DNA of 64,000 bases from positions 186,001-250,000 of the forward strand of contig JAGYIV010000012.1 in assembly GCA_018402345.1 (NCBI GenBank), given 5' to 3'. The notes beneath the pieces are model-generated. The model had not been told where the DNA came from. It did no database searches and saw only the letters and a program-made list of their open reading frames with translations. Source of the DNA: Terrimicrobiaceae bacterium. GTDB taxonomy: Bacteria > Verrucomicrobiota > Verrucomicrobiia > Chthoniobacterales > Terrimicrobiaceae. The translations under genes and the position numbers were made by a program. Each line of letters begins with the position of its first letter. The first letter of the stretch is position 1. Shown piece by piece: positions 1-64,000 of the stretch.

Positions 1-191
1 ACATTCGCTCGAACATCCTGAGTCCAAGGAGCAAAGCCACCGAACTTCAGGTTGGTAGAAAAATTTGGGGGATTTTTTTGAAGGATATGTTCTGTAATCC
101 TAAAGTGGTCGGATGCGGTCGGTTGCGATTCCTGCGCCAAAGTGAGTGTGGAGATGGCAGCAAAGACAAGCGCGGAACGGGTCATAGTCAT
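1..191 (-). CDS. exported protein, N-terminal part (runs off left edge)
   Basis: Reading leftwards from an ATG at 191, an open frame continues to the window edge without a stop (about 63 codons seen). It begins MTMTRSALVFAAISTLTLAQ, a short basic start, a hydrophobic run and an Ala-containing cleavage-like site, which is a typical Sec signal peptide. A second ATG at 185 (MTRSALVF) is an equally good start. The mature part seen (QPTASDHFRITEHILQKN and on) matches no family I recognise. No Shine-Dalgarno sequence precedes either ATG. The protein is probably periplasmic, outer-membrane or secreted. Its function cannot be named from the fragment. Confidence 0.6.
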   Translation of the reverse strand, partial: MTMTRSALVFAAISTLTLAQESQPTASDHFRITEHILQKNPPNFSTNLKFGGFAPWTQDVRAN

Positions 192-681
192 GATCGGTAA
201 ATTCTATGGGGTAAGATAAGAGGTGAAATTACTATCCATAATGCGTGCAACCCTCAATGCGGTTTCACGCATTTGCGATACGCAATCGAGCATGGTCGTG
301 TGACCTGAAAAAGATCGGGCGATTGCTGTGCTGGAGAGCACAAGCGGAGAGCCATGGCTCTCAACTCAACCTGATACCGGTCAGGTTTTCACAAGCCTCG
401 ATATATTTTGAGGTATTTTTCAAGGTGATCGACTCTGGCAACACCGGCGCTGGCGGGGCCTTGTCCCACTCAAGTGTCTCAAGATAATCGAGAAACACGT
501 CAGTCCCACACATTCACATATTTTTTGTGTCTTTCACGAAAACCATCGATCGTCTCATTTCGGAAAGCGCGGGGTCACTGACCTGCGCCGATGCGGACGC
601 GACGGCGGCAAAAATTTGGAGCGACGGAACGAAAGTGGAGGCTGAGGCGATGGAGGGTTGGACCTGAGGTGGCCCAACTTT
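192..681. other. intergenic stretch, nothing recognised
   Basis: About 490 bases between the exported-protein start and the SprT-like gene stop. A plus-strand frame at 245-487 (80 codons) has no recognisable motif, no start signal and no conserved neighbour, so I do not call it a gene. No tRNA, clear terminator or repeat was seen. The promoter of the leftward exported protein should lie in 192-260, which is A/T-richer than the rest. Confidence 0.5.
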
Positions 682-1296
682 TTACGCCGCGATGGTTTCC
701 GGGCGGTCGATGGGGCGGAAGCGGTAGCGGGGGTGGTATTTTCCGCCGTTGTGTTTGCGGCAGCACTTGATGCAGGCGGCGGATTTTTTGAGGGGTTGGA
801 CGCGGGCGAGGGTGGAGGAGCACTCGGGGCAGGCGTAGAAAAAGCGGCGGGCGACGCGGCGGCGTTTGAAGGGGAGATCGTGGCAGCGGGGTTCATCCGG
901 GATGCCGAGTGCGGCGCAGGCATCGCGCCATTCCGGGCCGTGGGCGTCGATGCGGCGTCTGCCGGAGCGGTGCTTGGCGAGGAGGTGGGCGAGTTCGTGG
1001 CGGAGGGTGCGCTGGACTTCGGCGGAGGAGATTTCGAGCAGCTTGGGGTTGAGAATGATCATGCGGTCGCGCCAGATCGCCAGACCGGCGGTGGTGCGGA
1101 GCGCGGGGTTCCAGAAGACGCGGGCGGCGAGACGGCGGCAGCCGGCGGCTTTGAGGAGTTGGTTGGCGAAATCCTCGAGGAGTGGGTCTTGGCGGAGTCG
1201 CGTGTTGCGGCGGGGGCGTGCGAGGTCCTCGGGGGGTGTTTTCACCCGCCGCATGACGGAACGACCGAAATCGAGGAGGAGCTGGCGGTATTTCAT
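682..1296 (-). CDS. SprT-like zinc metalloprotein
   Basis: 204 residues. A central HELAH motif (about residues 100-104, in RTLRHELAHLLAKH) is the zinc-binding HExxH signature of SprT-like domains. The C-terminal third has paired cysteines (ACPECSS and ACIKCC) forming the zinc ribbon typical of SprT/SprT-like proteins. The family (SprT, Spartan-like) comprises putative metalloproteases; the bacterial member's substrate is not established. The ATG at 1296 overlaps the stop of the upstream cysteine desulfurase by 4 bases (ATGA), so the two are probably translated together. The N-terminus is Arg/Lys-rich. Family assignment is firm; the biological role is not. Confidence 0.85.
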   Translation of the reverse strand: MKYRQLLLDFGRSVMRRVKTPPEDLARPRRNTRLRQDPLLEDFANQLLKAAGCRRLAARVFWNPALRTTAGLAIWRDRMIILNPKLLEISSAEVQRTLRHELAHLLAKHRSGRRRIDAHGPEWRDACAALGIPDEPRCHDLPFKRRRVARRFFYACPECSSTLARVQPLKKSAACIKCCRKHNGGKYHPRYRFRPIDRPETIAA

Positions 1297-2438
1297 GCCG
1301 CGAGGTCGTGTTGGAGTTTTGCCACCTTGGCGACGGCGGTGGCGGTGGTGGCGATGTCGGATTCCGTCGTGCCATGGCCGAGAGAGAACCGCACGGTGGC
1401 GAGGGCGGTGTCGGGCGGCACGCCCATGGCCAGGAGGACATGGGATGGTTGGATCGAGCCGACCATGCAGGCCGAGCCGCTGGAGACGCAGACGCCTTCA
1501 AGGTCGAGGCCCATGAGGAGCGCCTCGCCGTCGGCTCCAGGGAAGCTGACATTCAGTGTGTTTGCGAGCGAGCGAGCGGGGTCGCCGTTTCGGATGGCGG
1601 AGGGGCAGGCGGTGGAGATGTCGTGCCAGAGGCGTTCGCGAAGGGGCGCGAGGCGTTCCGAATCGGCGGCGGCGCGTGTGGTGGCGGCTGCGGAGGCGGC
1701 GGCCATGCCTGCGATGGCAGCGACATTTTCGGTGCCCGGCCGGCGGGAATTCTCGTGCGAGCCGCCGTGGGCGGTGCGGGAGAGGGGGATGCCCGCCTTG
1801 ATCCAGATGGCTCCCACGCCTTTCGGGCCATAGAATTTGTGGGCAGCGATCGAGAGGGCGGAGAGGCCCGGCAGGTCGGAGCGCACGGGGAGTTTGCCGA
1901 AGGTCTGGACGGCATCCGTGTGGAGAAACACGCCTTTCTCCGCGCAGACGGAGGCGATGGCCTCGAGGGGTTGGATGACGCCGGTCTCGTTGTTGGCATG
2001 CATGATCGAGACCACGGTGGTGTCGGGTCGGATCAGTCGGGTGAGGAGATCGGGATCGACGACGCCGCTGGAATCGACGGGGAGGATCGAGAGATCGAAC
2101 CCCTCGAAGCGGTGTAGGTGCTCGGCGGCGTGGAGGACGGCGTGGTGCTCGATTGCGGAGATGATGATGTGTTTTCCACGCGCGGCGTGGGCTCGGGCGA
2201 TGCCCATGAGGCCGAGGTTGCAGGATTCGGTGCCGCCGCCGGTGAAGATGATCTCGTGGGATTTCGCGCCGAGGAGGGTGGCGAGGAGGTCGCGGGCATC
2301 ATCCACTGCCGCGCGGGCCTTGCGGCCGGCGCTGTGGATCGATGAGGGGTTGCCGAACTCGCCGCCGAGATGCTCCAGCATGGCCTCGCGGGCGGCGGGG
2401 TCGAGCGGGGTGGTGGCGTTGTGGTCGAGGTAAACCAT
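1293..2438 (-). CDS. cysteine desulfurase (NifS/IscS family)
   Basis: 381 residues, the usual length. It is a PLP-dependent class V aminotransferase-fold enzyme that removes sulfur from L-cysteine to give alanine and an enzyme persulfide for Fe-S clusters or thio-modification. The start MVYLDHNATTPLDP is characteristic. The PLP lysine lies in AAHKFYGPKG, and the catalytic cysteine in SSGSACMVG near residue 340. The gene starts 3 bases after the stop of the serine acetyltransferase gene and overlaps the SprT-like gene by 4 bases. Its context therefore joins cysteine synthesis with sulfur mobilisation. No scaffold (iscU/nifU) or tRNA thiolase is adjacent, so I leave the symbol open between iscS and nifS types. 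Confidence 0.93.
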   Translation of the reverse strand: MVYLDHNATTPLDPAAREAMLEHLGGEFGNPSSIHSAGRKARAAVDDARDLLATLLGAKSHEIIFTGGGTESCNLGLMGIARAHAARGKHIIISAIEHHAVLHAAEHLHRFEGFDLSILPVDSSGVVDPDLLTRLIRPDTTVVSIMHANNETGVIQPLEAIASVCAEKGVFLHTDAVQTFGKLPVRSDLPGLSALSIAAHKFYGPKGVGAIWIKAGIPLSRTAHGGSHENSRRPGTENVAAIAGMAAASAAATTRAAADSERLAPLRERLWHDISTACPSAIRNGDPARSLANTLNVSFPGADGEALLMGLDLEGVCVSSGSACMVGSIQPSHVLLAMGVPPDTALATVRFSLGHGTTESDIATTATAVAKVAKLQHDLAA

Positions 2439-2441
2439 GGG

Positions 2442-3338
2442 TCAGATCGGCGGTTGGCGGAATTTTTCCACGATACGCAGTTGTTTCTCTTCGTAAACGA
2501 CGAGCGAGCCTGGGGGGATGCTGTGCATGAGAAAAACATTTGCGCCGATCGTGCTGCCGGCGCCGATGAGGGTTTCCCCGCCGAGGATGGTCGAGTTCGG
2601 GTAGATGGTGACATGGTCGCCGACTTCGGGGTGGCGTTTTCCGCCTTTGACGAGTTGGCCTTTTTCATCCTTCGCGAAGCTGCGGGCGCCGAGGGTCACG
2701 CCGTGGTAGAGCTTCACTTTGCGGCCGATGACGCAGGTCTCGCCGATGACGACGCCGGTGCCGTGGTCGATGAAGAAATGCGGGCCGATGCGTGCGCCGG
2801 GGTGGATGTCGATGCCGGTGCGCGCGTGGGCCCACTCGGTCATCATGCGTGGAAGGAGCGGGACGCCGGAGTTGTAGAGGAGGTGGGCGCAGCGTTGGAT
2901 GGCGATGGCCTCGATGCAGGGGTAGGAGAGAATGATCTCCTCGTTGCTCGCGGCGGCGGGGTCTCCCTCGTAGGCCGCCTCGATGTCGGTTTGGATGAGT
3001 TCGCGGATGGCGGGAAGCTCGCCGAGGAAGGCCAGAAGGACTTCTCGGACCTCCTCGTCAGTGCAGGCGGCGTTTTTCAAGCGCAGGCTTTTTGCGGTCT
3101 GGTCCTCGAAGGCGGAGGCGAGTTCCCCGAGGCGTTGGCGGGTGGTGTCGGCGAGTTCGTCTTTGTGGATCGGGCGGTCGTCGTGGAAGCCCGGGAAGAG
3201 GAACTGCAGTAGGCGCGCGCAGAGCGTGTCGAGGGCGCGCTTCGACGGGAGATTGTGGCCGTCGGTGTTGTTCAATCCGCCGACTTCCTCATAGGACTGA
3301 AGAATCCTCTCGGCGATCCCTGATAAACGGCTTTCCAT
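2442..3338 (-). CDS. cysE: serine O-acetyltransferase (EpsC-type)
   Basis: 298 residues from the ATG at 3338; an in-frame ATG at 3398 would add 20 residues (MCDKIARFSTT), which I think are not part of the protein because MESRLSGIAERI resembles the family N-terminus. It acetylates L-serine with acetyl-CoA, the first committed step of cysteine synthesis. An alpha-helical N-terminal domain (to about residue 180) is followed by a left-handed hexapeptide beta-helix (GIDIHPGARIG, GTGVVIGETCVIG, VKLYHGVTLGA, with active-site His residues). The length matches the longer EpsC-type serine acetyltransferases. The cysteine desulfurase gene follows after 3 bases, implying coupled production and use of cysteine. 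Confidence 0.92.
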   Translation of the reverse strand: MESRLSGIAERILQSYEEVGGLNNTDGHNLPSKRALDTLCARLLQFLFPGFHDDRPIHKDELADTTRQRLGELASAFEDQTAKSLRLKNAACTDEEVREVLLAFLGELPAIRELIQTDIEAAYEGDPAAASNEEIILSYPCIEAIAIQRCAHLLYNSGVPLLPRMMTEWAHARTGIDIHPGARIGPHFFIDHGTGVVIGETCVIGRKVKLYHGVTLGARSFAKDEKGQLVKGGKRHPEVGDHVTIYPNSTILGGETLIGAGSTIGANVFLMHSIPPGSLVVYEEKQLRIVEKFRQPPI

Positions 3339-3436
3339 GGCCGTAAAGACTACTCGGGAGGGGGATGTTGTCGAGAATCGGGCGATTTTGTCACACAAAA
3401 ATCCGGCGAGGAGTGTCTTGTGTGGGATTTTCCGGA

Positions 3437-4516
3437 TCAGGCGGGGATGGCGCCATCCGCCGCCTCGCAGAGGAGGGCGGTGGCAGTTGCTTCCGCGCGT
3501 GCATTGTATTCCTCAACAACATTCTGTTGAATTTGTTGCGATTTTTCTTTCTCGACCAGCGCGACGATGGAGCCACCGAAGCCGCCCCCGCTGAGACGTG
3601 CTCCGAGGCAGCCGGGCTGGGATGTGGCAAGTGATACGAGGAGATCGAGTTCTGGTGTGCTATTTTCGAAATTTTCGATCGAGCTTCGGTGCGAGGCGGT
3701 CATCAGTGCGCCGAGGGCCTCCGGCGTGCCTTGACGAAGGGCTTCGATCGCCTCGAAGACGCGTTCGTTTTCGCCTGTGATGTGGCGGGCGCGGCGTTTC
3801 ACGAGATCCGGCATGGGGGTTGAGTCGAGTTGGGCGGTCGAGGCGTCGCGGAGCGCCGGGACCTGCATGAGGCGGGCGGCTTCGAAGCATTGTTCACGGC
3901 GTTCGTTGTATTCGCCGCCGGTGAGCGCGTGTTTCACGCCCGAGTTGATGATAAGCAGGCCGAGATGCGGGGGGAGGGGAATGGCGTCAACGGTTTCGGA
4001 GCGGCAATCGAGAAAGACGAGGTGGTCTTTTTTTCCAAACACCGAGGAGGCCTGGTCGAGGAGGCCGCAATTCACGCCGACGAATTCGTTTTCCGCGCGG
4101 CGGCAGAGGCGGGCGACGTCCATGCGCGCGAGGTCGAACGGGTAGAGGCGCATGAGCGCGACTGCGGTGGCGACTTCCAGCGCGGCGGAGCTCGAGAGGC
4201 CCGCGCCGTGGGGAAGTGTCGAGCTGAAGTGAATTGAAAAGCCGCCGGGTTCGGCACCGGCGCGCGCGAGCATTTCCGCGACACCCAGCGGATAGTCGAT
4301 CCACTTGCCCGAGCGCGCGAGACCGGTCGATCGATTGAGCGTTTCCACGCCCTCGATGCCCTCGCTGGAGAGTTGGACTTGGCTCGCAGGGAGCCTGCGT
4401 GCGATGGCAGTGATGCCGATCTGGAGCGCGGCGGAAAGAACGACGCCGCCATTGTAGTCCGTGTGGTTCCCGAGGATCTCGACGCGTCCGGGGGCAAAGG
4501 AAGTGGTCTCAGTCAT
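3437..4516 (-). CDS. galK: galactokinase (GHMP family)
   Basis: 359 residues. It phosphorylates alpha-D-galactose with ATP at C1, the first kinase step of the Leloir pathway. The N-terminal galactokinase signature is clear (GRVEILGNHTDYNGG), the GHMP ATP-binding loop is LPHGAGLSSSAALE at about residues 105-118, and the C-terminal glycine-rich motif is LSGGGFGGS. The E-L-G-N-H variant replaces the more usual N-L-I-G-E-H but keeps the sugar-binding HTDYN. No galT, galE or mutarotase lies beside it, so it may act as an orphan or serve a pathway encoded elsewhere. It is 98 bases upstream of cysE and may be a separate transcript. Confidence 0.9.
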   Translation of the reverse strand: MTETTSFAPGRVEILGNHTDYNGGVVLSAALQIGITAIARRLPASQVQLSSEGIEGVETLNRSTGLARSGKWIDYPLGVAEMLARAGAEPGGFSIHFSSTLPHGAGLSSSAALEVATAVALMRLYPFDLARMDVARLCRRAENEFVGVNCGLLDQASSVFGKKDHLVFLDCRSETVDAIPLPPHLGLLIINSGVKHALTGGEYNERREQCFEAARLMQVPALRDASTAQLDSTPMPDLVKRRARHITGENERVFEAIEALRQGTPEALGALMTASHRSSIENFENSTPELDLLVSLATSQPGCLGARLSGGGFGGSIVALVEKEKSQQIQQNVVEEYNARAEATATALLCEAADGAIPA

Positions 4517-4596
4517 TCACCCCGTCTTTGCCATGTCGGTTGAGGCTTGCCAAGGTCTGTTTCCGTGTCACTTATTAGCCAAACAAGGAGAACACC

Positions 4597-4998
4597 ATGT
4601 CCGAAACCAACGACACCAAAATAGCAGCAAAGAAACTCGAAAGCAGTTCCCAACACGCCAAAAAAGCGTTGGATGCCGCTGTCGGAGCCGGTCGCACGGT
4701 CGGTGAAACCGTAAAAACCCAGACCAAGGCCGCGGTGGATGCCGGGAAGGAACACCTCGGAGCAGCCGCCAAGGATCTCGGCGAGGCCGCCACCGCGACC
4801 TACGAGGATCTCCGCACCCAAGCGAAATCGAAGACCGAGGAATACCGCGATCGTGCTCAGGATTTAATCGGTGATGCCGGCACCTGCGCACGCGATTATC
4901 AAAGCCAGGCCGAGACCTTTGTGCGTGAGAACCCGCTCCAAGCCGTGGGCATCGCTCTCGGTGTCGGGTTTTTGTTCGGCATCATGCTCCGTCGTTGA
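4597..4998 (+). CDS. DUF883 (ElaB/YqjD-like) tail-anchored protein
   Basis: 133 residues. A long Ala/Lys/Glu-rich helical region (residues about 5-105) with heptad-like spacing is followed by ENPLQAVGIALGVGFLFGIM and two arginines at the very end. This is the DUF883 architecture: a helical body plus a C-terminal membrane anchor with a glycine-zipper-like helix. E. coli YqjD is an inner-membrane protein that binds ribosomes in stationary phase; transfer of that role here is inference. The start has one of the few clear Shine-Dalgarno sequences in the window (AAGGAG, ending about 8 bases before the ATG). It heads a three-gene set with YqjE-like and basic membrane proteins. Confidence 0.85.
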   Translation: MSETNDTKIAAKKLESSSQHAKKALDAAVGAGRTVGETVKTQTKAAVDAGKEHLGAAAKDLGEAATATYEDLRTQAKSKTEEYRDRAQDLIGDAGTCARDYQSQAETFVRENPLQAVGIALGVGFLFGIMLRR

Positions 4999-5004
4999 TC
5001 CCCT

Positions 5005-5409
5005 GTGGCGGAGATTGAAAAACCGGAGAGCCCGCGCGGGTTGGTCGCGGAGTTGATGAGCCTCGTCGGCTCGTTCGGCAGGTATGTCTCCGCGATCGGA
5101 GCGCTCGCCGGCGAGGAATCGCGCGAAGCCGCCGCGCTGGGGTTCCGGTTGCTCGTCATGTTTCTCGCGGCGGTGTTTTTCGCCGCCTTGGGGTATGTGT
5201 TTTTGATTCTCACCCTCGCGTTCGTCGCCTCATGGGTGCTGGGTGTGTCGTGGCCTTGGATTCTCGCGGTCTTCACGCTTGGGCATGCGCTGCTGGCCTA
5301 TGTGTGCGCCCGCCATGTGCGCGACCACTCGCGCACGCCACTCTTCGCCGTCACCCGCCGTGAGATCGCGAACGACATCGCCGCGCTTGGAAAAAAATCC
5401 ACGCCATGA
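5005..5409 (+). CDS. YqjE-like / phage holin superfamily III membrane protein
   Basis: 134 residues from a GTG start 6 bases after the DUF883 stop. An amphipathic N-terminus (LVAELMSLVGSFGRYVSA) is followed by two transmembrane helices (about residues 48-72 and 77-100) and a basic tail. This matches the YqjE / holin-X (DUF1469) membrane proteins usually encoded next to yqjD. The molecular function is unknown. The last codons overlap the next gene by 4 bases (ATGA), so expression is probably coupled. Confidence 0.78.
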   Translation: MAEIEKPESPRGLVAELMSLVGSFGRYVSAIGALAGEESREAAALGFRLLVMFLAAVFFAALGYVFLILTLAFVASWVLGVSWPWILAVFTLGHALLAYVCARHVRDHSRTPLFAVTRREIANDIAALGKKSTP

Positions 5410-5780
5410 ATTCGAAAGAGAAGATCCTGGAGGAACTCCGCCGGAGCCGTGTGGCGATCGCCCGCGATGTTCACGCCGTCAAAGGCGAAATCAATATCGC
5501 CGCCAAGCTCAAGCGCTCCGTGAGGACCCGCCCGCTGGCATGGATCGGTTCGGCTGCCGCGTTGGGATATATTCTGGCAGGCCCCAAGAAGCGCCGTGCC
5601 GCCACCAAAGGCAAAAAAGGCGCCGTCGAAGTAACGCCTGCGGCCCCGCGCAGTGGCTGGGCGGTGTTTTTCAGTTCCCTTCTGGCGTTGTTCAAACTCC
5701 TGCTCCCTGTGCTGCGCCCCGCCTTGTCGGCTTACGCCGCCCAGCGCCTCGGGGAATTCGCCGCCAAAACCACCCGTTGA
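5406..5780 (+). CDS. small basic membrane protein of the yqjD-yqjE set
   Basis: 124 residues, starting inside the YqjE-like stop (ATGA). An N-terminal charged helix ([20 protein letters not shown]) is followed by a short hydrophobic stretch ([17 protein letters not shown]), a Lys/Arg-rich cluster ([12 protein letters not shown]) and a second hydrophobic segment ([17 protein letters not shown]). Its place suggests a YqjK-like third partner, but I see no diagnostic sequence match, so the name rests on context only. It is likely peripheral to or embedded in the inner membrane. Confidence 0.7.
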
Positions 5781-5790
5781 TTCTTTACCC

Positions 5791-6912
5791 ATGCACGACC
5801 CGCGTTCCGAAGCCTTGGCTGACGTCCTCACTGGACACTCCACAAAACTCAAACCCGGCGAAAAAGTCCTGATCGACATCTTCGACGCGCCCGACGAGAT
5901 CGCCATCGCCCTCGTGCAGGCCGCCCGCAAGCGCGGTGCCGTGCCGTTTGTCCAAATCCACCATGCCAGGGTCGCCCGCGAACTCGCGCTCGGTGCGGAG
6001 GCCTCCCAACTCGAGGTCTCCCGCGCTGTCGAATTGGCGCGCATGAAAAAGATGGATGCCTATATCGCCGTGCGCGGCAGCCACAACATCACCGAAATGA
6101 GTGATGTGCCCGACGACCGCATGCGGATCATCTCCGGCGCGATGCGGCCTGTCATGGATTGGCGCATCAACAAGACCAAGTGGGTGGTGCTTCGCTGGCC
6201 CACGCCCGCCATGGCGCAGCAGGCGCAGATGAGCACGCCGGCCTTCGAGGATTTCTACTTCAAGGTGTGCACGCTCGACTACGGGCGCATGGCTCCAGGC
6301 ATGGCCGCGCTCAAGGCGCTCATGGACCGCACCGACAAAGTGCACCTGAAGGGCCCCGGCACTGATCTTCGCTTCTCGATCAAGGGGATCGGCTCGGTGA
6401 CTTGCGGCGGCGACCGCAACATCCCCGACGGCGAGGTGTTTTCCTGCCCCGTGAAAAAAAGTGTCGAGGGCCATGTGACGTTCAATGTGCCCAGCATTTA
6501 TCAAGGCCATGCGTTCGACAACGTGCGGCTGGATTTCTCCGAGGGCCGCATCATCGAAGCCACCGCGAACAATACCGCCGCGCTCAACCGCATCCTCGAT
6601 AGCGACGCGGGGGCGCGCTACATCGGCGAATTCTCGCTCGGGTTCAACCCGCATATCCAGCATCCCATGCGGGACATCCTTTTCGACGAAAAGATCGCCG
6701 GCTCGTTCCACTTCACCCCCGGCCAGGCCTACAAGACCGCGGGGAACGGCAACACCAGCCGCATCCACTGGGACATGGTCTGCATTCAACGCCCCGACTA
6801 CGGCGGCGGCGAGGTCTGGTTCGACGGCAAGCTTATCCGCAAAGACGGTCTCTTCACACTGCCCGCGCTCAAGAAGTTGAATCCCGAGCATCTGCTCGGC
6901 AAAGGGCGCTGA
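5791..6912 (+). CDS. aminopeptidase, M29 family
   Basis: 373 residues from the ATG at 5791; the frame is open upstream to 5653, but that part is the out-of-frame shadow of the preceding gene. It resembles the M29 (AmpS/PepS/aminopeptidase T) metallopeptidases, cytoplasmic exopeptidases with a two-metal site. Seen are an N-terminal Rossmann-like half and a C-terminal half carrying the characteristic acidic and histidine segments [30 protein letters not shown] and [17 protein letters not shown]. The gene starts 10 bases after the small membrane protein gene. It has no obvious functional link to its neighbours. Confidence 0.85.
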
Positions 6913-6972
6913 CCGAAAGGCTAGGTTCCCGAAAGTCCAAACGCTGGCGGTTTTTTTGGAATCAGCCACCCC

Positions 6973-7641
6973 GTGAGTCATCGCATCAAAATCGTGCAGT
7001 GCTGGGATGACGGCGTGGAGGACGATCTTCGCCTTTGCGAGATCCTACGGGCCTTCGGGGCGCAGGCCACATTCAACTTGAATGCCGGGCTGCACCTGCC
7101 GGGTGCAGGCGAAGCGTGGAGGTTCCGCGACACAAAGGAAGTGCGGCGCCTTGGGAGGGAGCAATTGGTTGCGACCTACGAGGGGTTCGAGATCGCCAAT
7201 CACACGCTCACGCATCCCTCCGCCAACAAGCTATCCACCACTGAGTGGACGCGCGAGGTGGTGGAGGGGCGGGCACGCTTGGAGGACTTGTTCGGGCGCG
7301 AGGTGGTGGGGTTCGCATATCCCTATGGGCATTGTCCGCCGCACGCCGCCGAGGTTGTTCGCGAGACGGGCCATCGTTACGCCCGCACCTGCGCGAATGC
7401 CACGCCATCCTTCCCTGCGGCCGATCCCATGCTGTTGGCGGCGGATTGTCATTTTCTGAATGCCGGCTTTTGGGAGCTGTATGAAAAGGCCAAGTCGGTT
7501 CGCGCACCGGCGTTTTACTTTTGGGGGCACAGCTACGAGTTGTGCAGCGAGAGCGACTGGCTGGGGTTTGAGGAAATGCTGCGCCGGTTTGAAAACGATC
7601 CGGACGCCGAGTGGGGGAGCCTGTCGGGCCTATTTGAGTGA
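6973..7641 (+). CDS. polysaccharide deacetylase (NodB/CE4) family protein
   Basis: 222 residues from a GTG at 6973. The NodB motifs are visible: QCWDDGVEDD near the N-terminus (metal-binding Asp pair, a variant of TFDDG), NHTLTHPS at about residues 76-83 (the H-x3-H zinc ligands) and YPYGHCPPHAAEV. There is no signal peptide, so it is probably cytoplasmic, unlike many peptidoglycan deacetylases. Such compact forms often act on small N-acetyl sugars or on chitin- or poly-GlcNAc-like fragments; the substrate here is unknown. It is 60 bases downstream of the M29 gene. Confidence 0.85.
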   Translation: MSHRIKIVQCWDDGVEDDLRLCEILRAFGAQATFNLNAGLHLPGAGEAWRFRDTKEVRRLGREQLVATYEGFEIANHTLTHPSANKLSTTEWTREVVEGRARLEDLFGREVVGFAYPYGHCPPHAAEVVRETGHRYARTCANATPSFPAADPMLLAADCHFLNAGFWELYEKAKSVRAPAFYFWGHSYELCSESDWLGFEEMLRRFENDPDAEWGSLSGLFE

Positions 7642-7671
7642 CTTGCCCGCGTGGGGCGCGCGGCGCAGCGG

Positions 7672-8259
7672 TCAGCGGGTGGTGAGGGTGCCGATGAAGC
7701 CGAGGAGTTCCAGGCGGCCGGCGCCGGATTTCGAGGAGGTCAGGAAATGGGCGGCTGGAGGCGGGCCTTCGATGGACTCCAGGAATCGGGTGGCGTTTTT
7801 CTGGGCCTGGGCGGGTTTGAGTTTGTCGGTCTTGGTGAAGACGACGGCGTAGGGGCGGCGGGCTTCGGAGAGCCAGTCGATGAACTCGAGGTCGATGCGC
7901 TGCGGGTCGTGGCGGGAGTCGACGAGCACGAAGACCATGGCGAGGTTCGGGCGGTGGGTGATGTATTCTGCGATGAGTTGCTGGAAGGCCGCTCGGCCTC
8001 CTTTGGGGACCTTCGCGAAGCCGTAGCCGGGAAGATCGACGAAGCGGAGCGTGTCGTTGATGCGGAAGAAATTGATGAGCTGCGTGCAGCCGGGGGTCTG
8101 GGACACGCGGGCGAGGGCGCGCTGACGGGTCAGGAGGTTGAGGAGCGAGGACTTGCCGGTGTTCGAGCGGCCGATGAACGCGAGTTCTGGGATGTCATCC
8201 TCGGGGCAAGAGGCGACACCAGTGTGGCTGATCTCGAAAACGGCTGAGCCGACGCGCAT
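7672..8259 (-). CDS. engB: ribosome biogenesis GTPase EngB/YsxC
   Basis: 195 residues, the family's length. A TRAFAC-class GTPase required for assembly of the large ribosomal subunit. The P-loop GRSNTGKSSLLN (G1), the G3 motif VDLPGYGFAKV and the G4 motif TKTDKL are all present. The gene follows the amidase gene after 6 bases on the same strand, so the two are probably co-transcribed. Confidence in the family is high because G1 carries the EngB-typical S-N-x-GKSS. Confidence 0.95.
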   Translation of the reverse strand: MRVGSAVFEISHTGVASCPEDDIPELAFIGRSNTGKSSLLNLLTRQRALARVSQTPGCTQLINFFRINDTLRFVDLPGYGFAKVPKGGRAAFQQLIAEYITHRPNLAMVFVLVDSRHDPQRIDLEFIDWLSEARRPYAVVFTKTDKLKPAQAQKNATRFLESIEGPPPAAHFLTSSKSGAGRLELLGFIGTLTTR

Positions 8260-8265
8260 GGGGCC

Positions 8266-9150
8266 TCAATCGATGAAACGGCGGGTGATGTCCCCGTAGG
8301 ATTCGATGCGGCGGTCGCGGAGGAACGGCCAGTGGGTGCGTTGGGTGTCCACGCTATCGAGATTCGCTTCGACCACGAGCACTTCGTCCTTGTCGACAGA
8401 GGCGCGGGCGATGATCTCGCCGGAGGGATCGGAGACGAAGCTTTGTCCCCAGAACTCGATGCCATCGCCGCCGTCCGGCGCCTCGTGGCCGCAGCGGTTG
8501 GGGGCAACGACGTAGCATCCGTTGGCGATCGCATGGCCGCGCTGGACTGTTTCCCAAGAGGAGTGGTGGCGTTTCCCGTATTTTTCCTTCTCGGAGGGAT
8601 GCCAACCGATGGCGGTGGGGTAGAAGATGATTTGGGCGCCTTGGAGGGCGGTGAGGCGGGCGGCTTCGGGATACCATTGGTCCCAGCAGACGCAGACGCC
8701 GATGCGGCCAAATGCCGTGTCCCAGGCGCGGAAGCCGAGGTCGCCGGGGGTGAAGTAAAATTTCTCGAGGAAGAGCGGGTCGTCGGGAATGTGCATCTTG
8801 CGGTATTTCCCGAGAAAGGTGCCGTCGGCGTCGATGATGGCGGCTGTGTTGTGGTAGAGGCCCGGCGCGCGGCGTTCGAAGAGCGAGGCGACAAGCACGA
8901 TGCCAAGGTCGCGGGCGAGCGACTGGAGGAGTTCGGTGGTCGGGCCGGGAACCGGTTCGGCGAGGTCGAAGTATTTGTGGTCTTCGATCTGGCAGAAATA
9001 GACGGAGAGGAAGAGTTCCTGCAGGCACACGATGTTGGCTCCGCGCGCGGCGGCCTCTCGGATGCCGCGGATGGCGGCAGCGAGATTCGCTTCGATATCC
9101 GAAGAGCACGAGTTTTGGACCAGTCCGATGTTCACGCGGGCGTTTGGCAT
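8266..9150 (-). CDS. aguB: N-carbamoylputrescine amidase (nitrilase superfamily)
   Basis: 294 residues from the ATG at 9150 (MPNARVNIGLVQ); the longer frame to 9603 is antisense to the next gene and not used. The nitrilase catalytic triad is visible: Glu in LQELFLSVYF, Lys in GKYRKMHIPDDP, and Cys in GVCVCWDQWYPEAAR. The W-D-Q-W-Y-P segment and IGWHPSEKEKYG are typical of N-carbamoylputrescine amidohydrolases, which turn N-carbamoylputrescine into putrescine, CO2 and ammonia in the agmatine route. The partner agmatine deiminase (aguA) is not in the window. It is 6 bases upstream of engB. Confidence 0.88.
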   Translation of the reverse strand: MPNARVNIGLVQNSCSSDIEANLAAAIRGIREAAARGANIVCLQELFLSVYFCQIEDHKYFDLAEPVPGPTTELLQSLARDLGIVLVASLFERRAPGLYHNTAAIIDADGTFLGKYRKMHIPDDPLFLEKFYFTPGDLGFRAWDTAFGRIGVCVCWDQWYPEAARLTALQGAQIIFYPTAIGWHPSEKEKYGKRHHSSWETVQRGHAIANGCYVVAPNRCGHEAPDGGDGIEFWGQSFVSDPSGEIIARASVDKDEVLVVEANLDSVDTQRTHWPFLRDRRIESYGDITRRFID

Positions 9151-9196
9151 GGGCGCATTGGTATTTTTTTGAGGTCCGCGAGTAAACCGAAAAGGG

Positions 9197-10270
9197 TCAG
9201 AACAACGCGCTGCCGAAGATCGTGAGTTGAGCGGGGGCGGTGGAGGAATTAGCAGGAGTGGCCGGCGCGTTCGGCCGGTAAAGGATGCCGATGCCTGTTT
9301 CAAAATTGGGAGCGAGCTGAAGGTCCAGCCCTGCGGAGAGTGCTGGAATGAGCACGCGCGCCTCGCCGCCCTCGTTGGCGGGGGCTGGAATCCCGCGGTC
9401 CTCGGCGCTTGCACCGAGGCGGAGTCCGAGTTGGGGGAGGGGCTGGAGGCGCAGTTCCGTGAATGTGATCGAGGTGAGTTCGCTTGAGTCATTTGCCGCC
9501 CTCGAGACCATGCCGGACTCGACGCCGAGGGACAGGGTGGTGCCTTCTTGGATATTCCACAGAGCCGATCCAAGGAGCCGGTGGCGCTCGACGTCACCAT
9601 CATCGGAATCCACCAGTGACTGCCAAGCGGAGGATTGGGTCAGTGTGAGGCGCAGCGGCAGGAGCGGCACGCGTTGCTCGAGGGAGGTGGAGAGCGCATC
9701 TTCGTGAAGAGTCGTGCCATCGAGCCGGTGACGGTCGCCGGATCCAAGAGAGGTGCGCAGGGTCGTGTGGGGCAGCGGAGCGAAAGAGAGGAGGCCTTTG
9801 TGAACCACGGCGTGTTCCCGATAAGACCTTGTGTCATGAAGCGCTGTTTCGAGCGTTGAAGAGAGCGTGAGTTCGAGGCGGTTTGGGCCTGTCCACCGGA
9901 GGTGTCCTCCTTGGCTGATCTGCATGTTCCTCGCAAGCGAGGAGTCGATCGAATCGCCGATCATCGAGTCCAGCATCCTGAACCCAGCATCAAGATCATA
10001 GCCCATCTGAGGGACGCTCTCCGGAGCAATCCTGTAATCAACATGGAACCCCTGGTGGCTGGTGCGGGTTCCTTTGTGCAGGTGGGATTCCTGGCGGGGA
10101 CGCGAGGCCGAGGTGTGCCAGCCCGACGCCCCATTGGATTCCGATATCACAGGAATCGCCTTGCGGATCGGAATGCGCGCTCCGTTGTCGAGCACCACAA
10201 ATTCCTCCGCAAGCACAGCGGAGGCCCCAAGAGCCAACAGGGTTGCAAGAATGGTCGTCAGATGTCGCAT
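9197..10270 (-). CDS. putative outer-membrane beta-barrel protein
   Basis: 357 residues. A clean signal peptide (MRHLTTILATLLALGASAVLA) precedes a region with alternating polar/hydrophobic residues typical of beta strands (for example RWTGPNRLELTLSST and QLGLRLGASAE), and the last residue is Phe in LTIFGSALF, the usual signature for BAM-assembled outer-membrane barrels. I recognise no closer family. It is 46 bases upstream of the amidase gene on the same strand, but its codon pattern and role look independent. It may be a porin-like or structural outer-membrane protein. Confidence 0.7.
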   Translation of the reverse strand: MRHLTTILATLLALGASAVLAEEFVVLDNGARIPIRKAIPVISESNGASGWHTSASRPRQESHLHKGTRTSHQGFHVDYRIAPESVPQMGYDLDAGFRMLDSMIGDSIDSSLARNMQISQGGHLRWTGPNRLELTLSSTLETALHDTRSYREHAVVHKGLLSFAPLPHTTLRTSLGSGDRHRLDGTTLHEDALSTSLEQRVPLLPLRLTLTQSSAWQSLVDSDDGDVERHRLLGSALWNIQEGTTLSLGVESGMVSRAANDSSELTSITFTELRLQPLPQLGLRLGASAEDRGIPAPANEGGEARVLIPALSAGLDLQLAPNFETGIGILYRPNAPATPANSSTAPAQLTIFGSALF

Positions 10271-10567
10271 GTTATTCCAAACGAGAATGCTCTTGGACTA
10301 AAATAGTAGCCAGAGGTGATCGCATTGGTGGGCTTTATTTTTATAGTAACTTCAGCCCGCAAATTTATTGGATAAATAGAAAACCCGAGCACGAAAAAAG
10401 TTCACGCTTTCGGTCTGGATGCAGGGGATAAGGGAAAGTCAGCAGTTTTTTGAGCTTGGGCATTGTCTCCGGATCGTAAGGCGGGAGCAAAGCCCTAGGC
10501 GAAGCCGCGGAGAACGTTGTTTCCTATGAGGACGACTTGTTGGATTCCTCTGCGAGATGCATGAGGG
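10271..10567. other. intergenic stretch with likely promoter of the barrel gene
   Basis: About 300 bases between the barrel-protein start and the tadA stop. The part next to the barrel gene (10290-10400) is strongly A/T-rich, as expected for a leftward promoter, but no convincing -35/-10 pair could be fixed. A frame of about 70 codons ending near 10495 is the out-of-frame extension of tadA and is not a gene. Confidence 0.45.
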
Positions 10568-11026
10568 TTACAGGCGCCGGGCGCGGAAGAAGTCGCGGAG
10601 GATCGAGGCGCAATCGTCCTCGAGGATGCCGGAGGTGATGACGCAGCGGTGGTTGAGTTGGGGCATTTGGAGGAGGTTGACCATGCCTCCGGCGCCTCCG
10701 CATTTTGGGTCGGGGCAGCCGAAAATGACGCGTCGGAGGCGTGCGTGGACGATCGCGCCGGCGCACATGGGGCATGGTTCCTTGGTGACATAGAGGTCGC
10801 AGTCGGTGAGTCGCCAATCGCCCATGGCTGCCTCGGCTTGGGTGATGGCGAGCATTTCGGCATGGGCGGTGGCGTCCTTGAGCATTTCGACCTGGTTCCA
10901 GGCACGGGAGATGATTTCGCCATCGCGCACGACCACGGCGCCGACGGGCACCTCGTCGGCGGCATGGGCTTTGCGGGCCTGTTTGAGGGCCTCACTCATG
11001 AAATATTCGTCGCTTGAGAAGTCCAT
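10568..11026 (-). CDS. tadA: tRNA-specific adenosine deaminase
   Basis: 152 residues. It converts the wobble adenosine (A34) of tRNA-Arg(ACG) to inosine. The zinc-dependent deaminase motifs are intact: HAEMLAI (zinc His and catalytic Glu) and PCPMCAGAIVHARL (two zinc Cys, with the TadA-type A-G-A-I). Length and N-terminus (EYFMSEALKQARKA) fit TadA. It lies alone, 60 bases downstream of hipA on the same strand. Confidence 0.93.
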   Translation of the reverse strand: MDFSSDEYFMSEALKQARKAHAADEVPVGAVVVRDGEIISRAWNQVEMLKDATAHAEMLAITQAEAAMGDWRLTDCDLYVTKEPCPMCAGAIVHARLRRVIFGCPDPKCGGAGGMVNLLQMPQLNHRCVITSGILEDDCASILRDFFRARRL

Positions 11027-11086
11027 GGGTGGAGACTATCGCGAGGGGGAGGGGTTGGGCAAAGGGATCGTAGGGGGGAATTGAAG

Positions 11087-12391
11087 CTATGGTCGTAAGT
11101 TTCCGAGCCGCGAGGCAACACCCTCCCAGATTGTGCGGTGGAGGAGTTCGGGAAAATCGGCTGGCAGGCCTTTTTCCAGCAACTCCTTCGCTCTTGGCGC
11201 TTGTTCGAGGACTTCCTGCAAAACCTCTTCCGCCAGAGTGGAGGACACGCCCGCGCGTTCGGTGGTCTGGGTGAAATGCCTGCCGCGGATTCGGTCCACA
11301 ACATAGTGGCGATTGGTTCCGGCAAACATGGCGAGCGGCATTTGTTTTTTGTGAATTTGCCCGGTGGCCAGACTCGGTTGTGCGGAAAGGATGTCGTAGA
11401 GGGGGGTGAGGCGGAAGCGGCCGAGCGGACCCAAAAAGATGCTGAAATTTTTGGCATGGCCGTCCGTGGCACCGATCAAACAAAAGACCACTTGTGCCTT
11501 GAGAAAACGCTTCTGGTCATCGGCGGGCGAGTCGCCTGCCTTGAGCAAGTGGAGAATGTCAGCGATGCCGGGCCCTCCATCGTTTTGGTATTTCCGCGAC
11601 GGCGGAATCGACAAAGCTTGGCAGCAATCCTCCTGTGGCAAACGCAGCAGGCGGTGGTCGTCCGTCCAGCGGCGGTCGAAGCGTTCGATGACGAGAGCCT
11701 TGGTATTGCCAAAGGTGGAAATTTCGGCGTGGTTGACCGGCAGGCCAAAGGCTGCGAGCAGACGCAGGCAGTAGAATTCGTTTTCGATGCTGCTGGAAAG
11801 GGCCAAACCGTTCGGCAGCGTGCCCATTTGTTTTTTCAAAATGTGGGTGGTTGGCGTGGTTCCGGAGGGTTTCCACCATTTTCCCTTGTGTCGGAGAAGG
11901 GCGGTTTTTTCCTGAGCACCCGCGATCGAAATGCGGAAATCCTTGTCGCGGTCGAGCCCGAGCGGGGTCTGGGTTAGGTTGAGCAACATCGCCTCGATCT
12001 CGGTGTCCTTTGCAAGACGGCCCTCGATTTTCCCAGTCGCTGTGGGCTCCTCGCCTTCGGGGAGGAATTGCAGGGCGCCCACGCAATCCCGCCCGATCCG
12101 TGACAACAGGCTGTAGGCGTCTATTCCCTCCGCACCGACCTTTTCCGAAACGCGGCGGCGCAGTGCCTCTGAATCCGGGAGCAGGTTTTCAAAAACAGCT
12201 GAAACCGCCGGGCCTCGAAACGGGTCTTCGCGCAGGGGAAGCGAGCGTGAGACAGGGATCGCGTATGCCGCGTCGAGCCAGTCGTTATGGTATTCGAACG
12301 CGATGGCGCCCCCGGGTTCCTTGAGCAAAACGCCCACGGCTTGGCCATTCATGAAAACCCCAAGGGGTTGGTAGGTTGCGCGGCGAGGCAT
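11087..12391 (-). CDS. hipA: HipA serine/threonine kinase toxin
   Basis: 434 residues from the ATG at 12391, which shares one base with the hipB stop (TGATG), so this start is favoured over an upstream ATG at 12421. HipA toxins phosphorylate glutamyl-tRNA synthetase (E. coli HipA) or related targets and induce dormancy. An N-terminal subdomain (about 1-100, GVFMNGQAVGVL) is followed by RISIAGAQEKTALL (the HipA ATP-binding/autophosphorylation region) and the catalytic loop IGATDGHAKNFS with the catalytic Asp; the Mg-binding DxLSAQP-like segment is LYDILSAQP. All key kinase motifs are present, so it is probably active. It forms an operon with the HTH antitoxin upstream. Confidence 0.93.
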   Translation of the reverse strand: MPRRATYQPLGVFMNGQAVGVLLKEPGGAIAFEYHNDWLDAAYAIPVSRSLPLREDPFRGPAVSAVFENLLPDSEALRRRVSEKVGAEGIDAYSLLSRIGRDCVGALQFLPEGEEPTATGKIEGRLAKDTEIEAMLLNLTQTPLGLDRDKDFRISIAGAQEKTALLRHKGKWWKPSGTTPTTHILKKQMGTLPNGLALSSSIENEFYCLRLLAAFGLPVNHAEISTFGNTKALVIERFDRRWTDDHRLLRLPQEDCCQALSIPPSRKYQNDGGPGIADILHLLKAGDSPADDQKRFLKAQVVFCLIGATDGHAKNFSIFLGPLGRFRLTPLYDILSAQPSLATGQIHKKQMPLAMFAGTNRHYVVDRIRGRHFTQTTERAGVSSTLAEEVLQEVLEQAPRAKELLEKGLPADFPELLHRTIWEGVASRLGNLRP

Positions 12392-12639
12392 CAGAAACCG
12401 CCTCCCGCCTCGATGGTCCACTCCTTGGATCTCGGGGCGACCAGCAACTCAAGATCCAATGCGGCGAAAAGCGCGAGAAGAGTGCCGATGCGGGCCGATG
12501 GTTGGCCGTTTTCGACTTGGGAAACAGTGGCTTGGCGGAGCCCGGTTTTCTCGGCGAGTTGGGTTTGGTTCAGGTGTTGCTTTTTCCTGGCTCGACGGAT
12601 GATGTTGCCGATTTGCTTGGAGTCGCGGGCGAGTTGCAT
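12391..12639 (-). CDS. hipB: HipB-like XRE antitoxin
   Basis: 82 residues. A compact helix-turn-helix of the Cro/CI (XRE) type: IGNIIRRARKKQHLNQTQLA followed by TGLRQATVSQVENG, then a hydrophobic tail (LLALFAALDLELLV). HipB proteins neutralise HipA and repress the operon by binding inverted repeats. The stop overlaps the hipA start by one base, giving tight translational coupling with the antitoxin first, the usual hipBA order. An imperfect inverted repeat just upstream is a good operator candidate. Confidence 0.9.
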   Translation of the reverse strand: MQLARDSKQIGNIIRRARKKQHLNQTQLAEKTGLRQATVSQVENGQPSARIGTLLALFAALDLELLVAPRSKEWTIEAGGGF

Positions 12640-12649
12640 CGGGCATGAA

Positions 12650-12694
12650 TATTCGCTAAAACAAATAAAATAGCAATATGCGTTTTACGGAATA
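12650..12694. promoter_or_regulatory. candidate HipB operator / promoter (inverted repeat)
   Basis: A 13-base inverted repeat, TATTCGCTAAAAC (12650-12662) and GTTTTACGGAATA (12682-12694), matches at 11 of 13 positions with a 19-base A/T-rich spacer. It starts 11 bases upstream of the hipB ATG. The arms are 32 bases centre to centre, about three helical turns, as expected for two dimers binding one face. E. coli hip operators are also inverted repeats; the sequence here differs, and binding is inference. Confidence 0.5.
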
Positions 12695-12740
12695 AAAATG
12701 CTGAATGTGAAGCGCACTGGAATCCCCAAAATATGGCCGA

Positions 12741-12790
12741 TCGCCGACATCTTGAGTTGTCGGCGAGCGGCGACATGAGCAATCGCCGCT
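12741..12790. promoter_or_regulatory. two adjacent perfect hairpins in front of rpe
   Basis: First stem TCGCCGAC (12741-12748) pairs with GTCGGCGA (12759-12766), loop 10. Second stem AGCGGCG (12766-12772) pairs with CGCCGCT (12784-12790), loop 11. The hairpins share base 12766, and both loops start ACAT/ATC. They lie 35 bases before the rpe start and about 100 bases from hipB, between divergent genes. They could be a leader structure, a terminator-like barrier or a protein site; no T-tract follows. Confidence 0.5.
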
Positions 12791-12824
12791 GGAAAAATGC
12801 GCGGGCGGGAGTTACTACGCAGGC

Positions 12825-13478
12825 ATGTCCATGCATAAAACCATCGTCGCTCCTTCGATTCTGGCCTGTGATTTTTCGCGGTTGGGGGTGGAGGTCGAGC
12901 GGGTGACGGCCGCGGGGGCGGATTGGATCCACTGCGATGTGATGGATGGGCATTTGGTGGACAATATTTCCTTCGGGCCGGCGTTTGTGGAGGCGGTGGC
13001 GCGGCACACGGCGCTGCCGCTGGATGTGCATCTGATGATCGAGCGTCCGGACATCTATGTCCCGAGGTTTGTGCCGGTGGCGTCGTCGATCAGTGTGCAT
13101 GTCGAGGCGCATCACGATGTGTCGGCATCGCTCAAGGCGATTCGCGCCGCCGGGAAGCTCGCAGGGTTGGCGATCAGTCCGCCCACGCCGCTCGAGCGTG
13201 TGAAGCCGTTTTTGGGGGAGTTCGATATCCTGCTTGTGATGACGGTGAATCCGGGGTTCGGGGGTCAGCCGTTTTTGCCCGAGATGCTTGGGAAGGTTGC
13301 CGAGGCCGATGCGTGGAGGGGTGAATGGAATTTCCGGATCGAGGTGGATGGTGGGATCAATGCGGTCACCGCCGCCGAGTGTGTGTCGAGGGGGGCGAGT
13401 TTGCTGGTTGCCGGGACCTCGGTATTTCGGGCGACTGATGTGGCGGCCGAGATTCAACTTCTTCGTGACGCCCGATGA
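12825..13478 (+). CDS. rpe: ribulose-phosphate 3-epimerase
   Basis: 217 residues. It interconverts D-ribulose 5-phosphate and D-xylulose 5-phosphate in the pentose phosphate pathway; TIM barrel, metal-dependent. Diagnostic segments: APSILACDFSRLG at the start, WIHCDVMDGHLVDN with the metal His and catalytic Asp, PLDVHLMIERPD, MTVNPGFGGQPF, and the phosphate-binding DGGINAVTA. An internal ATG two codons later (MHKTIVAPS) is an alternative start. It has no Shine-Dalgarno sequence. Confidence 0.95.
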   Translation: MSMHKTIVAPSILACDFSRLGVEVERVTAAGADWIHCDVMDGHLVDNISFGPAFVEAVARHTALPLDVHLMIERPDIYVPRFVPVASSISVHVEAHHDVSASLKAIRAAGKLAGLAISPPTPLERVKPFLGEFDILLVMTVNPGFGGQPFLPEMLGKVAEADAWRGEWNFRIEVDGGINAVTAAECVSRGASLLVAGTSVFRATDVAAEIQLLRDAR

Positions 13479-13621
13479 GGCGTTCGTAGGGCATGCCCCT
13501 GCTTGTGGGGTTGGCGGGGTCGAGTTGAGCGACGGGCCACCGCTGGGAAGCGGCATTTTCGGGAGTGGCCGGGGAGTTCTTTGCGCTTGCGGGAGGCGGG
13601 TTGGCTGGGCATTCATGAGCC

Positions 13622-14089
13622 ATGGAGGAGCCCGAGTTCGAGATCGTCGAAAACAAGAAAAGCGAGCTGGCCAGGCACTCGCTTGATCGCTTGAAGGCCT
13701 TGGCTCCGACATTTCCGGAGCGCTCGCTTCACCGACTTGCGTGCATGGAGTTGATCTCAGAGCGGGAGCGTGCAGCGGCGCGCGAGATTTTGAGGGTTGC
13801 CGGGCGGCGAGCGTCGTTGGCGTTGCTGTTGTCGGTCATCGCGCTGGTGGCGCCGATTATTCTTTTTGTGGCCTGGACGTTTTTGCTTCAGGACCGCGTG
13901 GCGATTCCATTTTTGCAAAAGCCGGAACGGGTGGCTGTGGCGGTGCCTGTTGTTCAGAGGGCGGTCCCCACGCCTATCCCCACGCCTATCCCTACGCCTG
14001 CTCCCACACCCGAGCCAGTGGCTGAGCCGCTGCCGCCGTTGTTGTTGTCCGAACCAGTCGCGCCAACGGCGATGCCTGTCGGGGAGTGA
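13622..14089 (+). CDS. single-pass membrane protein with Pro/Thr repeat tail
   Basis: 155 residues, not recognised. A charged cytoplasmic-looking N-terminus (MEEPEFEIVENKKSELARH) is followed by one transmembrane helix at about residues 58-83 (ASLALLLSVIALVAPIILFV) and, after a short spacer, a tail built of PTPIPTPIPTPAPTPEP-type repeats and VAEPLPPLLL. The tail probably spans the periplasm or acts as an extended linker. It is 143 bases after rpe and convergent with rsmE. The gene is supported by codon pattern and a coherent protein layout only. Confidence 0.6.
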   Translation: MEEPEFEIVENKKSELARHSLDRLKALAPTFPERSLHRLACMELISERERAAAREILRVAGRRASLALLLSVIALVAPIILFVAWTFLLQDRVAIPFLQKPERVAVAVPVVQRAVPTPIPTPIPTPAPTPEPVAEPLPPLLLSEPVAPTAMPVGE

Positions 14090-14119
14090 TGCCCGAGGTG
14101 GCGGGGGGTCTTGAGCGGG

Positions 14120-14875
14120 TTATTCCGCGCTTGGAGAGAAGAGTTCGTGGGCGAGCACGCTCAGGCAGTAAATGGCGGCGGTCTCGGTGCGGAGGATGAT
14201 CGGGCCGAGGGTGACGGGTTGGTAGCCGTGGCTTTTCGCGAGGGCGATCTCGGCGGGGGTGAAATCCCCCTCAGGGCCGACGAGCACGGTGACGTCCTTC
14301 GGGGATGAGTCGTGGGTTTCGTTGTATTCCTTGAGAACGGTCTTGATGGGGCGCGCGTCGGGTTGGAGCGAGGCGATGAGAAGGAGGGCGTTTTTGGCGG
14401 GGGGGAGTTGGAGGAAGTCTCGCGGCGGGAGGGGGAGTGCCACTGCGGGGATGCGGTTTTGGCCGCATTGCTTGCAGGCTTCGAGGGCGGTGGCCTGCCA
14501 TTTTTCCTGCTTTTTCGGGGAATCGCCGGTGTCGAGTTGGATCACGGTGCGGTCCGAGAGGAGCGGGGCGATGTGTGCTGCCCCGAGTTCCACAGCCTTT
14601 TGGACGATAAGGTCCATGTTTTTCCCCTTCGGCACGGCCTGGCCGAGCGTGATCGCGCAGGGGGGCGGTGGTGTGGTCGAAGAGGGGGCGAGTTGGAGGG
14701 TGACAGTGCCCCCGGCGGTCGAGGCGATGGTGGCCATGGATTCACGGCCTTGACCGTCGAAGACAGTCACGCGGTCCCCCTCGGCGAGGCGCAGCACATG
14801 GAGGCAGTGGTGGGATTCCTTCGGGTCGAGGGCGGCGGATTCCCAACGATCAGTTGGCAGATGAAATCGATGCAT
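14120..14875 (-). CDS. rsmE: 16S rRNA (uracil-1498-N3)-methyltransferase
   Basis: 251 residues. RsmE methylates N3 of U1498 in helix 44 of 16S rRNA using SAM; SPOUT-fold enzyme with a deep trefoil knot at the C-terminus. Seen are the N-terminal PUA-like part (HHCLHVLRLAEGDRVTVFDG), AVPKGKNMDLIVQKAVELG, and the SAM-binding knot VLVGPEGDFTPAEI with LGPIILRTETA. The start overlaps the end of the rfbD-like gene by 26 bases, which supports one transcript. Confidence 0.93.
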   Translation of the reverse strand: MHRFHLPTDRWESAALDPKESHHCLHVLRLAEGDRVTVFDGQGRESMATIASTAGGTVTLQLAPSSTTPPPPCAITLGQAVPKGKNMDLIVQKAVELGAAHIAPLLSDRTVIQLDTGDSPKKQEKWQATALEACKQCGQNRIPAVALPLPPRDFLQLPPAKNALLLIASLQPDARPIKTVLKEYNETHDSSPKDVTVLVGPEGDFTPAEIALAKSHGYQPVTLGPIILRTETAAIYCLSVLAHELFSPSAE

Positions 14876-15749
14876 GGCGGGTCTGGATGTAATCGTGGAG
14901 TGCGGTTTCCCAAGGGCGCGGGGTGATGCCGGTGGTGCGGGCGAGTTTCGAGGTATCGAGAACAGTATGGACCGGCCGTGGGGCGACGAATTGCTTCATG
15001 TCGGCGAGGCGGATGCCGCCGACGTCGGTGGTGGCGAGGGGAATGCCTGCGGCGGCGGCGAGTTCGAGCGCCTTTTGGCCGTAGTCGCGCCAGGAGCACG
15101 AACCCGAGTTGCAGGCATGGTAGAGGCCGCCCGGCGTGCCTGGGCGAAGAAACGGCGCGAGCCACTCCGCGCAATCAATGGCGTAGGTCGGGCTGGAGAA
15201 CTTGTCCTCAACGGCCTCGACGCGGCTCTCGGTGCGTGCACGGTTCAAGATCGCATCGATGAACGAGGGTCTTGCCGGGCCGAAAACCCATGAGACGCGC
15301 ACAGCGAGGTGGCGGGAATCGGCGGTGAGGACGAGTTCCTCGCCTTCCAGTTTTGTTTTTCCATACCAGCTCACTGGGGTGGGGGTGTCCTCCTCGGTGA
15401 GTGGACGGTCCAGCGAGCCATCGAAGACGTAATCGGTGCTGAAATGGATGAGGCGAGCGCCGCGCGCCGAGGCGATTGTCGCCATGTGGCCGGCAGCGGT
15501 GGCATTGATGAGGCGGGCGGCGTCCCGCTCGGATTCGCACAGGTCGACATTGGTGAACGCCGCGCCGTTGACGAGAATGTCGAAGCGCGTTGTGTCGAGG
15601 GTCGCCGCAAGGAGATCGGCGTTGCCGATATCGAGCTGCGCGCGGCCGAGGGAAGTGACGTTGTGTGTTTTTCCCCACACCTCGGCGAGGGAACTGGCCA
15701 AGCGGCCGGCGCCCCCGAGGATGAGGATGTCGAGCGGTGAGTCCTGCAT
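14850..15749 (-). CDS. rfbD: dTDP-4-dehydrorhamnose reductase (RfbD/RmlD)
   Basis: 299 residues. An extended SDR that reduces dTDP-4-dehydro-L-rhamnose with NAD(P)H, the last step of dTDP-L-rhamnose synthesis. It has the nucleotide-binding start LILGGAGRLASSLAEVWG, DILVNGAAFTNVDLCE, HFSTDYVFDG and the catalytic Tyr/Lys in SWYGKTKLEGE. The other rml genes are not nearby, so the substrate is assigned from family resemblance. It sits 19 bases after the long greA gene and overlaps rsmE. Confidence 0.85.
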   Translation of the reverse strand: MQDSPLDILILGGAGRLASSLAEVWGKTHNVTSLGRAQLDIGNADLLAATLDTTRFDILVNGAAFTNVDLCESERDAARLINATAAGHMATIASARGARLIHFSTDYVFDGSLDRPLTEEDTPTPVSWYGKTKLEGEELVLTADSRHLAVRVSWVFGPARPSFIDAILNRARTESRVEAVEDKFSSPTYAIDCAEWLAPFLRPGTPGGLYHACNSGSCSWRDYGQKALELAAAAGIPLATTDVGGIRLADMKQFVAPRPVHTVLDTSKLARTTGITPRPWETALHDYIQTRHASISSAN

Positions 15750-15768
15750 GGGCGGCGAACCGGCGCGG

Positions 15769-17646
15769 TTACGCCGGTTGGAGGTCCTCGACGACTCCGT
15801 GGACAGTTGTTTTCAGGAGTTCCAGATCGGTGAATGTCTGGATCGACTGAATCGTCGCCTTGCGGGTGCCGTGTTCGGATGGGAGCTCGACAGACGCGCC
15901 GAGCGGGGCTTCGAGGAGAGCCTGGCCGATGCCCGCCTTGTAGGAGATGATGCCGTGCTCAGGTGAGCTGTCCCATGCTCCGAGGATGCTGTAGGTCTCG
16001 GTGGCGCCGTCCTCGTAGCGCACGGTGACGACGGTTCCGATCGAGACTTGCGAGGTGGAGGGGTTTTCGAAGTTCGTGCCACGGGCGTGGGCGAGGTCGC
16101 GTTCCATTTCCACCCGGCGGCCTTGGAGGACGCGCTGGTGTTCCTTTGCGGCCTTGAAGCCCGCGTTCTCGCGAAGGTCGCCTTGTTCCTTGGCGATATT
16201 GATGTCGCGGAGGTTTTGCGGGATTTCCTTGGTGACGAGTTGGTCGAGTTCCGCCTTGCGTTTCTCGAGACTCGGCCAGGAGACGATGAGCGAGTCGGCG
16301 CGTTCGTCGGTTTGCTTGCCGGTGATCATGTCCTGGGTGTCGGGGTAGAGCTTGACGATGCGGGCCATGAGGGAGCGCTTCGAGAGGTCGTCGAAGACAG
16401 GAGTGAGCATGAGCTTGCGCATCGAGTCGCGGACGACATCGCGCGAGGCGTTCATGAGCAGGTCGCCGACGAGTTCACGGTCGTCAACCAAGAGGTCGCG
16501 GAGGCGCGAGGTGCGCTTCTCGGCGAGTTGGTCGGCCTCGAGGGCGCTGAAGACGGCGGCGAGGAGTTCGGCGTTGAAGAGTTCGGGGAAGCGCTTGTCG
16601 CGGTCTTTGCAGAGCCAGATGAGCATTTCCGAGGAAATCGAGCGCTCGCTGATCCAGCGTTCCAGCGTGGATTGGAGTTTTTCCTTGTTTCCTTTCCTCT
16701 CGAAGAGACGGGCGACATCTGCGACGAGGCGGCCGCCGGCGTCGCGGAGGAGAACAAGGGCCTTGTCGCTCCAGGATTCGCCGAATGCTTTCTCGAATGA
16801 CTCGAGGACATCGCGCTGGCGTGCGCCGGGGATGGTCGCGAAGATTTCGTTCAGGCGAGAGGATTCTGAGGAAAGGAGTTCGGAGACAAAGGGGGCGTCG
16901 GGCGGGAGTTCGATGGCGAAGGCTGCGGCGATTTCATCGCGGGCTACCAGCATCTCAATGGCTGCGGGGGCTTGGAGGCGGCGGTGGCGCGAGGAGATCT
17001 CGCCGATCTCGGTAACGAGGGCGGGGATTTCGCTTTCGTGGGATTTGAGTTCGGCGAGCGCTTTTGTGATGTGGTCGAGGGCGAGGAGTTGATCGCGGGT
17101 GTGGCGCGCCTCGCGGAACGAGTTTAGGAGGCCTTGTGCGGCATCCACCTTTTCCTCGAGCAGCACGTAGGGGTCGGACTTTTTGGTCGGGAGTTTGAAG
17201 TGGCCGTCGGTTTTGATTTTTTTGCGGGCGGCATCCCACCAACGTTTGAAGGCGGCGGGGGTGAAAACGGAAGGCGAGAGGAGCGAGGAGATCTGGTCGC
17301 TGGTGGCCTTGCCGCCGAGGTCGGCGAGGGCGGCCCGGAGGAACAGCGCGGAGTCAGCCTCCGCCTCGGCCTTGACGCCTTGGGGATCGTTCTCGCGGCG
17401 TGCGAGGATGTGTGATTCGGCGATGGGCGTGAGTGTTTCCGCCGCGTAGGCGAGCTGCATGGGGTGGCCTTTGCGGGTTTTGAAGTCGATCAGGATTTGG
17501 CCGCCGGTCAAATTCCACTCCGCGACACGTCCGAAGCCCCAGCTTTTGTGGGTGCAGAAGGCTCCGGGCGCGAGGCGGTCGATTTTTTCGGCGGTTTGCT
17601 GGTCGAGTGTGCCGCTTTCGACGGCTTGGGATAGTGCGTCTGTCAT
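15769..17646 (-). CDS. greA: GreA-type transcription elongation factor with long N-terminal extension
   Basis: 625 residues, four times the normal GreA length of about 158. The start at 17646 is fixed by a strong Shine-Dalgarno sequence (AAAGGAG, ending 5 bases before the ATG); the open frame continues to 17706. The last ~160 residues are GreA-like: a coiled-coil hairpin with the tip acid motif EQGDLRENAGFKAAKEH (residues that hold Mg in the RNA polymerase secondary channel) and an FKBP-like domain (VSIGTVVTVRYEDGATETYS). The first ~450 residues are mostly helical, with no recognised domain. Chlamydiae also carry an unusually long GreA. GreA rescues backtracked RNA polymerase by stimulating transcript cleavage. 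Confidence 0.88.
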   Translation of the reverse strand: MTDALSQAVESGTLDQQTAEKIDRLAPGAFCTHKSWGFGRVAEWNLTGGQILIDFKTRKGHPMQLAYAAETLTPIAESHILARRENDPQGVKAEAEADSALFLRAALADLGGKATSDQISSLLSPSVFTPAAFKRWWDAARKKIKTDGHFKLPTKKSDPYVLLEEKVDAAQGLLNSFREARHTRDQLLALDHITKALAELKSHESEIPALVTEIGEISSRHRRLQAPAAIEMLVARDEIAAAFAIELPPDAPFVSELLSSESSRLNEIFATIPGARQRDVLESFEKAFGESWSDKALVLLRDAGGRLVADVARLFERKGNKEKLQSTLERWISERSISSEMLIWLCKDRDKRFPELFNAELLAAVFSALEADQLAEKRTSRLRDLLVDDRELVGDLLMNASRDVVRDSMRKLMLTPVFDDLSKRSLMARIVKLYPDTQDMITGKQTDERADSLIVSWPSLEKRKAELDQLVTKEIPQNLRDINIAKEQGDLRENAGFKAAKEHQRVLQGRRVEMERDLAHARGTNFENPSTSQVSIGTVVTVRYEDGATETYSILGAWDSSPEHGIISYKAGIGQALLEAPLGASVELPSEHGTRKATIQSIQTFTDLELLKTTVHGVVEDLQPA

Positions 17647-17786
17647 CGACTCCTTTGTCACAGAAAAGGACGGGTGCTTGCAAGGTGGGAAACGTCGGTA
17701 GGACAACGGCGGGTGGATTTCGGCGTGCAGCGGCGGGGAGTTTTGGCTTTGCGTGGTCGTCTCGTGGCGGGCAATGTCTGCGGCCT

Positions 17787-18401
17787 ATGAGCAACACTGA
17801 GGAACAGGTGCTCGTGGTTCGCCGCGAGTTATTCGATGCATTGGGAAGCTTTCAGGGCCTGTGCCCGAGGGTGGGGGATTACCTGCCCACGTTCCTCGAT
17901 AGGAAAAACAATTTTTTTGTGCCGCGCTCCGCTGCGGAGGAGGACCCCACGCTCAAGCAGTTGATCCCGTATGCGGTGTTCCTGCACGGCGGGAAAATCC
18001 TGCACTACACCCGCGGGGCGAAGTCCGGCGAGAAGCGCCTCGTGGCGAAATCCTCGATCGGCATCGGCGGCCACATCAATGACACCGACGACTGCGGCGG
18101 GCACTTCGACGAGTCGATCTACCACAATGCCGTGCGGCGCGAGATTTCCGAGGAGTTGCGGCTCGGAGGGGGATTTAGCGAACGGGCGGTGGCGTTGATC
18201 AACGACGACTCCACCGAGGTCGGCAGCGTGCATCTCGGGGTGGTGCATCTTGTTTTTTTGGAGAATGGCGAGGTGGGTGCCGGAGAGAAGGCGATCGCCG
18301 AACTCGGTTTCGCCACGCATGAGGAACTTCTGGCCCGGCGGGACACGTTTGAAACGTGGTCTCAGATCGTGCTCGACGGGTTTGCCGGGTTGACCGCGTG
18401 A
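17787..18401 (+). CDS. NUDIX-fold putative phosphoesterase
   Basis: 204 residues from the ATG at 17787. It resembles the MutT-like predicted phosphoesterases (COG4112 type): VLVVRRELFDALGSFQG at the start, then SSIGIGGHINDTD leading into the degenerate Nudix box, with AVRREISEELRLGGGF containing the R-E-x2-E-E core of the metal site. The family hydrolyses nucleotide-linked phosphates, but the substrate is unknown. The gene is divergent from greA across 140 bases and has no Shine-Dalgarno sequence. Confidence 0.78.
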   Translation: MSNTEEQVLVVRRELFDALGSFQGLCPRVGDYLPTFLDRKNNFFVPRSAAEEDPTLKQLIPYAVFLHGGKILHYTRGAKSGEKRLVAKSSIGIGGHINDTDDCGGHFDESIYHNAVRREISEELRLGGGFSERAVALINDDSTEVGSVHLGVVHLVFLENGEVGAGEKAIAELGFATHEELLARRDTFETWSQIVLDGFAGLTA

Positions 18402-18456
18402 GGCGGGAACATCTCTCCGAATAACGGGGGGCAATCGACCCCACCCCAAAAATCCC

Positions 18457-19323
18457 ATGCAGACGAAAGCCGCCCGCGAGATTTACCTCCCAGGTCCCGG
18501 AGCGCCTCATTGGCTGCCGCCAGGCCAGTCTGCGGGCGGGCTTCTGTATCTCGGCTGGGGGCGGCGCTTCTACGGGCGGCATCCCATTCCGCTGCGTGTG
18601 CACCATGGATGGACATGCATGGTTGTTCTTTCCGGCCAGCCCGAATTTCTCGTGGCCCGTCGGCGGCACAGCACGGGGCGCGGTTCGGTGATCGTGGCCG
18701 GTCCCGATGTGCCTTACGGGTGGGCCGACCAACGCGCGGCGACCAGCACGCATTTAGTGTGGATTTGGGCTGAGCCGCCGGACATCGGCGACCGATTGAC
18801 GGCCCGCACCTGCTGGTTGCGCAGCGCGGAAAACGACCTGCTGGCCGAAATCGAGGATTTGCATCAACGGACATTGCGTGAAATTCAGCGCTCCGATGAA
18901 TTTTCACCGCCTTCGCTGGAGGCCTTGAAAACCCTGCTCGATGCCGCGCTGGCACGTTGCGACAGGGGTTCCTCGAACTCCGAGTTGCGTGTCCACCAAC
19001 GCCTGCAATTGGCGGAGCAATGGATGCGGCGGCATCTTGAGATCCGGGCGCCCGCCGCCGCGCTGGCCGACTATCTCGGGGTGTCACCGATGGGGTTGCA
19101 CCGGCTCTTCCGCGAGTCCACTGGGCTCTCCCCGGGTCGCGCGTTTCTTGAGATCAAGATGCGCGAGGCGCAGCGGTTGCTGCGTCAGGAAAATGCCACA
19201 GTCAAAGAAACCGCATTGGCGCTCGGTTATCGCCATCTTGGAGATTTCACCCGGGCATATCGCCGCTTCCACGGACAGTCCCCTTCGCAGCATTCAATCG
19301 GCGGCGAAGGTGGGAGTTGTTAA
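18457..19323 (+). CDS. AraC-family transcriptional regulator
   Basis: 288 residues. The N-terminal half is a cupin-like ligand-binding region (PLRVHHGWTCMVVLSGQPEF, VPYGWADQRA). The C-terminal ~100 residues are the double helix-turn-helix of AraC/XylS proteins: LADYLGVSPMGLHRLFRESTG and ETALALGYRHLGDFTRAYRR with the closing GQSPSQ. It sits directly before, and on the same strand as, the sugar-acid operon, so it is its likely regulator. The effector is unknown; a uronate or derivative is an inference. An inverted repeat at 19376-19411 could be its site. Confidence 0.9.
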   Translation: MQTKAAREIYLPGPGAPHWLPPGQSAGGLLYLGWGRRFYGRHPIPLRVHHGWTCMVVLSGQPEFLVARRRHSTGRGSVIVAGPDVPYGWADQRAATSTHLVWIWAEPPDIGDRLTARTCWLRSAENDLLAEIEDLHQRTLREIQRSDEFSPPSLEALKTLLDAALARCDRGSSNSELRVHQRLQLAEQWMRRHLEIRAPAAALADYLGVSPMGLHRLFRESTGLSPGRAFLEIKMREAQRLLRQENATVKETALALGYRHLGDFTRAYRRFHGQSPSQHSIGGEGGSC

Positions 19324-19375
19324 AAATGGGTGGAGTCAGAAAGGTGTCTGCGGTTTTGGAAGGCCTTGCGATGCA

Positions 19376-19411
19376 GTTAGCATTTTTTACCGGAAACAAT
19401 GAATTGCTAAC
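19376..19411. promoter_or_regulatory. inverted repeat upstream of sugar-acid operon (candidate operator)
   Basis: GTTAGCA (19376-19382) and TGCTAAC (19405-19411) form a perfect 7-base inverted repeat with a 22-base spacer, centred about 86 bases before the first operon gene at 19480. Position and dyad symmetry fit a regulator site in the promoter. AraC proteins more often use direct repeats, so another regulator, or no function, is possible. Confidence 0.4.
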
Positions 19412-19479
19412 CCTCTTTCCTTGGAGTCGGGCGCGGCGCGGGTGAGTGTGCTACACACAACTGCCTCCATTCGCCTGAC

Positions 19480-20436
19480 ATGAAAATCCTCCTCACCACC
19501 ACCTCGTTCCAGGATACGCCCGGTTCGCACCACGACCTCCTCGCCTCGCGGGGCTATGAAATCGTCCGTGAGCGTGGGCCTCTCTCCGAGGCGCGCATGC
19601 TCGAACTCGCCGGAGGATTCGATGCGTTTCTCTGCGGTGACGACGCCATCACGCGAGCCGTGCTCGAAAAGTCCCTGCCGCGCCTAAAGGTTTTGGCCAA
19701 ATACGGCATTGGCTTGGACAAGATCGATCTGGCCTCCGCCACGGAACTCAACATTCCCGTCACTTTTTGCCCCGGCGTGAACCACACCACGGTGGCCGAG
19801 CACACCTTCGCGCTGTTGCTCGCGCTTTGCAGGAATCTGGTCGAGGAGGCGAACTTCGTGCGCAACGGCCAGTGGAAGAGGATCACGGGTCACGAACTCC
19901 ACGGCAAAACGATCGGGATTGTCGGACTTGGCCGTATCGGCAAGGAAGTCGCCAAGCGGGCGGCAGCGTTCGGCATGACGGTGCTCGGCTACGGCAATCA
20001 TTGGGATGAATCCTTCGCCTTGGAACATGCCGTCACGCGCATTGCCGATCCCGATGACCTTTTCCGGCGGTGCGATGTGGTCAGCCTTCACACCATGCTG
20101 ACCGACCGCACCCGCCATTTGGTCAATGCACAGCGTCTCTCGCTGGCTAAGCCCGGCCTTCTTCTCGTCAATTGCGCGCGTGGCGAACTGGTGGAAACCG
20201 CGGCTTTGCTCGATGCCTTGCGTTCGGGCCATCTCGGCGGCTACGCAGCCGATGTCATGGACGAGGAACCTCCGCCGCCCGACCATCCGTTGCTCACAGC
20301 GCCCCGCACGGTCATCACTCCGCATATCGGCTCTCGCACTTATGAAAATGTGGTCCGCCAAGCGAGCATGGCCGTGCAGAACTTGATCAATGTGCTCGAG
20401 GGCAAGCCCGCACTGGCCCAAGCCAACCTTCTCTAA
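19480..20436 (+). CDS. D-isomer-specific 2-hydroxyacid dehydrogenase
   Basis: 318 residues. An NAD-dependent enzyme of the phosphoglycerate/glyoxylate reductase family. The Rossmann motif is GIVGLGRIGKEVAKRA at about residues 147-162; the catalytic Arg is in NCARGELVET, the Glu in DVMDEEPPPPDHPL, and the His in ITPHIGS. It lacks the C-terminal ACT/ASB domains of long SerA enzymes. It is the first gene of the operon, 5 bases before the next. In this setting it probably reduces or oxidises a 2-keto/2-hydroxy sugar acid rather than 3-phosphoglycerate; this is inference from neighbours. Confidence 0.88.
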   Translation: MKILLTTTSFQDTPGSHHDLLASRGYEIVRERGPLSEARMLELAGGFDAFLCGDDAITRAVLEKSLPRLKVLAKYGIGLDKIDLASATELNIPVTFCPGVNHTTVAEHTFALLLALCRNLVEEANFVRNGQWKRITGHELHGKTIGIVGLGRIGKEVAKRAAAFGMTVLGYGNHWDESFALEHAVTRIADPDDLFRRCDVVSLHTMLTDRTRHLVNAQRLSLAKPGLLLVNCARGELVETAALLDALRSGHLGGYAADVMDEEPPPPDHPLLTAPRTVITPHIGSRTYENVVRQASMAVQNLINVLEGKPALAQANLL

Positions 20437-20441
20437 AAATT

Positions 20442-21539
20442 ATGTCCGATACTTGGTTCATTGTTCCCGCCGCACAGCACGACAGTCTCGTGGCCCGCGC
20501 CTACCTGGCCCGAGGCTACAGCGGGGAAGAGGCGCATGCCGCTTCCCGCTTCTGCCATAGCGCGGCCCGTCACGGCATCCGCACGCACAACGCGCTCAAA
20601 GCGCTGCATCTCGACGATCTCTTCGGCAGCAAGGTCGGTCGTTGGACGCCTGGTGCGGAGATTGCGAAACTCCCCTCGCGCTTTGCCGCGTCCGAGTCCT
20701 GGGACGGACACAATAAGCTCGGCCAAGCCGTGGCTTACGAGGCGATGGATCGTTGCATGCAGCTCGCCGATCAATACGGCGTGGGAATGGTCAGCGTGGA
20801 CAACGCGACACATTACCTCTGGGGCGGTGGGTATGTGATCGATGCCGCACTCAAAGGCTACATCGCTTATACGAATTGCACCTCGGCTACTTCGGAGGTC
20901 GTGCCATTTGGCGGCAAGACAGCGACGTTGGGCACCAACCCGCACTCATGGGGTTTCCCGACGCAGGACGCCGTGGGATTTCCCATCGTCATCGACTGGG
21001 CGACCTCCACAGTGGCCATGGGCCGGGTGCAGCAGTTCGCCCGCGAGGGCAAGGAGCTCGGGCCCGGGTGGGCTGTGGATGCCGCAGGTCAACCAACCAC
21101 CGATCCAAATAAAGCTGTGGCCTTGCTGCCATTCGGTGCGCACAAGGGCTACGGGCTTGGGTTGATCGACGAACTTTACGCCGCGTTCATCGGTGGCGGT
21201 TTGCCCTCCATTCGCGGCACTACAAAAGGCCACCCGCAAGAAAAGCGCGGCTCGACCTTCTTTTTCCAATGCATCCATCCCGGCGCGCTGCACGGGCACG
21301 ACTACGCGTTCGGCCGCACGCAATCGGACAATGTGAAGGCCTGCCTTCAAGACATTCTCGGACCTGGCAACGAACAATGCCTTTTGCCCGGCGAGCTCGA
21401 AGCGAAAGCGGCCAAGCTCACCGACGCGCACGGCGGGCTCCTTTTCACCAAGGCGGAAATCGAGAGCTTCGCCCACATCACGCATGAACTCGGCGAACCC
21501 GCCTGGAAACCCGAAGATTTTAACTCCATCAACCTCTAA
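20442..21539 (+). CDS. Ldh_2 family malate/lactate/ureidoglycolate-type dehydrogenase
   Basis: 365 residues. It belongs to the Ldh_2 family (YiaK, malate/L-sulfolactate/ureidoglycolate dehydrogenases), which use NAD(P)H in a non-Rossmann fold. Family hallmarks visible are HGIRTHNALK early on, GMVSVDNATHYLWGGGYV with the catalytic His region, LGTNPHSWGFP for cofactor binding, and LLPFGAHKGYGLGLIDELY. In sugar-acid operons this family reduces diketo-sugar acids (YiaK: 2,3-diketo-L-gulonate). The substrate here is unknown. It is 5 bases after the hydroxyacid dehydrogenase and 6 before the kinase. Confidence 0.88.
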   Translation: MSDTWFIVPAAQHDSLVARAYLARGYSGEEAHAASRFCHSAARHGIRTHNALKALHLDDLFGSKVGRWTPGAEIAKLPSRFAASESWDGHNKLGQAVAYEAMDRCMQLADQYGVGMVSVDNATHYLWGGGYVIDAALKGYIAYTNCTSATSEVVPFGGKTATLGTNPHSWGFPTQDAVGFPIVIDWATSTVAMGRVQQFAREGKELGPGWAVDAAGQPTTDPNKAVALLPFGAHKGYGLGLIDELYAAFIGGGLPSIRGTTKGHPQEKRGSTFFFQCIHPGALHGHDYAFGRTQSDNVKACLQDILGPGNEQCLLPGELEAKAAKLTDAHGGLLFTKAEIESFAHITHELGEPAWKPEDFNSINL

Positions 21540-21545
21540 AAAACC

Positions 21546-22643
21546 ATGTCACTCCCGCTCCGCGATCCATCCACCTGCCACTACGACCAAATCAGCCTTG
21601 GCGAAGTCATGCTTCGCCTCGATCCCGGCGAGGGGCGCATCCGCACCGCCCGCCGCTTCGACGCCTGGGAAGGCGGCGGCGAATACAACACCTCGCGAGG
21701 GCTTCGCAAATGTTTCGGGCTGAAAACCGCGGTCTGCACCGCCTTCGTGGACAACGAGGTCGGGCACCTGATCGAGGATTTCATCATGCAGGGCGGGGTC
21801 GAAACCTCGTTCATCAAATGGCGCGAGGATGACGGCATCGGCCGCACTGTGCGCAACGGCCTCAATTTCACCGAGAGGGGATACGGCGTGCGCGGGGCGG
21901 TCGGCGTGCCGGATCGCGGACACACTGCCGCGGCGCAGCTCAAGCGCGGCGATTTTGATTGGGATCATATCTTCGGGAAACTCGGCGCGCGCTGGTTTCA
22001 CACCGGCGGAATCTTTGCAGCGTTGTCGGAATCCACCGCCGATCTGACGATCGAAGCCGTTCAAGCCGCCAAGAAGCACGGCACCATCGTCAGCTACGAC
22101 CTCAATTACCGTCCGTCGCTTTGGAAATCGATTGGCGGCCAGGCCAAGGCCCGAGAGGTCAATCGCGAGATCGCCAAGTATGTCGATGTGATGATCGGCA
22201 ACGAGGAAGACTTCACCGCCTCGCTCGGCTTCGAGGTCGAGGGCGTGGATCACAATTTGAGCAATATCGAAACCGATGCCTTCAAGCTCATGATCGAGAC
22301 GGCGGTGAAGGAATTCAAAAACTTCAAGGTGGCCGCCACCACGCTCCGTGCCGTCGCCACGGCCAGCAAGAACGACTGGAGCGCCATCTGCTGGCACGAC
22401 GGCAACTTTTACGAAAGCCGCAAATACCCCGGCCTCGACATCCTCGACCGCGTGGGTGGGGGCGACAGTTTCGCCAGCGGCCTGGCCTTTGGATTCCTCG
22501 AGCACAACGACGCTCAACTCGCCGTCGATTATGGCGCGGCCCACGGCGCGCTGGCCTCGACCACGCCGGGAGACACTTCGATGGCCACGCGCAAGGAAGT
22601 CGAGAAACTCATGAAAGGCGGGGGCGCCCGCGTGGTGCGATGA
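21546..22643 (+). CDS. PfkB-family sugar kinase, probable 2-keto-3-deoxygluconate kinase
   Basis: 365 residues. The ribokinase/PfkB fold is clear from the N-terminal GEVMLRLDPGEGRI and GGGEYNTSRGLRKCFG (substrate site) and the C-terminal DRVGGGDSFASGLAFGFL, which holds the catalytic Asp and anion hole. VSYDLNYRPSLW and MIGNEEDF are typical of KDG kinases. Phosphorylation of 2-keto-3-deoxy-D-gluconate fits the downstream glucuronate isomerase. Mannonate dehydratase and KDPG aldolase are not in the window. The stop overlaps the ATG of a decayed SDR copy (ATGA). Confidence 0.85.
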   Translation: MSLPLRDPSTCHYDQISLGEVMLRLDPGEGRIRTARRFDAWEGGGEYNTSRGLRKCFGLKTAVCTAFVDNEVGHLIEDFIMQGGVETSFIKWREDDGIGRTVRNGLNFTERGYGVRGAVGVPDRGHTAAAQLKRGDFDWDHIFGKLGARWFHTGGIFAALSESTADLTIEAVQAAKKHGTIVSYDLNYRPSLWKSIGGQAKAREVNREIAKYVDVMIGNEEDFTASLGFEVEGVDHNLSNIETDAFKLMIETAVKEFKNFKVAATTLRAVATASKNDWSAICWHDGNFYESRKYPGLDILDRVGGGDSFASGLAFGFLEHNDAQLAVDYGAAHGALASTTPGDTSMATRKEVEKLMKGGGARVVR

Positions 22644-22747
22644 GCGCAATGCCAGCGGAACTTTTCACCCTTGGGGGCAAAACGGCTGTCATTATCGGCG
22701 TCACGGGGGAATTGTGCGGAGCCATGGACGGGGGGGGTGAAGGGTGA
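22640..22747 (+). pseudogene. 5' fragment of an SDR gene (decayed copy)
   Basis: Thirty-five codons starting inside the kinase stop codon. The stretch from CCAGCGGAAC to GGAGCCATGG matches the beginning of the intact SDR gene at 24101 at 66 of 76 positions by eye. Both encode the N-terminal NAD-binding segment PAELF-LGGKTAVxIGxTGELCGA. Homology stops at about 22727, followed by a G-run and a stop. The ATGA overlap with the kinase looks like the original operon junction, so either the ancestral SDR started here and was displaced, or an SDR pair existed and one decayed. Confidence 0.75.
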
Positions 22748-22833
22748 ACGCCTGCGGACTCGCGCTGCCAATCGCTAGAAATTGCTCAGGCAACTATGGA
22801 AGAAAAATCAACCCAGCCTGTCTGCCCCGGCGA

Positions 22834-23973
22834 ATGATTCGGAATCTTTTCGTCATTCTCGCAATGCTGGTTGCGAGCCCGACATTCGCTCCAGCCCAGC
22901 CTTTGACGCTTGGCGGACCGTTTTCCGAGCACATGGTTTTGCAGCGTGATGTTCCCGTTTGCGTGTGGGGCACAGGTTCGCCGGGCTCCAAGGTTTCGGT
23001 GTCCATTCAGAACAGTAGTGTCTCGGGAGTCGTGGCGCGCGACGGATCCTGGAGTGTGGAATTGCCGCCATGCGGACCGACCCCGCTGAATGAATCCATC
23101 GTTTTTGAAGTCTCATCGGGACAGGAATGCGTGACGCTGCGCGATGTCGTCATCGGTGATGTGTGGCTCTGTTCAGGACAGTCAAACATGCGATACAGGC
23201 TCGGGAGGCGTGAAGATGAGAAAAATCCTGCAAGCCCGCTGATTTTTTCCGCCGATCTGGAGAAGTCTTCACATCCGGGAATCAGGCTTCTTGCCGCTTC
23301 CGGGGGGAAGGGCTCGACACCGCCTGAAAGAAAATGGGCGCGCTGCGATCCTTCGACATCGGTTGGCTTCTCCGCGATCGGATATTTTTTTGGTGCGTCC
23401 ATGCATGAAAAGTCAGGAGTGCCCATCGGGTTGATCGATCTGGGCCAAGGCGGCCAGTCTCTGCGTGCGTTTCTTCCAGCGGATCTTGTGTCGAAGGATC
23501 CGCGACTTGCGGCATTCAAGCCGTCCGATCCCCAAAAAAAGTCGGGCTCGGTCTATGCCAAGGATGTTTGCTGGCTCGCACCATACAGTTTGCGGGGCGT
23601 TTTGTGGTATCAAGGCGAGTCCGATATCACACGGGCCAACGACTACTCAGCGGCATTGCGCGTGATGGTGGACCGCTGGCGCTCGGATTTCCGTCAGCCC
23701 CACCTGCCGTTCTTTGTTGTTGAACTGCCCGGTTATCTCGGGAAGGCAAACGATCCCCAAGATCAAACAATCCAAGCCAAGTGGCGCTCCCGTTTTCAGG
23801 AGGCCCAGGCCCGGTTTGTTGCCGAAACTCCAGGTGCTTGCCTTGCCAAGGCGGCGGATCTCGGTGAAGCGCATGAGATTCACCCGCGAGACAAGAGGGC
23901 GGTGGCAGACCGCCTTGTCAAAGCGGTTGCCGAGTCCGGAAACATCGAAATCCCTCAATCAAAAACACAATGA
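22834..23973 (+). CDS. sialate O-acetylesterase-type (SASA/SGNH) esterase, exported
   Basis: 379 residues from the ATG at 22834; the open frame from 22744 adds 30 residues that would spoil the signal peptide MIRNLFVILAMLVASPTFA. It is an SGNH hydrolase with the catalytic Ser in CSGQSNM (about residue 117), VLWYQGESD (block III, oxyanion Asn replaced by the E-S-D segment usual in this family) and the C-terminal catalytic His in HEIHPRDK. The family removes O-acetyl groups from sialic acids or, often in PVC bacteria, from plant or algal polysaccharides. It is inserted between the decayed and intact SDR genes inside a uronate operon, so it may help strip acetyl groups from uronate-containing glycans. 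Confidence 0.85.
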   Translation: MIRNLFVILAMLVASPTFAPAQPLTLGGPFSEHMVLQRDVPVCVWGTGSPGSKVSVSIQNSSVSGVVARDGSWSVELPPCGPTPLNESIVFEVSSGQECVTLRDVVIGDVWLCSGQSNMRYRLGRREDEKNPASPLIFSADLEKSSHPGIRLLAASGGKGSTPPERKWARCDPSTSVGFSAIGYFFGASMHEKSGVPIGLIDLGQGGQSLRAFLPADLVSKDPRLAAFKPSDPQKKSGSVYAKDVCWLAPYSLRGVLWYQGESDITRANDYSAALRVMVDRWRSDFRQPHLPFFVVELPGYLGKANDPQDQTIQAKWRSRFQEAQARFVAETPGACLAKAADLGEAHEIHPRDKRAVADRLVKAVAESGNIEIPQSKTQ

Positions 23974-24024
23974 ACACTGCTCGAATTCCAAGGGGTTGCG
24001 TTTTGAGATCAGGAGAAAAAACAA

Positions 24025-24065
24025 CGCCCGCTAGCCAAGTGGCAGTGCATCGGTTTTCCGGCACA
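24025..24065 (+). other. tRNA-like 5' half (possible remnant)
   Basis: The stretch CTAGCCAAGTGGCAGTGC followed by ATCGGTTTTCC resembles the D-arm and 5' anticodon arm of bacterial tRNAs, closest in memory to tRNA-Gln (TAGCCAAGTGGTAAGGC). No matching 3' anticodon arm, T-arm or acceptor strand follows, so it cannot be a working tRNA. It lies at the right edge of the segment separating the two SDR copies, which is where an integration footprint would be expected. A chance match is quite possible. Confidence 0.25.
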
Positions 24066-24100
24066 GTGGAAGGCGGTCCCCGATCGGGTTTTCAGCAGTC

Positions 24101-24871
24101 ATGAACCCAGCGGAACTTTTCAACCTTGGGGGCAAAACGGCGGTCGTCATTGGCGGCACAGGCGAACTTTGCGGAGCCATGGCCGAGGGATTGGCGGCGG
24201 CTGGAGGGAAGATCGTTCTCGTCGGGCGCGATGCTTCCAAGGCCGAGAAGCGCATGGCTGCGATCACGGCTGGCGGAGGGCAAGTTTCCTTCGAGGCATG
24301 CGAAGTTTCCTCCCGCAGCGCCCTTGAAGACCTCGCCCGCCGCATCTCCAACGGGCACGGCAAGATCGACATTCTGGTTAACGGCGCCGGGGTGAACAGC
24401 GCCACGCCATTTCTCGACATCTCCGACGAGGAAATGGACCGCATCATCACGATCAATCTCAAGGCGGTCCTGGTCGCCTGTCAGGTTTTCGGCAAGCTCA
24501 TGGTCGCCTCGGGCGGCGGCAGCATCATCAATCTCGGCTCCATGTCGGGGATCATTCCGCTGTCGCGTGTCTTCACCTACTCGGCGACAAAGGCGGCGGT
24601 GCACAACCTCTCAAAAAACCTCGCCCGCGAATGGGCGGCGCAGGGGGTGCGCGTCAACACGCTCGTGCCCGGGTTTTTCCCCGCCGAGCAGAACCGCAAA
24701 GTCCTCACGCCAGACCGCGTGGCCAGCATCATGGGGCACACGCCGATGAAACGCTTTGGCGAGGCCCGCGAACTCATCGGCGCCGCGCTGCTCCTTGCTT
24801 CCGACGCCGGCAGCTTCATCACCGGCACAGAACTCGTCGTCGACGGCGGGTTCGCCTCCATGACCATATGA
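24101..24871 (+). CDS. SDR-family oxidoreductase of the sugar-acid operon
   Basis: 256 residues, classical short-chain dehydrogenase. The NAD(P) site is [19 protein letters not shown], the NNAG-equivalent is NGAGVNS, the catalytic Ser lies in [15 protein letters not shown], and [11 protein letters not shown] holds the catalytic Tyr/Lys; the end [16 protein letters not shown] is typical. In uronate operons such SDRs replace UxuB-type mannonate (fructuronate) oxidoreductase. That reaction would follow the glucuronate isomerase encoded next, but it is an inference from context. The stop overlaps the uxaC start (ATGA), so the two are coupled. A decayed copy of its 5' end lies at 22640. Confidence 0.88.
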
Positions 24872-26313
24872 AATTCATCCACGACGATTTTCTTCTTGAG
24901 ACGCCGCAGGCGCGGCGCCTCTACCACGAGCATGCCGCTCCGCAGCCGATCATCGACTACCACTGCCATTTGCCGCCTGCCGAAATCGCGCAGGACAAGC
25001 GGTGGAGTGACATTTCCGAACTCTGGCTCGGCGGCGACCACTACAAATGGCGGGCCATGCGCTCGGTTGGGATCAATGAAAAGTTCTGCACCGGCGATGC
25101 GACCCCTTGGGAGAAGTTCGCCCAATACGCCGGGGCCATGCCGCAGTTCCTCCGCAACCCGCTCTACCATTGGTCGCACCTCGAGTTGGCGCGCTATTTC
25201 GGCATCGACGACCGCCTGCTCGGTCCCTCCACCGCGCGGGACATTTTCGATCGTTGCAACGACATGCTCGCGCAGCCCGGTTTTTCGGCGCGCGGGTTCA
25301 TGGAGCGCTCGAATGTCGAGGTGGTCTGCACCACCGACGATCCGGTGGATTCGTTGGAACACCACCGCGCCATCGCGGCGGATAAAAATTTCAAGATCCG
25401 CGTGCTGCCGACCTGGCGGCCCGACAAGGCGCTGTGGATCGACCGCCCCGAGGGGTTCACCGCTTGGCTCGGCGCGTTGGAGCAAGCCGCCGACATGAGT
25501 GTGGCCACGCTGGACGACCTGATGTCGGCCCTCCAGAAGCGGCATGATTTTTTCTCCGACAACGGATGCAGGTTGTCCGACCGCGGCCTGGAGACCATCT
25601 GGGCCGAGGATTGCCCGAGGAACGAAGCGGCGGCGATTTTCGCCAAGGCCCGCGCGGGCCAATCCATCACGCCTGCGGAGGTGTCGCGCTACAAATCCTA
25701 CCTCCTGCACGAACTCGCTGTGATGGATGCGGCGAAAGGCTGGACGATGCAAATCCACTACGGTGCGCTGCGCTCGAACAACACGCGCATGTTGCATCAA
25801 ATCGGGCCCGATACCGGCTTCGATTCGATCGGAGACTGGCCTGTGGCCTCGGCCATGTCGCGGCACTTCGACCGGTTGGACAGCGCGGGCAATCTGCCCA
25901 AGACGATCATCTACAACCTCAATCCACGCGACAACGAGGTCATCGCCACGATGCTCGGCAATTTCCAAGACGGCATCACCGCCGGCAAAATGCAATTCGG
26001 CAGCGGATGGTGGTTCAACGACCAGCTCGACGGCATGACCCGCCAGATCGAGGCCCTCTCGCAGCTCGGCGTGCTCGCGCGTTTTGTCGGCATGCTCACC
26101 GACAGCCGCTCCTTCCTTTCCTATACTCGGCACGAATACTTCCGCCGGTTGCTCTGCAATATCCTCGGCCGCGACATGCAGCGCGGGCTCGTTCCCGACG
26201 ACATCGACCTGGTCGGTGGATTGGTCGCCGATATCAGCTATCGGAACGCCCGCGAGTATTTCGGTTTTCCGGCGGTGGGCGACTCCCCTGCTGTTGATTC
26301 CATTTCAGCCTGA
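24868..26313 (+). CDS. uxaC: glucuronate/galacturonate isomerase
   Basis: 481 residues from the ATG overlapping the SDR stop; the longer open frame from 24631 is the SDR shadow. UxaC, a metal-dependent amidohydrolase-fold enzyme, interconverts D-glucuronate and D-fructuronate (and galacturonate/tagaturonate). Visible hallmarks are [17 protein letters not shown], the metal HxH in [35 protein letters not shown] and [20 protein letters not shown]. Length is normal (about 470). It gives the operon its best-defined activity: uronate catabolism. Confidence 0.95.
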
Positions 26314-26328
26314 CTCCCTGACAAGCCT

Positions 26329-29300
26329 ATGACACCCGTCACCGCGCGACTCGATAAACTCTCCATTCCCACCTACGGACTGGGCTGTCCGGAACGAAAT
26401 CCCCTCTTCTTCGAGAAGCGCGTGTATCAGGGCTCAAGCGGCAAGGTGTATCCGGTTCCATTCATCGACAAGGTGTATCAGGACGAGCCGCCGAAGCCGG
26501 TGGACTATGTTGCGGCCCGGTCTGGAGAACGAGTTTGTGCGGCTGGTGATGCTGCCCGAGATCGGCGGGCGGATTTTTCTGGGGCAGGACAAGGCAAACG
26601 CCGATTACGATTTTTTTTACAGGCAGGAGGTGATCAAGCCCGCGCTGGTCGGCCTTGCCGGGCCATGGGTCTCGGGTGGCGTCGAGTTCAACTGGCCGCA
26701 GCACCACCGGCCAGGCACCTACCTCCCTACCGATGTGGAGATCGAGGACGAGGGCGAGGGAGTTTTCACCGTTTGGCAGTCCGAGCACGATCCGCTCAAC
26801 CGACTGAAAGGCATGCACGGGATTCGACTGCGGCCCGGCAGTTCGTTGATCGAGCTGCGCGGCCGGCTCTACAACCGCACGCCGTTCACCCAGACCTTTC
26901 TTTGGTGGGCGAATGTGGCGGCGCGTGTTCACGACAACTACCAGAGCTTTTTCCCGACCGATGTGCACTATGTGGCCGATCATGCGGTGCGGGCGATGTC
27001 ATCGTTCCCGCTGGCGGAGAATTTCTACTATGGCGTGGACTATGCCGTGCGCCGCGGGGCGAACGACCTGACCTTGTATAAAAACATCCCGGTGCCGACG
27101 AGTTACATGGTGTGCCAAACGCAGGAGGATTTCTTCGGCGGCTACGACCACGACGCACAGGGAGGATTTGTCCATGTCGCCAACAAATACATCAGCCCCG
27201 GCAAGAAGCAGTGGACCTGGGGCAACCACGAGTTCGGCTGGGCTTGGGACAGGGAATTGACCGATACCGGCGGCCCGTATGTGGAACTGATGGCTGGTGT
27301 TTATACCGACAACCAGCCGGACTTCACTTACATCGCCCCCTACGAGACCAAGACATTTTCGCAGTTCTGGTGGCCGTATCAAAAGCTCGGCCCGGTTCAA
27401 CAGGCGAACACGCTTGCGGCGGTCCGATTGGTGGTCCGCGACGACCGCTCGATCGACTTGGGGTTGGCTGTTTCGCGCCCGATGGAAGGGCTTGCGCGCG
27501 GTTTTGAAAGATGGCGACCGTGTGATTCTGGATGCGATCTTGAATGCCTCGCCGGACACGCCATGGCAACACATCGGGCTTCGCTTTGACGGAGATACCG
27601 ACACTTCGCTGTGCTTGTGGGTTTTCAATTCCAAGGGCGAAGCGGTCATCGGATATCGGCCAGTGGAACCTGCGAGTGCCACGCGTGATCGCCGGTTGGC
27701 CACCGAGCCACCGATGCCGGAGGAGATTTCCTCGGCCGATGAATTGTATCTGACCGGCGAGCATCTCGATCAATACCGGCATCCCACGCGCTACCCTGAG
27801 ATTTATTGGGAGGCGGGCTTAAAGCGCGATCCAGGTGACGCGCGTTGCAATATCGCACTCGGCCGCCTCAAGCTCTCGCGAGGTCTCTTCGACGAGGCGG
27901 CGGACTACTTCACCGCGGCGATCTCGCGACTCACCTTCCGGCATCCGAACCCCGAGACCGGCGAAGCGCACTATTTGCTCGGTCTGGTGCGGCGATTCCA
28001 GGGAAACGATGCCGCAGCCCGGCCTCTTGTTGCCAAAGCGGCATGGAATTTCGCCTGGCGGGCGGCGGCCAACTACGAACTCGCTTGCCTCGACTTGAAA
28101 AACGGTGATGTCACAACCGCCCTGCGAACTGTTGAGGAATCCCTCGAAACGAACGCCACCAACAACAAGGCGCATGTCCTCAAGGCCATCTGCCTGCGCA
28201 ATCTCGGGCGGGGCGGCGAATCGCGGGAAACACTCAATGCCCTTCTCGCAATCGACCGTCTTGACCATTGGGCGCTTGCCGAGTTGCAGTTGCAGGAAAA
28301 TGGCCTTGCCCGCCTTTCCCCGCTGAGCCGAAACGATGCCCAAACCGCGCTTGATGTTGCCTTCGATTACGCGGATTGCGGTTGTCTTGCCGAAGCCGTC
28401 TCGATCCTCGAAACCCACCACTCCGCGGATGTCCAACCTGTCGCCGTTCCGAATCCGTTGGAGCGCTCCCCTTCGACCTGTTACACTCTGGCCTGGCTTT
28501 ACGCCCGTCTTGGGGAAGCGGCGAAATCCTCGGCATCCTTGGAGCATGCGCGCCAACTGGCCGCCGACTATTTTTTCCCCTCGCGGATTCACGAATCGGT
28601 CGTTCTCGAGTGGGCATTGACGCAACCCGGTTGCGATCGAAATGCCGCCTACGGTCTCGGGAATTTCTTTTACGACAAGAAGCGCCACCTCGACGCCATC
28701 GCCGCGTGGGAAAAGGCTCGGGAGGCTGATGGCGCGTTCGCCACAGTGCATCGCAATCTCGGCATTGCGTATTGGAATACGCGCCGGGACGGAAATGCCG
28801 CCCGGGCCAGCTACGAAAAGGCGCTCGCGTGCGATCCCGCCGATTCGCGTCTTGTTTCCGAGTGTGTCCAGCTTTGCGCCAAGCTGGGTGACAGCCCCGC
28901 CTCGCAACTTGCGTTTTTGGAATCCCATCTTGATCTCACACTCGACCGCGATGATGCGACCGTGGAACTCGCCTCCCTCTACAACGAGACCGCCCAACCG
29001 CAAAAGGCCCTCGACCTCCTCACTTCGCGGAGCTTCCACCCGTGGGAAGGCGGGGAGGGGAAAGTGCTTCGCCAATACACCTCCGCGCGATTGCAGCTTG
29101 GCCAAGAGGCGTTGGCCGCCGGGGATGCCGCCAAGGCCCTTGAGCATTTCAATCTGGCCATGGAAACCCCCGATCGCCTCGGAGAGAAATACCATCTCCT
29201 CCAAGCCAAGGCCGATGTGATTTACTGGCAAGGCATGGCCCTCCGCGCGCTCGGGCATGACAGGGAGGCGTTTGCCAAGTTTCAAGAAGCCGCTGCGGAA

Positions 29301-29582
29301 TCCGGCGATTTTCAAGGCATGGCGGTGACGGCGTTTTCCGAGTTGAGCATTTTCAAGGCCCTCGCCCTGCGTGAACTCGGCCGCGATGCCGAGGCCCGAG
29401 AGGTGCTGGAAGCCATGGCTGCCTATGCGCGCGCGGAGATGCAAACCCCGGCGAAGATCGACTATTTCGCCACTTCTCTGCCGAACCTGTTGGTCTTCGA
29501 GGAGGACATCCAAGAAGCAAAGAAAAGCCGCATGGAGCATCTCTTGAATCAAGCCCTCCGGCACCTGGCAGCCTCCACCTAG
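26329..29582 (+). pseudogene. DUF5107 and TPR-repeat protein, split by two frameshifts
   Basis: About 1,083 residues if repaired. Frame 1 starts at 26329 (MTPVTARLDKLSIPTYGLG), passes to a second frame near 26,505 (LRPGLENEFVRLVMLPEIGGR) and to a third near 27,500 (VLKDGDRVILDAILNASPD). The first ~430 residues are a DUF5107-like beta-sandwich (aldose-epimerase-like: WPQHHRPGTYLP, MHGIRLRPGSSLIELRGRL); the rest is a long array of tetratricopeptide-like helices (YLLGLVRRFQGNDAAARPLV, HRNLGIAYWNTRRDGNAA). Such proteins occur beside glycoside and uronate catabolism genes, possibly as carbohydrate-binding or processing factors. It follows uxaC by 15 bases. Two clean single-base shifts suggest either recent decay or assembly indels. 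Its TAG stop is formed at the border of an IS630-family element. Confidence 0.8.
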
Positions 29583-30784
29583 TATCTCGTAACACTTATA
29601 TTTTCGCATTGTAAATTTGGCCTTGCTGGATTTTTCTCCGGCATGGCCAATCGATACAAAGTCACCCTCACGCAATCGGAACGCACCGAACTCACGCAAC
29701 TCACCCGCTGCGGGAAGACCCCTGCCGCGAAGTTTCTCCACGCTCGCGCCCTGCTCCTGTGCGATGCGGGCGAGCACGGCGACCCTTGGAAAGTGGCCGA
29801 TGTGGCAGCAGCTTTGGGGATCAGCTCCCGCACCGTGGAGCACCTCAAACAACGTTTTGTCGAAGAAGGCTTGAGGCGGCCTTGGTTCGCAAGCCCCTTG
29901 CAAACCGCGGGATGTCACTTTCGACGGAACATTTGACGCGCGCCTGACCGCGCTGGCTTGCTCGCCGGCCCCGGAGGGTTACCAACGCTGGACGGTGCGG
30001 CTCTTGGCCGACAAGCTCGTCGAACTCAAAATCGTGGATGCGGTATCGGTGATGACGGTGCAGCGCTCGCTAAAAAAAACGAGTTGCAGCCTCATTTGAG
30101 CAAATACTGGAAGATTCCGCCCGACGGGGATGCAGCCTTTGTCGCCGCCATGGAAGATGTCTTGAATGTTTACCGGTTGCCCTACGATCCCCGCTTCCCT
30201 GTGGTCTGCATGGATGAGTCGAGCAAGCAGTTGATCGGCGAGGTGCATGCCCCCATTGCGGCCAAGCCCGGCCAAGTCGCCATTGCCGATCACGAATATG
30301 TGCGTCACGGCGTGGCCATGGTTTTCGTCGAGGTTGAACCGCTGGCCGGCCGCCGCCATGTCGAAGTCACCGAACGCCGCACACGACAGGACTGGGCTCA
30401 CTTCATCAAGGGAATGCTCGAGGAACGCTACCCCGAAGCCATCAAGGTGCGATTGGTCATGGACAACCTCAACACCCATGCCATCGCCTCGCTCTACGAA
30501 ACCTTCCCGCCGGTCGAAGCGCGCCGCTTGGCCGATCGTCTCGAAATCCACTACACGCCCAAACACGGCAGTTGGCTCAACATCGCAGAAATCGAACTCA
30601 GCGCCCTCAACAGTCAATGCCTGCGCCGCCGAATCCCGGACATCGAATCCATGCGCTGCCAAACCTCCGCGTGGCAAAACCACCGCAACAACCGTGGCGC
30701 TCCCATCAACTGGCGCTTCACAACCGAAGACGCTCGTATCAAGCTGCTCAGACTTTATCCGAAACTTTAGCTGTTACTGGATAG
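29582..30784 (+). mobile_element. IS630-family insertion sequence, decayed
   Basis: 1,203 bases flanked by TA on both sides (29580-29581 and 30785-30786), the target duplication of IS630/Tc1-mariner elements. Terminal repeats are imperfect: GTATCTCGTAACACTTAT at the left against CTATCCAGTAACAGCTAA read inwards from the right (12 of 18 positions). It contains one frame-broken DDE transposase. The left TA plus the first base G of the element form the TAG stop of the preceding gene; the right side leaves 2 bases before the stop codon of the antitoxin gene. Confidence 0.85.
29643..30770 (+). pseudogene. IS630-family transposase, frameshifted
   Basis: The N-terminal HTH part reads in one frame (MANRYKVTLTQSERTELTQL, VADVAAALGISSRTVEHLKQ), then continues in two other frames after single-base losses near 29,870 and 29,905 (VRKPLANRG, then FDGTFDARLTALACS). 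It returns to the first frame at a run of eight A at 30072-30079 (KKNELQPHLSKYWKIPP). The DDE triad is seen in VVCMDESSKQ, VMDNLNTH and LNIAEIELSALN. The A-run could be a programmed -1 site, as some IS families use; the two earlier shifts are not explained by that and probably disable the gene. Confidence 0.85.
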
Positions 30785-30788
30785 TAGG

Positions 30789-31022
30789 TCACTCTCTGCG
30801 CTCCTTGGAAAGCATGGTTACGGCACTCTGCTCAAGCTTTCCGCCAGCTGGTGCCGCCCCGCCGAATCTCGTGCGAAAATCGGGCCGCGCCGTGTCGCCA
30901 GCGGGGTTGATGATCGCCACAACGCGCTTGCGCTTGGTGATGGCGATGCTCTCGCCCTCGAATAGCAGGGCTTCCAACCTCGGGAAATGGGATCGCACCT
31001 CACGGATGGGGGCTGTTTTCAT
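30789..31022 (-). CDS. orphan antitoxin, Phd/YefM family
   Basis: 77 residues: MKTAPIREVRSHFPRLEALL, then GESIAITKRKRVVAIINP, the typical Phd/YefM N-terminal DNA-binding and dimerisation half, with a polar toxin-binding tail (PDFRTRFGG). These antitoxins normally precede a Doc, YoeB or PIN toxin gene on the same strand. Here the stop lies 5 bases from the IS630 element, beyond which is the convergent TPR gene, so no toxin follows. It is an orphan or the remains of a pair; a PIN-type toxin tail 2.2 kb away is not in the expected position. Confidence 0.82.
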   Translation of the reverse strand: MKTAPIREVRSHFPRLEALLFEGESIAITKRKRVVAIINPAGDTARPDFRTRFGGAAPAGGKLEQSAVTMLSKERRE

Positions 31023-31136
31023 TGTGATTCAAAAATGCGTCACAACGCCGCAAGTTTCAAGGGTGGTCTCCGATGCCCGACTTGGACCATCAGGAGCCGC
31101 AGAGATGCGGAAGTTGGCTGAGAAATTCCTGCAAGC

Positions 31137-32213
31137 TTATGGCGGTGACGGATTCTGACAAAGGATAGGAATCCCCTCCAGGCGTGAGGAAATACCCCCG
31201 CGTGCCTGCAGCGTCTTGGCGCTCTCAAGAAAAGCAGGGCTGAGCTTCGGCGATAGCGTGCGTTTGATCTCGATGGCGATGACCTCGCCCGACGAAGTTT
31301 CGAGAACCAAATCGATTTCGGCCCCGGCTTGAGTGCGGTAGTGGCTGAAGTTGGTGCCTTTGGGGAGTATGGGAATGATCTGCTCCAGGCAGTATCCTTC
31401 CCAAGAATGGCCGCAGAGAGGATGGCCGAGCAAATGTTCCAGATCATCAATTCCGGCAAGGGAGTGAAGGAGGTCGCTGTCCCTCCAATAGACCTTGGGC
31501 GATTTGACAAGCCGCTTTCCAGCATTCCTGCTCCACGCCGGAATGCTGCGCACAAGATAGAGTCCTTCGAGCAAATCAAGATAGTGGCGAACGGTTTTTC
31601 CATCGATTCCCAAAGAACCGGCCATCCGGCTGAGATTCAATGTGGCTCCCTGCTGATGGGCCACCATGGAGCACAAACGACGCAACAACAAAGGAGCGGC
31701 GTTAATACCGAGCTGTGGCAGATATCGCTCGACATAGCTGATGATAAAATCCTCACACCATTGGCGCGAGGCGGAATCGTCCGTAGCCAGAAAGCTATCG
31801 GGATAGCCGCCGCGAACCCAGTGGCGATCCATCTCCTCGTCTCGACTTCCAAGTTCCGTGAGATTGAACGGGCAAAGCTCCAGGTAGCTGATTCGACCGG
31901 CAAGCGTCTCGGAATTTTGTCGGAGAAGCTCTGGCGAGGCAGACCCGAGAATCAGAATTTGCCCGAAGGCTTCGCCCGCTCGGCGCCTCTCATCGACCAG
32001 ACTCCGAAGCACTGGAAACAAATCCGGCAAGCGTTGAATCTCATCAAGGATGACCAGATGATCTGCAAACTTGCCAAGGTAAAGCTCCGGGTCCGCGAGC
32101 TTGGCGATGTCTGAAGGGCGCTCCAGATCGAGATAATGCATAGGCTTTCCAATCTCCAAGCTCCGAGCCAGTGTCGTCTTGCCCACTTGTCGCGATCCCA
32201 GCAGCGCGACCAC
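31137..32213 (-). CDS. AAA+ ATPase with DUF4143 domain (N-terminus truncated)
   Basis: 358 residues from a GTG at 32213. The Walker A is LLGSRQVGKTTLARSL, immediately at the N-terminus; Walker B is HLVILDEIQRLPDLF; a sensor-like ILGSASPELLR follows. The C-terminal half is DUF4143 (YVERYLPQLGI, LRRLCSMVAHQQGATLNLSR) ending in a PD-(D/E)XK-like segment (FSHYRTQAGAEIDLVLE, IAIEIKRT). Relatives have some 15-20 residues before the P-loop; here the in-frame sequence upstream runs to a TAA without any ATG. The function of the family is not established; genes of this type are frequent in accessory regions and patchily distributed. Confidence 0.82.
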   Translation of the reverse strand: MVALLGSRQVGKTTLARSLEIGKPMHYLDLERPSDIAKLADPELYLGKFADHLVILDEIQRLPDLFPVLRSLVDERRRAGEAFGQILILGSASPELLRQNSETLAGRISYLELCPFNLTELGSRDEEMDRHWVRGGYPDSFLATDDSASRQWCEDFIISYVERYLPQLGINAAPLLLRRLCSMVAHQQGATLNLSRMAGSLGIDGKTVRHYLDLLEGLYLVRSIPAWSRNAGKRLVKSPKVYWRDSDLLHSLAGIDDLEHLLGHPLCGHSWEGYCLEQIIPILPKGTNFSHYRTQAGAEIDLVLETSSGEVIAIEIKRTLSPKLSPAFLESAKTLQARGGISSRLEGIPILCQNPSPP

Positions 32214-32640
32214 GGGAGTTCCGAAGGGTAAAGGAGCTGGAGCGACTGAGTCAAAGAACTCAGAGGGTGAATGAATTCGAGAGAATCCTATTAGATCGTT
32301 TTATAGGTTCGCTGCTTTCGGAAACCGCTTTTGTGAATTGCTCGCTTTGCTCGCCCGGTGGGCTGCCGTTGGCAGTCTTTCTTCGCAGCGCTCCGATCCT
32401 GAAAATCCTGTCATCCTGTCTAAAAAACCATTTTCGGGATAAGCAGAAGCAGTTCTCGAGAAATTGATTTTTGTCACCGCTGGAACTTAACGGGCCTGAA
32501 TCGTCAGATTTGAGATGAAGCGCGGGCTGAGTATTCGGAACATGGGTGCTGAATTTCCGCAGTGCGGTTCTGGTGGCGAGCACCCGAAGATTGATTTTCA
32601 GGACAGCATGAGTCACTTGCGCGATTGAAGTGATGATTTA

Positions 32641-32736
32641 CGGGACACAAGTCTCGTGGTTCAAAACAAGTGGGTTACGGGGTAAACCGGCAAAAAAATG
32701 GCCGATCGGCCAAAAAGTTTGCGGAATTGGGTGGGG
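32641..32736. repeat. direct repeat copy 1 (96 bp)
   Basis: Starts CGGGACACAAGTCTCG and ends GGAATTGGGTGGGG. It matches copy 2 at 32817-32912 with only three differences seen over 96 bases. Each copy contains a 12-base perfect palindrome, GGCCGATCGGCC, within A-runs. A related but shorter ACTTGCGnG/ACACAAG border precedes both copies. No coding frame is shared. Confidence 0.85.
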
Positions 32737-32816
32737 TGGGGCGAGGGTAGTGATTTACCGCATTTTGTGGGAGCGAGGGCGCGATGATCGATCGACAGAG
32801 CAGCCTGAGTTACTTG

Positions 32817-32912
32817 CGGGACACAAGTCTCGGGGTTCAAAACAAGTGGGTTACGGCATAAACCGGCAAAAAAATGGCCGATCGGCCAAAAAGTTTGCGG
32901 AATTGGGTGGGG
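32817..32912. repeat. direct repeat copy 2 (96 bp)
   Basis: Second copy of the 96-base repeat, spaced 176 bases start to start from copy 1, same orientation. It keeps the palindrome GGCCGATCGGCC. Three substitutions against copy 1 (T/G after AAGTCTCG and GG/CA after GTTACGG). Confidence 0.85.
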
Positions 32913-33035
32913 GCGGACCTTGGCCTTTGGGCTTCGACTGTCCAACTATCCAACAACATTCATTTTATCGGCTTTCAGATCACGATCCGCGCGCCGAGCA
33001 GGATGGGATCAAACTTTCACATCAGCTGAAGCGTT

Positions 33036-33110
33036 TTACCAGGTGCTGGCGACGGGATAGGGATCGAAGGCGGGGTCTTTGGTGATGATCCCTATGCGTC
33101 TTTGGATGCC
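33036..33110 (-). pseudogene. C-terminal remnant of a PIN-domain (VapC-like) toxin
   Basis: Read leftwards to a TAA at 33036, the frame gives IQRRIGIITKDPAFDPYPVA and ends STW. A beta strand followed by T-x-D-x-x-F-x-x-Y-x-V and a final Trp is the usual C-terminus of PIN-domain toxins that pair with Phd/YefM-like antitoxins. Upstream the similarity ends after a few residues and runs into the start of the beta-helix gene on the other strand, so only about 25 residues remain. Confidence 0.45.
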
Positions 33111-33125
33111 ACACGCCGATAAATC

Positions 33126-33706
33126 ATGAATAACAAAACACCTCTCCAACGATGGCTGGCAATTCAGACGCCAGCCTGGCAACAGCAAAAGAATTCCATG
33201 TCGGTGCCGGGCACCCGTTGAAAACTATCTCAGCGGCGGCGGAACTCGCGCAACCGGGGGATACCATCATCGTCCACGAGGGCATCTACCGCGAGGAGGT
33301 CAACCCGCCGCGAGGTGGAGCCTCCGACGCCCAGCGCATCGTTTACACGGTCGTGCCTGGCGCAAAGGCCGTCATCAAGGGTTCGGAAGCCTTCAAGGGC
33401 TGGGCCCATGTCCAGAACGACACTTGAAATCCCGCCGGTAAGGTCTTGGCGATCACCGCAACCAGACGCAGGGGAGCCAAGGATGTGCCCGGAGGCGAAC
33501 TCTGGCAGGTCGTTGGTGATATCAAGAACGGGAATTGGCTGGAGTTCGAGGGGGTTGATTGCGGGAGCGAAAGCTACGAACTCGCCTTCCATGTCGCTTC
33601 GGCGGGTTCCTCTCAACTGGAAATCAGGAAGAACACTATCGACGGCGCGGTTGAATCTTGGATGTTCGGGTGGGAGTTTGACTACTCCTCAAGCATCCAC
33701 TCGTGA
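33126..33706 (+). pseudogene. decayed secreted right-handed beta-helix (DUF1565/pectate lyase-like) and CBM fragment
   Basis: An ATG at 33126 opens a signal-peptide-like start (MNNKTPLQRWLAIQT). A frame change near 33,160 leads to EFHVGAGHPLKTISAAAELA and GDTIIVHEGIYREEVNPPRG, the first coil of many secreted beta-helix lyases and hydrolases. A TGA at 33425 interrupts it; after it the same frame resumes with an apparent deletion into NGNWLEFEGVDCGSESYELA and FHVASAGSSQLEIRKNTIDG, which looks like a carbohydrate-binding module (CBM6-like). A normal member would be several hundred residues longer. It is a clear gene ruin with two domain scraps. Confidence 0.7.
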
Positions 33707-34500
33707 GGTGTTCCTTTGAGCGTATTTTTAACCTCCGTGTAGTTTTCAATCAGCTCGCGGAGCGCAAACGGGGTGGTTTTCGCGAGGGTGATTCGACGCG
33801 GGCGCGCTCGGATGCCGAGGAAGTCGCAAATGCCCACATAGGCATTGTAGGGATGGTCCTGAATGTCGTCCTCGTAGGTGAGATGAAGCACATTCCTCCC
33901 GGATAGGAGTGTTCTAATGGCCGCCATGTCGTGTTCGTATTCCTCGATGAGCTTGATCAATGGCGTCGTGGAGCGGTCGATGGAGACGCCTTCCGGATCG
34001 ATATGGATTTTTTCAAGGGTCGGGGTGCATCCCGTTTTCAAATGAAAGACACCGCTTTGGTGGGCTTTGATGCTAGAGACGATTTTCCTCAATTTGTTTT
34101 TCCGGTCCACGACGATGAAGCTGTCGAATTCGAGAGCGCACAGGGATTCCATGAAGTCCTGTTTTGAAATGCCCAGTCGACGGAGGTGGTAGGGCTTTGT
34201 CTCCAGGCCGAATACCCGCCTCTTGGTTGACGAGATTGCAGACTCGATGGTGCCGAGGGGGGCGGGAAGATGACTGCTCAGCGGGAGGGAGGGGGTGGCG
34301 TCCGCCTTTTTAAAAAAAGGTTCATAAATCTCGCGCGACCACGCGATATTCCGGTGGCGTTCGAGTTGCCTGGCCAAAACCGAACTGCCACATCGGCCAA
34401 TATGAAACATCGCGGCACGCTTTTCCGGAAATGAGCGGCGCCTGGTCGCAGAGTGGATGCGGTCTATGTATTCAAGCAATATCTCGTATGGATGAATCAT
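33682..34500 (-). CDS. sulfotransferase-family protein
   Basis: 272 residues. The PAPS 5'-phosphosulfate loop is recognisable in AAMFHIGRCGSSVLARQLER near residue 30, and a 3'-phosphate-binding segment in FIVVDRKNKLRKIVSSIKAH with the conserved Arg/Ser. The C-terminus (LLSGRNVLHLTYEDDIQDHP and VGICDFLGI) fits Stf0-like or related sulfotransferases. It would move sulfate from PAPS to a sugar or lipid acceptor; the acceptor is unknown. It ends about 25 bases inside the beta-helix ruin on the other strand and has no operon partner. Confidence 0.72.
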   Translation of the reverse strand: MIHPYEILLEYIDRIHSATRRRSFPEKRAAMFHIGRCGSSVLARQLERHRNIAWSREIYEPFFKKADATPSLPLSSHLPAPLGTIESAISSTKRRVFGLETKPYHLRRLGISKQDFMESLCALEFDSFIVVDRKNKLRKIVSSIKAHQSGVFHLKTGCTPTLEKIHIDPEGVSIDRSTTPLIKLIEEYEHDMAAIRTLLSGRNVLHLTYEDDIQDHPYNAYVGICDFLGIRARPRRITLAKTTPFALRELIENYTEVKNTLKGTPHEWMLEE

Positions 34501-34996
34501 GGGTGGGTAATGGAAAAATGGTGTTGTATCATTTGGGCGTATTCCGACGGATCATTCGAACCACACGTGTGGAGCGCAGCACTTAGTCTTGCCGGCAAAA
34601 AAGCGGCCCTAATTTGCTGGAAAAAATCCAAGCCTCTGGACCGCATTAGGGATGTGGCGGATTCTACGGTTCGAGAAGTCCGGATTCGATCAAGGCCTTG
34701 GTTCTGGGCAAACGGCCCATGTTCCCGCCCAAGCAAGGGATACAACAGAATTGGTTAAGGATCGCGTTCACGAACGGGGTTTTGAGGGACGTGAGGGGTG
34801 ATGACAAGTCAAAGAATGTCATTTTTAAACGACGAAGCAGAATTTATGGTGGCGAAGCCACAGAAGACAGGTGGCATGTCCTATGCTTCGCATGGCTTTG
34901 CTGATTTCGTTTGCAGGACGTCTATTCGACCTTCGTGAATTTCAGATTATGATATTGTGCTTTAATTTGCGTCATGCTGAGTCAATGGTTTCAGCG
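34501..34996. other. intergenic stretch, nothing recognised
   Basis: About 495 bases between the sulfotransferase start and the secreted peptidase start. Small frames on both strands lack motifs. The last 130 bases are A/T-rich (34,870-34,990) and probably hold the promoter of the peptidase gene; no reliable -10/-35 pair or tRNA was found. Confidence 0.45.
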
Positions 34997-37900
34997 ATGA
35001 AATTACCCCGCAGATTGCCGGCGTGGATCGTGTTGGCGGGCTTGATTTGCCTGTTCGGGTGGAGGGATTTGCGGGCCCAGACTGTTGGACGAGAGGGATT
35101 GGGGTTGCGCGAGCCGACGTTGGCCGGTCGGGCGGAGGTCTTGCGGAAGATGGTGCCGACGCGGAAGGTGTTGCCGAACAAATTGGCGCTCGACCGGTTG
35201 AATGCCGAGCGGTTGGCCAAGGGGTTGCCTAGGGTTTTCAACACGCCGCCGGCGAGGATGGGGCAGGAGGTGGTGGCGTTCGGGGTGGGGGAGACGTTTT
35301 TGGGTGCCGGGAGCGGTGGAGTGGGAACCACCTTGGCAAGTGTGCCCGGGCGGGTGGACAACAGCGCTCTGCCATCGTTTCCCCTGATCAGGAACCAAGG
35401 ATCGATTGGGTCGTGTGCTTCCTTTTCCTCCACCTACACGGTGGCGACCCACATGCTCGGGCTGGTGCGTGGCACGAACTCCCGCAATGCCACAGACAAC
35501 ACGACGAAGCTCAGCCCGAAATTCATCTACACGCTCGTGAACGAAGGCGAGGACGCGGGATCGACGATCGAGGGAAATTTTGAGGCGTTGATTCGCTTCG
35601 GCGCCCCGTCGTGGTCTGCGTGGCCGTATCTCGGGGATGGCTCGAATCCGGCAAATTATCTCGAATGGCCGCTCACGGCAGACGTGTGGCGGGACGCCGC
35701 GAAAAACAGGCTCTACCAATCCGGCGTGGTGGCGAATATCGACACGGATGCGGGCTTGCAAAACCTAAAGGCCATGCTCGCGAACGGCTATCTGCTGCTG
35801 TTCGGAACGGACATTTACGGGTGGGAGTTCACCACATTTTCCAACGATCCCGGAACGGCCCTCGATAACGACCTCGCCGGAAAGCGTGTGTGTTGGCGGG
35901 TGCAGAGATATCCGAGCGGCCATGCAATGACGATCGTCGGCTATGACGACAATGTCTGGACGGATATCAACCGCAACGGCGTGGTGGATGCCGGAGAAAA
36001 AGGGGCGCTCAAAATCGCAAACTCATGGGGCACGTCGTGGGAGGACGGCGGGTATGTGTGGATCGCCTACGACGCGCTTCTGGACGCCTCGAAAGTGTCG
36101 GGAGTGAGCAACGCCGGACGGGCCACCGGGTATTATTCGTCGTTCTATTTTGACGAGGTGTATTGGATTTCCGCACTCGAGGGTTACACCCCCACGTTGC
36201 TCGGAGAGTTCACCGTGTCCCACGCTTCCCGCAACCAGCTTCGGATCAGGTTCGGCCGCTCCACGACATCCACGACCACGCCCCAGTCCTACTCGGCGAA
36301 CTCGGATTTGCACGGGCTCGGTGGAGCTTTTGCGTTCGATGGCGGGACCACGGCGAAGGATGGCACGTTTGTGCTGGATTTCACCGATCTGCAACAAAGC
36401 GGATCGCAGCGGTATTATCTCTCGATGTCGGATGTTCCGGGAGGTGCCTCCGGTCAGATCAAGGCGTTCCGGTTGACCTCCAGCGGAGGCACGGTGCTGG
36501 CATCCGCAACAAACGGGGTGAATGCAGCGGTGGATGGTGCCACGCGGCATGCGTATGTGGACTATGGAGGGGCGGAGGCCGTGCCCGCAATCACGTCCAC
36601 CACGACCGCATCGGGCAGGGTCGGTCAGTTTTTTAGTTACACGATCGCGGCGTCGGGAAATGCGACATCCTTTGGTGCCACTGGCCTGCCTCCGGGGTTG
36701 GGGTTGACGTTGAATACGATTTCCGGCACGCCGACCCAGTCGGGGAGTTACAGTGTGGCCCTTGCCGCAACAAACGGATCTGGCACGGGAACGGGCACGC
36801 TGCGGTTGGAAATCTCCGCTGCGCCGGTCAGTGTGCCGGTGATCGAGAGCAATTCCAACGCTGCCGGGGAGGTGGGAGTTTCATTTTCATACAACATCGT
36901 GGCCTCGGGCAGTCCGACTGCCTTTGGTGCCACGGGACTGCCGAATGGTCTGGGGATCAATGCCACCAACGGATTGATTTCTGGCACGCCGACGCAGGCG
37001 GGGATCAGCGCGGTGGCGCTCTCGGCAACGAATGACGGCGGCACCGGTTCGCGCACGTTGACATTGTCGGTCTCCCAAGGCAGCGCCGCGGTTCCCGAGA
37101 TCACCAGCCAGACGGCTGTGCAAGGGGTCAGCGGTTCCCGATTCCTCTACCGCATCGAAGCAACAAACAGCCCGACAGTTTTCGGGGCCGAGGGGTTGCC
37201 CGCGGAGCTTTCGCTCGATGCAGCAACGGGTGTGATCACCGGGACTCTCCCATCGCCACGCGTCTACTCGATCACTCTGACCGCCACCAATGCGAGTGGC
37301 ACGGCCTCGAAGGCGCTCACGTTGACCGTGACAGGAAGTGCGATCCAAGGACCGCCGAACGATGATTTCGCAAACCGGGTGCCGCTTGCCGGTGTAAGCG
37401 CTACGGCGACAGGATCGAATGTGAACGCCGGCATCGAGTCTGACGAACCGGTGCATCTTGGACAGGCATCGCATTCGGCCTGGTGGACTTGGACCGCTCC
37501 ACGGAGCGCGCAGGTGGTGGTGTCGCTGGCGGGGAGTTCGTTCGACACGGTGCTCGGCGTTTACACTGGCGGCAGTATGTCGGGGCTCGCGCTCGTTGCG
37601 GCGAACGACGACTCAGCCACCGCAAGAACAAGCGAGGTGGTTTTCGATGCCACTGTGGGCACGGCGTATCACATCGCAGTGGATGGATATGGCCAGGAAC
37701 AAGGCCGGATTGCCCTTTCGATCGTGCAAGCGGCGGGCGCCGCTCCCGTCAATGATGCGTTTGAGAGTGCTTCACAGTTGGCGGGCACGACGGAGACCGC
37801 CGCCGGGTCGAGCTACGATGCCACAGCCCAACCTGGTGAGCCTGTGCACGCCGGTCAGACGGCAACGCGGTCGATCTGGTGGAAATGGACCGCGCCGGCG

Positions 37901-40301
37901 GAAGGCACATGCACGGTGGACACGATCGGCAGTGCCTTTGATACAGTGCTGGCGGTTTACACGGGATCCACTGTTTCCGGCCTGTTCGCTGTGGCTTCGG
38001 ATGACCAGAGCGGCGGAGACAATACAAGCTGGGTGGTTTTTGAAACGACCCCCGGCACGACCTACTATTTCGCGGTCGATGGACGCGGTGGTGCTGGGGG
38101 AGCGGTGGTGCTGAATCTGTCGTTCGGAGCGGGAGCCAAGCCCGCCAATGATGACTTCGCGAATGCGGTGCCTCTTGCGGGGAACTCGACCACAGCGGAT
38201 TCCAGTCGTGCGACGGCGGAATCTGGCGAACCGGCCCACGCTGGATATGGTGCGGCGAAGTCGGTGTGGTGGACATGGACTGCTGCGCAGAGCGGGCCGG
38301 TGAGGATTTCCACCATGGGAAGCAATTTCGACACGGTGTTGGCCGTCTACACCGGATCGAGCATTCACTCGCTGGTTCCCGTGGCTGACAGTGATGACGC
38401 AAACGGGACCCGGCAAAGCCAGGTTGAGTTTGAAGCGGTATGGGAGCAACCTACCGCATCGCGGTGGACGGTTATGATGGAGATTCCGGAGAGGTCGTGC
38501 TTGCGGTGACCCAGACAACCGCGCCTCTGAACGACGACTTCGCCGATGCGCAGGAATTTGAAACCTCGGCGGACGGGGTTGCAAGCGCCTCGGGATCTTC
38601 CCGCAGGGCCAGTGCCGAGCCCGGAGAGCCCTCCCATGCTGGCAACGATGCTTCGCGTTCGCTGTGGTGGAGTTGGACCGCGCCGCACATGGGGGCGGCC
38701 ACCATCGATACGATCGGAAGCGCCTTTGATACGGTCCTCGCGGTTTACACCGGTGATTCGTTGGAGACTCTTCAAGAGGTGGCTTCGAACGATGATTTTG
38801 GCGGCGACAATACAAGTTCCGTCACTTTTCAAGCCGTGGGTGGAACGACCTACCGGATCGTGTTGGATGGATATTTTGGACGCTCTGGACAATACGAACT
38901 GGCGTTGACGCAGCTGGAGGAGGGAGGGATTTATCAAACCGACTTTGAGTATTTTCCAGATGGGTTTAATGCCCTCGACGGGTTCGATGGATGGGCGAGT
39001 TCGGACAGTGATCCAGAGTCGGGGACCTTCGGGATTTTCGAGGCCGAGGCGGGTAGCCTGGCTGCTTGGATCGGATACAACACGCCAACCTTGGAAGCGG
39101 TTGCCGTCTCGGTTTACCGGACAGTCGATGTGGATGCTGGAACGGGGCCTATTGAATTCAGCGTGGACCTATGGATTCAGGATTCCACGAACGCCGACAT
39201 GCGGGACATGTTCGAGTTCGGGATTTTTAATCGTGACGGCGATTACCTCGGAGGGGTTCTTTTTGACAATTCCGACGGGGGGATCAGGCGGTATTTTGGC
39301 GATGTCTGGGATGCGTTTGAGGACACCGGTGCAAGTTTCAAAAATGGTGTTGGCTACACTCTGGGTGCCACGATCGATCTCGAAAACAACACATGGTCGG
39401 CAACACTTGGGGACAGGGTTCTTTTTTCAAATGAGACACTAACCACCAGCAACAGCACGCGGGATTTGGGATCGATTCCGGTGACTTGGTATCCCGGTGG
39501 CGGAGGTGAATACGGAGACAATTTTCTGGTCTTCGACAACTACCGGATTGCCACCACCAAGCAGGTGCCGGTGATCACCAGTGCCGGTCAGAAGAAAGCG
39601 ATGAGGGATGGCGATTTCGATTACCAGATCGAGGCAACCCACTCGCCGGAGGAATATGGCGCAATCGGGTTGCCCGACGAACTCACCTGCGATCCCTCCA
39701 CCGGCAGGATTTCAGGAAAGCCCGCTTCTTCCGGAACGATTCAGATCACACTTACCGCGAAGAACAGCGCAGGCACGGGGAGCAAACTTTTGTTGCTCTC
39801 GGTCGAATCCACCACAGCAGATCTTCCGGAAATCACGAGTGCTCTGATCGCATCCGCCAAAGCCGGGATGCCATTCGTCTACCAAATCACCGCAACCAAT
39901 GCCCCGGCATCCTACAATGCCCAGCTCACGGATGGCGATTTGCCTACGGGGTTGGCGATCGATTCCTCCACGGGGATGCTCTCCGGCACGCCGACAACAG
40001 CGGGGACTTATCGGATCACGATCTCAGCAACGAATACCACTGGGAGCGGTTCGGCAGAATTGGTTCTGGTAGTAGGAGAGTCAGCACCCGAGCCAGCACC
40101 TCAGCCTTCCGGTGGCGGCGGGGCTCCATCTTCTTCAGGCGGTGGTGCCGCCGTTGAAAGTTCCAAGGTTTCCGGAAAGCCAAAAAGAATGGCGTCGGGA
40201 AATCCAAGGCGTCCAAGAAAAGCACCAAGGGGAACCGGAAGGATAAAAACTCCAAAAAGTCGAAAAACGGGAAGAAAAAGAAAGCCCCCAGTCGCGGATG
40301 A
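34997..40301 (+). pseudogene. giant secreted papain-family (C1) peptidase with Ig-like and PPC-like repeats; two frameshifts
   Basis: About 1,767 residues if repaired. From the ATG at 34997 a signal peptide (MKLPRRLPAWIVLAGLICLF) precedes a C1A peptidase: Gln/Cys in NQGSIGSCASFSSTY, His in GHAMTIVGYDDN and Asn in LKIANSWGTSWEDGG, so the triad is intact. Then follow three putative-Ig (He_PIG) repeats from about residues 528, 612 and 697 (GATGLPPGLGL, ISGTPTQSG), four PPC-like repeats from about 785, 915, 1047 and 1176 (NDDFANRVPLAG, SFDTVLGVYTG), a LamG-like region, two more He_PIG repeats, and a Lys-rich tail. Frame shifts occur near 38,440 inside the third PPC repeat and near 40,177 at GGAAAGCC. 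Repairing the second gives KSKASKKSTKGNRKDKNSKK and a TGA at 40299 overlapping the next ATG. The unrepaired reading frames end at 38509 and 40314. Confidence 0.8.
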
Positions 40302-41761
40302 ATTCCTGCTGTAAAGCATCGGCTTCGAGTCCCTCGCATGGCGGGGAGTTCATTTCCTGCCGGTCGGATAAATCGCGCTGTTCCGGAATGCCTCTGCGGG
40401 CAGCCTCAATCATTGGATCGATGCTCTTGGCGGTGTCGGGCATTGCGGAAGGCAGTGTCTATTCGCATGGAGAGCCGACAGATCTTGAGCAATTCATGTT
40501 GGAGTTGATCAATGAGGCACGCGCAAATCCCTCGGCTGAGGCGGCCCGATTGGGGATTGGGCTTAACGACGGACTCGCTGCCACCCGGATCGGTGCTGCA
40601 TCAAAACAACCGCTTGCCTTCCATCCGCAGTTGATTCAAGCCGCGCGGACGCATTCGGACTGGATGCTGGGCACGGATGTTTTTTCACACACTGGGGCGG
40701 GTGGGAGCACTCCCACGGAGCGTGCCCGGGCGGTCGGTTATCCGTTCTCTGCTGCGGAGAACATTGCTTACTATTCCACGCAGGGGCCCCTGGATTCGGT
40801 GGGGGCCGTTGCGGGGAGTCACGATGGACTTTTCAAAAGTCCAGGACACCGCACGAATCTGATGGAACCGACCTATTCGGTCATCGGACTCGGGGTGCGG
40901 GATGGGGATTTCAAGGGGTGGAATGCGCAGATGGTTTCGCAGAGTTTTTCGGAAGGTGGAGAGAGTGTTGATTCTGGTCCATTTTTGCTCGGTGTGGTCT
41001 TCGACGATAAAAACGGCAACGAACGTTATGATCCCGGCGAGGGATTGGAGGGGGTGAGGGTTGAGCCGGACTATGGTGGCTATTTCGCGTCCACCTCGAC
41101 ATCCGGCGGTTATGCTGTTCCTTTGCCTCCGATGGAGACGCGTTCGGAAGTCGTGGGACTTCCTTTTCCTGTGAGAGGCGTTTCTTGGGATCGGGTGCGT
41201 CCCTACGATGATGATTACCGGTCGAGAAAAATCCGGGAGGCCCAGAATATGACTGTGCGCATTTCCTGGAGAGGCGGCGCGATCGGTGGTGCGACCACGA
41301 GCAGCGAAAGGATCAACAGGCCGGTCAGATTCGATTACGATCTGCGCGGCACGGACGGCTTCTATTTTTCAAGGACCATGGTTGCGGCCGAAAATGTGAA
41401 GGTCGATTTCATGATCCAGAATCCGCCACGGGCCGTTCAAAGCCAGGTTGCTTCGGCCTCCGGCGATTCCAAGGGTGCGGCAGACCGGAAAACCTCCAGT
41501 AAAGCGGATTCCACCAAGAGCAAAAAATCCAAGGGCTCTTCGAAAAAATCCCTGAAAAAGAAACGCAATGGAGATGCAAAACATGGCAAGGAGGCCACAA
41601 AACCGAATGCCGGAAAGAAAAAGAAACAAGGTCAACAACCGACAGGACTCCCGATTACGGATCGATTCCATGTTGCATGTGGAATGTTGTTCGTGCGGGA
41701 GTCGAACTCTTTCGAACTCAAGGTCAGGTCGCGAACATCCCAGTTCATGAGGCTATGCTGA
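40298..41761 (+). CDS. secreted CAP/SCP-domain protein with Lys-rich tail
   Basis: 487 residues from the ATG at 40298 (overlapping the repaired peptidase stop as ATGA) or 457 from the ATG at 40388, which begins a good signal peptide (MPLRAASIIGSMLLAVSGIA). The CAP domain runs over about residues 35-200: FMLELINEARANPSAEAARL, RTHSDWMLGTDVFSHTG, AENIAYYST and SPGHRTNLMEP with the conserved His residues. A second beta-rich region follows (LGVVFDDKNGNERYDPGEGL, an SdrD/Cna-B-like strand pattern). The tail is Lys/Ser-rich (STKSKKSKGSSKKSLKKKRN). CAP proteins are secreted, with varied lytic, lipid-binding or adhesive roles. The last ~45 residues after the Lys-rich part look unlike protein and may result from a frameshift. 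Confidence 0.82.
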   Translation: MNSCCKASASSPSHGGEFISCRSDKSRCSGMPLRAASIIGSMLLAVSGIAEGSVYSHGEPTDLEQFMLELINEARANPSAEAARLGIGLNDGLAATRIGAASKQPLAFHPQLIQAARTHSDWMLGTDVFSHTGAGGSTPTERARAVGYPFSAAENIAYYSTQGPLDSVGAVAGSHDGLFKSPGHRTNLMEPTYSVIGLGVRDGDFKGWNAQMVSQSFSEGGESVDSGPFLLGVVFDDKNGNERYDPGEGLEGVRVEPDYGGYFASTSTSGGYAVPLPPMETRSEVVGLPFPVRGVSWDRVRPYDDDYRSRKIREAQNMTVRISWRGGAIGGATTSSERINRPVRFDYDLRGTDGFYFSRTMVAAENVKVDFMIQNPPRAVQSQVASASGDSKGAADRKTSSKADSTKSKKSKGSSKKSLKKKRNGDAKHGKEATKPNAGKKKKQGQQPTGLPITDRFHVACGMLFVRESNSFELKVRSRTSQFMRLC

Positions 41762-42364
41762 GGCGAGTTGGCAAAGTTGGTGGTGATGTCATCGGGAGGG
41801 ATTTTTTTAGGCGCGACCCGGTGGTTTGCGCTCGGGAATTGCTGGGGTGTGAACTCGTTTGGGACGGGTGCGGTGGGAGGATCGTCGAGACCGAGGCGTA
41901 TTCGGTGGTGGATGACGAGGCGTGCCACACGTTTTCACGGCCCGCATCGCGCGAGATTTGTGGCGCGTTCAGAGCCGGGAACCGTTTACGTTTATCTGAA
42001 CTACGGGATGTATTGGTTGCTGAACTTTTTGGTGAAGGAGGGCTCGGAGGACGGTTTTGTGCTGGTGCGGGCGCTGGAGCCGACTGTTGGTGTGGAGCGC
42101 ATGAGCGAGCGGCGGGGCGGGGTGCCGGAAAGAAAATTGTGCGCTGGACCGGGGCGGTTGGGGGTGGCGTTGGGGCTTGGCCGCGAGTCGCACGGCGTGG
42201 ATGGATGCGGTGAGGGACCGGTGCGATTGAATGCATCGACAGATCCAGTCGAGGCGCTGAGCGGGCCAAGAATCGGCATCAGCCGTTCGGTGGATTTGCC
42301 TTGGCGGTTTGTGGTGGCTGGGAGCGGATGCCTGAGCGCGCCGCTGCGGATCAGGCAGGCTTGA
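41755..42364 (+). pseudogene. mpg: DNA-3-methyladenine glycosylase (MPG/AAG family), frameshifted
   Basis: About 202 residues when joined. Frame 1 from the ATG at 41755 gives VIGRDFFRRDPVVCARELLG and GGRIVETEAYSVVDDEACHT, with the catalytic Glu in VETEAY. Near 41,940 the reading must change frame to continue with GTVYVYLNYGMYWLLNFLVK, ALEPTVGVERM, KLCAGPGRLGVALGL and SGPRIGISRSVDLPWRF. MPG removes alkylated purines in base-excision repair. A single shift in an otherwise perfect gene suggests a sequencing indel as readily as decay. It starts inside the end of the CAP gene and overlaps the rnr stop by 14 bases (convergent). Confidence 0.82.
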
Positions 42365-44603
42365 AGTCGACCTGTTGTTTGAACATGTCAACCTTGTCCA
42401 CGGCGACAGTGATTTTGTCGCCGACCTTGTAGGTTTTTTTTGTCCTGCGGCCGATGAGGCGGCAGCGGGGGGCGTCGAAGACAAAGAAGTCGTCGGGCAG
42501 GGCGGAAATGTGCACGAGGCCTGTGAGAAGGAATTCGGGAAGTTCGACGAACAGGCCGAAGTTCCGCGCGTCCATGATGACGGCGTCGAATTTCTGGCGT
42601 TTCTTTGCGCCCGCCTGGAGTTGGAAGAACTCGAGTTTTTTGAGTCGCACGGACTCGCGCTCGGCATCCGCCGCAGTGCGTTCGGTGGTCGAGAGGTGTT
42701 CGGAAACGTTGGCGAGCGAGGCGGAATCGGGGCCCGATTTCGAGAGGCCGAGGCGGCGTTCCAGGGCGCGGTGGACGAGAAGGTCGCTGTAGCGGCGGAT
42801 CGGGCTGGTGAAGTGGGTGTAGTCGGCCTTCGAGAGTCCGTAGTGGCCGAGGGGTTCGGTGAAATAGCGCGCGCGTTTGAGGCTTTTCAGGAGGGCGATC
42901 TTTACGGCGGCAGAGAAGGGCTTGCCGGGGAGTTGGGCGAGCAGTCGCTGGATTTCGCCGCGTTGGGTGAGGTCGCCCGCGCGGAGGCCTTGGGATGCCG
43001 CGAATTCGCGGAATTCCATGAGTTTCTCCGGGTCGGGTTTTTCGTGGATGCGGTAGACGGTGGGTTGCTTGCGGAGCTTGAGTTCGCGTGCCACCAGTTC
43101 GTTGGCGAGGAGCATGAGTTCCTCGATGAGTTGGTGGGAGATGTCGTTCTCGAGGCGCTCGAGGGCCACGGGGCGTCCGAGATTGTCCAGTCGGACCTTG
43201 ATTTCAGGAAAGTCGAGATCGAGAGACCCGGCGGCGAACCGCTTCTTGCGGAGGAGCGAGGAAAGTTCCCATGCGGTATGGACATGGTTGGCGAGGGGAT
43301 CCTTGCCGGGCGGCTTTTCCAGAATGGCCAGCGCCTGTTTGTAGGTGAGGCGGTGGGCGCTGCGGATGACAGTCTTCGCAAAGCGGACAGATCGCGGTTT
43401 TCCGGACTTGTCGATCTCGGCGAGGACGGAGAAGGCAAGCCGGTCGACATGGGGCTTGAGGCTGCAGATGCCGTTGCTGAGAGCCTCCGGGAGCATCGGA
43501 ATGACTCGGTCCACGAGGTAGATGCTGTTGCCGCGGGTGCTCGCCTCCTTGTCAAGGGGGTTGCGGGGTTTCACATAATGCGAGACATCCGCGATATGGA
43601 TGGCGACCTTCCAACCGGCGGGGGTGCGCTCGATTTGGATGGCGTCGTCGAAATCTTTTGCGTCGTCCGGATCGATCGTGAAGACGAAGTGGTCGCGCAA
43701 GTCGAGGCGATCGGCGGTATCCCGGGGGTCGACCTCCGTGCCGATGGTTGCCGCGAGGCGCTGCACTTCTGCCGGAAATTCTTGCGGCAGGTTGTGCTTG
43801 CGGATGATCGAGAGCATGTCCACGCCGGGCGCATTGGCTGGTCCGAGCACCTCGATGACATGGCCTTCGGGATTGAGGTGGCGGCTTTCCCAAGCATCGA
43901 GTTTCGCCACGACCTTGTCGCCGGGGGTCGCCTTGAGCGAGGCGTCGGGCGGAGGCACGTAAAGGTCCTTAACGATGCGGGGGTCGTCTGGAACCACGTA
44001 GTGGAATTTTTTGGACTGCTGGAGGGTGCCAACAATCGTGGAATTTGCGCGTGTAAGGATGCGGATGACGCGGCCTTCCTTTTTCGCGCCGGTGGAGTCT
44101 CCTCGAAATCCGCCAAGGCCCGGAGTGACGATGCGGGCCACCACGCGGTCTCCGTGCATGGCAGTCGAGGTGTTCTCGGCGCGAACAAGCAGATCCTTGC
44201 CATCCGGCGTCTCACTGAGAACGTGGGAAGACCCGTTTGCGTGGAACTGGATGACTCCGGTAAATAGGTCGGCCAATTCGGGAATGATGTAGCGGTGCTT
44301 CCGGACACGGGCGATCTCGCCTTGGAGTTCGAGGTGCTTGAGGGCCTGTTCAAGTCGGTCGTGGTTGGAGACAGGAATATTTAGGGCCTGAGCCAACTCT
44401 TGGGCGTTCATTGCGGAACCCGCGAGGGCTTCGAGAATCGCTCCGCGCAGGGCTTGATCGGGTTGGTTGACTTGAGGGCGGTCTTTGCCGGGACGGGAAT
44501 TCCTGCGGGGGTGCGACTTGCCGGCATGCGATCCTGCGGAAGACTTCTTGCGGTTGCCTCGGGCCGGGGATTTCTCATTCCCCGGGGGGCGTTTTGAATT
44601 CAT
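42351..44603 (-). CDS. rnr: ribonuclease R (RNase II/R family)
   Basis: 750 residues from the ATG at 44603; the frame is open to 44828, but those residues overlap the divergent promoter region. A 3'-to-5' exoribonuclease active on structured RNA. N-terminal ~60 residues are basic (KRPPGNEKSPARGNRKKSS), followed by a winged-helix part (LRGAILEALAGSAMNAQELA), cold-shock OB domains, the RNB catalytic core with FTIDPDDAKDFDDAIQIE (metal Asp residues) and FTSPIRRYSDLLVHR, and a C-terminal S1 domain (FDAVIMDARNFGLFVELPEF). The basic extension is at the N-terminus rather than the C-terminus, where E. coli RNase R has it. It is divergent from the ACT gene. Confidence 0.93.
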   Translation of the reverse strand: MNSKRPPGNEKSPARGNRKKSSAGSHAGKSHPRRNSRPGKDRPQVNQPDQALRGAILEALAGSAMNAQELAQALNIPVSNHDRLEQALKHLELQGEIARVRKHRYIIPELADLFTGVIQFHANGSSHVLSETPDGKDLLVRAENTSTAMHGDRVVARIVTPGLGGFRGDSTGAKKEGRVIRILTRANSTIVGTLQQSKKFHYVVPDDPRIVKDLYVPPPDASLKATPGDKVVAKLDAWESRHLNPEGHVIEVLGPANAPGVDMLSIIRKHNLPQEFPAEVQRLAATIGTEVDPRDTADRLDLRDHFVFTIDPDDAKDFDDAIQIERTPAGWKVAIHIADVSHYVKPRNPLDKEASTRGNSIYLVDRVIPMLPEALSNGICSLKPHVDRLAFSVLAEIDKSGKPRSVRFAKTVIRSAHRLTYKQALAILEKPPGKDPLANHVHTAWELSSLLRKKRFAAGSLDLDFPEIKVRLDNLGRPVALERLENDISHQLIEELMLLANELVARELKLRKQPTVYRIHEKPDPEKLMEFREFAASQGLRAGDLTQRGEIQRLLAQLPGKPFSAAVKIALLKSLKRARYFTEPLGHYGLSKADYTHFTSPIRRYSDLLVHRALERRLGLSKSGPDSASLANVSEHLSTTERTAADAERESVRLKKLEFFQLQAGAKKRQKFDAVIMDARNFGLFVELPEFLLTGLVHISALPDDFFVFDAPRCRLIGRRTKKTYKVGDKITVAVDKVDMFKQQVDFKPA

Positions 44604-44690
44604 GAGCCATCCATCGTCTTCCGAGGGTCTTCTGGCAAGCATGGGTTTTTGGGGTCGACTCCGGAAATTGCTCCAATCAAAGTCAGTTCC

Positions 44691-45107
44691 ATGAAATCCG
44701 TGCGTATCGTCGAGCAGTTGGCCATCTTTATCGCAAACCGTCCCGGCAAGCTCGCGGACCTGTGCGACGCGCTCGCCGAGGAGAAAATCAATATCTACGG
44801 ACTGACTGTCTCCGACACTGTCGACCATGCCGCCGTGCGCATGGTGGTGAGCGACACGCGCCGGGCGATCGCCCTGCTTGAGGCGAGGGGGGTGCTGGTG
44901 CTCGAGAGCGAGGTGTTGATGATCGAAAACGACAACCGGCCCGGCAGCCTGTCGCGTATCGCTGATGCGATGTCCAAGGTGAAAGTGAATATCGAGTATG
45001 CGTATCTGGCCTCGATGCCCGCGGCGAAACGCGGGTTGCTGATCCTGAGGGTGTCGGATGTCGACAAGGCCCTGAAGGTGTTGCAGCGCTTGGTTGTCGA
45101 AGCCTGA
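44691..45107 (+). CDS. tandem ACT-domain regulatory protein
   Basis: 138 residues from the ATG at 44691 (MKSVRIVEQLAIFIANRPGK). Two ACT domains in tandem, each with the ligand-site pattern: IANRPGKLADLCDALAEEKI and IENDNRPGSLSRIADAMSKV. ACT pairs bind amino acids or similar small ligands and control a partner. No enzyme is attached, so it is a stand-alone regulator. It heads a tight co-directional set: the FIST protein starts 9 bases after its stop, followed by a MacAB-like exporter. Confidence 0.85.
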   Translation: MKSVRIVEQLAIFIANRPGKLADLCDALAEEKINIYGLTVSDTVDHAAVRMVVSDTRRAIALLEARGVLVLESEVLMIENDNRPGSLSRIADAMSKVKVNIEYAYLASMPAAKRGLLILRVSDVDKALKVLQRLVVEA

Positions 45108-45116
45108 AATTTCCCC

Positions 45117-46295
45117 ATGAACTCAAAACCGAACCAATTCGCCGCGGCGACAGGCGAGATCGACGGGCCCTACGATGAGCCTTCATTTTTGAAGCTGGCG
45201 ATCGAGCTGCGCGCGCAGCTCGATCACCCTGCGCAGATCGCCTTGGTGTTTGCCACTCCCGATTACAAACCCTTCCTCGCGGAGATGTGCGAAACCCTGA
45301 GGGTGGATGGCCATATTGTGGATGTCGCTGGCTGCACGGTCGGTGGCTGGATCGCCGGGGACAAGGAGATGGAGACGGGCTCAGGGTGCACGGTGATCGC
45401 CCTCCGCGCCGAGATTGGCGAGCCGGTGCCGCTTGTCTCGGGGCAGTTTCTGACTGCTGGCTCGCCTTGGCTTGCCGTGCCGCCGAATGGTTGGATCACG
45501 CTCGGGAATCCCTATTCCTTTTCGATGGATGAGTGGCTTGCCGAGTCAAACAAACGCCACCACGGCGTGCCGGTGGTGGGAGGGCTTGCCAGCGGGGGAT
45601 CCGAGTCCAGCGCCATGGTATTCATCAATGGCACCGAGGTGCAGGCGTGCGCGGTGCCGGTGTTCGGGCGCACACGGATTGTTCCGATGATCACGCAGGG
45701 CTGCAGGCCCATCGGCGAGCCACTTCCAGTCACCAATGCCGAGCAGAATGTAATCTACGCGCTTGGATGCAAGCCGGCCTACCAGGTGCTCGACAACGTG
45801 TTTCAAACGCTGAGCGACGAGGACAAATCCAACGCCCGCGGCAACCTGCTCGCGGGCCTCGCGGGAAGCGAATACATCGACGAATTCCACTCCGGGGATT
45901 TCGTGGTGCGCCATATCATTGGCGCGGATCCCGAAAGCGGTGCGGTGGTGATCGCCGGCGCGCCGCGTGTCGGGCAGACTCTCCAATACCAGTTGCGCAA
46001 CCGCGAGGCGGCGTTGGAGGACCTCAAAAGAGCGTTCAATCCGAAACGCCAGGAGTTGCGAAAGGCATTCGCCGCGCTTCTGTTCTCGTGCCTCGGGAGG
46101 GGGGAGGCGTTTTTCGGTGTGAAAAACCAGGATGCGGAGTTCCTGTCCGGCGTTATGGAAGGCAAGCCGGTGGGAGGTTTTTTTTGCAACGGCGAGATCG
46201 CACCCGTATGGGGAGTGAATTCCCTGCACGGGTATTCAGCTGTTGCAGCCATGCTGATCGATGCCAAATTGCCGAGGTCCAAGCCCAAGGCATGA
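45117..46295 (+). CDS. FIST-domain sensor protein
   Basis: 392 residues with FIST N and FIST C regions: ALVFATPDYKPFLAEMCETL, DVAGCTVGGWIAG, PVVGGLASGGSESSAMVFIN, PVFGRTRIVPMITQGCRPIG, then AFFGVKNQDAEFLSGVMEGK and VGGFFCNGEIAPVWGVNSLH at the C-terminus. FIST domains are proposed sensory modules for amino acids or other small ligands, usually fused or linked to signalling outputs; here the protein stands alone. It is coupled by ATGA to the exporter adaptor gene, which suggests that it senses or handles the exported compound. That link is inference. Confidence 0.85.
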   Translation: MNSKPNQFAAATGEIDGPYDEPSFLKLAIELRAQLDHPAQIALVFATPDYKPFLAEMCETLRVDGHIVDVAGCTVGGWIAGDKEMETGSGCTVIALRAEIGEPVPLVSGQFLTAGSPWLAVPPNGWITLGNPYSFSMDEWLAESNKRHHGVPVVGGLASGGSESSAMVFINGTEVQACAVPVFGRTRIVPMITQGCRPIGEPLPVTNAEQNVIYALGCKPAYQVLDNVFQTLSDEDKSNARGNLLAGLAGSEYIDEFHSGDFVVRHIIGADPESGAVVIAGAPRVGQTLQYQLRNREAALEDLKRAFNPKRQELRKAFAALLFSCLGRGEAFFGVKNQDAEFLSGVMEGKPVGGFFCNGEIAPVWGVNSLHGYSAVAAMLIDAKLPRSKPKA

Positions 46296-47374
46296 GATTC
46301 GCATTTATTCTTCTACTTCCCGTTCTGGCTGCCGGAGCGTGGTTCGCGCACCAGTCCGGCATGATTGAGTTCGGCGAACCACCGGAGGAGCCCGCGACCG
46401 CGAAGGTGCTGCGATCGGACATCGCTCCCGTGTTGTTGTTATCGGGAGAGGTGGCCCCGGCGTTCCAGATCGATGTGAAACCCGAGACCGGAGGGCGCGT
46501 TGCGGAAATCCATGTCTCCTCCGGTCAGCAGGTGAAACAAGGCGACCCGCTCTTGACGATCGATCCGCGGGATCTTCTGAACGAGCGCGCCGGTGCCGAG
46601 GCCGAGGTCGAGGGGGCAAGGCTGTCGCTTGAGAAGAGCCAGGGCAACTTCGAGCGGGCCCGGAAGCTCTATCAAAAAAAACTGCTCAGCCATGAGGAGT
46701 TCAAAAATCTCGAGGCGGATTTCAAGATCGTCCAGAACGAGTTGGAGCGCTCGCTGAGGCGTTTGCAGATGGTGGACGACCGGTTGGCAAAGACGAGGAT
46801 TCTTGCCCCGTTTGACGGCACCGTGCTCGAGGTGCTTGTGAGCGAGGGGCAAGTGGTGGTCGGTGCGGCGAGTGTCAATTCCGGCACGAGCCTGATGACA
46901 TTGGCGAATGTTTCCAGGCTGCTGATCAGCACCCACGTGAACCAGTTGGATGCGGCGAGGATTTCCGAGGGCGACGAGGTGAGCGTGATCGCGCCAAATG
47001 CCGACGGGGAGGGGTTGGAGGCACGCATCGACCGGATCGCGCCGCTCGCCACGGTGAAGAACAATATCAAGGGATTTGCGGTCACCGGAAGTCTTGGCGG
47101 AAAGGGGCACGGCTTGAAGCCGGGGGTTTCTGTCAGCATGCGCGTGCCGGTCGGTTTTTCGAAGGATGTGCTTTCGGTGCCCTTGACCAGTGTCTTCGAG
47201 GAGGGGGGCGCCAAGGTGGTCTACGTGTCGTCCGGCGACGGCATCGAGCGTCGCAAGGTCGGTGTCGGTTTGTCCGACTCGAAGCGTGTGGAAATCACAA
47301 GCGGGCTTGGCGAGGGCGAGGATGTGCTCACGGAAAAACCCGCGGCGGACGCGGTCGGCTCGAAAAACTCGTGA
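46292..47374 (+). CDS. MacA-like periplasmic adaptor (HlyD/MFP family)
   Basis: 360 residues, starting within the FIST stop (ATGA). An N-terminal membrane anchor (MRFAFILLLPVLAAGAWFA), then barrel-sandwich (lipoyl-like) halves VKPETGGRVAEIHVSSGQQV and ILAPFDGTVLEVLVSEGQVV flanking an alpha-hairpin (AGAEAEVEGARLSLEKSQGN ... LERSLRRLQMVDDRL), and a beta-barrel/MP domain ending VLTEKPAAD. This is the adaptor linking an ABC permease to an outer-membrane channel in MacAB-TolC-like pumps. No TolC homologue is in the window. GTGA overlap with the ATPase gene. Confidence 0.9.
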   Translation: MRFAFILLLPVLAAGAWFAHQSGMIEFGEPPEEPATAKVLRSDIAPVLLLSGEVAPAFQIDVKPETGGRVAEIHVSSGQQVKQGDPLLTIDPRDLLNERAGAEAEVEGARLSLEKSQGNFERARKLYQKKLLSHEEFKNLEADFKIVQNELERSLRRLQMVDDRLAKTRILAPFDGTVLEVLVSEGQVVVGAASVNSGTSLMTLANVSRLLISTHVNQLDAARISEGDEVSVIAPNADGEGLEARIDRIAPLATVKNNIKGFAVTGSLGGKGHGLKPGVSVSMRVPVGFSKDVLSVPLTSVFEEGGAKVVYVSSGDGIERRKVGVGLSDSKRVEITSGLGEGEDVLTEKPAADAVGSKNS

Positions 47375-48051
47375 GTCTGATATCGCTGCAGGGTGTGTCC
47401 AAGGTTTACCGGGTCGGCGACCAGGAGATTCGCGCCTTGGATGGAATCGATCTGCGGATCGAGGAGGGGGAGTTTGTGTCGATCATCGGACCGAGCGGCA
47501 GTGGGAAGTCCACCCTCATGCATTTGCTCGGTTGCCTGGACACGCCCACCGCCGGGAGCATGGAGATTTGCGGTCGGGAAATGGCGCGTGCCGGCGTGGG
47601 GGAATTGGCGCGCATGCGCAACCGCGAGATCGGGTTTGTGTTCCAGTCGTTCAACCTGCTGCCGCGTCTGGATGTGCTGGCGAACATCGAGCTGCCCTTG
47701 ATTTACAGCGGGATTCCAGCCAGCGAGAGGCGGGAGCGCGCGCGGCGCGTGGCCGGCGATGTGGGGTTGGCCGAGCGCCTGGCGAACAGGCCGTCGCAGT
47801 TGAGCGGCGGCCAGTGCCAGCGCGTGGCGATCGCGCGGGCGCTGGTGAACAACCCGAGAATTGTCTTTGGCGATGAACCAACGGGAAACCTCGACTCCGC
47901 CACCGGCGCGATGGTTTTGGAAATGTTCGAGCAACTGAACGCCGCGGGAAAAACGGTTGTTCTTGTGACACACGATCCGGCGATCGCCGCGCGCACCCGC
48001 AGGGTCGTCGAGATTCACGACGGCCGCATCAGGAGGGATGCCAAGGCATGA
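47371..48051 (+). CDS. ABC transporter ATPase (MacB/LolD type)
   Basis: 226 residues from a GTG overlapping the adaptor stop. Walker A IIGPSGSGKSTLMHLLG, Q-loop FVFQSFNLLPRLDVLANIEL, signature LSGGQCQRVAIARAL, Walker B RIVFGDEPTGNLDSATG and the H-loop VLVTHDP are all intact. The sequence pattern is that of the MacB/LolD/FtsE class, in which ATP drives a mechanical permease rather than substrate passage through the membrane. It is coupled by ATGA to the permease. Confidence 0.93.
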   Translation: MSLISLQGVSKVYRVGDQEIRALDGIDLRIEEGEFVSIIGPSGSGKSTLMHLLGCLDTPTAGSMEICGREMARAGVGELARMRNREIGFVFQSFNLLPRLDVLANIELPLIYSGIPASERRERARRVAGDVGLAERLANRPSQLSGGQCQRVAIARALVNNPRIVFGDEPTGNLDSATGAMVLEMFEQLNAAGKTVVLVTHDPAIAARTRRVVEIHDGRIRRDAKA

Positions 48052-49352
48052 ACCTGTTCGTGGCAATCCACACGGGCCTGCGTGAAATCGGTTCCCACAA
48101 GTTCCGCAGTGCCCTGTCCATGCTCGGAATTATCCTTGGAGTGAGCAGTCTGATCGCCACGATGGCGCTGACCCGCGGCATGGAGGAGGGCACAAGGACA
48201 TTCATGCAGCAGTTGGGTGGCTTGGAGTTGGTGCGTGTGACGCCCAAGGAACCCTCGGCCGACATGTTCGATTTTGCGGTGTTGTCGCCGGGTTGCACCC
48301 TGCGGGATGCGGAGGCGATCCTTGCGAATGCGCCCTTGATATCGCATGTCTCGCCCGAGTTGACATTGCGGACCACGGTTTCCCGCGAGGATGGTGGCGG
48401 GCCGGAGCGTTGGACTGTTACCGGTGTGATGCCTGGATATTTTGTGATCGGCATGCACTCGCTGGCCGCCGGGCGGTTTCTAACGGATCTGGATTCCTCC
48501 CATGGGAGCCGCTGCGTGGTGCTCGGGCACACGGTGGCCTCCGAGTTGTGGCCCGGGGTATCCCCGGAGGACATTGCCGGCAGGCATGTGCTTGTCGATG
48601 GTGCGCCATTCGAGGTGGTCGGGGTGCTTGATCTTTACGAACGGGAGGAGGACAAGCGCGCGAGACAAGCGGGCAGAAAGGTGTCCACGCGGCGATGGGA
48701 TCCCTTCCGATCGAAAAATCAGGCGGTGTTGATTCCCTTCTCCACGATGTTTCATGAATTCCTTTCAGGGAAGTTTCCCGAGGATTCGATGCACACCATG
48801 AAACTCGATGCGTTGACAGTGCGCGTGGGCGATCTGTCGCGATTTCCTGCCGCCCTGGAGCAGGTGCGCGCGGTATTGAACCAGACGCACCGCGGAGTGG
48901 ACGACTTCGAGTTGGACACACGTGAGGATTGGTTCGATCGCGTCGAGTCGAACATGCGTGCGGCGCGTCTGAGCGGCGGACTTATCTCCGCGATCAGCCT
49001 CGTGGTGGGGGCGATCGGGATCATGAATATCATGCTGGCAAGCATCTCGGAGCGGATCCGCGAGATCGGTATCCGCCTGGCTGTGGGGGCGCGCCCCGGC
49101 GACATTTTCCTCCAAATCCTGGTTGAAAGCGTGCTTGTCTCCGCGATCGGCGGCGTGCTGGGCATCGGGGCTTCGTTGGGGTTGGTGGAAGTGTTGAAAT
49201 CGATCTCCCCCTCGGAGAATGTGCCTGTCATCACTGCAGGCGGTGTTGTGTTCAGTGTCATCTTCGCCTTGGTGGCCGGGTTGCTGTCGGGAATCTACCC
49301 CGGCTTGAAGGCGTCGCGCCTGAATCCGATCAACGCCTTGCGATACGAGTAA
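48048..49352 (+). CDS. ABC transporter permease (MacB/FtsX family)
   Basis: 434 residues. Topology typical of MacB-type permeases: one N-terminal helix (about 20-45, FRSALSMLGIILGVSSLIAT), a large periplasmic domain (MacB_PCD, about 50-300, including MPGYFVIGMHSLAAGRFLT), then three C-terminal helices (SGGLISAISLVVGAIGIMNI, ILVESVLVSAIGGVLGIGAS, VVFSVIFALVAGLLSGIYPG) ending in the usual LNPINALRYE. With the adaptor and ATPase it forms a complete inner-membrane and periplasmic exporter; the substrate is unknown. Confidence 0.92.
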   Translation: MNLFVAIHTGLREIGSHKFRSALSMLGIILGVSSLIATMALTRGMEEGTRTFMQQLGGLELVRVTPKEPSADMFDFAVLSPGCTLRDAEAILANAPLISHVSPELTLRTTVSREDGGGPERWTVTGVMPGYFVIGMHSLAAGRFLTDLDSSHGSRCVVLGHTVASELWPGVSPEDIAGRHVLVDGAPFEVVGVLDLYEREEDKRARQAGRKVSTRRWDPFRSKNQAVLIPFSTMFHEFLSGKFPEDSMHTMKLDALTVRVGDLSRFPAALEQVRAVLNQTHRGVDDFELDTREDWFDRVESNMRAARLSGGLISAISLVVGAIGIMNIMLASISERIREIGIRLAVGARPGDIFLQILVESVLVSAIGGVLGIGASLGLVEVLKSISPSENVPVITAGGVVFSVIFALVAGLLSGIYPGLKASRLNPINALRYE

Positions 49353-49396
49353 GCGGGTTGCAGCGCGTGTCGGGGTGTGGTTCCCTTTTCCCCGCC

Positions 49397-50077
49397 ATGA
49401 AACTCACCTACTTCGGACATTCCTGTTTTCTCGTCGAGGCCGCCGGCACCCGCCTTCTCTTCGATCCGTTCATCACGCCCAACCCGCTGGCCAAGGGGGT
49501 CGATCCGGCATCGATCGCGGCGGATTTCATTTTGATCTCACATGGCCATGTCGATCACCTCGCCGACGCGGTGGATCTCGCCGCGAAGACCGGGGCGAAG
49601 GTTTTGTCGAACTGGGAGATTGTCGAGTGGCTCGGTAAGAAGGGCGTGGCGAACTTGCATCCGATGAACCACGGTGGCTCGGTGCGGCTGCCCTGCGGGC
49701 GCGTGAAAATGGTAGCTGCGGTGCATTCCAGCGCGTTGCCCGATGGATCGAACGGCGGCAATCCCGCCGGTTTCGTGGTCGAGACGGGCGAGGGCAGTTT
49801 CTACTACGCCGGCGACACCGCGCTCACGCTCGACATGAAATTGATCGCCGACGAATTCCGCCTGCGCTTTGCGGTCCTGCCGATCGGCGACAATTTCACG
49901 ATGGGGGCGGCGGATGCCGTTCGGGCTGCCGGGTTCTGTGGGGCAACCGATGTGGTGGGGGTGCATTACAACACCTTTCCGCCGATCCAAATCGACTCCG
50001 CCACTGCCGTGGACGCGTTCCGCAATGCGGGCTTGACCCTTCACCTGCCCGCGATCGGTGGGAGCGTGGAGTTTTGA
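49397..50077 (+). CDS. UPF0173 metal-dependent hydrolase (metallo-beta-lactamase fold)
   Basis: 226 residues from the ATG at 49397. MKLTYFGHSCFLVEAAGTRL, LISHGHVDHLADAV (the HxHxDH metal motif) and YYAGDTALTLDMKLI are characteristic of UPF0173 proteins. These are cytoplasmic MBL-fold hydrolases without a settled substrate. It is 44 bases after the permease stop on the same strand and may be part of that transcript, but the family is widespread and usually independent. Confidence 0.9.
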   Translation: MKLTYFGHSCFLVEAAGTRLLFDPFITPNPLAKGVDPASIAADFILISHGHVDHLADAVDLAAKTGAKVLSNWEIVEWLGKKGVANLHPMNHGGSVRLPCGRVKMVAAVHSSALPDGSNGGNPAGFVVETGEGSFYYAGDTALTLDMKLIADEFRLRFAVLPIGDNFTMGAADAVRAAGFCGATDVVGVHYNTFPPIQIDSATAVDAFRNAGLTLHLPAIGGSVEF

Positions 50078-50139
50078 GAAGCGCGGAATTGTCGTCTTTT
50101 TGAAGTGGTCACCGGATGCTGGATTTGCATCATCGCCGC

Positions 50140-51021
50140 ATGAGTGTGCCCCAAAACACGATCGCCATTGTTTACGACTACGATCAAACGCTTTCACCGA
50201 ACTACATGCAGGAAGAGGCGCTGTTCCCGGTGTTCGGCATCGACTCCGGCCATTTCTGGAAACGCTGCGGGGAGTTGGTGAAAGAGCAGGGATACGACAA
50301 CGAGTTGGCCTACATGAAGGTCCTTCTTGATTGTCTTGAGATCGACAGGCCTACCAATGCCCAGTTGCGTGAACTCGGAGCGCGCCTGACCTTTTACGAG
50401 GGCCTGCCCGAGATGTTCGAGGAGTTCCGCACCTCGCTCCTGCCCCCAGAGTTCGCCGTCCATGGAATCACCGTGGAACACTACATCGTTTCCTCGGGCA
50501 TGAAGGAATTGATCGAAGGTAGCCGGTTGGCCCCGTTCATTAGAAAAATCTTTGGCTGCGAATTCGCGGCCGATGCTCAGGGGCGGATCACCTTCCCAAA
50601 GCGAGTCATCAGCCACACGCAGAAGACGCAATTCCTCTTCCGGATCAACAAGGGCCTCCTTGAAATGGACCAGGACGTGAATGACCACATGGACCCCTCC
50701 CTGCGCCCTGTGCCTTTCCCGAACATGATCTATGTCGGGGACGGTCCCACCGACGTGCCCTGTTTCACGGTCATGCGGCGCAATGGCGGCCAGGCGATCG
50801 CCGTTTACAACTCCTCCGATCCCACGCGCTCGAGCTTCAAAAAATGCTACCAGCTTTCCACCCACGCCGACCGCGTGCGGAACATCGCTCCATCCGACTT
50901 TCGTGCCGGGAGTCATCTGCGCCTGCTCCTCGAGGAGATGGTTCTCGAAATCGGCCACCGCATGATCCGCCAGCGCCGCGAGGACCTCGAGGCCGGCACG
51001 GTCAAGGCCCCGGGGCATTGA
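50140..51021 (+). CDS. HAD-superfamily phosphatase (phosphoserine phosphatase-like)
   Basis: 293 residues from the ATG at 50140 (an ATG at 50116 adds 8 residues). HAD motif I is IVYDYDQTLSPNYM (nucleophile and acid Asp), motif II lies in HYIVSSGMKELIEGS, and motif III/IV in MIYVGDGPTDVPCFTVMRRN. The ~150-residue insert between motifs I and II is a C1-type cap. It resembles predicted HAD phosphatases of 280-300 residues whose substrate is not known; a small phosphorylated metabolite is likely. Confidence 0.83.
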   Translation: MSVPQNTIAIVYDYDQTLSPNYMQEEALFPVFGIDSGHFWKRCGELVKEQGYDNELAYMKVLLDCLEIDRPTNAQLRELGARLTFYEGLPEMFEEFRTSLLPPEFAVHGITVEHYIVSSGMKELIEGSRLAPFIRKIFGCEFAADAQGRITFPKRVISHTQKTQFLFRINKGLLEMDQDVNDHMDPSLRPVPFPNMIYVGDGPTDVPCFTVMRRNGGQAIAVYNSSDPTRSSFKKCYQLSTHADRVRNIAPSDFRAGSHLRLLLEEMVLEIGHRMIRQRREDLEAGTVKAPGH

Positions 51022-51186
51022 GTTTTTTTAAAAAAAAGCACAATCCCCTTGACCACTGCGTCGATGCTGGTATGCAAACCGTCCGCGCAATCACGAAACT
51101 TTGCCGTCGGTCCTGTGGTTTGCCTGTCATCAGGCGATCCATTTGCGCACAGGGGAACCCGGTGAAAATCAGAAATAATCCATCCA

Positions 51187-52185
51187 ATGCCAGTTCGTCT
51201 TGGTCGGTTTGAAATGCCGAAAACGCTCGTCAAGGACGAGTCCACATCCACCGATACCTACGCCCTTTTTGTCGCCGAGCCCTTCGAGGGCGGTTACGGC
51301 CACACGATCGGCAACTCGCTTCGCCGCGTGCTCCTCAGCTCCCTCGAGGGTGCCGCGATCACCTCGGTGAAAATCGAGGGTGTCGACCATGAGTTCAGCA
51401 CCATTCCTGGTGTCGTCGATGATGTGGTGGACATCGTGCTCAATCTTAAAAAAATCAAATTCCGCGCCCACGACCACGAGCCCCGCACGCTCAAGCTCTC
51501 GGTGAACAAGGAAGGCGCGGTCACCGCTGGCGACATTCAGGAGACCAACCAGGTCGAGGTCTTGAATCCCGAGCAGATCATCTGCACGCTCGACAAGAAG
51601 CAGAAATTCGAGGCCGAGTTTGTTGTTCGTGTCGGACGTGGATTCGCCACTGGCGACGAGAACAAGCGCCCGGACCAACCGATTGGTGTCATTGCCATCG
51701 ACTCGATCTTCTCGCCGGTCACCCGCGTGAAGTATGCCGTGCAGAACACCCGTGTGGGACAGCGCACCGACTTCGACAAGCTCATCCTTGAGGTGTGGAC
51801 GGACGGGCGCCTGACTCCCGATGACGCATTGCTTCAGGCCTCGGCAATCCTCCGCCACCACTTGGACGTCTTCGTTGGTTTCAACGAAGAGGTTGTGGAG
51901 TTCGACGAGACCCCGCAAGAGGTCAGCCAAGAGAATAACCGTCTCAAGAAGCTCCTCAACATGAGCGTCAACGAGATCGAGTTGTCCGTCCGCGCGGCAA
52001 ACTGCCTCAACAACGCCAACATCACCTCGGTCGGCCAATTGGCTCTCAAGTCCGAAGCCGAGATGCTCAAATACCGCAACTTCGGCAAAAAATCACTCAA
52101 CGAAATCAAAGAAAAACTCCAACAACTCGGCCTCGGTCTCGGTCACAAGATCGACCCCACGCTCGTCGAGGCACCTTTGGAATAA
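51187..52185 (+). CDS. rpoA: DNA-directed RNA polymerase alpha subunit
   Basis: 332 residues. Alpha dimerises and nucleates RNA polymerase assembly; its C-terminal domain contacts UP elements and activators. The N-terminal assembly domain has EPFEGGYGHTIGNSLRRVLL and GAAITSVKIEGVDHEFSTI. The alphaCTD (from about 255) has LSVRAANCLNNANITSVGQL and YRNFGKKSLNEIKEKL, the DNA-binding 265-type Arg/Asn helix region. An ATG 9 codons in (MPKTLVKDES) is an alternative start. It is followed by rplQ after 15 bases. The rest of the spc/alpha operon is not upstream, so rpoA-rplQ is here separated from rpsMKD. Confidence 0.97.
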   Translation: MPVRLGRFEMPKTLVKDESTSTDTYALFVAEPFEGGYGHTIGNSLRRVLLSSLEGAAITSVKIEGVDHEFSTIPGVVDDVVDIVLNLKKIKFRAHDHEPRTLKLSVNKEGAVTAGDIQETNQVEVLNPEQIICTLDKKQKFEAEFVVRVGRGFATGDENKRPDQPIGVIAIDSIFSPVTRVKYAVQNTRVGQRTDFDKLILEVWTDGRLTPDDALLQASAILRHHLDVFVGFNEEVVEFDETPQEVSQENNRLKKLLNMSVNEIELSVRAANCLNNANITSVGQLALKSEAEMLKYRNFGKKSLNEIKEKLQQLGLGLGHKIDPTLVEAPLE

Positions 52186-52200
52186 GCACCTTTTCACGCC

Positions 52201-52605
52201 ATGCGCCACCGTAAGAAAACAGTCAAGCTCGGCCGCAGCACAGCCCACCGCGACGCCCTGCTCGCGAACCAGGTCTGCAGCCTCATCGAGCACAAACGCA
52301 TCAAAACCACCCTCGCCAAGGCGAAGGCCGTCCGTCCGCTCGCGGAAAAGATGGTCACGCTCGGCAAGCGCGGCGACCTCCACGCCCGCCGTGTCGCGGC
52401 GGGATACCTCGGCCAGAAGGATGCTGTGAAAAAGCTCTTCGCCGAGATCGCTCCGCGCGCCGCCACCCGCAAGGGCGGATACACCCGCATCATCAAGCTC
52501 GGCCAGCGCCTGAGCGACGCCGCCCCGATGGCCTACATCGAGTGGGTCGACAACGAGGCAGTCATCGAAGACACCGTCGTTGAGGCCGCTGAAACCAAAA
52601 ACTGA
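52201..52605 (+). CDS. rplQ: 50S ribosomal protein L17
   Basis: 134 residues: [60 protein letters not shown] and [20 protein letters not shown], all canonical L17 segments. The C-terminus has a short acidic extension. It follows rpoA, the conserved order, and is closed by a strong intrinsic terminator. Confidence 0.97.
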
Positions 52606-52692
52606 TCCGATTCACCGCGTTGGTTTAGAGTAACATAAATCACTTTAGCCAAGGCCAATGGAAGATTTCTCCCGAGGAATCCCCTGACGGAC

Positions 52693-52730
52693 CGGGCGGA
52701 ACCTGAACAAGGTTCCGCCCGTTTGTCTTT
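52693..52730 (+). terminator. intrinsic terminator after rpoA-rplQ
   Basis: A perfect 11-base stem, CGGGCGGAACC (52693-52703) with GGTTCCGCCCG (52711-52721), loop TGAACAA, followed by the T-rich TTTGTCTTT. It lies 88 bases after the rplQ stop and 28 before argD, so it separates the two transcripts. Confidence 0.9.
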
Positions 52731-52757
52731 GCCGATCGACTTCCCTTCAATCCACCC

Positions 52758-53999
52758 ATGACAACCCTTGCCGAGGATTATTCTCATTTTGTGATCCCCA
52801 CCTACGGGCGTTTCGACCTGGATTTGGCGAGCGGATCGGGATCGCGCGTTATCGACGCGGCAGGCCGGGAGTATCTCGACTTCGGAGCCGGAATCGCGGT
52901 GTGTTCGCTTGGTCACGCCCACCCGGGAGTCACCGAGGCCATCTCGACGCAGGCCGCGACATTGGTGCACACATCGAACCTCTACCGCACACGCCCGCAG
53001 GCGGAGCTTGCGCATCGACTGGTTGAACTCACCGGGCCCGGTAAAATATTTTTCTGCAATAGCGGGGCTGAGGCGAATGAGGGATTGATCAAGCTCGCTC
53101 GCCGCTATGGTTCGGCCAGCGGGCGCCACCGAATGATCACGTTCCACGGATCGTTCCATGGACGCACGATGGCCTGCATTTCCGCCACCGGTCAGGATAA
53201 GGTGAAAAAGGACTTCGGCCCACTGCTCGACGGGTTCGCACATGTGCCATTCGGTTCCCTTGATGCCGTGCGCGAGGCGGCGGGCGGAGATACCGTGGCG
53301 GTGCTTGTCGAGCCTATCCAGGGGGAGGGGGGGATTCACGTGGCCTCGCCGGAGTTTCTGCGGGGCTTGCGGGAGTTGTGTGACGAGCGCGACATGTTGT
53401 TGCTTTTTGACGAGGTCCAATGCGGTCTTGGGCGCACTGGGCATCTGCGTGGTTGGGATGCGATCGCGCCCGATGTGCGGCCCGACGGGGTTTCTTGGGC
53501 AAAAGGCATCGCCAACGGGTTTCCGCTCGGAGCTTTTTGGGTGGGGTCCGAGCGTGTCGATGCGCGCGGCCCCCTGTGCGATCTCCTCGGGCCCGGCAGC
53601 CATGGCACAACGTATGGGGGAAATCCCGTCGCATGTGCGGCGGGCCTCAAGGTGCTTGAAGTGATCGAGAGCGAGCGCTTGCTGGAAAACGCGCTTTCCA
53701 TGGGAGCTCTGCTCGCGGAGTCGTTGCGAGGGCTTTCCAGTCCTTGGATTTCCGAGGTGCGTGCGGTCGGGCTGATGATCGGTGTGCAGCTCAACACGCC
53801 GTCTCAAGCTCTTCCCAAGCCGATTGCCATGGAGGTTGTCCTGCGCGCCATGGGCGGTGGTCTATTGGTGATTCCGGCAGGCGAGACTGTAGTTCGGTTT
53901 TTGCCTCCATTGAACACCACCCGTAGCGAAATCTCCGAGGCGGTGGAAAAGTTCCGCGCCGCCCTTGACTCCCTGCCAGCCGACAGTCCGTCGGTTTGA
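52758..53999 (+). CDS. argD: acetylornithine aminotransferase
   Basis: 413 residues, class III PLP aminotransferase. It converts N-acetylglutamate semialdehyde to N-acetylornithine in arginine synthesis (and often succinyldiaminopimelate in lysine synthesis). Seen: YLDFGAGIAVCSLGHAHPGV, IFFCNSGAEANEGLIKLAR (cofactor phosphate site), ITFHGSFHGRTMA, LLLFDEVQCGLGRTG and the PLP Lys in SWAKGIANGFPLGAFW. The argF gene follows after 15 bases, supporting the arginine assignment over ornithine or GABA aminotransferases. Confidence 0.93.
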   Translation: MTTLAEDYSHFVIPTYGRFDLDLASGSGSRVIDAAGREYLDFGAGIAVCSLGHAHPGVTEAISTQAATLVHTSNLYRTRPQAELAHRLVELTGPGKIFFCNSGAEANEGLIKLARRYGSASGRHRMITFHGSFHGRTMACISATGQDKVKKDFGPLLDGFAHVPFGSLDAVREAAGGDTVAVLVEPIQGEGGIHVASPEFLRGLRELCDERDMLLLFDEVQCGLGRTGHLRGWDAIAPDVRPDGVSWAKGIANGFPLGAFWVGSERVDARGPLCDLLGPGSHGTTYGGNPVACAAGLKVLEVIESERLLENALSMGALLAESLRGLSSPWISEVRAVGLMIGVQLNTPSQALPKPIAMEVVLRAMGGGLLVIPAGETVVRFLPPLNTTRSEISEAVEKFRAALDSLPADSPSV

Positions 54000-54014
54000 C
54001 CCACTGAATCCGCC

Positions 54015-54916
54015 ATGAAAAACCTGCTTTCCATCGAATCACTGTCCGGAACCGAGATCGCCGAGGTCCTTAGCCTCACGGCGCACATGAAATCCACACG
54101 CGGCCGTCACGACTCCAAGCCGCTCGACCAGGAATGCTGGGCGTTGATTTTTTCGAAGTCATCGACCCGCACCCGCGTGTCATTCGAGGTTGGCATTCGG
54201 GAACTCGGCGGCGACCCCCTGTTTCTTGCGGCGGGTGATATTCAGTTGGGTCGGGGCGAACCGATCAAGGATACCGCCCGCGTGATGGGGCGCATGCTTG
54301 ACGGGGCGATTATCCGCACCTTCGCGCAAAGCGATGTCGAGGAGTTCGCGGCCTACAGTGGGATTCCCACCATCAATGCCCTCACCGACGAGGAGCATCC
54401 GTGCCAGATTCTCGCCGACTTGTTCACGATCCAAGAAACACGCGGCACTCTCGATGGCTTGCGCGTGGCGTTTATCGGGGATTCGGATTGCAATGTCGCC
54501 CGCTCGTGGATCTGGGCGGCGGCGCGCTGCGGCTTCGAGCTTGTGTTGGCCGCACCCCCAAGTTCCAGCCTGCTCCCGAACTGCTCGAGCGCGCGGGCGG
54601 GAGGATTTCCGTTACGGACGACATCATGGAGGCCGCGAAGGGGGCGGATGCTCTTTACACCGATGTCTGGGTGAGCATGGGCAAGGAGGAGGAATCCGTC
54701 TACCGCATCGCCCAGTTGCAGGGATACCAGATCAACGAGCCTGTTGTTGCTGCGGCACCCGGCGCGCTGGTCATGCACTGCCTGCCGGCCTACCGGGGGA
54801 AGGAAATCGACGACGCCACATTCGAGGCGCATGCCGACACGATCTTCCGCCAGGCCGAGAACCGTCTTCACGCCCAGAAGGCCGTGCTTCAACTCCTCAA
54901 GGCGGGCGATTCTTAA
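54015..54916 (+). pseudogene. argF: ornithine carbamoyltransferase, one-base frameshift
   Basis: About 300 residues when joined. It transfers carbamoyl from carbamoyl phosphate to ornithine, giving citrulline. The carbamoyl-phosphate motif SKSSTRTRVSFE, the EEHPCQILAD loop and the ornithine-loop HCLPAYRGKEID are all present. The reading frame breaks at a run of five C at 54555-54559 (VLAAPP then KFQPAPELLERAGG); one extra C restores a perfect protein. As argF is a core gene next to intact argD and the break is at a homopolymer, a sequencing indel is the likeliest explanation. The unrepaired frames end at 54674 and 54916. Confidence 0.88.
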
Positions 54917-54973
54917 TCGGTTGACTTTGTTTGAGACGTTTTGAATATGTCCTGAAGTCTCCGCCCCTTTCCA

Positions 54974-55810
54974 ATGTCCGACACCAACCAAGAAACAGAC
55001 CGCATCGTTCTTCCTCCACAAGGAGCCGTTGTGCCACCGAAGCCTACCTCCGCCGGCGCCCCGAAAATCCCGCTGCCCCCCAAGCCCATGCCGATCAAAC
55101 CGGTGGCGGTTCCCTCGGCCGTCTTGAAGCCCGCCGCAGTGCCATCTGCAGTGCCATCTGCAGTGCCCTCCGCAGTCGTAAAACCCGCCGCGGTGCCTTC
55201 GGCCGTGATCAAGCCGCCCTCTCCTCCTTCCGCGGGGGTGAAACTTCCCGGGGCCGCAGTGTCGTTGCCCAAGCCACCTGCCGCGCCGGGTCTCAAGCCC
55301 GCGGCAACGTCCGTGCCATCGCCTCACACTGTATCGATCAAGATGCCGGCCCCTGCTGCTCCAAAACCTCCGACGATCGGTTCCGCTCCGGCCGCTCCTG
55401 TTGCTGCCGCAGGCGATGCGCCAAGCCTGCAAACACAGAAAATTTCGCTTCCCGCAGGCGGGCGTGGACCTCTTCCGCAGGCCACTGTGAATCTCAAGCC
55501 GGCGCCTGCTATTCCAGGGGCCGCCCCTGTTGCCGCCGTTCCCTCTGGCAAGATTGCGGCAGTGCCCTCGGGTAAGGTTGCAGCGGTGCCTTCGGGTAAA
55601 ATCCTACCGACGCCATCGGGACAGGTTTCTCCAGCCGCGTCGGGCAAAGTGGCTCTCCCCACCGAGTCCTCTGCCGCCCCTGCGGGCGGAAGTGCCGCGA
55701 CGGACGTTGGCGGCGCCTCGTCCCAATCGGAGTTGTTGCTTGGCGCAGCTGCGGCGATTGTCACGCTCGCCTCGCTGGCGATCCAAATTCTCACCCTCTC
55801 CAGTTTCTAA
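54974..55810 (+). CDS. Pro/Ala-rich repeat protein with C-terminal membrane anchor
   Basis: 278 residues, not recognised. After a polar start (MSDTNQETDRIVLPPQ) nearly all of it is low-complexity: proline/lysine-rich (KIPLPPKPMPIK), then AVPSA units with PSAVPSAVPSAVV, later PSGK units (AAVPSGKVAAVPSGKILPTP). It ends in a single hydrophobic helix (ELLLGAAAAIVTLASLAIQI) at the very C-terminus, so it is probably tail-anchored with the repeats on the cytoplasmic side. It lies 57 bases after argF and 20 before trxA. The frame is consistently coding by codon bias, but no function can be suggested beyond a flexible linker or scaffold. Confidence 0.7.
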   Translation: MSDTNQETDRIVLPPQGAVVPPKPTSAGAPKIPLPPKPMPIKPVAVPSAVLKPAAVPSAVPSAVPSAVVKPAAVPSAVIKPPSPPSAGVKLPGAAVSLPKPPAAPGLKPAATSVPSPHTVSIKMPAPAAPKPPTIGSAPAAPVAAAGDAPSLQTQKISLPAGGRGPLPQATVNLKPAPAIPGAAPVAAVPSGKIAAVPSGKVAAVPSGKILPTPSGQVSPAASGKVALPTESSAAPAGGSAATDVGGASSQSELLLGAAAAIVTLASLAIQILTLSSF

Positions 55811-55830
55811 CACCAACCACACATCCCACT

Positions 55831-56160
55831 ATGGCACATCCCAACGTCACCGACCTCAACGACACAACATTCGAACCCTTCATCGCCCAGGCCAGCGGGC
55901 CTGTTCTTGTTGATTTCTGGGCACCTTGGTGCGCTCCGTGCCGCATGCTGGGCCCGGTTGTGGAGGAGGTCGCCGCGGAAAACGTCGGCAAATTCCACAT
56001 CGCCAAGGTCAATGTCGATGACGCTCCCGGCGTGTCAGCCCAGTTCGGCATTCGCAGCATTCCCTCGCTGATCTACTTCAAAGGCGGAGCGAAGAAAGAC
56101 CAGTCCGTCGGCGTGTCAGGAAAAGGCGAGATCGTCGCCAAGCTCAACGCCCTTCTGTAA
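55831..56160 (+). CDS. trxA: thioredoxin
   Basis: 109 residues. Disulfide reductase of the cytoplasm with the active site FWAPWCAPCRML (W-C-A-P-C, a common variant of WCGPC), preceded by VLVDFWAPW and followed by the cis-Pro loop IRSIPSLIYFKGG. Length and motifs are standard. It starts 20 bases after the repeat protein, so co-transcription is likely. Confidence 0.95.
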   Translation: MAHPNVTDLNDTTFEPFIAQASGPVLVDFWAPWCAPCRMLGPVVEEVAAENVGKFHIAKVNVDDAPGVSAQFGIRSIPSLIYFKGGAKKDQSVGVSGKGEIVAKLNALL

Positions 56161-56167
56161 CCAATCG

Positions 56168-56185
56168 CGGACGGCTTGCCGTCCG
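56168..56185. repeat. short intergenic palindrome between convergent trxA and rlmD
   Basis: CGGACGGC TT GCCGTCCG forms a perfect 8-base stem with a 2-base centre. A second weaker inverted repeat, ACAACCCG ... CGGGTTGT (56193-56226), lies beside it. Together they could end both convergent transcripts, though no T-tract is present. The sequence resembles short palindromes scattered between genes in related genomes (from memory, unchecked). Confidence 0.5.
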
Positions 56186-56206
56186 GTTGCCAACAACCCG
56201 TCGTGC

Positions 56207-57301
56207 TTAATCGCGCGGCGGGTTGTCGCGTTTGAACAGCGCCGCCAACTCGATCTCGGCGGTCTGCGGAAACATGTCCACCGGTTGGACAGCCGCGAGC
56301 GCGTAGGCGGCGGCGAGTTGTTTTGTGTCCCTCGAGAAGGTGGAAGGATCGCAGGAGACGTAAACAAGGCGTTCCGGTGGGTTCTCCATGATCGCCCGGA
56401 GGACATCGGGAGCGAGTCCCTCGGCGGGTGGATCGACGATCAATGTGGTGTCGCTGGATGTCGAGGTGGCCAGAAGTTCCGGCAAATGGACTTCCACGGC
56501 CCCGGTGAGATGCGACTCGTTTGGTGCGGCGGATTCCATGGCGCGGCGCGAGGCGGCCTCGCTCCACTCGATGCCCACGACCTTGGCGAAGCGATCCACA
56601 AGGCGCTTGGAGAAAAATCCCGCGCCTGCGTAGGCATCGATAAGCAAATTCCCGTCGCCGCAGAACTCCGTGACGACCGAAGCGAGAATTTCGGCAGTCT
56701 CGGCATTCACTTGGGTGAATCCGCGCCCGGCGGCGTTTTCGCCGATCGTGTAGCGACCGGGTTGGCGTGGCGGTTTTTTACGAAATGCGGCAAGTTTTTC
56801 ATTCACTCCGTCACTGGCGATCGGGCATGCGGCGACATCCACCAACTTGTGGGTATGCCGGTGGAAAAATCCGGTGTGACCTTCGGCGGTGTGCACCGCG
56901 ATGCGGTTCCGGTAGGCCCACTCGCGGGGAGAGGCGAGCATCGGAGCGACCGGCGCGTTGGCCATGCCGCCGATGCGGCGAAGGAGTTCCGCGACCTGAG
57001 AGGTCTTGGTCTCGAGTTGCAGGGAATACTCGGCATGCTGGTAGGCGCAGCCGCCGCAATCGCCGAACAAAGGGCATGAGGGAGTGACTCGGCGCGGCGA
57101 GGCCTCAAGAAGTTTGAGGAGCACGGCCTCGGCGTGGTTTTTCTTGGACTTGATGATGCGCACAATTGCGCGTTCCCCTGGGAGGGTGCCATGCGCAAAG
57201 CACACACGACCGTCGTCGAGTCTGCCAACGCCCGCGCCACCATAGGCGAGGCTGTCGATGTGCAGGGTGGCTTCGATGGGAGTCGGGCGTCGGTTTACCA
57301 T
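56207..57301 (-). CDS. rlmD: 23S rRNA (uracil-5-)-methyltransferase, RlmD/RumA type
   Basis: 364 residues. SAM-dependent m5U methyltransferase of the TrmA/RumA family. It has an N-terminal TRAM-like barrel (ATLHIDSLAYGGAGVGRLDD), Fe-S cluster cysteines in CPLFGDCGGCAYQH plus VAACPIA, the SAM site LLIDAYAGAGFFSKRL, LIVDPPAEGL and the catalytic Cys in VYVSCDPSTFSRD. The Fe-S cysteines fit RumA/RlmD-like enzymes rather than TrmA; which uridine (1939, 747 or another) is modified cannot be read from the sequence. It overlaps the DUF4139 stop by 7 bases. Confidence 0.88.
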   Translation of the reverse strand: MVNRRPTPIEATLHIDSLAYGGAGVGRLDDGRVCFAHGTLPGERAIVRIIKSKKNHAEAVLLKLLEASPRRVTPSCPLFGDCGGCAYQHAEYSLQLETKTSQVAELLRRIGGMANAPVAPMLASPREWAYRNRIAVHTAEGHTGFFHRHTHKLVDVAACPIASDGVNEKLAAFRKKPPRQPGRYTIGENAAGRGFTQVNAETAEILASVVTEFCGDGNLLIDAYAGAGFFSKRLVDRFAKVVGIEWSEAASRRAMESAAPNESHLTGAVEVHLPELLATSTSSDTTLIVDPPAEGLAPDVLRAIMENPPERLVYVSCDPSTFSRDTKQLAAAYALAAVQPVDMFPQTAEIELAALFKRDNPPRD

Positions 57302-58710
57302 GTGTAGCGCACGGTATAGGCGACCGATTTTTCACCACCAGCGGAAACCGGCACATCGAATTGAATGCGACCGCTGTCGAGGCGTTCGAATTTCATCGAG
57401 GATTTCAGTATTTCCCAATTCGATCCGCGGGCGAGGCGCTCGACGACTTGGATCGTGACTGCCGAGTCCTTCCGGTTGCGGAGGGTGATATTTATTTCCT
57501 CGGTGGTCGTCTTGTTAGCGGTATCGACGGCGAGATTTTCGCGCACGCGCTTGCCGACAAGATCGAATGCCGTTCCAGTGGCGAGGCGCACGGTCTCGCC
57601 TGCGGCGGTGTGGCCTATGCTGCGCTCGCCGGTGAATTCGAGATCGGAGCCATCGGCCTCGTAAAACCTGAACGTGCCTGCGGGGAGAGGAATCCCGAGG
57701 CCGTTTGCCTTGGTGTTTTCAATTTCCCGGAAGACGTCGATGCGTGTGCCCGCCTGGCCGCCGAATTCCTCGTTGGTGAGTCCCTGGAGCGGATCGCCGC
57801 CGAAATGGCGGGGGAGAAAATTGGCCTGTGGATCGTAGAGATACACCCTGCGTGACTTGACGCCCTTGGCGTTTGCAAATTCCACCTGCTTCATGGCTCC
57901 GGCAGGCAGGCTGACAGGGCGGGGGAGGGTGTAGAGGTGCAGATCGCCGAACGAGCGCTCGACCACCTCCGAGTCGCTTGTCATGGCAGCCATAGCCATG
58001 ACCCGGGTGTTGTCGCGCAATTGGCGCTTCGGTTCAGCAACCGAGACATCCCCTGCGATGAGCTTGATGGCACACTTGTCGAAATCGCGAGTCGATTCAT
58101 TAGTGATCGCCACCCAGGCGGTGAGGTCGATCGTCGATCCGTCGCCGCTCGAGACGAGAGTGTAGTCTGCCGACCAATCCAATCCCGAGGCGAGGTAGGC
58201 CAGAGTGGCCTGCGTGGTGAGTGCCTTCTCCGCGGAGAGCGACCAGACGATGGCCGGTTGGAGACGGGTGTCATCCGGAAGCGGAGGAAACAACGGTTCG
58301 CCGGGAAGGCCGAAGCGCAGGGTTCCATCAAGCGAGACGAGCGAGTTGTCGCCATTTGCCGAGAGGAGTGTGGCGGCGAGTATGCGGTCTGGCTTTTCAG
58401 GTTCCTTGATGAGGAATTGCAGGCTTTTCCCCTCGAACCGCTGCAAGAGTATGTCACGTGTCAGCGCATTTGTTTCAACCCCCTGCTCGAGAATCCCGAA
58501 GGCACCTGGGGTCTCCGGGATGAGAAGAATCGAGTTCGCATCGATTCCCTGCATCACGGGAGAGTGGACCACCTCGTTGACTCCAGCCTGAAGCGTCAAA
58601 GGCAACGTGTCGCGAACGAGAGCAGTGTTTTGATTGAAAATCGTGAGGCTTGTTGAGGCCATGAGCGGCACTGCGAGGAGTGCCATGGCCGCGATGAAAT
58701 ACTTCAACAT
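57295..58710 (-). CDS. exported DUF4139-like protein
   Basis: 471 residues with signal peptide MLKYFIAAMALLAVPLMA. The body is beta-rich and resembles DUF4139 proteins: SLTIFNQNTALVRDTLPLTL near the start, LAYLASGLDWSADYTLVSS and LTAWVAITNESTRDFDKCAI in the middle, and ITLRNRKDSAVTIQVVERLA with GGEKSVAYTVRYTW at the end. The family is periplasmic or surface-located and of unknown function. The gene is transcribed towards rlmD and ends inside its start, an arrangement that suggests a shared transcript without a functional link. Confidence 0.8.
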   Translation of the reverse strand: MLKYFIAAMALLAVPLMASTSLTIFNQNTALVRDTLPLTLQAGVNEVVHSPVMQGIDANSILLIPETPGAFGILEQGVETNALTRDILLQRFEGKSLQFLIKEPEKPDRILAATLLSANGDNSLVSLDGTLRFGLPGEPLFPPLPDDTRLQPAIVWSLSAEKALTTQATLAYLASGLDWSADYTLVSSGDGSTIDLTAWVAITNESTRDFDKCAIKLIAGDVSVAEPKRQLRDNTRVMAMAAMTSDSEVVERSFGDLHLYTLPRPVSLPAGAMKQVEFANAKGVKSRRVYLYDPQANFLPRHFGGDPLQGLTNEEFGGQAGTRIDVFREIENTKANGLGIPLPAGTFRFYEADGSDLEFTGERSIGHTAAGETVRLATGTAFDLVGKRVRENLAVDTANKTTTEEINITLRNRKDSAVTIQVVERLARGSNWEILKSSMKFERLDSGRIQFDVPVSAGGEKSVAYTVRYTW

Positions 58711-60247
58711 GGGCGGACCATAGTGGCTGCGATATGTGGTGGCGACATGGATTTTGGATCGCCCGAATCGGGATCACAGCACAGGCTCCTGGGGGTGCGC
58801 AAAGAGTGTGCCTAGCTCGCCAGCAACTAACGTTCAAATTCTCCTCTGATCCTATCGCTGTCCCCGCCGCTTCCACCACAAATCGCATAGGTGATCTGAG
58901 TTGGATACTCTGGGTTGTCTCCGAGGGAACAGTCGCGCCACCTCGGTGGTAAGAAAAAATCCAACTTCAGACGGCTTTTGCAGACATCCAATCACTGCGT
59001 CTCTATGGCGGAATTCATAGAAAGAGATTTGGCTTCCATTGGGTATTGGTGACGCGCTTCCCTTGGTCTATCTACTATGAGATGGAGGAGTGTCTTCCGG
59101 TGGTCTGCCGAATATTGGACCGCCGATCTCACCCAAATAACCATCGTAGAGCCCTGTCAAATTAGGGCGAAAAAAGCGCCTCTACACGCGATGCTGCTGC
59201 TTCGAGAAGCCAATTTTGATGATGCAGGAGAAAGAATGACAATAAGGGGGAAAAAATGCTTGCGTGTATTACGCCAAGTGGGTGTTAAAAAATTACACCT
59301 ACTATTTTCCGTAAAAAATCCTCCCACGTTGATAGGGTTCTCCAAGGCGCCAAGTCTGCCACTGCCCATGGTGGCCAACTCATCGACGATGCCTTGGCCA
59401 AAGGTTTCGGTCGCTCGAAAAGGCTCGCCGCCTGCCAGTTGCTGGATCCGCGCAAAGACAAAAGCCGGTGCCTTTCGCCGGAAGCCATCGTAACCCCAAT
59501 CATTTTCAGCTTCTGCTCGGGCGGCGTGAGCATCAGCGATGAGGGACGCCTATGGGGCGATCCTGCACTGGGCCAGTTCTTGGGCATGGAACGCTGGACC
59601 GAGGAGACCACGGCTTCGGCGAGGATGGATTCATCAACAAAACCGGCTTCCGCCCCGACGACTCGCGCATGCAAACCGACCAACTCGGCCCCGCCGGAAA
59701 ATCCCGCGCAGGCAAGCAGGTCACTATCATCCACGGACTCAACGCCCAGCACGGCACCGATGGAAATGTGGAAAACCTCAACGCCCGCTCCCGGGTCGGC
59801 GTCACGCCAATCACGAAAGTCTTCTATTGACCCAACACCGAACTTTTAGACAGGAGGACAGGATGAGCAGGATTAACAGGAAGGGTTTATGGCAGTAATG
59901 AGGCGGACAATATTATCCGATGTGATTTCGTGCAATTCATTCGTTCTCTGTGCACTTTGACTCTATCGCTCCCGCTCATTCGCCCTTCGGGCCAACCTTC
60001 GGTTGCTCTTCCTTGCGCCACCCCGGCACGCGGTTGTGTTCTTCGTGGTGAATTCCTCTGGATTTGGGTTTAGTCCAAACGCCGCCAATTGAGCCGCGCC
60101 TCGGGCGTCTCTCCCGTTCCAAACCGGTGGGATCGGCTCGCCGCAGCGAACCTGGAGACAACGCTCTGTGGCGTTGAAAAAAACAAGGATCGTTCGCCTC
60201 GGCCTAGCAAGTCAACCGGCGTTGCAGGAAGTGTTTTACTGTTCTCC
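58711..60247. other. degraded region upstream of the amine-oxidase island
   Basis: About 1.5 kb without an intact gene. 58,711-59,330 shows nothing recognisable. 59,340-59,800 has coding-like base composition, with three overlapping frames each carrying plausible stretches (LIDDALAKGFGRSKRLAACQ; GFINKTGFRPDDSRMQTDQL; VTIIHGLNAQHGTDGNVENL), as in a gene broken by several shifts; I cannot name the family. 59,801-59,939 is the first copy of the island's direct repeat. Around 60,035-60,055 lies a CACCACGAAGAACACAA-like run similar to intergenic repeats seen in many environmental genomes. Confidence 0.5.
59801..59939. repeat. island-flanking direct repeat, copy 1
   Basis: 139 bases beginning GTCACGCCAATCACGAAAG and ending GTGCAATTCA. 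It matches copy 2 (63473-63608) apart from a 3-base indel and two substitutions. It contains the run GGAGGACAGGATGAGCAGG followed by ATTAACAGGAAGGG, similar to ACAGGATGAACAGGATTAACAGG-type intergenic sequences common in environmental bacteria. The pair brackets the amine oxidase, the IS4-family element and the tandem array. Confidence 0.88.
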
Positions 60248-61630
60248 TTACTCCCTCTGAAGTCTACCGATAACTGCCTCCGCCGCAGCTTCACCCGTCC
60301 GCACCGCCCCATCGAAAAAACCAGGCCAACGCTCGGCGATCTCGGATCCAGCCCAATGAATCCGTCCGACCGGGGAGGCAATGGCGTCCCCGAAATTTGT
60401 CCAGACACCCGGCGGGAGAAAGGCGGCATATCCTCCCCCGACCCAGTGATTAGCGGGCCAGTCCAGAACATCAAAGCTGGTGGGCAGGAGGGCCTGATCC
60501 CCCAAATAAGCCGCCAGATCCGATAAAATAGCCGAACGTCGTTCAGGCTCAGTTAAAACCTGCCAGCGATGATAGCGATCGCCCACGACAAAAGTAGCAA
60601 TCACCCCTTTGCCACTGCGGGGATCGGAGCTATCGGCAAAGAGTTCAATCCACTGGCTATTGCCCATCCCCACACCCGACAGTCCTTTTTCCCGCCAAAA
60701 CGGAGACTCGTAGGAAATCAGGATTTTAGCCAGAGTTCCCATCGGAAACCGTTGGGTAAGCTGTTGACGGGTTGCTGGTAAAGGCGGATCATAGTTAATC
60801 CGGCCACTAAGATGGGGCGGCATGGCGACGATCACAAATCGGGCTTTATAGCTGTTTTTCCCGGTGGTAACTTCCACCCCTGCTTGATCCTGGCTAATCT
60901 TAACCACAGGCTCATTGATCCGAATGTGATTCCCCAGTTCCGTCGCGATCACCCCGGGAATCTGTCCCGCCCCACCATGGATCAATTCCGCTTCTGGATG
61001 CTCTGATTGTGAGGCACAACGATTCCCCCAAAGGACGTGCAGCAGGGAGACTTCACCGGGTTCGGCCGGCCCCAGGAACCCAACGGCACGAACCATGTAG
61101 GAAAAATACCAATGACCAAAATCGGTTTTGGTATTTTCACCGATCCACTGCGCAAAGGTTTGTGCATCCAGGCGTTTATGTTCTGGATCTCGACCGGGGT
61201 GTGCCAAGGGCAGAGATAGGGAAAGTGCCTCAAAACGATGCCAAGCCTGCATCGCATCGTCCCATTCCTCCTGACTAATCTCAGGGCGTTCTCCTTCGGA
61301 AAATCCTTGAAACAAGTCGTTAAACTCTGACCGATGCCCATTATATAAAAAAACTGTTTTTCCCTCTAAAGGTGAAGGAAAACGAGGAATTTTATACTCA
61401 TCTAAAAGAGCTATAAACCGATCTTGGGTCGGCCCCACCCATTGACCTCCAAAATCAATATATTGATTCGGTGCAAATCTGTTGACCATACATCCGTCCA
61501 CCAATCCGATCCTGGGCTTCCAAAACCAAAATCTGATGACCCGCTCTGTGAAGGTTGCGAGCGGATAACAGTCCAGACAATCCAGAACCTACGATGATGC
61601 AGTCGTAGGTAGGAATTTTTGTTTCTAACA
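60248..61630 (-). pseudogene. flavin-containing amine oxidase, one-base frameshift, likely acquired
   Basis: About 460 residues when joined. The N-terminal frame from the ATG at 61630 reads PTYDCIIVGSGLSGLLSARN (FAD dinucleotide-binding GxGxxG), then VLEAQDRIGGRMYGQQ; it then shifts by one base between about 61,470 and 61,495 into QYIDFGGQWVGPTQDRF, which continues to the C-terminal FAD motif GRIHWAGSEIAERWPGFFDG. The protein is of the monoamine-oxidase/flavin amine oxidase type, with a style I associate with cyanobacterial homologues. Its DNA is visibly A/T-richer than the neighbours and contains one GCGATCGC octamer (60575-60582). An IS4-family element sits 18 bases upstream of its start, in the promoter position. 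Confidence 0.82.
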
Positions 61631-61657
61631 TCGGCAGCCCTTTTTTATGTTTTTTAT

Positions 61658-62961
61658 CACTACTGTCCGGTTATAAGTCAAACAGCTCCATTTGGTTGCA
61701 CTCCGGAGCCTCGGGTTTTCTGAACTCCTGATCCATAAGTAACTCATGCAAAGGCATCTTTTCAAACGGGTGAACACTCAAAATCTGCAGAGTTGTGCTG
61801 AGAGCACCAGTCAATTTGAGTTCCTTGTGCACGATCGCCACGAGCAGATATGTCGTCACCGCGATCCAGATTTGCGTTTTCACCGCATTCGGACTTGTCC
61901 CAAAATAATGCTTCAAGCGCAGGTTGCCTTTGACCCATTTGAAAAACAACTCGATGTCCCAGCGCTTCTTGTAAAGCAACGCAGCTGTGATGGCCGACAT
62001 CTCCATGTGGTTGGTCAGAAAGACCAAAAACCGTTGCTGTTTTTCGTCGAAATATCGGATGCGCCGCAGTGGCATCGGGAAGTCTCTGCGTGCTTTGGGC
62101 AAAGCAAATTTTCCCGTGTGGTCGCTTCGCACCCCGGCCGATTTGTCCACAGGACGAGACGCATGCCGCGAAAAGCGCAAATTGTCTTTGGCTCGGGTAA
62201 CGAAAAACGCTCCCGATGCGGCGATGCGATAGAGTCGCTGAAAGTCGGTATAGCCTTTGTCGAACAGGTAAATGGCCCCCGCCTCGAAGCTCAACTTGTC
62301 CAAAAAGTTCACATCGTGCAGACCGGCTGGGGATACAAAGACGCAAACCGGGATTGGCCCCCGCAAATCGAGTTGGGTGTGAATCTTGATCGCGCTCTTT
62401 GTCGAGCGGAATGTCGCCCACGGAAACAACGTCATCGACAAGTCGATCGTGCTCGAGTCCAAAGCGTAAACCGTGTTTTCCAAGTCCACCCCCAACTCCT
62501 CGCCCGCATAAAGACGCCGTGCTTTGTTGATCAACCCCATGGCCAATGCCTGCCAAAGCCGCCAGTCGCGCCCTTCGTTGGCATCCGCCAGCGTGGACTT
62601 GGCGACCGGTTCTCGGAAGCCCAAGTGGTAGAGCGCATCGGGCTTGGCATTCAAACACGCTTCGATATCCCGCAACCCCTCGCGCCAGGTCAATTGCGCG
62701 AACACCATGCAAATCAACTGCTGGCGAACTCCGAAATGTCGCACGCGAGACTCGGCGTTGAACCGCGCCGAGAGTCGGGAGAGGGTTTCGCGATGAACCA
62801 AATCGAGAATTTGGGAGAGGATGAAGCGACCGTGTGTCATTCGAGCAACACAGCACCTCCTGTTCCAAAAAATTTACATCCGTCACATCAAATTTCCAGT
62901 GCTTGTCTATGAACAACAACATGCTTTCAAAAATCAAAAACGTATTAACCGGACAGTAGTG
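61658..62961 (-). mobile_element. IS4-family insertion sequence, intact
   Basis: 1,304 bases. The ends are near-perfect inverted repeats: CACTACTGTCCGGTTA at the left and its complement TAACCGGACAGTAGTG at the right. It is flanked by an exact 9-base target duplication GTTTTTTAT (61649-61657 and 62962-62970). One intact transposase fills it. An exact duplication and full-length gene imply a recent insertion. The transposase reads towards the amine oxidase, so outward transcription could drive that gene. Confidence 0.95.
61671..62840 (-). CDS. IS4-family transposase
   Basis: 389 residues, full length. The N-terminal DUF4372-like part is MTHGRFILSQILDLVHRETL with FGVRQQLICMVFAQLTWREG; the DDE core has Asp in VYALDSSTIDLSMTLFPWA, Asp in AIYLFDKGYTDFQRLY and Glu in the Y-x3-R-x-x-x-E signature YKKRWDIELFFKWVKGN. 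Each motif is undamaged, so the enzyme is probably active. The gene starts about 120 bases inside the right end, and its stop lies 11 bases inside the left end. Confidence 0.95.
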   Translation of the reverse strand: MTHGRFILSQILDLVHRETLSRLSARFNAESRVRHFGVRQQLICMVFAQLTWREGLRDIEACLNAKPDALYHLGFREPVAKSTLADANEGRDWRLWQALAMGLINKARRLYAGEELGVDLENTVYALDSSTIDLSMTLFPWATFRSTKSAIKIHTQLDLRGPIPVCVFVSPAGLHDVNFLDKLSFEAGAIYLFDKGYTDFQRLYRIAASGAFFVTRAKDNLRFSRHASRPVDKSAGVRSDHTGKFALPKARRDFPMPLRRIRYFDEKQQRFLVFLTNHMEMSAITAALLYKKRWDIELFFKWVKGNLRLKHYFGTSPNAVKTQIWIAVTTYLLVAIVHKELKLTGALSTTLQILSVHPFEKMPLHELLMDQEFRKPEAPECNQMELFDL

Positions 62962-63090
62962 GTTTTTTATCAGAAAAAATCCCAGTATTCTCAGTGGTCA
63001 AAGTATCTACTGCTGTGTCCGCGGTCAATGACTAAACTTGGTATCAATTTGTCACAGTAGGGCCGAATCACCGGCAGCGCTGAAGTGCTG

Positions 63091-63468
63091 GAGATCAGTG
63101 AACTGACGAAAATCACCAGTCCACTCCCGCGGGAGATCAGTGAACTGACGAAAATCACCAGTCCACTCCCGCGGGAGATCAGTGAACTGATGAAAATCAG
63201 CAGTCCACTCCCGCGGGAGATCAGTGAACTGATGAAAATCAGCAGTCCACTCCCGCGGGAGATCAGTGAACTGACGAAAATCACCAGTCCACTCCCGCGG
63301 GAGATCAGTGAACTGATGAAAATCAGCAGTCCACTCCCGCGGGAGATCAGTGAACTGATGAAAATCAGCAGTCCACTCCCGCGGGAGATCAGTGAACTGA
63401 TGAAAATCAGCAGTCCACTCCCGCGGGAGATCAGTGAACTGACGAAAATCACCAGTCCACTCCCGAGA
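63091..63468. repeat. tandem array, nine 42-bp units
   Basis: Nine head-to-tail units, beginning GAGATCAGTGAACTGA and ending CCACTCCCGCGG. Two versions alternate in the order A A B B A B B B A: A has GACGAAAATCACC, B has GATGAAAATCAGC, two linked changes. Unit junctions create the 12-base palindrome CTCCCGCGGGAG. Inside B units CTGAT-GAAA-ATCAG is a perfect hairpin, and ATCAG-TGAA-CTGAT overlaps it as an alternative. The last unit ends CCCGAG rather than CCCGCGG. Confidence 0.95.
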
Positions 63469-63472
63469 CGGA

Positions 63473-63608
63473 GTCACGCCAATCACGAAAGTCTATTGAC
63501 CCAACACCGAACTTTTAGACAGGAGGACAGGATGAGCAGGATTAACAGGAAGGGTTTATGGCAGTAATGAGTCGGACAATAATATCCGATGTGATTTCGT
63601 GCAATTCA
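63473..63608. repeat. island-flanking direct repeat, copy 2
   Basis: 136 bases, same orientation as copy 1 at 59801-59939 and about 3.67 kb away. It differs by loss of three bases (CTTCTATTG against CTATTG) and two substitutions. It directly follows the tandem array, whose last unit runs into it. Confidence 0.88.
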
Positions 63609-63653
63609 CTCAATATGCCAGAATCCGATCGCTTTTGGACTTTTGAAATGTAG

Positions 63654-63672
63654 CGCAGGCGTCCCGCCTGCG
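63654..63672. terminator. hairpin after the phosphatase gene (terminator-like or repeat palindrome)
   Basis: CGCAGGCG TCC CGCCTGCG: a perfect 8-base stem with a 3-base loop, 18 bases beyond the stop of the leftward PAP2 gene. It lacks a clear T-tract. From memory, TAGCGCAGGCGTCCCGCCTG-type palindromes recur between genes in related genomes, so it may be a dispersed repeat rather than a dedicated terminator. Confidence 0.5.
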
Positions 63673-63689
63673 ATGGAAGTCATTCGATG

Positions 63690-64000
63690 TCAGGAGGCGG
63701 GCAGGGAAGGGGGCGGCGTCCATTCGGCTTGGCGCAAGGCCTCCAGATCGCGGACAAACTCTGGATTTTTCTTCAACTCCTCGAAGATGAGTTGGGCGAG
63801 GCCGCGAGAGAGCAGGACATCGCTCGGGTAATGCATCCCGCCGAGCACACGGGACATCCCGACGGCGGCGGCTTCGCGCAGGAAGGCGGATTTGTATGGC
63901 GGATTGAGGTCGGCCAGAACGAGCGCGAAGGTCCAGGAGCGGGTCGCGTGGCCGCTGGGATTGGAGTAGCCTGACTCGTAGGGGACGAGCTTGTGAATCA
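63690..64000 (-). CDS. PAP2-family acid phosphatase, C-terminal part (runs off right edge)
   Basis: At least 103 codons, read leftwards to the TGA at 63690. The two C-terminal PAP2 motifs are visible: YSNPSGHATRSWTFALVLAD (S-G-H, catalytic His) and SRVLGGMHYPSDVLLSRGLA (S-R-x5-H-x3-D, nucleophile His). The pattern and the closing ELKKNPEFVRDLEALRQAEW fit class A-type non-specific acid phosphatases, usually exported. The N-terminus with the K-x6-R-P motif and any signal peptide lie outside the window. Confidence 0.85.
   Translation of the reverse strand, partial: IHKLVPYESGYSNPSGHATRSWTFALVLADLNPPYKSAFLREAAAVGMSRVLGGMHYPSDVLLSRGLAQLIFEELKKNPEFVRDLEALRQAEWTPPPSLPAS

Follow-up and report, generated by a model that had tools for sequence, protein, structure and literature searches.

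A tandem array of 21-bp palindromic units that appears to belong to a patchy class of arrays in some Verrucomicrobia

Overview

The window considered here, a DNA stretch of 64,000 nucleotides, contains a tandem array that appears to represent an undescribed class, patchy in its distribution, of palindromic arrays that hold no genes and keep a 21-bp beat in some Verrucomicrobia. With middling confidence, we read this array as an extragenic minisatellite of 21-bp palindromic units and as one member of a patchy lineage class within its verrucomicrobial order. Across the class, we observe the 21-bp beat, the dyads and several types of sequence; a related array has changed by a whole unit, and the best-placed examples are intergenic. 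A fixed 21-bp beat together with per-unit dyads, in arrays whose sequences are unrelated, would mean that something in these bacteria measures two turns of DNA, either in making or in using the arrays. Most members of the lineage are uncultured inhabitants of soils and lakes, and their intergenic DNA has received little study; the 21-bp array pattern is easily surveyed in public genomes.

Structure of the array

The array (63087..63465, no strand) comprises 9 units of 42 bp, equivalent to 18 units of 21 bp (AGTGAACTGAYGAAAATCASC / AGTCCACTCCCGCGGGAGATC), as delimited by TRF, a repeat finder and the 21-bp register. TRF reports it at 63090-63465 (period 42, 9.0 copies, 97% matches, 0 indels, score 696). 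Printed singly, the units run A A B B A B B B A. The two versions differ at exactly two positions, C/T and C/G, which are linked. Both approaches agree with the sequence-only reading, which had described nine 42-base units in this order with two linked changes. That reading had also placed a perfect palindrome at each junction: CTCCCGCGGGAG is indeed found at 8 of 8 internal junctions, but the final unit ends with CTCCCGAG. A CRISPR array is excluded, as all 42 bp repeat and unique spacers are absent.

The 42-mer is in turn a pair of diverged 21-mers, AGTGAACTGACGAAAATCACC and AGTCCACTCCCGCGGGAGATC; the clue to this substructure was a much-diverged 21-bp array in G003, a genome from the same genus. 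Tested for membership by its 21-bp period, the window array has 18 units in one register, shared by 18 of its 18 AGTSNACTSA-like sites. The dyad is missing in register from every second 21-mer, and the dyad test in this register comes out borderline when the window array is taken by itself (p = 0.065, column-order shuffles). Two palindromes of such length within one 42-mer have a p-value of 0.0025 for B and 0.0075 for A under letter shuffling.

Genomic context

The array is located in a decayed stretch that extends from an IS4-type insertion sequence to the 3' end of a PAP2-superfamily phosphatase gene. The insertion sequence (61658..62961, minus strand) encodes a transposase (61671-62840; Pfam DUF4372 and DDE_Tnp_1) and has 16-bp terminal inverted repeats (CACTACTGTCCGGTTA) as well as a 9-bp target duplication (GTTTTTTAT) at 61649-61657 and 62962-62970. 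Its end lies approximately 125 bp to the left of the array, and the earlier placement of the array beside a mobile island was right in substance. On the other side, the array sits 225 bp beyond the 3' end of the PAP2 gene, whose 3' part (63690..64000, minus strand) extends past the window. The PAP2 relatives within the genus are 41-43% identical and are without arrays, and at this distance they say little in an empty-site comparison.

A 158-bp direct repeat brackets a 3.5-kb segment containing the insertion sequence. Its left copy, located by the repeat finder, spans 59785..59942 and its right copy (94% identical) spans 63457..63611, both without strand; the right copy starts within the last array unit and contains a gene-end remnant (..SRxGVTPITKVY*) and a dispersed TTTTAGACAGGA..ACAGGATGAGCAGGATTAACAGGA motif. 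A shorter piece of the repeat is found again 16 kb downstream. The same segment harbors a flavin amine oxidase gene (60248..61618, minus strand; Pfam Amino_oxidase, 2.5e-62) whose frame is broken near 61490, with an in-frame stop on read-through; it is a probable pseudogene. Degenerate remnants are also present to the left of the array.

Several features of this neighbourhood are recorded in their own right. The motif TTTTAGACAGGA..ACAGGATGAGCAGGATTAACAGG occurs at 63513-63545 and, in weaker form, at about 40 further places of the genome on several contigs, sometimes clustered. The gene-end fragment TDGNVENLNARSRxGVTPITKV(F)Y* is found three times (59785-59830; 63457-63495, where only the last part is present; and L045:1113-1190), each time in degenerate, repeat-rich DNA, and no parent gene of the fragment was found. 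Just right of the window (L044:7084-13464, corresponding to C6:251084-257464 of the same genome) lies an open reading frame of 2126 aa whose C terminus is a ubiquitin carboxyl-terminal hydrolase (UCH) domain (E = 2.1e-11), which is unusual in bacteria.

Distribution of the unit and of 21-bp arrays

The exact 42-bp unit is limited to one locus of its own 3.14-Mb genome, and no full-length match was found among the 97 relatives searched, which is the outcome of the search of host and relatives that had been proposed as a check. The 29-base core of the unit is absent from viral contigs, and a viral origin was rejected. Such a distribution is what a purely local, neutral minisatellite of one strain would produce, any likeness elsewhere being a coincidence of short palindromes. 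The likeness of the window unit to G003 has E = 0.0012, in one genome among the 97, and the position in decayed sequence beside an insertion sequence points the same way. We nevertheless regard this explanation as improbable: in the sampled genomes, periods of 21 and 42 outnumber all others, and the consensus sequences of G003 and of a Spartobacteria MAG of another family (G093) have the AGTnnnCTnACnAAA layout in common, in register.

To measure the preference for this period, sequence was sampled from the window's genome (676 kb), G003 (219 kb) and G093 (228 kb), and self-identity was determined at each lag from 10 to 69. Within the 228 kb of G093, lag 21 yields 7 matches at 6 loci, with more at lags 42 and 63; the other lags show one match at 33, one at 41, and otherwise none. 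The lag-21 arrays of G093 differ widely in sequence. In another such count, lag 21 has 17 matches, lag 42 has 18, and every other lag has at most 8; the remaining lags are mainly multiples of 3, as is expected for repeats inside genes. A further tandem array of the window's genome, with a unit of 108 bp in at least 17 copies (L045:18148-20000 and L136:1-351), is Ala/Gln-rich and apparently coding.

The related arrays take several forms. G003 carries a degenerate, strongly diverged 21-bp array (AGTGGACTGACCAAATTCGTC, AGTCAACTGACCAAATTCGTA etc.) with the shared theme AGTSNACTGACNAAA and, some 600 bp from it, a distinct 42-bp array. G093 has AGTCGTCTCACCAAAATCGTG-type arrays at two loci. The window's genome itself contains further 21-bp arrays; one on contig C10 has thirteen units of TTCTGAGTGAGGCCATCCTCG. 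For one related array of this genome (L122), three paralogous copies are present, which differ by exactly one 21-bp unit. As to position, array a and the array at the C28 locus of G093 lie between convergent gene ends, array c probably likewise, and array b is found upstream of dnaK; the two or three G093 arrays that fill gaps between convergent genes count in favor of the extragenic minisatellite. In G093 we also note the same 315-bp array of 21-bp units on two different contigs (C27:23616-23930 and C15:25600-25914, 98% identical).

Outside these genomes, a 310-kb sample drawn from 20 further genomes of the order contained a single weak GC-rich match and no comparable array, and the class is therefore patchy. 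A broad pattern scan of GTDB genomes, with a pattern that cannot match the window's array, retrieved only G003, G093 and an AT-rich flavobacterial repeat; other pattern matches in the phylum are mostly 7-bp simple repeats. The backwards control pattern has 7 matches in one genome (G030) and 5 in another (G474), possibly more 21-bp arrays of other sequence.

Dyad symmetry

Dyads were assessed by searching for any axis that makes the array columns complementary, relative to shuffles of column order. Ten 21-bp arrays taken jointly give a Fisher p of about 1e-11, ten unselected ones (palindrome-pattern finds left out) 1e-6, and five G093 arrays (b-f) 1e-7, values to be read as indicative because column shuffling loses the neighbour composition. 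Control arrays of other periods (n = 26), put through the same procedure, yield p = 0.38; a single one falls below 0.05. The 21-bp beat also occurs without dyads, in two arrays of one genome (G027) and one of another (G437).

One dyad per two turns of DNA (21.0 bp = 2 x 10.5) would suit a helically phased protein-binding array, in which a putative dimeric protein binds along one face of the helix and the array serves as a regulator platform, nucleoid anchor or partition-like site. The exact 21-bp beat and the dyads recur in arrays of unrelated sequence; the GTSAGTCGACTSACNAAA type is found at two loci in one genome, with a related form in the window's genome and in G003; and no consistent covariation was found within the 21-bp arrays, which fits binding half-sites better than hairpins. 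For the class, this lack of consistent covariation means that paired hairpins and protein half-sites are indistinguishable. The dyad sequences vary by array, however, so that many proteins would be needed, a half-site is lost from many units of the degenerate arrays, and in the window array the in-register dyad is present in only alternate 21-mers. We consider such a binding array rather unlikely. A more general idea, possible if doubtful, is that of a hitherto undescribed class of intergenic DNA elements in Verrucomicrobiota with dyads at exactly two helical turns, where most loci have their own sequence and are kept for shape and phasing, not for sequence; these elements may be phased cruciform/hairpin or protein scaffolds.

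Folding and coding potential

The two mutually exclusive hairpins proposed for B units are both present as sequence (ATCAGTGAACTGAT and CTGATGAAAATCAG), but they are confined to B units and are not the preferred fold, which is a longer imperfect hairpin (AGTG-A-ACTG-A-TGA/AAA/TCA-G-CAGT-C-CACT). A switching RNA is unsupported for these two reasons. Folding of one and of several units had been suggested earlier as a check. A single A unit folds like its shuffles (z = -0.01), a B unit is somewhat more stable than its own (z = -2.1), and the RNA fold of the whole array reaches z = -8, with 0 of 100 shuffles as good, a score inflated because shuffling destroys the repeats. A search of the array against Rfam gave matches only far under the gathering scores, hence to no known RNA family, and no intrinsic terminator or promoter patterns were found in the array region.

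The array is open in one plus frame (63085-63567) and two minus frames (63052-63486 and 62991-63452), as the sequence-only reading had stated. Since 21 bp are seven codons, arrays of this kind might encode heptad-repeat (coiled-coil) peptides, for example SELTKIT-SPLPREI or SGLTKFV. The heptad frame is without stops in most arrays, a 3/4 hydrophobic spacing is seen in several frames, variation in array a is mainly at third positions, and synonymous changes are over-represented in an open frame of two G093 arrays (p = 0.02 and 0.03). Over thirteen arrays, however, the synonymous excess is weak (0.024), open frames are no more numerous than by chance (Fisher 0.46), and array d has a stop in every frame. 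In one copy of the L122 array, +1 and -1 changes put the middle out of frame. In the window array, the synonymous-change test gives no signal (p = 0.83 and 0.66), and the A/B differences alter amino acids in 3 of 3 open frames. A known protein was likewise rejected, as a Pfam search of the array frames returned nothing above cut-off. The weak coding statistics and the frameshifted paralogous copy therefore make coding unlikely in general, and possible for single arrays; heptad peptides as the general explanation we judge quite unlikely.

Proposed origin

For the extragenic minisatellite that we favor, a plausible course begins with an older 21-bp array that would have diverged to two alternating versions. 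Unequal recombination or replication slippage may then have raised the copy number of the resulting 42-bp pair, in its linked haplotypes A and B, within the decaying, IS-loaded stretch downstream of the PAP2 gene. Slippage at the phased quasi-palindromes could be what drives the amplification. The suggestion of block duplication rather than point drift fits: A and B are linked haplotypes, and elsewhere in this genome a related array exists in copies that are one whole unit apart.

If the arrays are functional, the two candidates are a hairpin barrier located at the ends of genes and an array of phased sites for protein binding. Under the minisatellite reading, any function would rather be that of a hairpin barrier near gene 3' ends than of a protein or of a specific recombination site; the barrier might act as a terminator or in mRNA-end protection, REP/BIME-like in action. 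No evidence was found at the array for the replication or recombination site that had been considered at the outset.

Comparison with known systems

A search of the open-access literature found no description of 21-bp arrays in Verrucomicrobia. The nearest known systems are REP/BIME elements and minisatellites. GTAG REPs are abundant in one verrucomicrobium, Opitutus terrae (PMC3733652). Like the arrays described here, REP/BIME elements are short extragenic palindromes, often located by gene 3' ends and with several sequence types per genome. They differ in that REP/BIME elements are dispersed, occur singly or in pairs and have a GTAG or CGTC foot, whereas the arrays are long and head-to-tail, with a fixed 21-bp beat, no common foot, and a sequence own to each array. 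An assignment of the window array to REP/BIME was rejected on both counts: its unit is without GTAG, has CGTC solely in A units, on their minus strand (lost in B, and not at the palindrome foot), and is restricted to one locus of its own genome.

Iteron and parS-type arrays consist of repeated sites of about 21 bp in helical phase. Compared with these, the unit sequences of the present arrays are too variable for a single known protein, and no replication or partition genes were found among the adjacent genes examined.

With bacterial minisatellites (VNTR), the arrays share head-to-tail units, whole-unit copy changes and higher-order repeats of 42, 63 and 84 bp. The window array itself is tandem; the whole-unit change was seen in a related array, among its paralogous copies. 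To our knowledge, ordinary minisatellites have neither a single preferred period nor a per-unit dyad; the arrays differ from them in a period that is nearly always 21 bp or a multiple thereof.
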